Positions 1-31,189 of a DNA stretch of 31,189 nt are shown piece after piece (positions within the stretch are counted from its first letter, which is position 1; the number at the start of each line of letters is the position of its first letter). The notes under the pieces are model-generated. The model saw nothing but the letters and a program-made list of their open reading frames with translations, ran no database searches and was not told the DNA's origin. Position numbers and translations under genes: made by a program. Origin of the DNA: a virus; IMG/VR virus record IMGVR_UViG_3300034106_002336, positions 1 through 31,189 of that record; one strand, 5' to 3'.

Positions 1-1
1 G

Positions 2-40
2 CGATCGTTTGATGACCTGCACGGCGCGTGGAAGGCCTGA
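2..40 (+). CDS. C-terminal end of a truncated upstream gene
   Basis: An open frame enters from the left edge and reads 12 codons (RSFDDLHGAWKA) to a TGA at 38-40. The last base of the stop is the first base of the next ATG (TGATG), which is the coupled style seen throughout the window. Too little remains to name a product. It could be an out-of-frame read-through, but the GGAAGG just before the next start and the clean one-base overlap support a real gene end. Confidence 0.35.
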   Translation, partial: RSFDDLHGAWKA

Positions 41-195
41 TGCAGCCCCCCGCCCCCGACACCCCCGCCGAGCCCCTACGCGGGCCTGTGTGGCCTTTCC
101 CGCCCGCACTGCTGGACTACCCCAGCATGCCCCCCTGCGCGCGCCCTGTGGGCCGCGTAATCCCGCCGGCCGATGCCGAGCCGGCTTTGTTCTGA
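40..195 (+). CDS. small proline-rich hypothetical protein
   Basis: A 51-residue frame starting at ATG 40, with GGAAGG about six bases upstream and a one-base overlap with the preceding stop. It ends at TGA 193-195, twelve bases before the next gene's ATG. The product is rich in Pro and Ala, with short motifs such as PVWPFP and PPCARPVGRVIPP, and has no membrane segment. I do not recognise a family. Small proline-rich proteins are common in early or accessory regions of phages. The start choice rests on the Shine-Dalgarno and the coupling; the alternative frame over the same bases lacks both. Confidence 0.45.
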   Translation: MQPPAPDTPAEPLRGPVWPFPPALLDYPSMPPCARPVGRVIPPADAEPALF

Positions 196-207
196 GGAGC
201 AACGAAG

Positions 208-456
208 ATGCATACACCTGGACCCTGGACCGTGACCCTCGGCGACACCATCGCCGGCGCCCCCGCCTACTGGCTGATCGAGGGCGCTGGCGGCGTCATC
301 GGTGACGTCCAATCGGTCAACGCCGACGACGCCCGCCTGATCGCCGCCGCCCCCCAGCTACTCCGCGCTCTGCAGCGCTTGACGCATCCCGCAGCCGACG
401 ATGACGACCTGGCCTATGCGCTGGACGTTATCCGGGTCGCCACGGGTGCGCCGTGA
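208..456 (+). CDS. phage hypothetical protein with HTPGPW N-terminus
   Basis: 82 residues beginning MHTPGPWTV and containing the segment DARLIAAAPQLLRALQRL. This N-terminal HTPGPW plus central (N/D)ARLIAAAP(Q/E)LL layout is a widespread phage and prophage small-protein type whose function I do not know. GAGGAG about eight bases upstream supports the ATG at 208. It follows the 51-residue gene closely and overlaps a possible 20-codon frame at its 3' end by GTGA. Likely soluble, with an acidic linker (ADDDD) before a short C-terminal helix. Confidence 0.8.
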   Translation: MHTPGPWTVTLGDTIAGAPAYWLIEGAGGVIGDVQSVNADDARLIAAAPQLLRALQRLTHPAADDDDLAYALDVIRVATGAP

Positions 457-515
457 TCCTGGCGCTGTTGGCTATCCTGCTGGCGCTGCTGCTGGCAGTG
501 ATTCTGGACCTATAA
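453..515 (+). CDS. putative 20-residue transmembrane micro-peptide
   Basis: A GTG at 453 overlaps the stop of the HTPGPW gene as GTGA, and the frame runs 20 codons to TAA 513-515. Every residue but the last two is hydrophobic (Leu, Ala, Ile, Val), so the whole product would be one membrane helix ending Asp-Leu. There is no separate Shine-Dalgarno, so translation would depend on coupling. Single-helix micro-peptides of this kind occur in phages, but such a short Leu-rich frame could arise by chance in GC-rich DNA. A perfect hairpin follows six bases after the stop. Confidence 0.35.
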   Translation: MILALLAILLALLLAVILDL

Positions 516-520
516 TCGCG

Positions 521-538
521 CGGTCCCTCTTGGGACCG
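521..538 (+). other. perfect 7-bp hairpin (CGGTCCC-TCTT-GGGACCG)
   Basis: Seven paired bases close a TCTT tetraloop, directly downstream of the micro-peptide stop. It lacks a long T run (only TTGTCT follows), so it may be an RNA-stabilising or weak terminating hairpin rather than a full terminator. A second hairpin with a proper T-tract lies 30 bases further on. Confidence 0.45.
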
Positions 539-568
539 TTGTCTCCTCCTCTGGCCGTGCCGCCAGTT

Positions 569-610
569 CGCCCCGGGTGTTGAGCCCATCTCCGCCCGGG
601 GCGTCTTTTT
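569..610 (+). terminator. rho-independent terminator
   Basis: The arm CGCCCCGGG (569-577) pairs perfectly with CCCGGGGCG (595-603) across a 17-base loop, and TCTTTTT follows at 604-610. This is the classic terminator form on the + strand. It closes the small-gene group 2-515. Unusually, the Shine-Dalgarno GGAG of the next gene starts within a few bases of the T-tract, so the element may act as an attenuator rather than a full stop. Confidence 0.65.
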
Positions 611-623
611 CGGAGCATCGAGA

Positions 624-914
624 ATGCTGACCATCACCCATTGCGACGCCGACGCTGAAACCCGCGCCCGTGGCGTCGCCGCTGCCGCGCGGTATTTCTC
701 CGACACCGGAGCCGATCCCGTCGCGGCCTGGCGCGCCGCCGAGGCGTGCAGCTTCGGCGCCCTGTTCGACCGCGACGCCCTGCGGGCGTGGTATCTGGCT
801 GAGGACGCCGCTGTTTTGGCCATGTACGGGCGTTGGCGCCACGCACCCGCCAGCGTTGCGCTGGAGTGGCGCGCGGAGCCGGTCAGACCACGCGCCGCAT
901 CGGGGTCGGCATAG
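624..914 (+). CDS. hypothetical protein
   Basis: 96 residues, starting at ATG 624 with GGAG about eight bases upstream. The segment DPVAAWRAAEACSFGALFD and the following helix-rich stretch (LRAWYLAEDAAVLAMYGRW) predict a small alpha-helical protein. I do not recognise the family. It lies just after a terminator-like hairpin. Its last 32 bases overlap, tail to tail, the 3' end of the primase-helicase on the other strand, leaving no intergenic terminator between the convergent units. Coding in this GC-rich stretch is supported by the ribosome site and composition only. Confidence 0.55.
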   Translation: MLTITHCDADAETRARGVAAAARYFSDTGADPVAAWRAAEACSFGALFDRDALRAWYLAEDAAVLAMYGRWRHAPASVALEWRAEPVRPRAASGSA

Positions 915-3177
915 ACCCGAGGTGCGTCTCGGTCGCGTCGCGCGCGTCCGATTTCGTCCCGCGCCAATCCGGCGACGCCCAGCAGTGGCGCGAGGTCTGG
1001 TTGGCGCGCGATTTGCACATGCCGAGGTCTTGCCACCGCGCTTCAGCTAGCGCATGCTGCAGGGCCTGCAGGTTCAGCCTGATATGCGGGGGCGCCTGAT
1101 TCTGCAGGCGATCCACCAGCGGCTGCCACGGGCCACTGATGACGCCGAGGCGGAATTCCTCGATGCGCTTCTCGATGCGGTCCACCAGCCACGATTCCGC
1201 TCCGCTGCGGCTGGTGGCGACCATGATCTGTTTCGCCTCGGTCCACGGCGGCGTGGCCCCGGGCGCGAAACGCGACACATCCCGCTGCCGCAAATACAGC
1301 GCCCCGGCTTGCAGTCCGCCCGCGGCGAACCAGCCCCACAGGCGCGTGGATTCCTCCTCGGTCATTCTGGGCGCATCTGTCCACAAAACATACCATCGTC
1401 GGTCATCTGACGGTATCGCTATTGCATCGCGGTAGTTCGAAAACGCCAGCACCAGCGCTTGATTCCGCACCTGTATCGGATGCGCAAATTTCCGCTGCAC
1501 CGATAGCAGTTCCGGCGGCGCTGCGAGAATCGGTTTCAGGCGGTTTTCCAGCGCCCTGCGGTCCACAGCCTCGCTCTGCCGCAGTTCGTTAAAAATAATC
1601 AACTCGTTCTCTAGATAGTATCCCCATTGATCCTGTAATTCTGCGGTTTCGACTGAGGCGCAATTGGTTTTGTTTTCGCCGCCGATGGCGTAAAGCAGGG
1701 GCGCGATCATGCTGTCTTTCCCCGCGCCAGGCACGCCGCCGATCAGGATCGCGTGGTTGATCTTGACCCCGGGGCGCTGCACTTTGAAAGCGAAGGCATC
1801 GAGCATGTGGTTTCGCTCTGCAGGATCAGGGATCAGTCTCTCAACGTGATCCAGCCACGGCTGCGGGTCGATGCTGCTGGTAATCACGGGCCTGCCGTCG
1901 CGCCACTTGTTACCGAAAGCCTGCCCCTGATGCTCGCACAGCGTTGACGCCCCAGGCGCGTAGGTCGCGCCGGCCAGGACGCGGGCGCCCATTGCAGCGC
2001 GGTTTTCGTCGAAGCTGACGGAGGCTTCGATCTTGCGCGCCGCGCCGCTGGTGCTGGCGTGGATTGAATGGCACCTGACCGAGCGATACAGGGCGTTGAA
2101 CGCTGAGCGGCTTACCTCGGTGCGCTCCACCAGATCGAAGAAGCCATCGTCGGGCATCATATAAGCCCAGCGCGCGTACCATTCTGCCGGTTCCAGCGTG
2201 CTGACGTCCCGCGCCGCCACCGCCTGCTCTGCCGGCGTTGGCTCTGCGGGCTCCGGTGCCGGCGGCCCGTACAGCGCTGCCCGTGGCGCAATCCAGGCCC
2301 GAGCGTCGGACCATCGGGTCCACCCGCTGTCGGCGCAATCCCATGCGTCAGGCTGGCCTGTGGGGTCGATGATCTTGACCTCGCTGGCGATAGGCGCCAG
2401 GATGGCCGCCAGGCGCTGCATAGCCTCGATGCCGGCCTGATCCGCGTCGGGCCACAGGAGGATTTTCCGGCCCCGTAGCGTCTGCCAGTTCGCGCGGCCC
2501 AGCGCCTGCGCGCCCCCGGGCCAGGTGCATGAGACGTAAGGCGAGCCCGTCAGCCCTGCCGCTGCGTCGGCGGCTTTCTCGCCCTCGACCACCAGCACCG
2601 GATCCTCGGGGCGGGCCTCCAGTTCCTGCAGGCGGTACAGCGGTCGCGGGACGGGCCACTGGCCCATGCCCCAGCCGTCGGTACTGAACGTCCAGGGGAC
2701 GATCTGCTTGCGCTCCCCGGGCGGGTCGTAGCGGGCGACGTAGCCCAGAACGTCGCCGTTGCCGTCGTAGTACGTCCATATCTGCGACGGGTCGCCGAAT
2801 ATGGGATGCCTGCAGTCGCAGTCCGCAGCCTCACTGGGGACCGGCGTGATAACCTGCCGCTGCGGTTTCGCTGGGCGCTGCGGCCTCGCTGGCGCTGCTG
2901 GCGTGCCGTCCAGTTGGCGATACGCTTCGCCCAGATCAATCTCATGGATAGCCGCATACAGGTCGATCAGATCGCCTCCCTTGTCGCCAGCGGCGAAGTC
3001 GGCCCAGCGTCCGCTGAGCAGGTTGACGGAGCAGGAGTCGCCCTCACCGCCGGCCAGATCGCCGCACATCCACTCGTGGCCCCGGCGTTTGCCGCCAGGA
3101 AGCCACTGGGGGACCAGCGTGTCGGCGCTGATGAGCAGGCGCTGCGCGAGCGCTGAGAAATCGAGTTTCGTTGTCAT
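883..3177 (-). CDS. Toprim primase / SF3-like helicase fusion (replication protein)
   Basis: About 764 residues. The N-terminus (roughly 1-90, including GRWADFAAGDKGGDLIDLY) resembles the CHC2-like head of phage primases but lacks a full zinc-cysteine set. A Toprim domain follows, with VLVVEGEKAAD near 194-204 and PDADQAG near 243-249 supplying the acidic metal-binding residues. A P-loop ATPase follows: Walker A GGVPGAGKDS near 480-489, Walker B LIIFNEL near 526-532, a sensor-like LAFSNY near 578 and an arginine-rich DDRRW near 591. This arrangement fits a phage primase-helicase that primes and unwinds DNA at the fork. I chose ATG 3177 because it overlaps the methyltransferase stop as ATGA; an in-frame GTG lies 12 bases upstream. 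It is the last gene of the - strand early operon. The C-terminal 150 residues are unassigned. Confidence 0.93.
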   Translation of the reverse strand: MTTKLDFSALAQRLLISADTLVPQWLPGGKRRGHEWMCGDLAGGEGDSCSVNLLSGRWADFAAGDKGGDLIDLYAAIHEIDLGEAYRQLDGTPAAPARPQRPAKPQRQVITPVPSEAADCDCRHPIFGDPSQIWTYYDGNGDVLGYVARYDPPGERKQIVPWTFSTDGWGMGQWPVPRPLYRLQELEARPEDPVLVVEGEKAADAAAGLTGSPYVSCTWPGGAQALGRANWQTLRGRKILLWPDADQAGIEAMQRLAAILAPIASEVKIIDPTGQPDAWDCADSGWTRWSDARAWIAPRAALYGPPAPEPAEPTPAEQAVAARDVSTLEPAEWYARWAYMMPDDGFFDLVERTEVSRSAFNALYRSVRCHSIHASTSGAARKIEASVSFDENRAAMGARVLAGATYAPGASTLCEHQGQAFGNKWRDGRPVITSSIDPQPWLDHVERLIPDPAERNHMLDAFAFKVQRPGVKINHAILIGGVPGAGKDSMIAPLLYAIGGENKTNCASVETAELQDQWGYYLENELIIFNELRQSEAVDRRALENRLKPILAAPPELLSVQRKFAHPIQVRNQALVLAFSNYRDAIAIPSDDRRWYVLWTDAPRMTEEESTRLWGWFAAGGLQAGALYLRQRDVSRFAPGATPPWTEAKQIMVATSRSGAESWLVDRIEKRIEEFRLGVISGPWQPLVDRLQNQAPPHIRLNLQALQHALAEARWQDLGMCKSRANQTSRHCWASPDWRGTKSDARDATETHLGSMPTPMRRVV

Positions 3178-3770
3178 TCGTTGCCCCACTGGTCGGCCAT
3201 CGCTGCGGCGATGCCGCTATATGTTGTGCTGCGGATCTTCCAACGATCCGGCGACGGCGAAAGTCTGTTCTGGCCTCTGTCGGTCTGGTTGCCCCAGCGC
3301 TTCCGTCCGTTGACGATGCGTGGCTCTACGATCTGCGTCGGCCGCAATGGCGGCAAATTCTGCAACCACAGGCAGGTTTTCTTCGACGCATCGTGCCCGA
3401 ACATCCACGGCTGGATGATCTGCTCAGGCTTGCGAATCCATGTGCTAATCATGCTGACCGGGTTCTCAACGGCAATGCGCCGAATCGGTGCATCCATCAG
3501 TATGTGTACGAACGTCAGCGCATCGTGAGTCAGTTGCTCATCACGCAACCCGCGCCGCATCCAGTGCATGCCACTGACACTCAGGTACGTGCAGGGCGGG
3601 TGCGCGATCATCAGATCCCAGCTGTCGCGCAATATCTCTTGCACATCGCCTTGATAGTGCGGCCCCGGCGCATCTGTCGGCAGCAAATCACACGACATCG
3701 CATCGTGCCCGCGCTCACGGAACGCATCGCGCACGGTGCCGCTGTATTCGCAGGCTACGAGTACTTTCAT
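3174..3770 (-). CDS. minimal DNA cytosine methyltransferase (Dcm-like)
   Basis: 198 residues. The start MKVLVACEYSGTVRDAF is the glycine-containing S-adenosylmethionine motif I, and SCDLLP nearby is the acidic motif II. HPPCTYLSVSG near 57-67 is motif IV with the catalytic Pro-Cys, and AVENP near 99-103 corresponds to motif VI, where classical enzymes read ENV. The C-terminal STTYSGIAAAMADQWG matches the last conserved block. At under 200 residues it lacks a large target-recognition domain, as is usual for this phage family. It probably methylates phage DNA against host restriction. It is coupled by ATGA to both neighbours. Confidence 0.82.
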   Translation of the reverse strand: MKVLVACEYSGTVRDAFRERGHDAMSCDLLPTDAPGPHYQGDVQEILRDSWDLMIAHPPCTYLSVSGMHWMRRGLRDEQLTHDALTFVHILMDAPIRRIAVENPVSMISTWIRKPEQIIQPWMFGHDASKKTCLWLQNLPPLRPTQIVEPRIVNGRKRWGNQTDRGQNRLSPSPDRWKIRSTTYSGIAAAMADQWGNE

Positions 3771-4264
3771 TTCCCCTCCAAAACCGCCGGATCAATCACC
3801 TCGGCGCCCGAAATCCTGCCGGCCTGCGCCTCCCGCGTCCGAGCCCGGATGCGCACCTCGGCGCGGAGCCGCTCCGAGTGCGTGACTGCGGCCAAGATGT
3901 CGATCATGGCGACTTCAAGACACCGCAGCGCCGCCAGTTCCCCGGCCCGCACCGCCCGCGTCCCCGTCGCCTGCTGCCGGCGGATGATCTCGGCGCACGC
4001 TGCCTGCGCGTCTGCGATCACGCCGTCAGGGTCGGATGCCAGGCCCATGCGCGTGAGTTCCTCCGCCAGATTCACGGCGTCGAAAATCACGCCCCACTGC
4101 TGGCGCTGGGCCTTGCCCTTGGCCACTGCGTCGAGTGCGTCGTACATCTGAAGCGCCCAGACTGTGCGGTCGTCGCGGGTGAGTAGGGCGGCGCCTGCGA
4201 TGGCCACAAGGTGCGCCGTGGGGTTGACGCCTCGAGGGCGGTAGGTGCTGCGCTTGCGAGTCAT
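3767..4264 (-). CDS. hypothetical protein of the replication operon
   Basis: 165 residues, helix-rich and Ala/Arg-rich, starting MTRKRSTYRPRGVNPTAHLV. The YRPRGVNP start followed by a helical body is a phage small-protein type I have seen without assigned function. A likely four-helix core spans about 20-140, with LQMYDALDAVAKGKAQ and ELAALRCLEVAMIDILAAV as the clearest segments. No catalytic motif is visible. It overlaps its neighbours at both ends by four bases, so it is translated with the HTH-like protein and the methyltransferase, and a role in DNA replication or its control is plausible from position only. Confidence 0.75.
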   Translation of the reverse strand: MTRKRSTYRPRGVNPTAHLVAIAGAALLTRDDRTVWALQMYDALDAVAKGKAQRQQWGVIFDAVNLAEELTRMGLASDPDGVIADAQAACAEIIRRQQATGTRAVRAGELAALRCLEVAMIDILAAVTHSERLRAEVRIRARTREAQAGRISGAEVIDPAVLEGK

Positions 4265-4509
4265 GCGTCACCCTTTGGCTCTTGAATACTTTTCCACCAG
4301 CGGCGCATTTCAGTCGGGTCGTACCATGTCCTATTTACAACGCAGTTCCCTGTTGATCTTATTTCCGGTTTCGGACCGTCTCTTGTCCCCAAAAAAACAG
4401 CCAAAGCCTGTTCGCTTACACCAAATTCCTCTGCCATTTCCTTAAACGTGCGCAGGGGTTTTCTATAGATTCGATCTGCTTTTTTTGGAAGTTGAAGCAG
4501 TTTTCTCAT
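4261..4509 (-). CDS. small HTH-like putative DNA-binding protein
   Basis: 82 residues, basic at the start (MRKLLQLPKKADRIYRKP). TFKEMAEEFGVSEQALAVFLG at about residues 21-41 reads as a helix-turn-helix (EMAEEFGVSEQAL). The second half ends with WYDPTEMRRWWKSIQEPKG. Codon use is clearly richer in A+T than in the flanking genes, pointing to separate acquisition. ATGA overlaps link it to both neighbours. It may be a transcription regulator or a replication-initiation accessory; the HTH call is moderate and the exact role unknown. Confidence 0.72.
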   Translation of the reverse strand: MRKLLQLPKKADRIYRKPLRTFKEMAEEFGVSEQALAVFLGTRDGPKPEIRSTGNCVVNRTWYDPTEMRRWWKSIQEPKGDA

Positions 4510-4982
4510 GCGTCACCCAGCAGCCTCACAGCATCGTCCACACTGCGGCAAACCCCCGCCACGCCCCCGGCCTGCCGGATCGTGGCAAGGAACTCCTTCT
4601 GCCCGGGCCGCATGCGCCCAGTGCGGCTCTTGACCTCAATGGCTAGCGTGCGGCCGTCCTTCAGCACGCCCATGATGTCTGACATGCCCTTGGCGGTGTT
4701 CGCCCGGATGTACCGCGTCGAACCGTCCCGGTTGCGCTCCGCGAAGGTGCCGGAATTCTGCCGCCAGTGGCTGGCGACCTTCGGGTGATGCCGCAGCAGC
4801 GACAGAATCGCCCGCAGGATCTGCGCCTCTGACGGCTCGCCGCTGGGCTTCGCTGGGGCGCGTTTCGGGGGCTCGGGCGGTATCGGCAGTTCACGCCGCG
4901 GCTTGCCCCAGATGGCGGCGAGGGTGTCCTCGCTGCGCTGATGGTCTTGCATGACCTCGCGCAGGGTGCGGCGGCCTCTCAT
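4506..4982 (-). CDS. VRR-NUC domain nuclease
   Basis: About 158 residues. The C-terminal half carries the VRR-NUC hallmarks: GMSDIMGVLKDGRTLAIEVK, with the Asp and the Glu-x-Lys of the PD-(D/E)xK active site, followed by GRMRPGQKEFLATIRQAGG. An upstream helix-rich segment with HHPKVASHWRQNSGT fits the family's N-terminal part. Phage VRR-NUC proteins are structure-selective endonucleases, and here it would act on replication or recombination intermediates. I placed the start at ATG 4982, which overlaps the stop of the winged-helix gene as ATGA; an ATG 24 bases earlier would give a longer overlap. Confidence 0.88.
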   Translation of the reverse strand: MRGRRTLREVMQDHQRSEDTLAAIWGKPRRELPIPPEPPKRAPAKPSGEPSEAQILRAILSLLRHHPKVASHWRQNSGTFAERNRDGSTRYIRANTAKGMSDIMGVLKDGRTLAIEVKSRTGRMRPGQKEFLATIRQAGGVAGVCRSVDDAVRLLGDA

Positions 4983-5266
4983 CGCTTCGCCCCTTGCGCG
5001 GCGCACCGCGCCGCATACGCCCAGACTGACGGCGCCTGCTCATACGCCTGCCGCGCGGTCGCGCCTACCTCCGCTTGGCGCGTCGCCCGATACCAGACAT
5101 TGTTTTTGTTGATCGCGTCCGCGACCACGAAACCGGCTTGCTTCAGATGCAACAGGTATCTGTTGGCGGCGTTCTTCTGCACGCCCAAGTGGGCGGCCAC
5201 GTTTGCCGTCGTCACCGGCTGGTAGTTCATGACGACGTGTAGTGCGTCGCGTTGTCGGGGGGTCAC
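4979..5266 (-). CDS. winged-helix DNA-binding protein, first gene of the - strand early operon
   Basis: 95 residues from GTG 5266, chosen because AGGAGG lies five bases upstream; an in-frame TTG 24 bases earlier has no such site. Residues about 3-60 form a winged helix: TPRQRDALHVVMNYQPVTTA, then NVAAHLGVQKNAANRYLLHL as the recognition helix, then GFVVADAINKNNVWY as the wing. The last 30 residues are a helical tail. It probably binds the adjacent divergent control region and may autoregulate; that is inference from position. It overlaps the VRR-NUC gene by four bases. Confidence 0.78.
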   Translation of the reverse strand: MTPRQRDALHVVMNYQPVTTANVAAHLGVQKNAANRYLLHLKQAGFVVADAINKNNVWYRATRQAEVGATARQAYEQAPSVWAYAARCAAQGAKR

Positions 5267-5423
5267 TTTGTCCTCCTGTCGGGGCCGCAAGTGTCAGCCC
5301 GCCACGCTGCCGCAGTCAACCCGCGCAGAATGCCCCCGCAATTCTGTCAACAATAGGCGCAGAGCGGCACAAAGTGGCATGATGCGTCGGCGCCGATGCG
5401 AGCGCGACACAGGAGTCCAGACA
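5267..5423. promoter_or_regulatory. divergent intergenic control region
   Basis: This is the largest non-coding gap of the window and separates the - strand replication operon from the + strand recombination operon. On the - strand, TTGACA (5350-5345) and TTGACT (5319-5314) resemble sigma70 -35 boxes, but good -10 boxes at the right spacing are not obvious. A 16-base near-palindrome, GCGTCGGC/GCCGATGC at 5384-5399, has one mismatched pair and is flanked by GATGCG direct repeats; it could be an operator. AGGAG at 5411-5415 serves the + strand gene at 5424. The region must hold both early promoters if the operons are independently transcribed; exact positions are uncertain. Confidence 0.5.
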
Positions 5424-5813
5424 ATGTACACGACAACCTACGGGCCTGGCGATGAAGCCACGTGGCCCGCATACCCTCCCGGCTACAACGGAGACCACCC
5501 AAACGAAGCCGAGGCCCGCGACCACCTGCTGGCCTGCCCAGCAGACTGGCAACTGTGGTTCTCAGTTGTCTCGACTGCCCGCGAGGGCGCCGCGTTCGAC
5601 GTCATGAACGTCCGCGAGGAGGACATGTCGGCGGCTCACGCAGACGTCCTGCTGGCATGCCTGTTTGCCGGCACGCGGGCTCAGGCCGATGCGGCTCGTT
5701 TCGAGCTGCAATCGCGGTTTCTGGCGCACAACGAGCACCGGGTGCAGCAGATCGCAGACGCGATGTTCGCCTGCAGCGAGCCCGATTCTGACCCGTATGA
5801 CTGGGAGATTTGA
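5424..5813 (+). CDS. hypothetical protein, first gene of the + strand operon
   Basis: 129 residues from ATG 5424, with AGGAG nine bases upstream; an upstream in-frame ATG exists but would cross the control region. The first part is aromatic and proline-rich (YGPGDEATWPAYPPGYNGDH), and the rest is helical and acidic (EEDMSAAHADVLLACLFAG, then ELQSRFLAHNEHRVQQIADA). No family is recognised. One base separates its stop from the next gene's ATG, so the two are co-expressed. As the leading gene it may be the most highly expressed early protein. Confidence 0.75.
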   Translation: MYTTTYGPGDEATWPAYPPGYNGDHPNEAEARDHLLACPADWQLWFSVVSTAREGAAFDVMNVREEDMSAAHADVLLACLFAGTRAQADAARFELQSRFLAHNEHRVQQIADAMFACSEPDSDPYDWEI

Positions 5814-5814
5814 G

Positions 5815-6003
5815 ATGACCACCATCCACATCCACCAGATCGTCAGCGTGCGCGCCGACCGTCGCATCAGCGCTGAGGGCTACACCTGGCGGCACATCGT
5901 CCTGACGGACGCTGACGGCCGAGAGACGAAGATCGCGTTGTTTCCTGCCAGCGAGGGCAAGCCCGAGCAGATCAGCATCATTGACGAGGAGCGGACGGAA
6001 TGA
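5815..6003 (+). CDS. small hypothetical protein
   Basis: 62 residues from ATG 5815, preceded by GGGAG in the end of the upstream gene. The sequence alternates beta-prone segments (TIHIHQIVSVRADRR, then YTWRHIVLTDADGRETKIAL) and resembles the short beta-strand phage proteins that handle DNA or metal, but I do not recognise it. It overlaps the YqaJ exonuclease start by four bases (ATGA), which suggests co-regulation with the recombination genes. Confidence 0.75.
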   Translation: MTTIHIHQIVSVRADRRISAEGYTWRHIVLTDADGRETKIALFPASEGKPEQISIIDEERTE

Positions 6004-6635
6004 TCCTCGAAACCGCAGACCAGCGCACTGCCGACTGGTACGCCGCCCGCATCGGCAAAGCCACGGCGTCCCGGTTCAAGGACGCCATTGCTGCGCTGAA
6101 ATCCGGCGCCCCGGCGCAGGCCCAGCGCGACTACGCCACCGAACTGGTCGTCGAGCGCCTGACGCAGCAGCCGGCGCAGCGCTACGCCACCGCCGCGATG
6201 CAGTGGGGCACCGAGCAGGAACCCGCAGCGCGCGCAGCCTACGAGCGCGTCACCGGCACCAGCGTCGAGGAAACCGGCTTCGTCGCGCACGACACGCTGC
6301 TGGCGGGCTGCAGCCCGGATGGCTTGGTGGACTGGGACGGGCTGATCGAGATCAAGTGCCCGTTCAACAGCGCCGTGCATATCGAAACGCTGCTTAACGG
6401 CATGCCGTCAGAGCACGCCGCGCAGGTGCAGGGACAGATGTGGATCACTGGCCGCCAGTGGTGCGATTTTGTTTCCTTCGATCCCCGGATGCCCGTTGAA
6501 CTGCAGTTGCACATTCAGCGGATCAACCGTGACCCTGGCTTCATTGCCGACCTGGAAGCCAAGGTTACGTCTTTCCTGCAGCAGGTCGGCACCCAAGTCG
6601 AGGCGCTGCGGCGTCTCGCGGAAAGCAAGAAATGA
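6000..6635 (+). CDS. YqaJ-like viral recombinase exonuclease
   Basis: 211 residues. The lambda-exonuclease fold motifs appear in order: WYAARIGKATASRF at about 13-26, GTEQEPAARAAYE at about 70-82, SPDGLVD at about 105-111 with the metal Asp, and GLIEIKCP at about 114-121 with the Glu-x-Lys pair. The family degrades one strand of a double-stranded end 5' to 3', leaving a 3' overhang for an annealing protein. The RecT-like gene 600 bases downstream is the natural partner. GAGGAG upstream supports the start, and four-base overlaps join it to both neighbours. Length fits the family. Confidence 0.92.
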   Translation: MILETADQRTADWYAARIGKATASRFKDAIAALKSGAPAQAQRDYATELVVERLTQQPAQRYATAAMQWGTEQEPAARAAYERVTGTSVEETGFVAHDTLLAGCSPDGLVDWDGLIEIKCPFNSAVHIETLLNGMPSEHAAQVQGQMWITGRQWCDFVSFDPRMPVELQLHIQRINRDPGFIADLEAKVTSFLQQVGTQVEALRRLAESKK

Positions 6636-6883
6636 GCGATACCAAGAAGCGCACCTATGTGCGCACCCTGAAGGCCTGGGCCGTAATGGACGCGGAGGGC
6701 AACGAGCGACTGGTGCGGGCCTACACCGCAGCAGACGTGCTGCGCCACGTCACGCCGCAGTTCGTGATCGCGCCCGCCACGCACGACGACATCATCACGC
6801 TGATGGCTTCCGGCGTCATGGTGGAGACCGTGGGCCTGCCCGAGGCGATTCCCGCCGACGAACCCGCCGGCCTGACTGACTGA
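6632..6883 (+). CDS. hypothetical protein between exonuclease and annealing protein
   Basis: 83 residues, starting MSDTKKRTYVRTLKAWAVMD. Segments ERLVRAYTAADVLRHVTPQF and APATHDDIITLMASGVMVE are predicted alpha/beta. No family is recognised. Its position inside the exonuclease-recombinase cluster suggests an accessory role in the same process, by analogy with lambda-type red operons where a third small protein sits nearby; that is inference. It is coupled upstream by ATGA, and a terminator-like hairpin follows its stop. Confidence 0.75.
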   Translation: MSDTKKRTYVRTLKAWAVMDAEGNERLVRAYTAADVLRHVTPQFVIAPATHDDIITLMASGVMVETVGLPEAIPADEPAGLTD

Positions 6884-6889
6884 ACCCAC

Positions 6890-6912
6890 GGGGCGGGAAA
6901 CCGCCCCATTTT
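6890..6912 (+). terminator. GC-rich hairpin with GAAA loop and short T run
   Basis: GGGGCGG (6890-6896) pairs with CCGCCCC (6901-6907) across a stable GAAA tetraloop, and ATTTT follows. Four T residues make this a weak or partial terminator, lying right before GGAG of the next gene. It may trim transcription past the exonuclease gene or stabilise its RNA end. Confidence 0.5.
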
Positions 6913-6923
6913 GGAGAGCGCCA

Positions 6924-7214
6924 ATGTCAAACGCATACGCGCCGGTGTTCATGGCTGAAGCCTATGATTTGCTGGTTAAAAGCCTGAAGGATCAACTTGT
7001 TGAGGAGAGAAACGAAGAGTGCAAAAAATCAGATATAGAAATGTCCAAACGAGTTGAGATAGAGGAGTTAATTTTTGAATTTGTTTTAAGGCACTGCGGC
7101 CGCGCCAAGCTAATTGAGCTTGGCGAGCAAATTGATGAAATGCTTGAAAAGGAATACGGCCGCAGCCAAGGTTATAAAGAGCATGTTGAAACCGTTCAAC
7201 TACCACAGGAGTAA
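6924..7214 (+). CDS. A+T-rich hypothetical protein
   Basis: 96 residues, from ATG 6924 with GGAG seven to nine bases upstream. The product is highly charged and helical: SLKDQLVEERNEECKKSD, then VEIEELIFEFVLRHC, then LIELGEQIDEMLEKEY, compatible with a coiled coil. Codon use is distinctly A+T-rich compared with the exonuclease and RecT genes on each side, which suggests recent horizontal insertion between the two partners. No family is recognised. The hairpin in front and the RecT Shine-Dalgarno behind leave it as a self-contained cassette. Confidence 0.7.
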   Translation: MSNAYAPVFMAEAYDLLVKSLKDQLVEERNEECKKSDIEMSKRVEIEELIFEFVLRHCGRAKLIELGEQIDEMLEKEYGRSQGYKEHVETVQLPQE

Positions 7215-7219
7215 CACCC

Positions 7220-7996
7220 GTGACCGCACTCGCAACCGTAGACCAGATCGAACGCATGGCCGTCAGCGTGGCCCGCAGCGGCCTGTTCGGAGTCAAGACG
7301 CCCGACCAAGCAATGGCCCTGATGCTGATCGCACAGGCTGAGGGCCTGCACCCCGCCATCGCCGCGCGTGACTACCATGTCATCAACGGCCGCCCCGCCC
7401 TGCGTGCAGACGCCATGCTGGCACGCTTCCAAGCCGCAGGCGGCAAGGTGGAGTGGGGCGAGTACACCGACACCAAGGTCGTCGGCAAATTCTCGCACCC
7501 GTCTGGCGGCAGCGTGGAGATCGCGTGGACCGTCAAGATGGCGCAGGACGCCGGCCTGACACGCAACCCGACATGGAAGTCCTACCCCCGCCAGATGCTG
7601 CGCTCGCGCTGCATCTCTGAGGGCATCCGCACCGTGTTTCCGGGCGTTTTGGTCGGAACCTACACGCCCGAGGAAGTCGGCGACATGGAGCCCCGCGAAC
7701 CCGTCCGCATGCGCGACATGGGCACTGTGGACGAGGTCGCACCGCCCGCACCGCCCGCACCGCCTGAGCCCCCAGAGGGCCTGATTGACGTTGACGAATT
7801 GCTGGAGTCAATTGAGCTCGCCAGCACGCTGGAGGGCCTCGAACTGCTGCGTGCGGACATGCGCCGCGTCCCGAAGGGCCTTGACCGCGACCGCATCATC
7901 TCTGCGGCCAAGCGCCGCGCCGACCAGATCCGCTCCGAGCAGGAACCGCCTGCCGGCGACCCGCAAATCGTCCAGGCCGAGGAGGGCACCGTATGA
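7220..7996 (+). CDS. RecT-like single-strand annealing protein
   Basis: 258 residues from GTG 7220, with AGGAG eight bases upstream. The core spans about 1-160: AMALMLIAQAEGLHPAIAAR, YHVINGRPALRADAMLARF, and the signature KSYPRQMLRSRCISEGIRTV with EEVGD after it, which fits the RecT family. The middle contains a proline-rich linker (about 174-185), and the tail is helical and charged. Such proteins bind single-stranded ends made by the exonuclease and anneal them to homologous DNA. It pairs functionally with the YqaJ gene and overlaps the next gene by four bases. Confidence 0.88.
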   Translation: MTALATVDQIERMAVSVARSGLFGVKTPDQAMALMLIAQAEGLHPAIAARDYHVINGRPALRADAMLARFQAAGGKVEWGEYTDTKVVGKFSHPSGGSVEIAWTVKMAQDAGLTRNPTWKSYPRQMLRSRCISEGIRTVFPGVLVGTYTPEEVGDMEPREPVRMRDMGTVDEVAPPAPPAPPEPPEGLIDVDELLESIELASTLEGLELLRADMRRVPKGLDRDRIISAAKRRADQIRSEQEPPAGDPQIVQAEEGTV

Positions 7997-8253
7997 GCAC
8001 CCCAGTGATGACCCAAGCCGAGGCGGCGCTGCACTACCGGCTGCAGGCCGTGCAGGACATGTACGCCGTCGCTGACGACCGAGCCCGCACCGCCCGCGAG
8101 CACATTGACCGCCTGCTGGTGGCAATCTATGAGCTTTCGTTCCCGCTGTTGAGCCACCCGGAGCACGGCAAGGCCGCCGGCAAGGCGCACGACATCGCCG
8201 CTGACATCGAGGACTGGTGGTTTGCCGAGGAGAATACCGATGACGACGAATGA
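7993..8253 (+). CDS. helical hypothetical protein
   Basis: 86 residues, starting MSTPVMTQAEAALHYRLQAV and helical throughout, ending in an acidic tail (EENTDDDE). GAGGAGGG before ATG 7993 supports the start, which overlaps the RecT stop as ATGA. Its final 14 bases overlap the start of the HTH protein. The family is unknown. The acidic C-terminus is reminiscent of proteins that interact with single-strand-binding partners, but this is only a hint. Confidence 0.7.
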   Translation: MSTPVMTQAEAALHYRLQAVQDMYAVADDRARTAREHIDRLLVAIYELSFPLLSHPEHGKAAGKAHDIAADIEDWWFAEENTDDDE

Positions 8254-8443
8254 CACCCTGCTGACCGAGCAGGAACTTGCCGAGCGATGGCGCGTGGCCA
8301 AGCGCACCGTGCGCCACTGGCGCGCCAATCAGCGCGGGCCGGCGTTCATCCGGCTCGGCCGCACCCAGCAGGGGCGCGTGATGTACCGGCTTGTCGATGT
8401 GCTGGCCTATGAGGCTCGGCAGAGGAAGGAGGAGGCGGAATGA
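8240..8443 (+). CDS. MerR/AlpA-like helix-turn-helix protein
   Basis: 67 residues from ATG 8240, with GAGGAG seven bases upstream; a start 18 bases earlier would lack the site. LLTEQELAERWRVAKRTVRHW is a clear HTH_17/AlpA-type helix-turn-helix, followed by RANQRGPAFIRLGRTQQGRV and a short VLAYEARQR helix, the usual wing and end of this fold. Members act as excisionases or transcription regulators. With no integrase visible, regulation of the accessory block downstream is the likelier role. It is coupled to the next gene by ATGA. Confidence 0.85.
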   Translation: MTTNDTLLTEQELAERWRVAKRTVRHWRANQRGPAFIRLGRTQQGRVMYRLVDVLAYEARQRKEEAE

Positions 8444-8883
8444 CCACCCTACGAGAAGCCGCCCAGCAGGCGCTAGAGGCGTTGTTTGAGATTCACTGGA
8501 GCAACGACAGCCGGCGGCAAGCTGATCGTGCGGGAACAGTTATCCCCGCCCTCCGCGCCGCGCTGGCGCAGCAGGAGCAGGCAACTGGTAAGGATTCCTT
8601 ACAAGTTGAGTTCAAAGGAGGGGGGCAGATTGCCACCCCCCTTCAACTGACTACCGATGATCTGGCGTGGCTTGAAACCCGCCGTCTTGTGCGGATTTGG
8701 AAGGAGCTTGGGCAGATACGGTGGACCGGCGCTGATCAAGGCTGGGACAGGGCAATTGAGGCTGTGCGTGCGCGGCTGGACAAGGAGTGCCAAGACGTCT
8801 TGGCATGGAAAGAGAAGGTGGAAGCCAGCGGACAAACCGCTGCGCAACTGTTGCAAAAACTGCAAGGGATGAAAGATGACTGA
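8440..8883 (+). CDS. accessory protein with LREAAQQ / ALRAALAQ module
   Basis: 147 residues. The start MTTLREAAQQALEALFEIH and the segment ALRAALAQQEQ match the start and segment of the next gene, and the DNA of the second block is 34/35 identical to it. The rest (LTTDDLAWLETRRLVRIWKE, then AVRARLDKECQDVLAWKEKV) is helical with no known motif. It belongs to the class of mosaic accessory proteins common in proteobacterial phages, which are assembled from short exchangeable blocks. A GC-rich stretch at about 8617-8638 (GGAGGGGGGCAG facing TGCCACCCCCC) may form a hairpin in the message. Confidence 0.7.
   Translation: MTTLREAAQQALEALFEIHWSNDSRRQADRAGTVIPALRAALAQQEQATGKDSLQVEFKGGGQIATPLQLTTDDLAWLETRRLVRIWKELGQIRWTGADQGWDRAIEAVRARLDKECQDVLAWKEKVEASGQTAAQLLQKLQGMKDD
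8547..8581 (+). repeat. 35-bp direct repeat, copy 1
   Basis: The block encoding ALRAALAQ-EQ occurs here and at 8959-8993. The first 25 bases are identical, and only one of 35 bases differs. It is in frame in both paralogous genes, so it is either a duplicated module or a hot spot for recombination between the two genes. Confidence 0.85.
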
Positions 8884-9460
8884 CCTGAGAGAAACCGCAC
8901 AGCAGTTTGTGAGCGACTACGAGAACGGCGATCTGGGAGACCTGAAGCACTACGCCCGCGCCCTCCGCGCCGCGCTGGCGCAGGAGGAGCAGGAGCCGGG
9001 GGCGTGGCGAGACCCCGCGACGGATGACATCGTGAGCGTTGCACGCAGGGCCGCGTGGGAGACCGATTACGGTCTCGGTGGCAAAGGCCGCGCGGCAACG
9101 TACACCGAGCCGCTATATGCACGCCCACCCCGCCGCGAGACGGAGCAGGAACCGGTGGCGTGGACAGACCGAGAGCTTGAACTGATCGACGGGATGATTG
9201 AGGTTCAACTGCGCCACGCCTCGCAGTGCGACGGCATTGCAAACCGCACGATGGCTGAGAAACAGAAGGGCTGGGACATGGAGCGGGTGGCCCTGCTGCA
9301 AAAGATCAAGAGCAACCCACCCCGCCGCGAGTGGCGAGGATTGAAGGAATGGGAGATCAATGACGGTCGAGATCAACTGCCTACAGAAGACCTGTGCAAC
9401 TGGTCATTCAGACAAGGCGTCTACTTCGCCGAGGCCAAGCTGAAGGAGAAGAACGCATGA
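8876..9460 (+). CDS. modular accessory protein with paired EQEP and RREW blocks
   Basis: 194 residues. Modules in order: LRETAQQF at the start, ALRAALAQEEQEPGAW near 30-44, YARPPRRETEQEPVAW near 81-96, a central helical part (DRELELIDGMIEVQLRHASQ), PPRREWRGLKEWEIND near 148-163 and EAKLKEKN at the end. The EQEP(V/G)AW and RREWxGL blocks recur in the next genes and in many phage accessory proteins of unknown function. The start at ATG 8876 overlaps the previous stop by eight bases. It may be several fused modules, longer than its relatives here. Function is unknown. Confidence 0.72.
   Translation: MTDLRETAQQFVSDYENGDLGDLKHYARALRAALAQEEQEPGAWRDPATDDIVSVARRAAWETDYGLGGKGRAATYTEPLYARPPRRETEQEPVAWTDRELELIDGMIEVQLRHASQCDGIANRTMAEKQKGWDMERVALLQKIKSNPPRREWRGLKEWEINDGRDQLPTEDLCNWSFRQGVYFAEAKLKEKNA
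8959..8993 (+). repeat. 35-bp direct repeat, copy 2
   Basis: This is the second copy of the block described at 8547-8581, about 410 bases downstream and in the same reading phase. Homologous recombination between copies would delete or duplicate one gene-sized segment in frame. Confidence 0.85.
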
Positions 9461-9684
9461 ACCGTGACGTCTGTGAACACTCTGTGCCGACTCATCTGTA
9501 CTGCGAGAAATGTGCGTTTTTGATGGAGTTCAGGCAACTGCAACAAACGCATCGTCGTGAGTGGCAGGGGCTGACGGAGGAGGAGATCAACGAGTTGTCG
9601 CACACGATGGTCAAAGGGCACAAGTCAGTGAACTGGCTTGCCCGCGCCATCGAGGCCAAGCTGAAGGAGCGAAACAATGGCTGA
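9457..9684 (+). CDS. small Cys-containing accessory protein with RREWQGL module
   Basis: 75 residues from ATG 9457, overlapping the previous stop as ATGA, with GAAGGAGAAG upstream. The start CEHSVPTHLYCEKC places Cys/His residues in a C-x2-H, C-x2-C spacing compatible with a small metal-binding knuckle. The second half HRREWQGLTEEEINELSH and AIEAKLKERN repeats the module of the preceding gene; 18 bases (9431-9448 and 9652-9669) are identical at the two gene ends. It looks like a module fused to a new N-terminal knuckle. Function is unknown. Confidence 0.75.
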   Translation: MNRDVCEHSVPTHLYCEKCAFLMEFRQLQQTHRREWQGLTEEEINELSHTMVKGHKSVNWLARAIEAKLKERNNG

Positions 9685-9895
9685 CCAACCCGAAGCCCTG
9701 CGGCTGGCCGCGTTCTGTGACGGCAACGTGTTGTATCACCCTGCCGCATCCGAACTGCGACGGCTGGTTGCGGTGAATCAGGAACTGCTAAAGGCGTTGA
9801 AGGACTTGACCACTGCGCAGGATTTAAACGCATACGGTATGGCTTTGCATAACGCCCGCGCCGCCATCGCACGGGCGGAAGGAGAGCAGAAATGA
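9677..9895 (+). CDS. small helical accessory protein
   Basis: 72 residues, overlapping the previous gene by eight bases. ALRLAAFCDGNVLYHPAASE is followed by a two-helix part (LRRLVAVNQELLKALKDLTT, then ALHNARAAIARAEGEQ). The final ARAAIARAEGEQK resembles the ALRAALAQ-EQ block of the larger paralogs. No named family. The codons for its last residues contain GGAAGGAG, which serves as the Shine-Dalgarno for the next gene. Confidence 0.72.
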   Translation: MADQPEALRLAAFCDGNVLYHPAASELRRLVAVNQELLKALKDLTTAQDLNAYGMALHNARAAIARAEGEQK

Positions 9896-10101
9896 AAGAC
9901 ACCGGAGGACCGGCGTTTCCGTTTTGGTGTGATTCCAACGGAATGGCTAACTTTCAAGGCATGACCCTGCGCGATTACTTCGCGGCGAAGGCGATGCAGG
10001 GATTTTGTGCGGGTGCCGAAGCTGGAGATGACGTAGGTGAAATACCTTCGTTGTCTTACATGGTTGCCGACGCCATGCTGGCACAGAGGAACAAGCCATG
10101 A
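9892..10101 (+). CDS. phage hypothetical protein with GMTLRDYFAAKAM motif
   Basis: 69 residues, starting MKDTGGPAFPFWCDSNGMAN and continuing QGMTLRDYFAAKAMQGF. The GGPAFP start plus (G)MTLRDYFAAKA block is a very common phage and prophage protein of unknown function, so the frame is secure. The second half is acidic with a conserved-looking SYMVADAMLAQR end. ATGA overlaps couple it to its neighbours on both sides. Confidence 0.85.
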   Translation: MKDTGGPAFPFWCDSNGMANFQGMTLRDYFAAKAMQGFCAGAEAGDDVGEIPSLSYMVADAMLAQRNKP

Positions 10102-10181
10102 AACTCCGCGCTTTCCTGCGCGGCTTCTCCAACGGACTAGCACTGCTGCCGCTGTGGCGGTGGATTAGGGGGAAGACATGA
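10098..10181 (+). CDS. 27-residue micro-protein
   Basis: ATG 10098 overlaps the previous stop as ATGA, and the frame ends at TGA 10179-10181, overlapping the next ATG at 10178. GAGGAACAAG precedes it. The product has basic ends (MKLRAFLRG and RWIRGKT) flanking a hydrophobic centre, so it may lie on or cross a membrane. It fills what would otherwise be an 80-base gap in a fully coupled operon, which is the main support. Confidence 0.6.
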   Translation: MKLRAFLRGFSNGLALLPLWRWIRGKT

Positions 10182-10405
10182 CCACATGGCACAAAGGCCC
10201 ACCGCCTTCTGTCGGCTGGTGGCCGGCGAGCCGCCGCCGTAATCTAGAGCTGCTGCGGTGGTGGAACGGTGAGTGGTGGAGTTGCGCAGCGCACATCACT
10301 TGGACGGCCGAGGATGCCGAGGGTGCTGCAGAGGTGGGGACTACCATGAGCGACATCGAATGGACCGAGCGGCCCGCATCGTGGCCGGAGAGGAGCAAAA
10401 CATGA
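10178..10405 (+). CDS. tryptophan-rich small accessory protein
   Basis: 75 residues with nine Trp: WHKGPPPSVGWWPASRR, LLRWWNGEWWS, ITWTAEDAEGAAE, then IEWTERPASWPERSKT. Tryptophan-rich short proteins with a (P)P(P)xxGWWPAS start are frequent in phages and prophages, with function unknown. The closing codons double as the Shine-Dalgarno AGGAG of the following gene. It overlaps both neighbours by four bases. Confidence 0.75.
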   Translation: MTTWHKGPPPSVGWWPASRRRNLELLRWWNGEWWSCAAHITWTAEDAEGAAEVGTTMSDIEWTERPASWPERSKT

Positions 10406-10764
10406 CCCAAGAAGACATCCTGCGTATGGCGCGGGAAGCCGCTACTGAAGATGGTTCAATCAGTCGTGACGACGGAAAAAACACTGTGTTATACGCAGTC
10501 AAAACGACGCAATTCCTAGAACGCTTCGCCGCCATCGTCGCCGCAGCCCAACGCGAGAAAGTCGCCGCATGGATGCGTAGCATGGGCTACGCCACCGGGC
10601 ACGGCGACACGACAGAGGATCTGCTGGGCGAACTCCGCGCGCAGATTACGGAGAGGTTGCTGATGGAACGCGCCGCCTGCGCCGACATCTGCGACCAGCA
10701 CGCAAGCATCGAGGGCATCGCGCAGCGGTGCGCAGCGGAGATCAGGGCAAGGAGCAAGACATGA
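10402..10764 (+). CDS. accessory hypothetical protein
   Basis: 120 residues, starting MTQEDILRMAREAA, then FLERFAAIVAAAQREKVAAW and ELRAQITERLLMERAACADI, ending AQRCAAEIRARSKT. The layout (FLxRFAxLVAAAxREKV, then ERxAC(A)xIC) is a repeatedly seen phage accessory type of unknown role. A cysteine pair lies near 91-95. AGGAG before ATG 10402 and ATGA overlaps at both ends support it. The RSKT end matches that of the previous gene, showing that gene ends as well as coding blocks are shared. Confidence 0.78.
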   Translation: MTQEDILRMAREAATEDGSISRDDGKNTVLYAVKTTQFLERFAAIVAAAQREKVAAWMRSMGYATGHGDTTEDLLGELRAQITERLLMERAACADICDQHASIEGIAQRCAAEIRARSKT

Positions 10765-11036
10765 AGGACAACGAAATCGCCACCCTGATGAACGAAACTG
10801 CGGGCCAGCACTGGGGCGACGAGGCGCACTTCCAGCGCTTCGCTGTTGCGCTTGAAAAGCGTTTTGAGGCGGCGACGAGGTTTGTGATCAAGATGGCAAT
10901 GGAAGCAGAGCGCGAGAACGGCGCAGCCGCCGAACGCCAGCGCTGCGCCAGGGTTGCCCGCCAGTGGGACGTAGACTGCCCGAACACAAACTACGGCGGG
11001 TGCATTGCCCGTCTTATTGAAGGTAACAACCCATGA
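10761..11036 (+). CDS. accessory hypothetical protein
   Basis: 91 residues from ATG 10761, with AAGGAG eight bases upstream. EIATLMNETAGQHWGDEAHF, RFAVALEKRFEAATRF and AAERQRCARVARQWDVDCPN form a helical protein with three Cys in the C-terminal half (CARVA, DCPNTNYGGC). It is similar in layout to the preceding 120-residue protein, so the two may be diverged paralogs. Function is unknown. Confidence 0.75.
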   Translation: MKDNEIATLMNETAGQHWGDEAHFQRFAVALEKRFEAATRFVIKMAMEAERENGAAAERQRCARVARQWDVDCPNTNYGGCIARLIEGNNP

Positions 11037-11188
11037 AACCCAGCCATTTCACCACCCCGCGCACGCTAGCCGACTGCACGTTCACCACGGGCTACAACAT
11101 CGCGGAGCCGCGTTCGCGTTACGTTCCAGCGCCCGCAGTTATCATTGCGTGCATTGCGCTGGGAGCCCTGCTGTGGACATTGCTCTGA
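11033..11188 (+). CDS. 51-residue protein with C-terminal membrane helix
   Basis: ATG 11033 overlaps the previous stop as ATGA, with GAAGG nine bases upstream. The soluble part MKPSHFTTPRTLADCTFTTG is followed by YNIAEPRSRYVPAPA and a hydrophobic helix of about 19 residues (AVIIACIALGALLWTLL). The KPSxFxTPRTLxDCxFTxG start is a phage small-protein type I have met, without known function. It would be an inner-membrane protein with its N-terminus in the cytoplasm by the positive-inside rule. Confidence 0.72.
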   Translation: MKPSHFTTPRTLADCTFTTGYNIAEPRSRYVPAPAVIIACIALGALLWTLL

Positions 11189-11256
11189 CCATCGACATCA
11201 TTGTCTGCGCCGTGCTGGCCGCTGTCGGCGTGTTGCTGTTCTGGCCGCAGCTATGA
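11173..11256 (+). CDS. 27-residue single-helix membrane micro-protein
   Basis: GTG 11173 has GGGAG seven bases upstream and overlaps the previous gene by 16 bases. The product is MDIALTIDIIVCAVLAAVGV followed by LLFWPQL, an almost entirely hydrophobic helix. It ends in ATGA overlapping the next gene. The ribosome site and double overlap make it likelier than a chance frame. It sits between two other membrane proteins. Confidence 0.55.
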   Translation: MDIALTIDIIVCAVLAAVGVLLFWPQL

Positions 11257-11426
11257 GCCGCCTTCCCACTGGCTGCGACCAGCAGGGTCGCTATCCCGAG
11301 GCTGCCGAGGCGGCGACCGAAATCGGCGCTGACGACTTCGACGACGCGGCCCAGTACATCATCTGGCATCTCGTCATTGCCATCGTGATCGTCGGCGCTA
11401 TCGCCGGGGCTGCGGCGCTGCTATAG
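11253..11426 (+). CDS. 57-residue tail-anchored membrane protein
   Basis: ATG 11253 overlaps the micro-protein stop. The start SRLPTGCDQQGRYPEAAEAA and an acidic stretch (EIGADDFDDAAQY) lead to a C-terminal membrane helix (HLVIAIVIVGAIAGAAALL). It is the last gene of the + strand operon, and its 3' end overlaps the convergent Rz gene by 29 bases. No intergenic terminator exists between the two operons here. Function is unknown; it is a candidate for superinfection exclusion or lysis timing by position only. Confidence 0.68.
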   Translation: MSRLPTGCDQQGRYPEAAEAATEIGADDFDDAAQYIIWHLVIAIVIVGAIAGAAALL

Positions 11427-11949
11427 CGTCATAGGCCCGCTCGCAGGCAGTGCCGGCAGCGCCTCGAGCGTCGGCTACGGCAGCAAGCTCTGCAGCCGCT
11501 TGCGCAACCCCTCGGAGCAGGTTGGTGAGCACCACTCCGGGGTCTGGGGCTGCCTGGCCTCCGAAGGAAGGGTCGGCACGGTCGCGGGTTGGATTGGCGC
11601 ACTGGGCGGCGATAATTTCGGCACGGCGCTGCAGGCCGTCAGCAGCACTGCGGGCACGAGCAGCGTCAGCAGTTGCAGCGCGGATCTTGGCTTGGGCATC
11701 GGTCTGCACCTCCGTGTGCTGGGCTCGCCAGCGGGCCTCCAGGGCTCGCGCGGCTTCGCTGGCGGCAAGGGCCTCGGCCACCAGTTTCTCGCGTTCCTGA
11801 GCCCGTTCTGCGCGTTCTGTGGCCAGTGTGGCGCGCATCCGTTGTTCGGATCGCTCGGCGACGTTTAGTTCCCACGCAAGCATGCCGGACGTTACCGCTA
11901 GGCCGACGCACACGGCGCCGAGAATGTAGGAAATGGTGCGGTCGATCAT
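11398..11949 (-). CDS. Rz: Rz-like inner-membrane spanin (DUF2514-like)
   Basis: 183 residues from ATG 11949, which overlaps the endolysin stop as ATGA; an ATG 12 bases earlier would give a longer overlap. A membrane anchor at about 7-26 (SYILGAVCVGLAVTSGMLAW) is followed by a long charged coiled coil (about 30-115, many Ala, Glu, Arg) and a globular tail with Cys residues. This is the form of i-spanins that connect to an outer-membrane lipoprotein to disrupt the outer membrane after cell-wall degradation. The Rz1 partner is embedded in another frame within it. Confidence 0.85.
   Translation of the reverse strand: MIDRTISYILGAVCVGLAVTSGMLAWELNVAERSEQRMRATLATERAERAQEREKLVAEALAASEAARALEARWRAQHTEVQTDAQAKIRAATADAARARSAADGLQRRAEIIAAQCANPTRDRADPSFGGQAAPDPGVVLTNLLRGVAQAAAELAAVADARGAAGTACERAYDAIAAPQPRR
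11475..11699 (-). CDS. Rz1: Rz1-like outer-membrane spanin lipoprotein, embedded in Rz
   Basis: 74 residues in a different frame inside the Rz gene. ATG 11699 has GGAGG about ten bases upstream. A signal peptide (PRSALQLLTLLVPAVLLTAC) ends in the lipobox LTAC with Cys23, and the mature part is short and proline-rich (KLSPPSAPIQPATVPTLP). This is the classic Rz1 architecture: lipid-anchored to the outer membrane and contacting Rz across the periplasm. Full embedding, a lipobox and proline richness together make the call strong. Confidence 0.85.
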   Translation of the reverse strand: MPKPRSALQLLTLLVPAVLLTACSAVPKLSPPSAPIQPATVPTLPSEARQPQTPEWCSPTCSEGLRKRLQSLLP

Positions 11950-12404
11950 TGGCCGAGGCACTGCCGGTTCTCAGCCTGCCGGCGCAGCGTCAGGCCGCGC
12001 AGTGGCTCACCACGGAAACGATCCCAGCGCAGGATCTCGGCGCAGGCCCCGGCGTAGTCGCCCGCGTTCAGACGGCGCACCAGCGTCGAGCCGCAGAACG
12101 CCCCCGGCCCGATGTTGTACGCCAGGCTAAGGAAGGCATCGTATTCGTGCTGATGCAGCGGCACCCGAACGCACTGCTTCAGAGCGCCTTCAAATTTCTG
12201 CACATCCTGCAGTTTGCGCACCAGAGCCTGCACAGGCTCAATGCGGTCGCCGGGTTTCACGCCGGCAGTGGTGCCGAAACCGATGGTTGGAACGTCGCCC
12301 TTGACTGGGGTATACGCCTCGCCACGGTAGCCCTCATGGACGGCAATGCCGACTAGAGCAGACGCTGAGAGCGTCAGGGCACCGATGACGATGCGGGCTT
12401 TCAT
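11946..12404 (-). CDS. SAR endolysin (GH24 lysozyme)
   Basis: 152 residues. The N-terminus IVIGALTLSASALVGIAVHE is a weakly hydrophobic, Ala/Gly/Ser-rich segment typical of a signal-anchor-release domain. The catalytic region follows: Glu24 in HEGYRGEAY, then GDVPTIGFGTT with Asp37 and Thr residues as the rest of the triad. ALVRKLQDVQKFEGALKQCV and YDAFLSLAYNIGPGAF are conserved GH24 blocks. It cleaves peptidoglycan glycan strands once released from the membrane. It is coupled by ATGA to the holin and the spanin. Confidence 0.92.
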   Translation of the reverse strand: MKARIVIGALTLSASALVGIAVHEGYRGEAYTPVKGDVPTIGFGTTAGVKPGDRIEPVQALVRKLQDVQKFEGALKQCVRVPLHQHEYDAFLSLAYNIGPGAFCGSTLVRRLNAGDYAGACAEILRWDRFRGEPLRGLTLRRQAENRQCLGQ

Positions 12405-12610
12405 TCGGCGTCAGGCCCGCCCCGAAAGTGCATCCTGCCCCAGCGGTACAGCAGGAAACCGATTTGCAGCACCAGATAGATCAGCGTGACCCACAGCACC
12501 AAGTCATTGACGGGCATGCCGGCAATAGTTGCGCCAGCGACGGCGACTGGCGGCGAGGCCTTGGCGGCTTCGGTGGCGAGGTCGGCTTTCTGCTGCATGG
12601 TCAGGCTCAT
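12401..12610 (-). CDS. small holin
   Basis: 69 residues from ATG 12610, which overlaps the upstream stop by four bases. The hydrophilic start MSLTMQQKADLATEAAKASP is followed by a moderately hydrophobic stretch (VAVAGATIAGM) and one strong membrane helix (LVLWVTLIYLVLQIGFLLYR), then a basic-to-acidic tail. Size, topology and position right before the endolysin identify it as the holin, of the T7-like small class. It would permeabilise or depolarise the inner membrane and release the SAR endolysin. Confidence 0.82.
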   Translation of the reverse strand: MSLTMQQKADLATEAAKASPPVAVAGATIAGMPVNDLVLWVTLIYLVLQIGFLLYRWGRMHFRGGPDAE

Positions 12611-12885
12611 GTCAATCGCTCGTCGGTTTCTGCAGCGCGAGCCTCGCGCTCCATCGGATGATCGGCGTACCCGTGGCGGACGAGGCCCCACAAGTACGTA
12701 ACATAGTATCGCACTACGCCCATGCGCTTGTACTGCCGCCAGTGCGCCTGCTCGTGGCGGATCAGGCGCTGGCTGTGCAGGTGCTCGGCTAGGATGAAGA
12801 TCCCGAACGGCGCCAGCGCCACGCCTGCGAAACCGAAGCGGCGCAGGATCCAGGCGATGATGTGGCGGGCCGGGCGGGGGGTCAT
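12607..12885 (-). CDS. membrane-associated HEXXH putative metallopeptidase
   Basis: 92 residues. A hydrophobic segment at about 8-33 (IIAWILRRFGFAGVALAPFG) precedes RHEQAHWRQYKRMG, where HEQAH (44-48) is an HEXXH zinc-binding motif. YADHPMEREA further on could supply the third ligand (Glu79 or Glu81). The family is small and I know phage and prophage relatives only as hypothetical or peptidase-like. It is coupled to the holin by ATGA, so it is expressed with the lysis genes. A role in cutting a host envelope protein is inferred; a structural zinc site is the alternative. Confidence 0.72.
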   Translation of the reverse strand: MTPRPARHIIAWILRRFGFAGVALAPFGIFILAEHLHSQRLIRHEQAHWRQYKRMGVVRYYVTYLWGLVRHGYADHPMEREARAAETDERLT

Positions 12886-14597
12886 GGGGCAAGGGCGTTG
12901 ACGGGCTGATTTGTGAACGTCGGAATGCCCATTGCCGCACGCAAAAGTGCTTCGTTTTGGGCCGCCAGCGCGTTGACCGTTGGCGAGTCGTAGGTCGGAA
13001 TTGCTCTCTGTTGCGCCAAGCCGCTTCTGAGGTAACGCCTTGCTCCGGCGGAAACTGCTGCCGGCGCCATTGCTCCCACCACACCGCCAAGAGTTGCACC
13101 TTGCGGGCCGCCCATAGCGTAGCCGCCAGCAGCGCCAAGACCGCCGCCTATGCCGCCAAACAGTGTTTGCGATCCAGGCGTGCCCTGAGTGCCAGGTTGC
13201 ACCATCACCGGCCGCGAGATGTTGGCAAATCGTGCGATCAGGTCTAGGTCGCCGCTGAAGTATCTGCCTCTGGTTTGCAAATCATTGGCGAGCTGCCTTG
13301 CGTTGACGGACCCTCCTCCTTCAATGATGGCGTTTTCTACCGCGTGACTGATCGCCATGCGCTGCCGAGATGCTCGGAACTGCTCAAGCATGGCCTGAGC
13401 GTTTGGATTGCCAGCCTGTTGCAACGAGCGCTCAATCTGGTCTTCAAGCGCATTGCTGACGGCTCTTTGCGCCAAACCAAGCGCGTTGTCACCGCGAGAA
13501 ATGTTGGCGTTGGCCTGCTCTCGCAACGTTCTAGTGGCTTGCAAGGCGTCTGCAGAATTAAACTGCCCCACGCGATACGAATTGACCAGATCAACAACAG
13601 GTTGCGGGATAGCGCCCGGGAATGACCGACCTGGGCCAGTGTACGCCTGCAGCACATTGCTCAAGGCGTTGTCAAAGTCCTGATCGGTTCTCACGGCTCC
13701 AATTCGATTGAGCGGCTCGTATCCTCTTTGAAATTCGTCCCTGCGAATCTGCTGCGTTGTGTTGCGTTCAAGCCTTGCATCTGGAGGCAATCCGAGAGCC
13801 CTTCGCGCAAGACGATCAGTGACCTCTTGGTTGCGGACGGCAAATTCTTGCTGCGTTCGTATCTTGCCCCCAAGGCGTTCCGCCAGCACGTTTTGGGTTG
13901 ATGGCGTAATGCTTCCGGGCGTTGCAATGTAGCCCTCAGCTTGCGCCTGTCGTAGCGTCAAATCGCGCACAGCGTTGCGAGACTGCTGGGCTTGCAGTGA
14001 CGCCTGCCGAGCCTGCGCAGCGCTGATGGCGGCCCCCGGAACTGCCATAGAAGTTGCGGCGCCAAGCAGCGGTTGTCCAGTCGCCTCAGTGACGCCTTGG
14101 CCTGCCGCACCGGCAGCAGCGCCAGTTGCGGCCATGCCAGTCGTAGCACGTGCCAGTTGTGGCAGCGTTCTCGCGGTTTGACCAATAGCGCCAGCACCCC
14201 CAGTAAGGGCACCTGTCGCACCTTGCAGAGCAACGTCAAGCACTCGCTGGCCTGCAGTTGTTTCCCCCTGCGGCTCGCGGATCAGGCCGGCACGCTTGAA
14301 CGCTTCTGCAACGGGCTGCCGAGGCGCGGTGACGTCTGGCGCAAGGTCAGGCCTGCCCAACGCAGTAGCTGCCGTGCCAAATCCCATCTTTGCAAGATTG
14401 GCCACGTTTTCTGGCGCCGTCAGCAAAATGTCTGCCGCACCAGCAATAGCGCGGTATGGCGCGCTGGTGATGATGTCCATTGTAGAAGCGCGGCGTCGTG
14501 GGCCGGGGACTTCTGACGCAGATCGAGCGGTGGCAAGATCAGAGCCCGAGGAAAGCTCTTGTTCAACCGGCTTGGCAGTTGAAAGGTCGAACGCCAT
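12882..14597 (-). CDS. candidate ejection (internal virion) protein
   Basis: 571 residues, starting MAFDLSTAKPVEQELSSGSD. It is Ala/Gly-rich with long helical parts. A glycine-rich central stretch (about 125-195: GATGALTGGAGAIGQ, AATGAAAGAAGQGV) and GGIGGGLGAAGGYAMGGPQG near 475-495 could insert in membranes. GGAGG upstream supports ATG 14597. No enzyme motif is seen. It is the third of three large proteins between the fibre and the lysis cassette, where P22-type phages carry gp7/gp20/gp16-like ejection proteins, so I infer delivery of DNA across the envelope. It could also be a structural tail protein. Confidence 0.68.
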   Translation of the reverse strand: MAFDLSTAKPVEQELSSGSDLATARSASEVPGPRRRASTMDIITSAPYRAIAGAADILLTAPENVANLAKMGFGTAATALGRPDLAPDVTAPRQPVAEAFKRAGLIREPQGETTAGQRVLDVALQGATGALTGGAGAIGQTARTLPQLARATTGMAATGAAAGAAGQGVTEATGQPLLGAATSMAVPGAAISAAQARQASLQAQQSRNAVRDLTLRQAQAEGYIATPGSITPSTQNVLAERLGGKIRTQQEFAVRNQEVTDRLARRALGLPPDARLERNTTQQIRRDEFQRGYEPLNRIGAVRTDQDFDNALSNVLQAYTGPGRSFPGAIPQPVVDLVNSYRVGQFNSADALQATRTLREQANANISRGDNALGLAQRAVSNALEDQIERSLQQAGNPNAQAMLEQFRASRQRMAISHAVENAIIEGGGSVNARQLANDLQTRGRYFSGDLDLIARFANISRPVMVQPGTQGTPGSQTLFGGIGGGLGAAGGYAMGGPQGATLGGVVGAMAPAAVSAGARRYLRSGLAQQRAIPTYDSPTVNALAAQNEALLRAAMGIPTFTNQPVNALAP

Positions 14598-16069
14598 TAT
14601 TTGACCTCCACAAAACGCTTGCCATCAGGGCTAACCCACGCTCGATTGCCCTTGGCGTCCTGCTTCAGCGTCCAGTCGGCGCCAACGCCAGCCGGCCGAC
14701 CAGTCTGCGGAGTGCGCGCAGGCGGATTGGCCGCAGGCTGCGGCACGTACTTACGAAGTTCTGGACGATCAAACAGAGACTTTCCACCATCGCCAGCGTA
14801 CCAAGCATCCTCAACGCCCTCGTACGTCTTATTCTCTTTCCACCATTTGTCCCAAAACGACCTCTGCTCAATGTCGCGCTTGCTTTGCGCCTTGGTGACG
14901 TCCAAAATAAATCGGTTGGCTTCTCTTGTGTTGCCAAGTTGCGAAGCTGTTTGCGTAATGCGCTGTGCGTCGGCTTCGGTTTGCGGGCCTTTCTGTTCAA
15001 GCTGGCGCTGCAGCACCATTTGATTGAGGGCCGAAGTAAAAGCCTGAGCGTCCGACGCGTACTTTGTTGCCTCAGGAACGCCGAGAGCAGATAGCACAGA
15101 TGCCGCTGCTTTTTGCGCTTCGGCGCCAAAGCCAGTTCTGAATCCTTGGTCAAGAATATTGATCTGCGTATCAATTGCCGGCAAAGTTCTTGCTGCAAGC
15201 CTAGCCGCTTGAGAAATTGTTTCGTAGAGCTTGACGTTAAACTCGCCCTTGGATTGGCGCTCTTTTTTCTCTAGCTCAGGCAAATTCACTTGCACGTTAG
15301 TTGATGCCGCTGGCGGCCGCGTTGTCAGCATTTGAATTCGCTGCTCCAGCGGAGTCCTTCGCGGGTCACCTGTTGGCAACTGAGCAATCTCTTGCTGCAA
15401 ACGCGAGATTTCTGACGGCGCAAATTCTCGATCCGTTTTGGGCTTGTTCGCATCCGCAATTGACCGCCCAAGCTGCTGCAACTGAGGGCTTCTGCTTTGC
15501 AGCATCTGCCCGACTTGCTCCGACGAATACTGCCGGCCAGCGTAATCCAGCATCTTTGCGGGCGCGGCAGGCGCCCCCATAGGCGCAGGCGCAGCCTGTG
15601 CCATCATGGCGTTCACAGGCCGAGCGCCACCGGCAGCGCCAAAGTCCATATCTGGCGCTGCTTCTGGTGCTGCGGCCGGCATGGCGGCAGGCTGCTCGGC
15701 CATCGCAGGCGCGCCGCCACCGCTCCCAGCACCGCCGCCAAAAATCTTCTGGCGCTCGTCCTCCTCCATCGCCGTCTGCATCAGCTTCTGGCCGACTTCA
15801 AAGTGCTGAGGGGTCGTGCCCTGCGTCATAAAAACGCGAGCCAGTTCTTTCACGCCGCCTGGAAACGCCTTGGCGACCTCAGACTGAAACTGCTGGTACG
15901 CCTGCTGCTTGCGCACAGCCTCGGCAGTTTCCATCTGCTGCTGTTGCACCCCCCGCAGCGCATTGATCCCAGGCGCAATCCGCGACAGCGTCTGCAACTG
16001 CGATTCAGGCGCAAACTGCATCGGCTGCCGTTGGCCGGCCATCAAGGGCAATCGGGTGTCAAGTTGCAT
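14597..16069 (-). CDS. candidate ejection (internal virion) protein
   Basis: About 490 residues from ATG 16069; an in-frame TTG 15 bases earlier is less likely. The first third is Gln-rich (MQFAPESQLQTLSRI, then GVQQQQMETAEAVRKQQAYQ), and a Pro/Ala/Gly/Met-rich hinge near 115-180 (APAMAEQPAAMPAAAPEAAP) follows. Two helical, charged segments come next (SRLQQEIAQLPTGDPRR, then ETISQAARLAARTLPAIDTQ). A stop overlapping the next ATG (TAATG) couples it to the following gene. The family is unknown; function is inferred from position between the injection-like 631-residue and 571-residue proteins. Confidence 0.7.
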   Translation of the reverse strand: MQLDTRLPLMAGQRQPMQFAPESQLQTLSRIAPGINALRGVQQQQMETAEAVRKQQAYQQFQSEVAKAFPGGVKELARVFMTQGTTPQHFEVGQKLMQTAMEEDERQKIFGGGAGSGGGAPAMAEQPAAMPAAAPEAAPDMDFGAAGGARPVNAMMAQAAPAPMGAPAAPAKMLDYAGRQYSSEQVGQMLQSRSPQLQQLGRSIADANKPKTDREFAPSEISRLQQEIAQLPTGDPRRTPLEQRIQMLTTRPPAASTNVQVNLPELEKKERQSKGEFNVKLYETISQAARLAARTLPAIDTQINILDQGFRTGFGAEAQKAAASVLSALGVPEATKYASDAQAFTSALNQMVLQRQLEQKGPQTEADAQRITQTASQLGNTREANRFILDVTKAQSKRDIEQRSFWDKWWKENKTYEGVEDAWYAGDGGKSLFDRPELRKYVPQPAANPPARTPQTGRPAGVGADWTLKQDAKGNRAWVSPDGKRFVEVK

Positions 16070-16073
16070 GATT

Positions 16074-17969
16074 TCAGCCCCCAACAGTGGTGCGCCCGAA
16101 GATGTCTCGGACGAGGCGTTCTTCTTGCTGCCGGTTCAGATAGTTCTGGAACGAGTTCAGCGCCCCGCCGAGAGCCCCAGTGTAAGCCGAGGTGCGGCCC
16201 AAACGCCCCGCCGCCAGCGCGTTGGCCTCTTGGCCCATGATGTTGCCGGCAGAAGTGCCGAAGCCGGACGCTGCGTTGCCCATCTGGGTGCTAGTAGATC
16301 GGCCGATGCCCGCAATATCTGAGAGTCTTCCAAACGCTCGGTCGTACTCCTGCGACGCCGTATCCTGCGCAAACCGCTGACCCGCTTTCAGCGCGCCGCC
16401 CGACAGGAAATTGCCCCGCGACGCCTGCATGCGCTCCAGCGCTTTCAGCCCCTCGCCCAGACGAAACCCGTAGCCCGGGTCCATCTCCAGCATCTGCTGC
16501 TGCGATCCCGGGCCGCCGAGGCCCATCGCACCGGACAGGCGCTCCAGCGCTTTCGTGCCGGCAGTGCGGTACGGCTCCAGCAGCCCCTTCTGGTATTCGA
16601 ACATCTCCCGCTGCAGGGCAAGAGCGTTTGCCGCAGCCTGTGACTGCGTTTCTGCGGCCTTCTCTGCCGCGTTGGCTTCCAGCACGCCGCCGACGACGCT
16701 GCCGACGCCGCCTACGACAGCTTGGCCGACGGGGCTGGTGACGAGTTGAACGGCTTTGTCAAGGAGGCTGCCGCCAGCGCCCGTTACCGTAGACGCAATG
16801 TCTGCGGCTGTTTTGCTGCCGGTAGCCCCGAGGACCGTGTCGTAGGCCGACGTTTGGGCGCCGGTCATCCCGGCCCCGTATCCTTCCGAGCCGTACAACG
16901 CCGCTCTGGTGGCGGAATCCATGCCGGCGCCGGTTGCGCCAGTTGTTGCGCCAGTAGCGGCAACGTCTGCGGCGCCCTTTACCGCGCCAGCACCAGCGCC
17001 AAGATTTAAGGCGTTCATGCCCGCGTCAACGCCCATGCCGGCAGCAAAGCCTGCATCTGCCGGAATGCCCGCCAGATCAGCAATCGTGCCCACCGAAGGG
17101 GGCGTTGACGTAATCGCCGCAGTGGGGTCAGCAAACGGGGTAAACTCAAACGTTGGCGGCGTTACGGGGCCAAGTGACGGCGGCAATTCAGTTAGAGGCG
17201 TCACCGACGGCGAGCCGTTCGGCAACGGAGTCATTGACGATGGCGGCGTTGTGAAAACATCCAACTCTGCCAAATTCGTCGGAGACAAAGACCCAGCTTG
17301 CCCCAACACATCCGACGGCAAAGTCGCCAAGTCCGCAGCCGACAACACTCCGCCAACCGCGGGCAATCCCTGCAGGCCAGCCGAGTACGCCGCACTGGTG
17401 CCAAACTCGGGCAACAATCCGCCGGCAATGTCTGCAAACGCGGCCCCCGATGTCCCTCCAATTCCGCCACCAGCCAGCGCATTTACGGCGCCCGCTCCAG
17501 ACCCAGCCCCAGCGCCGCCCAACAGCGAATTGATGCCCGCGCCAAGACCGGCCAACCCGAGGCCGGCGCCCCAGATGTTGATCAGGGGCTTGATCATGTC
17601 GCCGAGATCGGAGCCTTCAATCTTGATGTCCTGCACGCCATCTGGCGTTACAAAACCCCAGTAGGTATTGAAGGTGCGTTTGTCCGGGTGCTTCCAACGA
17701 AGGTCATATCCTGACGCTCGCAAATTGTCAATCGCGGCTTTTGCTTCGGGCGAATACGCGAGTTGATAACCGTTTTCGTCGTCGCCAATGGCCTTGAAAA
17801 CACCGCTTCTGTCATTGGTCATCGAAGCGGTGATCGGGTCAATCGGGCCCCCTTGGAAGCCCATTGACCGCAACACCTGCTCCCACGGACCAGAATACTT
17901 GCCAATGTTGTCTTCTGGAGTCCAACGCGGATCGTCATACGACCAGTATTCAGACGACACTTTTGCCAT
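16074..17969 (-). CDS. phage DNA-injection-like protein
   Basis: 631 residues. The C-terminal third carries the recognisable part: QREMFEYQKGLLEPYRTAG, then MDPGYGFRLGEGLKALERMQ, then ASRGNFLSGGALKAGQRFAQ and EYDRAFGRLSDIAGIG. This block occurs at the end of many phage DNA-injection or internal virion proteins. A long Gly/Ala stretch covers about 130-400 and may span membranes or stay flexible. The N-terminal 120 residues form a separate domain with SGPWEQVLRSMGFQGGPIDP. GAGGTG upstream of ATG 17969 supports the start, which follows nine bases after the fibre stop. Confidence 0.75.
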   Translation of the reverse strand: MAKVSSEYWSYDDPRWTPEDNIGKYSGPWEQVLRSMGFQGGPIDPITASMTNDRSGVFKAIGDDENGYQLAYSPEAKAAIDNLRASGYDLRWKHPDKRTFNTYWGFVTPDGVQDIKIEGSDLGDMIKPLINIWGAGLGLAGLGAGINSLLGGAGAGSGAGAVNALAGGGIGGTSGAAFADIAGGLLPEFGTSAAYSAGLQGLPAVGGVLSAADLATLPSDVLGQAGSLSPTNLAELDVFTTPPSSMTPLPNGSPSVTPLTELPPSLGPVTPPTFEFTPFADPTAAITSTPPSVGTIADLAGIPADAGFAAGMGVDAGMNALNLGAGAGAVKGAADVAATGATTGATGAGMDSATRAALYGSEGYGAGMTGAQTSAYDTVLGATGSKTAADIASTVTGAGGSLLDKAVQLVTSPVGQAVVGGVGSVVGGVLEANAAEKAAETQSQAAANALALQREMFEYQKGLLEPYRTAGTKALERLSGAMGLGGPGSQQQMLEMDPGYGFRLGEGLKALERMQASRGNFLSGGALKAGQRFAQDTASQEYDRAFGRLSDIAGIGRSTSTQMGNAASGFGTSAGNIMGQEANALAAGRLGRTSAYTGALGGALNSFQNYLNRQQEERLVRDIFGRTTVGG

Positions 17970-17977
17970 GATTCACC

Positions 17978-19231
17978 TCACCCAATCCGCCAGTTGGTGC
18001 CGTCGCTGAACACGGGCACGACGTTCGCGCCGCCGCCGGCCACGATCGAATGAAAAGTCGTTGCGCTTGCATCCGTTACCACCGCCCGTGCGCCTGCGCC
18101 GGCAGTGCCTGCGGCTACCAGTGCGGCCACAGTCTGGGTGCCGTTGTTGATCCATTTCAAGCCGACAGTCAGCGTCAGGCCTGGCGCGCGCAGCGAGGTA
18201 ACGCTGCTGTTGCCGATGGTGACTTCGTTGCTGACGCCTGCCGCAGAGACGTCGGCGTCGTAGCCGATTACCGTGTTGTTGCTGCCGGTCGTGAGCGAGT
18301 CGCCGGCCTGCATGCCGACGGCGGTGTTGTTTGCGCCAGAGGTCAGCGCCCCCAGTGCCGACGCGCCCACCGCCGTGTTGTTGCTGGTGGTGGCCGCATC
18401 CAGCGCAGTCCACCCGATGGCAACGTTATACGCGCCCGTGACCACCAGCAGAGCCGCATCCTTGCCCACCGCAGTGTTGCCGGTGCCGCTGGTATTTGCC
18501 CCCAGCGCCGAGCGGCCTACGGCCACGGCATCGCTGCCGGTGTAGGCGTCCAGCGCCGCGTAGCCCACCGCCACGTTGTCCGCTCCCGTGGACACCAGCA
18601 ACAGCGCATCGCTGCCCAGCGCCGTGTTTCCTGCGCCCGTCGTTGCCGCGTTCAACGCTCGGTATCCCGCGCCAGTGTTGTAGTTCGCAGTCGTAGCCGC
18701 CGACAGCGAATCGTAGCCCACGGCCACGTTGTAATCACCGCTGGTGTTGGCATCCAGCGCCTGCGAACCGACCGCAGTATTCTGAAAGCCGTCAGTGTTT
18801 GACGTCAGGGCGTTGTACCCAACGGCAACGTTGTTTGACCCCGTGGTATTGCTGTCCAGCGCCGTGTCGCCCACGGCAATGTTGGTGGCAATGCTGCCGG
18901 CACCCAACCCCACGGCAACACCGACTTCCTTGGTCAAGTCAAACGCCGCGTAAATGTTGTCGTCGGTCTTGATCGTGACGTTGAGAGCCGTTTCCAGCAC
19001 GAACTTGTACGACGAGCCCGCCGTCAGCCAGATTTGCGCGGGCGTCCTGCCGGCGCTGTCCAGCACGATGGGGTTGGCGTTGGCCGTCAGCCCGGTCGAA
19101 CTGGTGTACGTCGCCGCAGGCGTGGTGGTGCCGGCAGCGTAGGTGTAGATCAGCCCGCCGGCCAGCGGGTTGCCGTTGTTGTCGAAGAACTGGGCGCCTG
19201 CGCCTGCGTAGGGGGAAAGCGAAACGCTCAT
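17978..19231 (-). CDS. tail fibre with head-binding domain and YadA-like repeats
   Basis: 417 residues. The first 90 (FDNNGNPLAGGLIYTYAAGT, SPYAGAGAQ, IVLDSAGRTPAQIWL) resemble the head-binding part of P22-type tailspikes. Residues about 110-330 are a tandem array of roughly 15-residue units with the core NVAVGYxAL or NTAVGxxAL, the motif of YadA-like heads and trimeric adhesins, interspersed with SNTxG and ANTSG. The end (APGLTLTVGLKWINNGTQTV) is a beta-rich receptor-side part. It is likely a trimeric receptor-binding fibre on the tail. It lies between the 336-residue structural protein and the injection protein. Confidence 0.82.
   Translation of the reverse strand: MSVSLSPYAGAGAQFFDNNGNPLAGGLIYTYAAGTTTPAATYTSSTGLTANANPIVLDSAGRTPAQIWLTAGSSYKFVLETALNVTIKTDDNIYAAFDLTKEVGVAVGLGAGSIATNIAVGDTALDSNTTGSNNVAVGYNALTSNTDGFQNTAVGSQALDANTSGDYNVAVGYDSLSAATTANYNTGAGYRALNAATTGAGNTALGSDALLLVSTGADNVAVGYAALDAYTGSDAVAVGRSALGANTSGTGNTAVGKDAALLVVTGAYNVAIGWTALDAATTSNNTAVGASALGALTSGANNTAVGMQAGDSLTTGSNNTVIGYDADVSAAGVSNEVTIGNSSVTSLRAPGLTLTVGLKWINNGTQTVAALVAAGTAGAGARAVVTDASATTFHSIVAGGGANVVPVFSDGTNWRIG
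18230..18900 (-). repeat. about 45-bp periodic coding repeats (YadA-like units)
   Basis: The segment coding for residues about 110-330 of the fibre repeats with a period near 45 bases (15 residues), each unit ending in a Val/Ile-Gly-Tyr/Ser core. Units are diverged at synonymous and coding positions, yet short blocks such as TCCAGCGC recur. Such arrays may expand or contract by slippage or recombination. Confidence 0.6.
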
Positions 19232-19238
19232 GATGCTC

Positions 19239-20201
19239 TCACTGTTGAATCTGGCTCACCGCCAGCACGACGGCAGGGGCTGCTGGGGCAAACGCAGTGG
19301 CTGCGACATTATCCACCGTGATGGCCGTATCGTTTGCGGCGAACATGATCTCGATGCGGTCGTTTGCCGCCAGCGAGAAAAACTCGCTCATAGACACAGC
19401 GGTGTACCCGTTGTTGATGTTGATCGTCACCAGCCTGGCAGAGTTAGCGACATCTGTTCCGTTTTTGCGGAACCACAGCCAAACCGTCTTGGCGCTGCTG
19501 CTGCTGCTGCTGATCTGAACGGTGGCGTCAAACTGGTACAGGCCCGATTGCACCACCACAATGCGCGACGCCGGCGATCCGATGCTGATGCCTTCGGCGA
19601 TTTCGGTGTTGTCGAACGTCAGCGCGTAAGCCGTGTTGATGACTGCGGGCGATTGGTCGCTGGTCTTGGTGAACTCGCCGTAATACTTCTGCTGCTCAAT
19701 GGTGGGCCGCACGAAGATGTCGCCCGCCGTTGCGCTATCTACCAGCACCGCAGCGATGGGAATCACGTTGTCCGGCGCGGTGGGCTTGACGTTGGTGAAC
19801 CCGCCGGCTACCGTCGGGCTGGCGTACAGCACGTCGCCCACGCTGAACGCGCTGGTGTTGATGCCGCTGACATTGCCCCACACGCAGCACAGGCCCGTGG
19901 CGCCGCTGTCAGGCAGCTCCTCGGCCATCACGCCCAAGATGTACAGCGACGGCGACGAGCCGTCGGCCAAGTACGGGGCCACCGACAGCACGTTGTTAGC
20001 GCCCACGCCAACGAAGCCAACCACAGCACCCTTGGGAATCGTCGAGCCCGTCGTGTTTTCGACGACGGTGTACTGCGTCAGCGCGGCGTTCTCCGTTGCG
20101 TTCTGCAGCAGTTGGAAGAACCGAAACCACGCGCGAGTGGTCAGCGCCCCCTGATCCACCAGCGGGTCGCGCTGCGAAGGTACGCGCGGTGCAAGCTCCA
20201 C
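19239..20201 (-). CDS. virion structural protein with beta-sandwich C-terminus
   Basis: About 320 residues. I placed the start at GTG 20201, one base after the stop of the gp10-like gene; TTG 20249 and GTG 20237 lie further upstream and would overlap that gene. The body begins with ELAPRVPSQRDPLVDQGALT and a helix TRAWFRFFQLLQNAT. A domain around 40-150 follows (NTTGSTIPKGAVVGFVGVGA). The C-terminal 130 residues (VVVQSGLYQFDATVQISSSS, then SEFFSLAANDRIEIMFAAND) resemble the C1q/TNF-like sandwich of phage tail-tip and fibre proteins. It may be a tail or neck component and possible receptor binder. Confidence 0.75.
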   Translation of the reverse strand: MELAPRVPSQRDPLVDQGALTTRAWFRFFQLLQNATENAALTQYTVVENTTGSTIPKGAVVGFVGVGANNVLSVAPYLADGSSPSLYILGVMAEELPDSGATGLCCVWGNVSGINTSAFSVGDVLYASPTVAGGFTNVKPTAPDNVIPIAAVLVDSATAGDIFVRPTIEQQKYYGEFTKTSDQSPAVINTAYALTFDNTEIAEGISIGSPASRIVVVQSGLYQFDATVQISSSSSSAKTVWLWFRKNGTDVANSARLVTININNGYTAVSMSEFFSLAANDRIEIMFAANDTAITVDNVAATAFAPAAPAVVLAVSQIQQ

Positions 20202-20202
20202 G

Positions 20203-21909
20203 TCAGGCGCTCGTCGGGGTGGCGGAGAGTTCCGCACCCATGATGGCAATCTTCACCGGATCACTGCCGCTGATCTCGTACACCCGATCCCGCAGCTTGG
20301 TGGTCATGCCCAGGCGCCGCCAGATGACGCGTTTGCCGTACTCGCCGAGCTTGCCCATGCTGGCCCAATGCTCGTTGCTCCAGGTGTGACCGCCGTCGTC
20401 GGACCAGCGGAGCATGACATTTGCCGGCGTGTTTGTGTTTGCGCTTGTTAGGTAAATAGAATATGTCAATGGGTCAGACAGCAATATTGTCTGAACTACA
20501 TTTTCAATGTAGTCAATATACGTTTGGTTTGTCAACACGCCCAAGCCGTAATTTTGAAATTGTAGCGAATCGCTTGCTTGAATTACTCCATTATTAGTTA
20601 CGTCGCCAAGTTTGCGCCCGCCAAATTCTTTATTCCATGTTGTTTTGAATGGCTCAAAATTTACAGACGCAGCAAGCACTTTTTCGGCAACCTGCGACCA
20701 ATTAACAACATTCTGAAACTCAAAAGACGTGCCAGACTCAATGTCTAGCTGAAGCATGTGATGCGCCGTTCGCTTCAGATTGTTCTGCCCCGTAGGCAAA
20801 GCGCGCCACGACCGAAGCCATCTTTGTTCTTCTGAGAAATCCCTGAAGAAGTTCATGTCAAGCGCATAGACGTTGCCGCTTTCCCAATCCCCCACCAGCA
20901 CCTGCCCAGCGTAGTTCGCTTGGCAGTTACTCCGGTGCCGCCGAAACTGCACCCCATCCCACGCCGCCCGCTCATGCCACGCCCCAGTGGAGACGTCAAA
21001 CACCCACGTTGCCTGAGCGGTCGGGAACGTCAGCACGTAGAACGAATGACCATCCTGCTGGTACGAGTAGCCGATGGCGTCGTTCAGCACGCCGTACTGC
21101 TGAATCTGCCACTCCACAGCGTGCGTGCTGACGCGCTGGGCGTTGTAGCCCTGATTGCGGTACACGATGCCGTTGCCGCGGGCGTCAGAGCCCAGCCAGA
21201 ACACGGCGTTGTCCAGCTTGGCCACGCTGTACGGCGCAAGGCATCCGGTTTCCATGAACGCGCCTTCGATGCGCGCCAGCGGAAAATCAGCCAAGCCTGC
21301 GTTGTACCAGACCTCAACGGTGTTGTTGCCAAACAGCCAGACCTCGCGGTGGTCTACCATTAGCGACACGATGTTGTCGGGGTTGCCCTCAGCGCTGGCA
21401 AAGTCCAATGGGTCAATGGCAGTGCCGTCAAGCAGCGAGGTCACCCACACGCGCTGGCTGTTGGGCTCGTTGAAGACGAAGTAGCTGTCCAGATAGCCGA
21501 CGCTCACAGCACCCGGAAAGTCAGGGTCCGTGATCTGCGCGAACACGCTCGTGTTGGCGTTGTAGATGAACGCGCTGGGATTGCAAGCCACGAACAACTG
21601 AATGCCGTTGTCGGCCATGCTCACCGGCCCGCTGCCGTTGATTAGGCCAAGCTCAGTGGCGGCAAAGTTCCCGTCTACGCGGTACAGCTTGCCGCCAGAG
21701 GCGACGTACAGGAAGTCGCCGAACTTCCACATCCCACGAATAGGGCCCTCGCCCACGGTCGCCACCAGACGAAGCCCCGGGCACCGCTGCAAAAACGCCG
21801 GTTCCTTGCCGCCCTCGGGCACAACCTCTGGAAACAGGTTGACCATGCGGTTCGCCGCAGCATTGACGCTGCGGGCGACGTAGGCTCCACCGAGGATAGG
21901 AGTCTTCAC
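20203..21909 (-). CDS. P22 gp10-like packaged-DNA stabilisation / tail hub protein
   Basis: 568 residues from GTG 21909, which overlaps the gp4-like stop as GTGA. The start KTPILGGAYVARSVNAAANR and MVNLFPEVVPEGGKEPAFLQ is characteristic of gp10-like proteins, followed by beta-propeller-like repeats (GYLDSYFVFNEPNSQRVWV, then NNTVEVWYNAGLADFPLARI, then GHSFYVLTFPTAQATWVFDV). It is longer than P22 gp10 (about 470 residues). It seals the portal, holds DNA in the capsid and forms the tail hub. Positions about 20440-20760 are A+T-rich against the rest. Confidence 0.88.
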   Translation of the reverse strand: MKTPILGGAYVARSVNAAANRMVNLFPEVVPEGGKEPAFLQRCPGLRLVATVGEGPIRGMWKFGDFLYVASGGKLYRVDGNFAATELGLINGSGPVSMADNGIQLFVACNPSAFIYNANTSVFAQITDPDFPGAVSVGYLDSYFVFNEPNSQRVWVTSLLDGTAIDPLDFASAEGNPDNIVSLMVDHREVWLFGNNTVEVWYNAGLADFPLARIEGAFMETGCLAPYSVAKLDNAVFWLGSDARGNGIVYRNQGYNAQRVSTHAVEWQIQQYGVLNDAIGYSYQQDGHSFYVLTFPTAQATWVFDVSTGAWHERAAWDGVQFRRHRSNCQANYAGQVLVGDWESGNVYALDMNFFRDFSEEQRWLRSWRALPTGQNNLKRTAHHMLQLDIESGTSFEFQNVVNWSQVAEKVLAASVNFEPFKTTWNKEFGGRKLGDVTNNGVIQASDSLQFQNYGLGVLTNQTYIDYIENVVQTILLSDPLTYSIYLTSANTNTPANVMLRWSDDGGHTWSNEHWASMGKLGEYGKRVIWRRLGMTTKLRDRVYEISGSDPVKIAIMGAELSATPTSA

Positions 21910-22622
21910 GGTGTGCCGGCGTAGATGTTGAACCGCTGCTGACGGCGGTTGATCAGGTTGTACGGCAGGCTCATGATGTCGTCAGCGAAGTTGATCCGCT
22001 TCAGATTGCGCTTGGACGCCATCGCAATGCGCTGCACCGTAAGCGGAGCCTCAACGCCGAATTCGGCTGCAATCTCGCAGGCCAAGTTGTACTTGAAGCA
22101 CCTCAGGTAGCCAGGCGGAAACGACAGCACCGTGTTCAGCGTGGCGGGCTGCGACAACTCCGACACCGAGACGAGGTGAAACTCCAGTTCCCGCGTGGGC
22201 ACCGGGTACACCGTCATGGTGATGTTTGGCATCGTCATGTTCACCCACATGCTCTGCGGGTAAGTCGACGTCACCGTCTTCAGCGCAATACCGTTGTACT
22301 GCTGCTGGTTGATGAACATCAGGCCGTAGCTGATGCCCGTCGTCGGATCGCGGAAGTAGCAGGAATCGTCCAGTTGCACCGGGCGATTGCCGACGAAGTT
22401 GCCGCTGGGGCCGAGCGTGCGCTCGTAGACGTTTGCCGGCCAGTTGAACACCTGGTCTTGCGTGGAGAACACCGACAGGCGTTCGATGCTCCACGAATCC
22501 AGCATCTGGTTCAACGCTGCCAGCGCGTCCTGCGCTGTTTCGGCCGATGGGGTTTCGCCCTCGGCCAGTTGGCCGATCAGCCGCAGCGCGGCATAGATTT
22601 GGTCACCGGCTGTCGTCGACAT
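21906..22622 (-). CDS. P22 gp4-like tail accessory factor
   Basis: 238 residues, starting TTAGDQIYAALRLIGQLAEG and ALAALNQMLDSWSIERLSVF, the helical core of gp4-type head-completion proteins. The C-terminal part (SFPPGYLRCFKYNLACEIAA, then EFGVEAPLTVQRIAMASKRN) is also typical. It assembles under the portal and forms the platform on which the tail hub docks. AAGGAG seven bases before ATG 22622 supports the start. It is longer than P22 gp4 (about 166 residues), with a central beta-rich insertion. Confidence 0.87.
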   Translation of the reverse strand: MSTTAGDQIYAALRLIGQLAEGETPSAETAQDALAALNQMLDSWSIERLSVFSTQDQVFNWPANVYERTLGPSGNFVGNRPVQLDDSCYFRDPTTGISYGLMFINQQQYNGIALKTVTSTYPQSMWVNMTMPNITMTVYPVPTRELEFHLVSVSELSQPATLNTVLSFPPGYLRCFKYNLACEIAAEFGVEAPLTVQRIAMASKRNLKRINFADDIMSLPYNLINRRQQRFNIYAGTP

Positions 22623-22809
22623 GCTCGGGCTCCTTGCGACGGCGCCTCCCGAGCATGTGGTTCATGGGGACAACGACGTCATCCCCGGGCTCGTCGGGCT
22701 CACCCGGAGTATACCGCTGCCAACCGTTTTGTTCGTCGTATTCTGCCTCGGCCTCCATCGTGGCGATTTTCTGGCCGTGGCGGGGATGCTCAAGGTAGAT
22801 CAGGGGCAC
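22603..22809 (-). CDS. small hypothetical protein upstream of gp4
   Basis: 68 residues from GTG 22809, with GGAGG six bases upstream; it overlaps the glycosyltransferase by ten bases and the gp4-like gene by twenty. The first half (PLIYLEHPRHGQKIATMEAE) is followed by an acidic, glycine-rich link (PGEPDEPGDDVVVPMNHML) and a basic end (GRRRRKEPEHVD). I do not recognise a named family with certainty. Confidence 0.65.
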   Translation of the reverse strand: MPLIYLEHPRHGQKIATMEAEAEYDEQNGWQRYTPGEPDEPGDDVVVPMNHMLGRRRRKEPEHVDDSR

Positions 22810-23480
22810 AGGTCGCCTCCAGGTTGCTGGCGCAGGTACATGTGGAAGTTGCCCGGGAACGACTTGTCCGCGCTGTGGTGGTCAAGCTGCAGGTCCGGCA
22901 CAAGCCAGGCATCGCCGCCGCATTCTTCCCAGCGCCGGCAGAAAGCGTAATCCTCGCCCCACCACACGCCCTTGTGCGCGCCGTGGTTGAACAGATCCAC
23001 GCTCATGCGGTATTTTTCGCCGTAGCACAGATCGGGGTAGGCGGTCATAAAACGGTCCACAGCGGCCGTTGTGACCTTGAGGAACCCTGCGGGCAGGAGT
23101 CGCGCTTTGATCGCGCCATCGGCCCGTACAACGGGTGTGCCGGCAGGCGTGCTGTGAATGGTGCCCATGTAGGACACCTCGTCAGCCTTGAACCGATAGG
23201 TGCCGCCGACGACGTCACCCGGGGTTTCAATGAGCGTAAGCAGATTGGCTGGCCGCCAAGACAGGTCGTGGTCGATAAAGACGATTACGTCTGCCTTGGC
23301 GTCCAGCGCTTTGCGCAGCATGGTTGCCCGTGCCGCGCTGATGTACGGGTTGCCCACCTCGTTGACCATACCCTCGTCCCAACCCGCGGATTTGATGAGG
23401 GGGATGGACGCCTCCAGACTGTCTAGGCACTGCTGGTACGGGCGTTTGATGGTCGGAACGCAGAAGACAACCTTGGGCAT
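22800..23480 (-). CDS. GT-A-fold glycosyltransferase-like protein
   Basis: 226 residues. The start VVFCVPTIKRPYQQCLDSL is a GT2-like nucleotide-binding strand, and VIVFIDHDLSW near 66-75 holds a DHD motif in the place of the metal-binding DxD. GVWWGEDYAFCRRWEECGGD near 171-190 includes GED, the likely acidic base, and DLQLDHH follows. These features suggest a sugar transferase acting in the cytoplasm on a nucleotide sugar. Its position between head-fibre-like and neck genes is unusual and suggests that a virion protein is the target. It could instead modify host surface sugar, but no membrane segment is visible. Confidence 0.82.
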   Translation of the reverse strand: MPKVVFCVPTIKRPYQQCLDSLEASIPLIKSAGWDEGMVNEVGNPYISAARATMLRKALDAKADVIVFIDHDLSWRPANLLTLIETPGDVVGGTYRFKADEVSYMGTIHSTPAGTPVVRADGAIKARLLPAGFLKVTTAAVDRFMTAYPDLCYGEKYRMSVDLFNHGAHKGVWWGEDYAFCRRWEECGGDAWLVPDLQLDHHSADKSFPGNFHMYLRQQPGGDLCP

Positions 23481-23494
23481 GGGTCAGTGCCGGC

Positions 23495-23794
23495 TTACGC
23501 CGCGCCCTTCCACAGGCCCAGCCCGGTCAGGGTCGCCGCCACTTCGGCGAAGAACGCCGCTTGGTTGCTGGCCACGCTGGCCCAGGTGCTGGCCGACACA
23601 ACGGACGCGGCTTGGATGGCCGCGGCGCGCTGAGCAGCCGGCGTGGCGCCGTAGAAGCCCAGCGTGCCGGTGGCAACGTTCTGGACGCGGACGGGTTGGC
23701 CGGCGCGCCCGACCAACAGGACTTCGGCGGTGTTGCCGTCGCCGACCTGTTCGCCGTCACCGATCTTCGGAGCTTCGAAAGTTTGAGCAGACAT
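23495..23794 (-). CDS. head-fibre-like protein, paralog 2
   Basis: 99 residues from ATG 23794, with AAAGGA seven bases upstream. GDGEQVGDGNTAEVLLVGRA is followed by TGTLGFYGATPAAQRAAAI and the end TLTGLGLWKGAA. The FYGATPxxQRAAA and GLWKGAA blocks match the next gene and short phage head-fibre or decoration proteins. The N-terminal 45 residues differ from its paralog and are predicted beta. It probably sits on the capsid surface. Confidence 0.75.
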   Translation of the reverse strand: MSAQTFEAPKIGDGEQVGDGNTAEVLLVGRAGQPVRVQNVATGTLGFYGATPAAQRAAAIQAASVVSASTWASVASNQAAFFAEVAATLTGLGLWKGAA

Positions 23795-23812
23795 GATGTT
23801 CCTTTCCGCCGC

Positions 23813-24070
23813 TTACGCGGCACCCTTCCACAGGCCAAGGCCGGTGAGAGTGGCATTCACCTCAGCGGCCCACGCCGCAAGGTTGCTGCCGACGGTGATG
23901 TACGACGAGGCGCTGACGACCGAAGCCGCCTGCACCGCTGCCGCACGCTGAGTGATGGGCGTCGCGCCGTAGAACGCGATCTTGCCACCGGCACTGGGGA
24001 GTGCCCCCAGTGCGCAGTCGTCAAGATCCTGGTCCGTGAACGCTACACCAATGGGCTTGGTGAAGGACAT
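23813..24070 (-). CDS. head-fibre-like protein, paralog 1
   Basis: 85 residues from ATG 24070, six bases after the coat stop. The start MSFTKPIGVAFTDQDLDDCA is followed by GGKIAFYGATPITQRAAAV and the end ATLTGLGLWKGAA. The C-terminal half is highly similar to the next gene, so the pair arose by duplication, with replacement of the N-terminal part. Position next to the coat supports a capsid-decoration or head-fibre role. Confidence 0.75.
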   Translation of the reverse strand: MSFTKPIGVAFTDQDLDDCALGALPSAGGKIAFYGATPITQRAAAVQAASVVSASSYITVGSNLAAWAAEVNATLTGLGLWKGAA

Positions 24071-24075
24071 GTGGA

Positions 24076-25278
24076 TCACCCCCAGAGACGGACAGCCATC
24101 TGCGGCCGGATCACGCTGTAGCCGTACAGCACATCGATACGACACGGCATGCGGTCGTTGTTGATGTCGTACTGGCGCACGATCCGCATGCTGATCCCGT
24201 TGTGGACCTTGCGCGAGGCCATGTCCACGCCGTTGGGCAGCAGCAGGTCCGCCGTGGCGAACGTGATGGCGTCCTTGTGATAGATCAGGTTCTGCGGGTA
24301 CTGCGTCGAAGCAGAGCCAAGGAACGTGATGGTGTCGCCAGCCGTCGGGAACGAGTCCACCGTTGCAAGCGCTTGACCCGACGTGTAGATCGCCGGGCTC
24401 ACGCTGACGGTGTACGCGCCAGCCACCGCAGTGGCATCCGCCGTCGCCACGAACTGCTGCAGAGCGCCAGTGGACTCGCGGGTCTGCGGATTCACGGCGT
24501 AGCGGCCGTTGATGGTGAAGACGTCGCCCTTCTTGATGGTCTGCGTGCCGGTGCCCGTGATGGCAATCGTCGTCGCCCCTTGGGTCGAAACGGTCGTCGT
24601 CACGGTGTGGGCGCCGGTGCGCGTGCCCGTGGTGTGCTGCTTGATGGACTGCGACATGTTGATCTCGTCGTAGCCCAGCACACCCTCGCCCATCATGCCG
24701 TTCTTGAACTGGCGGGAGATGGTCGAGGTCGGGTTGAACAGGCCCTTCATGCCTTCCACCAAACCGGCGTTCGCAGCGGGGTTCACCGTCGCGTAGCGCG
24801 GCGACATCAGCGCGGCCGACTCATTCAGCTTCTGCTGGCCCTGCAGCAGCACGAGGCTGGTAGCAGGCGTCGTGCCGGGGGTGCCGACCGACTGGAAGAT
24901 GCTCTGGAACGAGTTGGCGACGTCGGCGTCGATGCTGGCCGCAAGCTGCGACACGCGCGGCTTGAGGATACGGTCAGCGAAGTCGTCCAACGACAGAGCC
25001 ATTTCGGCGGACGTGAAGTTCACGCCGATGTGCTTCTGCGAGGCGACGGTCAGCGTGGTGTACTGCTCGTTGACCTCTTGGACGCCCAGCGCGGCGCCGT
25101 TGGTGACCAGTGCGCGATCCGGCAGGCGGATACGCAGCGTGTCGCCCATTTTGGCGCCTTCGACGGCGAACGAGCTGTCGTACTGGCGGTTGATGTTGCG
25201 GGTGATGACAAGATTGTTCTCGAGGATTTCCAAAGCCTTGAGAGTGATCATGTCAATCGTAAGGAGCGACTGAGCCAT
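24076..25278 (-). CDS. P22 gp5-like major capsid (coat) protein
   Basis: 400 residues from ATG 25278, chosen over a TTG six bases upstream. MAQSLLTIDMITLKALEILE and NNLVITRNINRQYDSSFAVE, then AKMGDTLRIRLPDRALVTNG, are the N-terminal helix and E-loop region of P22-type coats. TLTVASQKHIGVNFTSAEMA and FADRILKPRVSQLAASIDAD follow. A beta-rich insertion at about 220-320 (VFTINGRYAVNPQTRESTGA) fits the P22-type I-domain position. It has the HK97 fold by family and is slightly shorter than P22 gp5 (430). AAAGG precedes the start. Confidence 0.92.
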   Translation of the reverse strand: MAQSLLTIDMITLKALEILENNLVITRNINRQYDSSFAVEGAKMGDTLRIRLPDRALVTNGAALGVQEVNEQYTTLTVASQKHIGVNFTSAEMALSLDDFADRILKPRVSQLAASIDADVANSFQSIFQSVGTPGTTPATSLVLLQGQQKLNESAALMSPRYATVNPAANAGLVEGMKGLFNPTSTISRQFKNGMMGEGVLGYDEINMSQSIKQHTTGTRTGAHTVTTTVSTQGATTIAITGTGTQTIKKGDVFTINGRYAVNPQTRESTGALQQFVATADATAVAGAYTVSVSPAIYTSGQALATVDSFPTAGDTITFLGSASTQYPQNLIYHKDAITFATADLLLPNGVDMASRKVHNGISMRIVRQYDINNDRMPCRIDVLYGYSVIRPQMAVRLWG

Positions 25279-25338
25279 TTTCAACCTTTCGGTATTTGTG
25301 TTACGATCATGATTCCATAGCCACCTAGGAGTCGCACC

Positions 25339-25968
25339 ATGTCAAGCATACTTGTAGACGGCATCGAGTACCGAGCCGTGAACCACCTGTACGCTGTCTC
25401 TCGATGCGGAAAAGCCTTGCGGAACGGACACCCGTACCTGCCCGTCGTTGGTGTTGACGGTTACCCCACCTTGGGCAGAGAAACGCGCCTTCACCGAGCT
25501 GTAGCTATGTGTTGGCTTGAGAGTTTTGCCCCCAAAAAGCACATTCACCACATCAACGGAAACAAGTTGGACAACCGCGTTGAAAACCTTGAGTGCTTGA
25601 CGGCTCAAGAGCATCACGGCAGTAGGCACTTTGAACTGCATTCCGTCTCTGGACGATACGTTAGAACCGAGGCCACCAAAGAAAAACTTCGGCAGGCCAG
25701 GCTCGGAAGCGTCACGCCCGAGGAAACGAAGGCAAAACAACGTGCCGCACTGCTGGGGCGCACACGACCCTACTTCCCGCGAGCGGGGCATAGCGAGGAA
25801 TCCAAGGCTAAAAGAAGCCTTGAACACCCGCGCAACACTGCCTGCAAGGTGTTTGGTGTCATGTACCGCTCCTTTGCAGAAGCGGCTAAAGCCACTGGCA
25901 TTCATCGGTTTACGCTGCGGAAGCGATGCCTTTCAGACAACTTTCCTGACTACGAACTTCACGGTTAA
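25339..25968 (+). CDS. free-standing HNH homing endonuclease
   Basis: 209 residues on the + strand, against the direction of every neighbour. ATG 25339 has AGGAG eight bases upstream. HNH motif: LHRAVAMCWLESF near 51-63, HIHHINGNKLDNRVENLECL near 68-87 with the HH and two Asn of the active site. NUMOD3-like basic repeats follow at about 113-122, 128-140 and 151-160 (KEKLRQARLG, HSEESKAKRS), then a NUMOD1/IENR-like helix-turn-helix near 169-199 (GVMYRSFAEAAKATGIHRFT). Such proteins cut intron-less alleles to spread their own gene. It lies exactly between scaffold and coat, overlapping the scaffold stop by four bases. Its own promoter is presumably in 25279-25338. Confidence 0.9.
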   Translation: MSSILVDGIEYRAVNHLYAVSRCGKALRNGHPYLPVVGVDGYPTLGRETRLHRAVAMCWLESFAPKKHIHHINGNKLDNRVENLECLTAQEHHGSRHFELHSVSGRYVRTEATKEKLRQARLGSVTPEETKAKQRAALLGRTRPYFPRAGHSEESKAKRSLEHPRNTACKVFGVMYRSFAEAAKATGIHRFTLRKRCLSDNFPDYELHG

Positions 25969-26735
25969 CGATTGCGGGCTTCCCACTGCCGGACCTGGCG
26001 CTGCCTTTCGGCGGCAATCCAATCACTCGGCGACATTTGCTTCACAGACCGCGGGTCCGTCGTGTCAAGCGACGTTGCCGTGGACCGTGCCGTCACCGGA
26101 GAGATCGGCTGTGGTGCTGCGGTGGATTTCTTGACCGGCGGAGACGAGGCGAGCTTCGACTCGATCTTGCCGATTTCCTTTGCCTGCAGAATTGCCGGCA
26201 AGCGGGCGATACGCTCAGCTTCCTTGGGGTTGGAGCCCAAGTAGTAGGCCACATCCGGGCCTGCGTCGGACGCCTGGATGGTCTGCGCCATGATGGGCGT
26301 GATGGGCAGCTTGGGGTTGTACACGACGTCTTCATAGTCGTCGTAACGATCCCGGGCAGCGTCTTCACGCTCACCGTGCGAGGCCAGTACCTGCGCCTGC
26401 TGCTGCTGGACTTCACGCTGCTGAACCAGTTCTGCAGCCCGTTTTTCCGCCAGCGCTTGCGCGTAGGCTTCGACGGACTCAAACTGATCAGCAGGCGGGA
26501 CTTCCCTCACCGCAGGTGCCGGCGGCGTTGCCGGTTGCTGAATCTTTCGTTCCCACTTGCGCTGCTCTTTCGCAAGCCGTTTTGCGATCAGCGCATCAAC
26601 TTCCTCTTGCGAGAAAGACTTGGCCGGCTGTTCTTGCGCAGCAGAGTCCGACGCCGCCGTCGCGTCGGGTGCCGTCACGGAAATATCAGCCGGTGCAGGC
26701 TGAGCGTCCGTTACGAGAGGTTGGGTATCGTCCAT
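25965..26735 (-). CDS. scaffolding protein (P22 gp8-like)
   Basis: 256 residues, starting MDDTQPLVTDAQPAPADISV. It is rich in Gln, Ala, Glu and charged residues, with coiled-coil segments at about 40-70 (FSQEEVDALIAKRLAKEQRK) and 88-125 (YAQALAEKRAAELVQQREVQ). The second half (DRYDDYEDVVYNPKLPITPI, then EAERIARLPAILQAKEIGKI) and a basic end complete the form of phage scaffolds, where the basic C-terminus binds coat. Position just upstream of the coat fits. No protease domain is visible. Confidence 0.85.
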   Translation of the reverse strand: MDDTQPLVTDAQPAPADISVTAPDATAASDSAAQEQPAKSFSQEEVDALIAKRLAKEQRKWERKIQQPATPPAPAVREVPPADQFESVEAYAQALAEKRAAELVQQREVQQQQAQVLASHGEREDAARDRYDDYEDVVYNPKLPITPIMAQTIQASDAGPDVAYYLGSNPKEAERIARLPAILQAKEIGKIESKLASSPPVKKSTAAPQPISPVTARSTATSLDTTDPRSVKQMSPSDWIAAERQRQVRQWEARNR

Positions 26736-26784
26736 GTGATTCCGAAGAATCCCCGGTCAGCCTGGCCGGTAAGGTTTTGGCGCG

Positions 26785-26810
26785 ACTATACCATTGAAAT
26801 TTTGGTATAG
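26785..26810 (-). promoter_or_regulatory. palindrome with extended -10 promoter, upstream of scaffold
   Basis: CTATACCA (26786-26793) and TGGTATAG (26803-26810) form a perfect 8-bp inverted repeat around an A+T-rich loop, in an otherwise GC-rich context. On the - strand the far arm reads TGGTATAGT, an extended -10 box (TGn plus TATAGT, five of six to consensus). No good -35 is seen at 17 bases. Because the palindrome is symmetrical, the same box also faces the other way, so it may be a repressor operator overlapping the promoter for scaffold and coat. It lies about 50 bases before the scaffold ATG. Confidence 0.4.
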
Positions 26811-26826
26811 CAGCAATTCACTTGCG

Positions 26827-27126
26827 TCAGACCGCCACCGACCCATCCATGTCAGACTGCGCCATCACCCAAGCGTAGCACTTGTCCAAGAACGAGGCGC
26901 CTTGATGCGCTTCAACATCTTCCAACAGCGCGTGATAGCGGCGGAAGTCAACTTCGCGCGTGTCGTCTTCCGGCGTTGCCGTACCGTAGCCCGCAACGTC
27001 AATCATCACGCGGAACTTCGGGCCGCCCTGCCGCTGTCGGCTGACAGCCGCAGTGACGACGCGAAAGTAAGCGCCGGCAAACGCAACGCCGTATTGAGAG
27101 TTTGCAAGATCAACTTTGATGGCCAT
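26827..27126 (-). CDS. hypothetical protein upstream of scaffold
   Basis: 99 residues from ATG 27126, with AAGGAGC seven bases upstream. MAIKVDLANSQYGVAFAGAY and FRVVTAAVSRQRQGGPKFRV, then VMIDVAGYGTATPEDDTREV, make a beta-rich small protein, followed by a helix (EVDFRRYHALLEDVEAHQGA). I recognise the MAIKVDLANSQYGV start from other phages as a conserved hypothetical. Position in the late operon, between tail-fibre and capsid genes, suggests a minor virion or assembly protein. Confidence 0.78.
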   Translation of the reverse strand: MAIKVDLANSQYGVAFAGAYFRVVTAAVSRQRQGGPKFRVMIDVAGYGTATPEDDTREVDFRRYHALLEDVEAHQGASFLDKCYAWVMAQSDMDGSVAV

Positions 27127-27138
27127 GATGTAGCTCCT

Positions 27139-28731
27139 TTATGCGTAGATGACTTCAGAGGTTTGCACAGTGGCAACCCATCGAATATCAGTTGCCGCTG
27201 CGCCGGTTGCGGTCACGGCAAGACCTCCGTTTGTTGTGTCTGCCGACAATGCAAGGGTCCACCCAGGGACGTTGCTGATTGCAGTGACGGTAGACGCCAC
27301 AAGCGTTGTACTGCCAGCAGTTCCTTCCCTGCGAATCAAACCTTCGATTTTCCACGCAGCAGAGGCTGTGCCGTCTGCGGCTTGCTGACGGGCGACAACG
27401 GTTCCTGTGAAAGCGTAGGCGCTGCTGTTGGAGAGAATAACTTGGTTTGACGTTCCGGCAACGCCCGTGTCAGATGTAAGAACCGTTGCAGTGTTATCTG
27501 TTGTTTGTTTGCACAACAACAAAATACCCATTTGAGAACTGCCTGCGGAGGCAGAACCCCATCCGGCAAAAGCATATTTTTTTATTTGTGAGGCAATCGC
27601 ACTATCCCCAAAAGCTATTGCATCAGTTCCGCTGGCGTTTGCGCCAAAACCAATGGCTGAGCCACAGCCAATTGCGACACTTCCAGTACCGCTTGCGTTT
27701 GATAAATTTCCCAACGCTAAACTTCTTGTGCCGCCAGCAGAATTTTGCCTGCCAATCGCTACGGACGCAGAGCCGGTTGCCTTAGAAATGCTTCCTATAG
27801 CAAGTGCGTTTGCATTTTGTGATCCATAAGTAACCGTATTGTTTGCAATAGCCGCCGCAAGGCTGTCGACGCCGGAGGCGTAGGAGCCGCCGAGAGCCAT
27901 AGCTCCTTGCCCTGTAGTTGCGACAGCCATGTCGCCTGCTGAGTTTCTTCCAATTTGTGTTCCCAGCACGCCAATAGATGCTGTTCCGGCAGTTCTATTG
28001 TCTCCTGTAAGCCAATTAGTACCAGTGCAGACAAGTCTTACGCCCGTACCTTGCGTAAGTTTAAATTCAGTAGTTGGATCAACGCCATCTACCGTTTCTG
28101 TCCCATTTGGATCAATAGTAATGACGCCTGTACCAGTATTCCAAATCCAGCAATTAAAGCCAGCGCCTAATGTAGCCGCTGGATCAAGCGACACAGTAAA
28201 CGTGTTTGCGGTGCAATTGATGATCTTCCCGAGATCACCAGACACCACGGTGTAGGCGGCGGTCTTGTTGTCGATGGTGATCGCTCCACCCCCACCCCCA
28301 CCAGAAGCGGCAATAGTGATTGAACCGGGGCCATTGGTGATCGTAATGTTTGACCCAGCCGTCAGCGTAGCTTTTGCCAGCGTACCGCCCGTGGTGTTGC
28401 CAATCAACAGTTGACCGTCGGTGTAGCTGGTTTGTCCAGTGCCCCCATTAGCAACGGGAAGTGTGCCAGTCACGCCCGTGGAAAGCGGCAGGCCGGTGCA
28501 GTTTGTCAGCGTTCCGCTGGATGGAGTTCCAAGAACGGGCGTGGTAAACGTCGGGCTGACCGACAACACCATGTCTCCGGTGCCTGTAACGGCGTTATTC
28601 AGCGTCACGCCGCCATAAATCAGCGCCCCCGTCATTGCAACCGCACGCGGGAACGTGTAGGTGTCTCCAGCGCCTGGAGCACGAAGCTGCGGCGTTGCGG
28701 TGTCAAGAGCGATGACTTCAAATGCGGCCAT
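27139..28731 (-). CDS. tail fibre protein with YadA-like repeats
   Basis: 530 residues from ATG 28731, with GAGGT nine bases upstream. The N-terminal part carries the phage fibre block [20 protein letters not shown] followed by [15 protein letters not shown] poly-glycine link (GGGGGG, near 143-150) comes next, then a beta domain ([40 protein letters not shown]). Then come YadA-like units ([40 protein letters not shown]). The C-terminal 150 residues are a likely receptor or chaperone-like region. Bases about 27480-28240 are richer in A+T than the ends, showing mosaic origin. Confidence 0.8.
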
Positions 28732-28739
28732 GATTTACC

Positions 28740-30566
28740 TCAGACGGTGTACGATGTTCCGTTGCTTGACAGAACAGTGTTTGTCACGGTGTAAGAGTTA
28801 CCAGAACTGTTTAAAACGGTTAGCAACACACTATACGCCGTGCCCCCACTGTTTTGGACAGAAATTGTTGACTGCGTTGTAAGCTGCACTCCGGTTTTGC
28901 CCGCAACCCACGACTCTGTTGCGCTGATCTGCGAATCTGTGGACTGTGCGCCCCGGATGATGAGGGATGACAGCCAGCCTTGAAAGTACAGGCTTGCGTT
29001 GTTGCGTGCGCCAATAAACAGCGGGTAGTTGCCGTAGTTGCCGGCTCCTTGGTCGGCAGTGCCATTTGTGCCGCTTGCTGCGCCATTTATTCTTAGTGCA
29101 GACAAATCTCCAGCAATATTTCCAGTTGCAGTTGTTATCAAAGTTACTGGAGATGCAAAGCCGGCAGAAATAGCAATCTGACCAATCGCAGCGGCAGCAT
29201 TTCCGCGAGAAGTAAACGCCAGATTTGCAGCGGCAGACACGCCGTCGTAGCTTGGAGAAAAAAAGAAAGAACCTGCGTTGCTGTTAAAATTGGCGCTCAA
29301 TTCCGCCAATATTGGCGCAGCATCACTCAACTTCCGAACCCCCGCAAACACCGTCATCTTGTCGGTAGCGGTGAAGTCAATGCTGCCCGTGGACATCGAA
29401 TCGTCCACCCCGTCAAACGCAAGGTAGGGCAGGAAGCCCACGGTGTCGTAGTCTGTCGCTGCGGCAACGCGCTGGTAGGTGGGGCCGATCAGGCCCGTGG
29501 CTTGGCTGGTGGGGCGGAGGTCTGCGCCCCAGACTAGAACGTCTGCCGTTTCGTCGTTTCCAGGGATTGAGTCAAAAAGAAGAATTTGCCCACCTATTGA
29601 TGTGGCAGTTGCAGTTGTGGAAACAGTGAATCTTTGCCAATCGCCGGTCACTACACAGTTGATGCCTGTTAATTCAACACGCAACCCAACATTTGACGTT
29701 CCGCCAGAAAACGTTTTCATCCACACAGAAAACGTGTAATTCAGTCCTATTGCTGAAAGAACAGACTGTTGGATTCTAGAAAACGTACCGCCAGTTTTGT
29801 TGAAAACAATTCTGTCTGCGGTTTGCGTGCCATTTGGCGCAAGACCAGCATTAGCAGTAACAACCGGATTAGTGGCACCGCCGTTGTCAAGCGCCCACAC
29901 CGCATTATCAAACTGCTCCGAATACGTCAGCAAGTTATACCGCGCCGCCAGCTTCGGGCGTTTTGTGCCGGTGGAGGTGACGTGGTTGCCGGGGAGTTCG
30001 CGGACGGAGACTTTGGATACCGTAGCGGCAACACCAGCAGGGGCGCGAAAAATCAAATACGCTTGTGACGCGGATTGACGATAGGTGTAGGTACCGTTAC
30101 CCAGCGATGGCCCAACAGTTCCTTCTCCCGCAAATACTTGTACTGTGCCGCCCGTCACGCCGGAAAGCGTAAATTGCGTGACGTAAAACTTTCCAATTGT
30201 ATATTGCGGTGTTTGACTAAGATCTCGGCTGGCAACTTGAGAACCGTCAATCGTAAATACGCCGCCTCCAGCGTTGGTCCACGGCGAGTTGATTGTCCCA
30301 AACCCAGACCACAACTCCGCCCCAAGCGTCGTAGGCGCACCCTTGCTCTTGTCCAGCATCAGCCCAACAAACTGCTCCACCCCCGTCACAGGCGTGGTGC
30401 CTACGCTGTCGGTGAATAGCGTGCTGAAATCGCTGGGGTCGTACCATGCTCCCTGCTCGCCGGCAGAGAACAGATCGCGTGGATCAAACGGAGCAATGCC
30501 AAACCCGGCTTGCGAACCAAGCCCGATGGGCAGGCCGTTGCGGATGGGTACGCCGAAATAAGGCAT
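28740..30566 (-). CDS. tail protein with carbohydrate-binding and LamG-like domains
   Basis: 608 residues from ATG 30566. The start (PYFGVPIRNGLPIGLGSQAG and DLFSAGEQGAWYDPSDFSTL) is a virion-attachment part seen in phage tail proteins. A first sandwich with PTTLGAELWSGFGTINSPWT follows. NLLTYSEQFDNAVWALDNGG near 212-231 starts a second carbohydrate-binding-like sandwich. The last 250 residues resemble a LamG/concanavalin-like fold (YLAFDGVDDSMSTGSIDFTA, then AGVRKLSDAAPILAELSANF). The very end is a short tandem beta repeat (TVLNSSGNSYTV, TVLSSNGTSYTV). Role: surface-sugar recognition; a lyase or esterase motif is not evident. Confidence 0.78.
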   Translation of the reverse strand: MPYFGVPIRNGLPIGLGSQAGFGIAPFDPRDLFSAGEQGAWYDPSDFSTLFTDSVGTTPVTGVEQFVGLMLDKSKGAPTTLGAELWSGFGTINSPWTNAGGGVFTIDGSQVASRDLSQTPQYTIGKFYVTQFTLSGVTGGTVQVFAGEGTVGPSLGNGTYTYRQSASQAYLIFRAPAGVAATVSKVSVRELPGNHVTSTGTKRPKLAARYNLLTYSEQFDNAVWALDNGGATNPVVTANAGLAPNGTQTADRIVFNKTGGTFSRIQQSVLSAIGLNYTFSVWMKTFSGGTSNVGLRVELTGINCVVTGDWQRFTVSTTATATSIGGQILLFDSIPGNDETADVLVWGADLRPTSQATGLIGPTYQRVAAATDYDTVGFLPYLAFDGVDDSMSTGSIDFTATDKMTVFAGVRKLSDAAPILAELSANFNSNAGSFFFSPSYDGVSAAANLAFTSRGNAAAAIGQIAISAGFASPVTLITTATGNIAGDLSALRINGAASGTNGTADQGAGNYGNYPLFIGARNNASLYFQGWLSSLIIRGAQSTDSQISATESWVAGKTGVQLTTQSTISVQNSGGTAYSVLLTVLNSSGNSYTVTNTVLSSNGTSYTV

Positions 30567-30575
30567 CGCTCAGAC

Positions 30576-30878
30576 TCACTGAATGTTGATCGGTTTGGCG
30601 TAAACCGTGCCGCCGCTGGACACTTGGACAGCACTCACGCGCCACGGCGCACCCGTGCCACCCGGCACAGCAAACGGAATCGGCGTGTTCGGCGGAATCG
30701 GCGTGTCGGCGGTGGTGGCCGTGGCATCGACGCCGACGCGGATGTACGCTGCCGTGGTGCACCACACCACCACGCCCTGCGGGCCAGCGGGCCAGCCTGT
30801 GGTGCTGCCGGCCGTGCCGGTGTACGAGGCGGTCTGCGCGGCAAAGGCGGCGTCGTCAAGGGGCTTGAGCAGTTCCAC
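30576..30878 (-). CDS. small structural hypothetical protein
   Basis: 100 residues from GTG 30878, chosen because AAAGGA lies seven bases upstream; other starts in this frame have no site. ELLKPLDDAAFAAQTASYTG, then WCTTAAYIRVGVDATATTAD and TPIPPNTPIPFAVPGGTGAP, then SAVQVSSGGTVYAKPINIQ make a beta-rich protein. Its layout fits small phage structural proteins with a (P)IP(P)xxPIPFxVP stretch. It ends nine bases before the next gene. A decoration or adaptor role near the head is inferred. Confidence 0.75.
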   Translation of the reverse strand: MELLKPLDDAAFAAQTASYTGTAGSTTGWPAGPQGVVVWCTTAAYIRVGVDATATTADTPIPPNTPIPFAVPGGTGAPWRVSAVQVSSGGTVYAKPINIQ

Positions 30879-30897
30879 AGAGTGTCCTTTCGGGCCA

Positions 30898-31189
30898 TCA
30901 GGCCAGGAATTTGAGCTTGTACACGGTGCTGAGATACAGCCCAACAATCTCGTCAATGATGTTCTGCAGCGGCGTGTCGGTCTTGTCGCAGACGTCGTAG
31001 CGCGTGTCTTCCAGCGTCTTCAGCGAATCCTGCAAGAACTCCAGCACGCTGTTGGTCTTGGCGGCCTGCTGCAACTCAATCGGCCCGATCAGCCCGTGCC
31101 GGCCCTGATACGCCTCGGCGAACTTATCCGCCAAGTCGATGATGCCGTCATAGAACGCGTTCAGCGCAACGTGCTTGGCGTACGAGCGC
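30898..31189 (-). CDS. DUF5856-like protein, truncated by the window edge
   Basis: The frame is open to the right edge (positions 31135-31189 continue RSYAKHVALNAFYDGIIDL), so the true start lies outside; a TTG at 31134 is not needed. Visible part about 96 residues: LADKFAEAYQGRHGLIGPIE, then VLEFLQDSLKTLEDTRYDVC, then LQNIIDEIVGLYLSTVYKLK. This is the DUF5856-type phage family, a helical bundle resembling a Dps/ferritin fold, of uncertain function. It belongs to the late operon. Confidence 0.82.
   Translation of the reverse strand, partial: RSYAKHVALNAFYDGIIDLADKFAEAYQGRHGLIGPIELQQAAKTNSVLEFLQDSLKTLEDTRYDVCDKTDTPLQNIIDEIVGLYLSTVYKLKFLA

What the first reader, a model, noticed from the sequence alone, without database searches (positions are those of the whole stretch)
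22800..23480. Glycosyltransferase within the head and neck genes
A GT-A-like enzyme lies between two head-fibre-like proteins and the gp4-like tail factor. Placement in the structural operon suggests that it adds sugar to virion proteins such as the surface fibres encoded next to it, which is rarely shown in phages.
Basis: inference. Interest (0 to 1): 0.5.

Follow-up and report, generated by a model that had tools for sequence, protein, structure and literature searches.

The report
Phage head-fibre glycosylation cassette
A phage carries an intact-looking sugar-adding enzyme that is inherited together with the tip domain of small proteins encoded next to its shell protein, which suggests that the phage puts sugars on its own surface; no sugar has been shown yet.

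Summary
In detail: 22800-23480(-) encodes a 226-aa GT-A glycosyltransferase between a P22-like coat with two small proteins (hf1, hf2) and gp4. The AlphaFold model (pLDDT 95.7) is closest to STIV A197, and catalytic Asp70, Asp72, Asp177 and His201 are conserved in 62 aligned sequences. The hf proteins have an N-terminal part shared with GT-less relatives and a C-terminal domain (FYGxTPxxQR...LGLWKG) found only beside the GT. In 66 complete coat-anchored loci, 64 lacked both, 2 had both, none had one alone; 109 further complete loci lacked both. GT and hf tip stay similar (median 59% and 52%) where coats have diverged to 38%. Between sister phages, homology stops at the start of hf2 and resumes at the end of the GT. 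A methyltransferase often sits between hf and GT, but comes and goes while hf and GT stay together. Best reading: a mobile cassette in which a head-fibre-like tip travels with the enzyme(s) that glycosylate, and often methylate, it. Not shown: any glycan, the donor sugar, or that hf is on the virion. Mere linkage and other targets remain possible.

The parts
22800..23480 (-). GT-A glycosyltransferase, 226 aa
   Evidence: ORF; phrog_1574 4.8e-14; AF2 pLDDT 95.7; STIV A197 Z 17.0
23265..23273 (-). DxD motif codons Asp70-His71-Asp72 of the GT
   Evidence: D70 and D72 invariant in 62 of 62
22950..22958 (-). xED motif Gly175-Glu176-Asp177 of the GT
   Evidence: D177 invariant in 62 of 62
22878..22880 (-). 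C-terminal His201 of the GT
   Evidence: 61 of 62, one gap
23495..23794 (-). hf2, 99 aa: N-terminal GDGEQVGDGN part plus GT-linked C-terminal domain; proposed acceptor
23813..24070 (-). hf1, 85 aa (start ATG at 24070): N-terminal TKPIGVAFTDQDL part plus GT-linked C-terminal domain; proposed acceptor
   Evidence: AF2 pLDDT 65, helix 39-77 only
23816..23974 (-). C-terminal tip domain of hf1
   Evidence: hfC profile 107.8 bits
23498..23656 (-). C-terminal tip domain of hf2
   Evidence: hfC profile 101.0 bits
24076..25284 (-). P22-like major coat protein (context)
   Evidence: Pfam PF11651 2.2e-38
22603..22809 (-). p68, 68 aa; a similar gene is present in GT-less relatives, so not a cassette member
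21906..22622 (-). gp4-like tail accessory/adaptor protein (context)
   Evidence: phrog_12985 7.1e-47; P22_Tail-4 weak 0.11
20203..21909 (-). head closure Hc3 / gp10-like stabilisation protein (context)
   Evidence: phrog_578 2.8e-134

Best explanation
The GT is the enzyme of a small mobile virion-glycosylation cassette. During late gene expression it transfers a sugar from a host nucleotide-sugar pool (metal- and DxD-dependent) onto the C-terminal tip domain of the one or two small proteins encoded immediately upstream (hf1, hf2), which probably sit on the capsid surface by their N-terminal part. In many relatives a class I methyltransferase, more rarely a second GT, elaborates the sugar; the window's lineage keeps the GT alone. 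The cassette (tip domain plus enzymes) is swapped as a unit into different phages on top of a resident N-terminal part, giving the head a new glycan-bearing surface. Shown: gene order, GT-A fold by model and conserved catalytic residues, co-inheritance, swap boundaries. Inferred: catalysis, sugar, acceptor, virion location, benefit (shielding or adhesion).
For: Intact GT-A enzyme under purifying selection. Best solved match is STIV A197, a viral GT proposed to glycosylate the coat (PMC10551542 passages); next are protein glycosyltransferases LH3 and COLGALT1, and PBCV-1's capsid GT 2p6w is also listed. Coat-anchored sample: 66 complete loci, 64 GT-/tip-, 2 GT+/tip+, 0 discordant; 109 of 109 further complete loci GT-/tip- by the downstream test (contigs overlap in part). 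N-terminal parts persist without the GT: 100 of 109 and 61 of 64. Of 199 loci with the strict tip domain (some are the same contig fetched twice) 195 hold the GT; 3 of the other 4 end within about 100 bases of hf or MTase and the fourth is a distant hf copy. MTase-anchored scan: all 50 new contigs also show GT and hf hits. Identity of GT follows hf (r 0.69; partial 0.65 given coat, 0 of 1000 permutations) more than coat (r 0.33; partial 0.17). In 4 of 4 sister comparisons homology runs through the coat, touches only a short stretch at the hf2 start, and resumes at the GT end or in p68. MTase changes state 8 times on the GT tree while hf stays, so the linkage is not simply of everything in the block.
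Against: No glycan, donor or virion location is measured. Co-inheritance may be only physical linkage: crossovers in the hf2 start and in p68 would move everything between them. Tree-based independent pairs are too few: 5 supported pairs, hf going the same way in 4.5-4.7, the other way in 0, p 0.0625. Ser+Thr content of the tip is the same beside the GT and without it (0.23 vs 0.23), so there is no compositional sign of an acceptor. The tip domain is not uniform: 18 of 162 GT+ loci fail the strict profile and mostly carry Thr-type or other tips. Four GT loci lack an hf neighbour: L097, L098, L247, L348. The hf1 model is poor (pLDDT 65).
Confidence: 0.6

Rival explanations
1. The GT glycosylates another virion protein (coat, head spike or tail protein) and the hf tip is only a linked partner, for example one that needs a glycosylated shell.
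For: The GT lies in the head operon; mycobacteriophage glycans are reported on capsid and tail tube subunits (cited in PMC12619734). The window also has a head-spike-like protein, 28740-30566 (NCBIfam GTA_spike_fiber 1.1e-19).
Against: Coat varies to a median 38% identity in far pairs while GT stays at 59% and hf tip at 52%; near-identical coats (97.3%) occur with and without the GT.
Confidence: 0.13
2. The GT modifies the host cell surface (for example to stop superinfection or virion re-adsorption), and travels with the hf tip because the tip binds that surface.
For: Phage GTs that change host serotype are known (stated in PMC12619734); distant homologues in Paraburkholderia/Caballeronia genomes lie outside P22-like head operons, one beside a second GT.
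Against: No recognised flippase or membrane partner next to it; the model is a compact 226-aa GT-A domain (no transmembrane predictor was run); position inside the head operon, and between two hf genes in L226-L235.
Confidence: 0.13
3. Pure hitchhiking: the GT acts on something unrelated to hf (phage DNA, a small molecule), and recombination at conserved flanks moves the block as one.
For: Virus GTs that hypermodify DNA exist (Pyle 2024, seen only as a reference in PMC12619734). Swap flanks are conserved sequences.
Against: No hydroxymethylase-type gene in the 33 window ORFs scanned, though the window is a fragment. MTase is gained and lost at least 5 times (8 by parsimony) inside the block without loss of hf-GT pairing.
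Confidence: 0.1
4. The protein is a catalytically dead GT fold used as a structural or decoration protein.
For: It lies in a structural operon.
Against: DxD, xED Asp and C-terminal His are conserved in essentially all of 62 sequences, down to 24-29% identity.
Confidence: 0.04

Closest known systems
STIV A197 (Sulfolobus turreted icosahedral virus glycosyltransferase, PDB 2c0n)
   Same: Viral stand-alone GT-A domain, closest solved fold (Z 17.0, rmsd 2.4 over 163 residues, 17% identity); the virus has a glycosylated coat and A197 is reported essential (PMC10551542 passages)
   Different: Archaeal non-tailed virus; no hf or methyltransferase partner known to me (recalled); 17% identity
Mycobacteriophage virion glycosylation (Che8, Rita and relatives)
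   Same: Phage GTs linked to covalent glycans on virion proteins (as cited in PMC12619734 and PMC11256854)
   Different: There the GTs lie near the genome's 3' end (PMC11256854, for Maravista) and the acceptors are capsid and tail tube subunits; here the GT is tied to a small coat-adjacent protein and swapped with it. A structural match to Ardmore gp87 is weak (3.6e-5)
PBCV-1 capsid glycosyltransferase (PDB 2p6w)
   Same: Viral GT-A enzyme annotated as glycosylating the capsid; Foldseek E 6e-4
   Different: Giant algal virus; weak match
Collagen hydroxylysine glycosyltransferases LH3 and COLGALT1
   Same: Protein-modifying GT-A domains; best Foldseek hits, VIA Z 14-16
   Different: 12-14% identity; multidomain; act on hydroxylysine. 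No hydroxylase found among the window ORFs scanned
PHROG family phrog_1574
   Same: The window GT and the relatives L002 and L003 match it
   Different: The family has no assigned function

Membership tests
GT-A fold glycosyltransferase | GT-A fold | tested here: met
   AF2 pLDDT 95.7; VIA Z 12-17 to many GT-A enzymes
GT-A fold glycosyltransferase | DxD, xED Asp and C-terminal His | tested here: met
   D70, D72, D177 62 of 62; H201 61 of 62 with one gap; motif names recalled
Pfam Glycos_transf_2 (PF00535) | score above the gathering cutoff | tested here: not met
   17.9 vs 23.3 bits; relative L002 21.6
phrog_1574 | significant profile match over most of the length | tested here: met
   4.8e-14, residues 2-203, profile 13-230 of 240
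Virion-glycosylating phage system (mycobacteriophage type) | glycan on virion proteins | not testable with these tools
   needs mass spectrometry
Virion-glycosylating phage system (mycobacteriophage type) | phage-encoded GT genes | tested here: met
   GT inside the phage head operon
STIV A197-like viral GT | same fold as A197 | tested here: met
   Z 17.0, rmsd 2.4, 163 residues aligned of a 191-residue chain
STIV A197-like viral GT | transfers sugar to the coat protein | not testable with these tools
   only proposed for A197 too in the passages read
Serotype-converting gtr cluster | adjacent flippase/bactoprenol GT genes | tested here: not met
   Recognised neighbours in window and P22-like-coat relatives are coat, hf, MTase, p68, gp4, Hc3
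DNA-hypermodification GT system | companion pyrimidine hydroxymethylation genes | tested here: inconclusive
   None in 33 window ORFs scanned, but the window is a fragment
Head fibre / capsid decoration (for hf1, hf2) | match to a known head-fibre or decoration family | tested here: inconclusive
   No family, PDB profile or confident model; inferred from position and modular N-terminus
Class I SAM methyltransferase (relatives' cassette gene) | Pfam Methyltransf_11/23 above cutoff | tested here: met
   L002 and L045 proteins, 34-38 bits; absent from the window

The most novel reading that the evidence does not exclude
Tailed phages carry a mobile head-surface glycosylation cassette in which the acceptor tip domain and its private GT, with an exchangeable second enzyme (methyltransferase or further GTs), move as one unit between phages and are grafted onto a resident capsid-binding N-terminus: a plug-in system for changing the glycan coat of the head.
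Probability: 0.5. Interest if true: 0.75.

Novelty: new variant of a known kind. Interest (0 to 1): 0.6.

Why it matters
Virion glycosylation in phages has few demonstrated cases and, as far as I know, none with a defined enzyme-acceptor gene pair (recalled; the searches showed none in their listings). This gives a concrete pair, an 85-99-aa candidate acceptor and a 226-aa enzyme, natural GT-less sister phages with about 97% identical coat as controls, and a relative in a cultured Rhizobium genome. It makes directly testable whether phages glycosylate head fibres and what a methylated or elaborated sugar does for adsorption, diffusion or shielding.

Tried and rejected
Rejected: a methyltransferase-GT fusion in L141/L237 (one contig). 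The ORF joins the front of the MTase to the GT's C-terminal part without the DxD, so it is a deletion or misassembly and was not counted as a fusion. The GT-methyltransferase-like fusion of L003 and relatives stands, with weak Pfam support for the second domain (E 0.0035-0.11).

Rejected: Ser/Thr enrichment as a sign of the acceptor (0.23 both). Rejected: p68 as a cassette member (a similar gene is in GT-less L240). Rejected: using the hf1 model for fold searches (pLDDT 65). hf1 queried against 50,697 phage records found nothing, and the L002 hf and L002 MTase found only their own record. The phmmer list for a second GT mostly hit frames overlapping other genes and was not used. The MTase profile gave one weak unlikely PDB hit.

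Rows dropped: one search kept 275 of 306 loci with a near-full coat (tail factor in range, or GT and tip both seen, which favours GT+/tip+); searches used 109 of 133 and 66 of 80 loci, the rest ending before gp4/Hc3. The search for related loci returned at most the best 80: of 203, 173 and 163 relatives and of 599 or more. Counts over all loci include some contigs fetched by more than one scan. In one search the 7 'GT-, motif+' loci include L375, a chance match; of the 5 'GT+, motif-' loci, 4 match the strict tip profile and L091 matches the hf profile. The patterns for the N-terminal parts were written by me after seeing the sequences.

Full report
OBSERVATION. The ORF at 22800-23480 on the minus strand is real and encodes 226 aa. 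It follows the P22-like coat (24076-25284; Pfam 2.2e-38) and two small proteins, hf1 and hf2, and precedes a 68-aa gene, gp4 and Hc3. Family libraries are weak on it: Pfam Glycos_transf_2 below cutoff (17.9 vs 23.3 bits), phrog_1574 of unknown function at 4.8e-14, NCBIfam nothing above cutoff. The AlphaFold model built on 59 sequences of the window and its relatives has pLDDT 95.7 and pTM 0.92. The closest of the solved chains aligned is STIV A197 (Z 17.0, rmsd 2.4, 163 residues), then LH3, Mnn9, Mimivirus R699 and COLGALT1. Foldseek alone ranks COLGALT1 first (7e-9, TM about 0.5) and lists PBCV-1's capsid GT at 6e-4. A shared fold does not show the substrate. D70, D72 and D177 are invariant in 62 of 62 aligned sequences and H201 in 61. 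dN/dS is 0.06-0.12 in the 3 of 8 pairs where dS could be computed. Promoter-like and terminator-like sites between 20200 and 25400 do not exceed chance.

NEIGHBOURHOOD. One scan of viral contigs found 203 relatives, 80 kept. The order is coat, one or two hf, often a 168-aa methyltransferase, GT, p68, gp4, Hc3. The methyltransferase was found in 31 of 83 loci examined, 10 others having under 600 bases upstream. It is a class I SAM methyltransferase (Pfam Methyltransf_11/23). A scan started from the methyltransferase gave 80 loci; the 50 not sharing sequence with the first scan all show GT and hf hits. A scan started from hf gave 79 loci; of 30 new ones 27 show the GT, and L109 and L158 end within about 100 bases. 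L159 is a far hf copy; its contig is cut just beyond the coat-side hf (my reading of the contig ranges). Other arrangements: hf-GT-hf-MTase (L226-L235), hf-GT-MTase (L192), GT fused to a methyltransferase-like domain (L003, L084 and relatives), three GTs in L091 and L095 and two in L167, and a canonical GT2 gene between hf and GT in L142 (Pfam 1.1e-8). The second enzyme slot is therefore exchangeable.

THE hf PROTEINS ARE MODULAR. Their N-termini come in several kinds, while the C-terminal domain is shared (FYGxTPxxQRAAAxQAASVVS...LGLWKGxA). GT-less relatives have the same N-termini with other C-termini: DSL-LC05 (L240) and MW202483 (L241). MW202520 (L244) and six of the coat-anchored GT-less loci carry a related but different FYG-type tip (QAAAITAVTNTATG...). 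Of unique tip segments, 74 of 83 from GT+ loci begin QR and 4 RR; 7 of 7 from GT- loci begin QA or QL. The sampling of tips is not random.

CO-INHERITANCE. The fairest sample is anchored on the coat. With the coat of L081 as query, 80 loci were found and 66 reach gp4 or Hc3: 64 lack GT and tip, 2 have both, none has one alone. With the coats of L240 and L241, 109 of 133 loci are complete and all lack both downstream of the coat. One of the 133 coat-anchored loci, L348, carries a distant GT homologue upstream of the scaffold-like gene. The N-terminal parts are present in 100 of 109 and 61 of 64 GT-less loci. Over the 275 usable loci of the scans up to the counts are 144 GT+/tip+, 113 GT-/tip-, 18 GT+ with a tip that fails the strict profile, and 0 tip without GT; those of the 18 that were read mostly carry Thr-type or other tips. 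Over all loci then held, 224 of 236 GT loci have an hf neighbour; 8 of the other 12 have the GT within 900 bases of the locus start, and 4 (L097, L098, L247, L348) lack one. On a coat tree of 83 rows the GT changes 8 times, 5 of them forced by well-supported branches. Of the 5 supported independent pairs the hf motif goes the same way in 4.5 on average and the other way in none, while the N-terminal parts differ in none. On a second tree of 90 rows the figures are 6 changes and 4.7 of 5. With 5 pairs the sign test cannot reach 0.05 (p 0.0625).

SWAP BOUNDARIES AND RATES. In four comparisons of GT+ with near GT- phages (L081/L381 with 97.3% identical coats, L064/L433, L046/L390, L072/L390) the DNA homology runs through the coat, touches only a short stretch at the start of hf2, and resumes at the end of the GT or in p68. 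Among 54 non-redundant GT+ loci, GT identity follows hf identity (r 0.69) more than coat identity (r 0.33); partial correlations are 0.65 and 0.17, 0 of 1000 permutations reaching the former. In the 1068 of 1431 pairs whose coats are under 45% identical, medians are GT 59%, hf 52%, coat 38%. In 17 genomes with two hf genes the two tips resemble each other more (0.81) than tips of different genomes (0.69; 0 of 5000 permutations). L061 holds a further hf 8 kb from its GT with the same tip. The methyltransferase is present beside 125 and absent beside 70 GT domains with enough upstream DNA, and changes 8 times on the GT tree (5 forced).

INTERPRETATION. The simplest account is a cassette of surface tip plus its own glycosylation enzyme(s), grafted onto a resident N-terminus. 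Catalysis, sugar, acceptor residue and virion location are inferred. The main caution is that linked genes travel together anyway: crossovers in the hf2 start and in p68 would give the same pattern without a functional bond. Against that stand the loss and gain of the methyltransferase inside the block and the persistence of the hf-GT pair across very different coats. The Ser/Thr content of the tip gives no support, and the hf1 model is too poor to use.

WIDER CONTEXT. In bacterial genome contigs 32 relatives were found. hf hits lie beside the GT in L453-L458 and L461; L477 has a weak hf hit, and L460 a coat but no hf hit. L456 (Rhizobium ecuadorense CNPSO 671) has portal, scaffold, coat, hf, GT and further structural genes. 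Most of the remaining relatives, 22-32% identical, in Caballeronia, Paraburkholderia and others have no P22-like coat hit nearby. A Paraburkholderia relative (L473) is next to another glycosyltransferase and has matches in 63 phage records, 43 of them Synechococcus phages. These distant homologues need not share the function.

KNOWN WORK. Virion glycosylation is known: mycobacteriophage glycans on capsid and tail tube (passages in PMC12619734 and PMC11256854 that cite Freeman 2023; the paper itself is not held), and STIV's coat with A197 as candidate enzyme (PMC10551542 passages). Eight literature searches showed no description of an hf-GT-methyltransferase cassette in their listings; only those three papers were opened, and only passages of them. 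I rate it a new variant of a known kind.

Noticed in passing
window 28740-30566 (-): 608-aa protein with a head spike fiber domain (NCBIfam NF048003 GTA_spike_fiber, E 1.1e-19, 71.7 bits vs cutoff 36), so the head may carry further surface structures.
   Followed up: partly
window 27139-28731 (-): 530-aa protein with YadA head repeats (Pfam 1.6e-12) and a tail fiber PHROG match (1e-16), between the head-spike-like gene and the scaffold gene.
   Followed up: no
window 25339-25968 (+): HNH endonuclease (HNH_3 1.1e-10) on the opposite strand between scaffold and coat; present in some close relatives (L004, L010, L011, L018) and not found in others such as L006.
   Followed up: partly
L142 4222-4761 (+): A second, canonical GT2 gene (Pfam 1.1e-8) between hf and GT, in the place of the methyltransferase.
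   Followed up: partly
L348 2307-2972 (+): Distant GT homologue upstream of scaffold-like gene and coat in a phage that lacks the downstream cassette.
   Followed up: partly
L141 / L237 1314-2237 (+): ORF joining the front of the methyltransferase to the GT's C-terminal part without DxD: deletion or misassembly.
   Followed up: yes
L061 2146-2421 (+): Extra hf gene 8 kb from the GT with the same C-terminal domain as the coat-side hf.
   Followed up: partly
L097, L098: Distant GTs right after a different kind of coat-like gene and a small possible decoration protein (naming of these neighbours is my reading of the sequence).
   Followed up: no
window 3174-3770 (-): DNA methyltransferase (phrog_757, 6.9e-67) in the early region.
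   Followed up: no
window 6000-7996 (+): YqaJ-like recombinase domain and RecT-type annealing protein genes, a recombination pair that could help module swapping.
   Followed up: no
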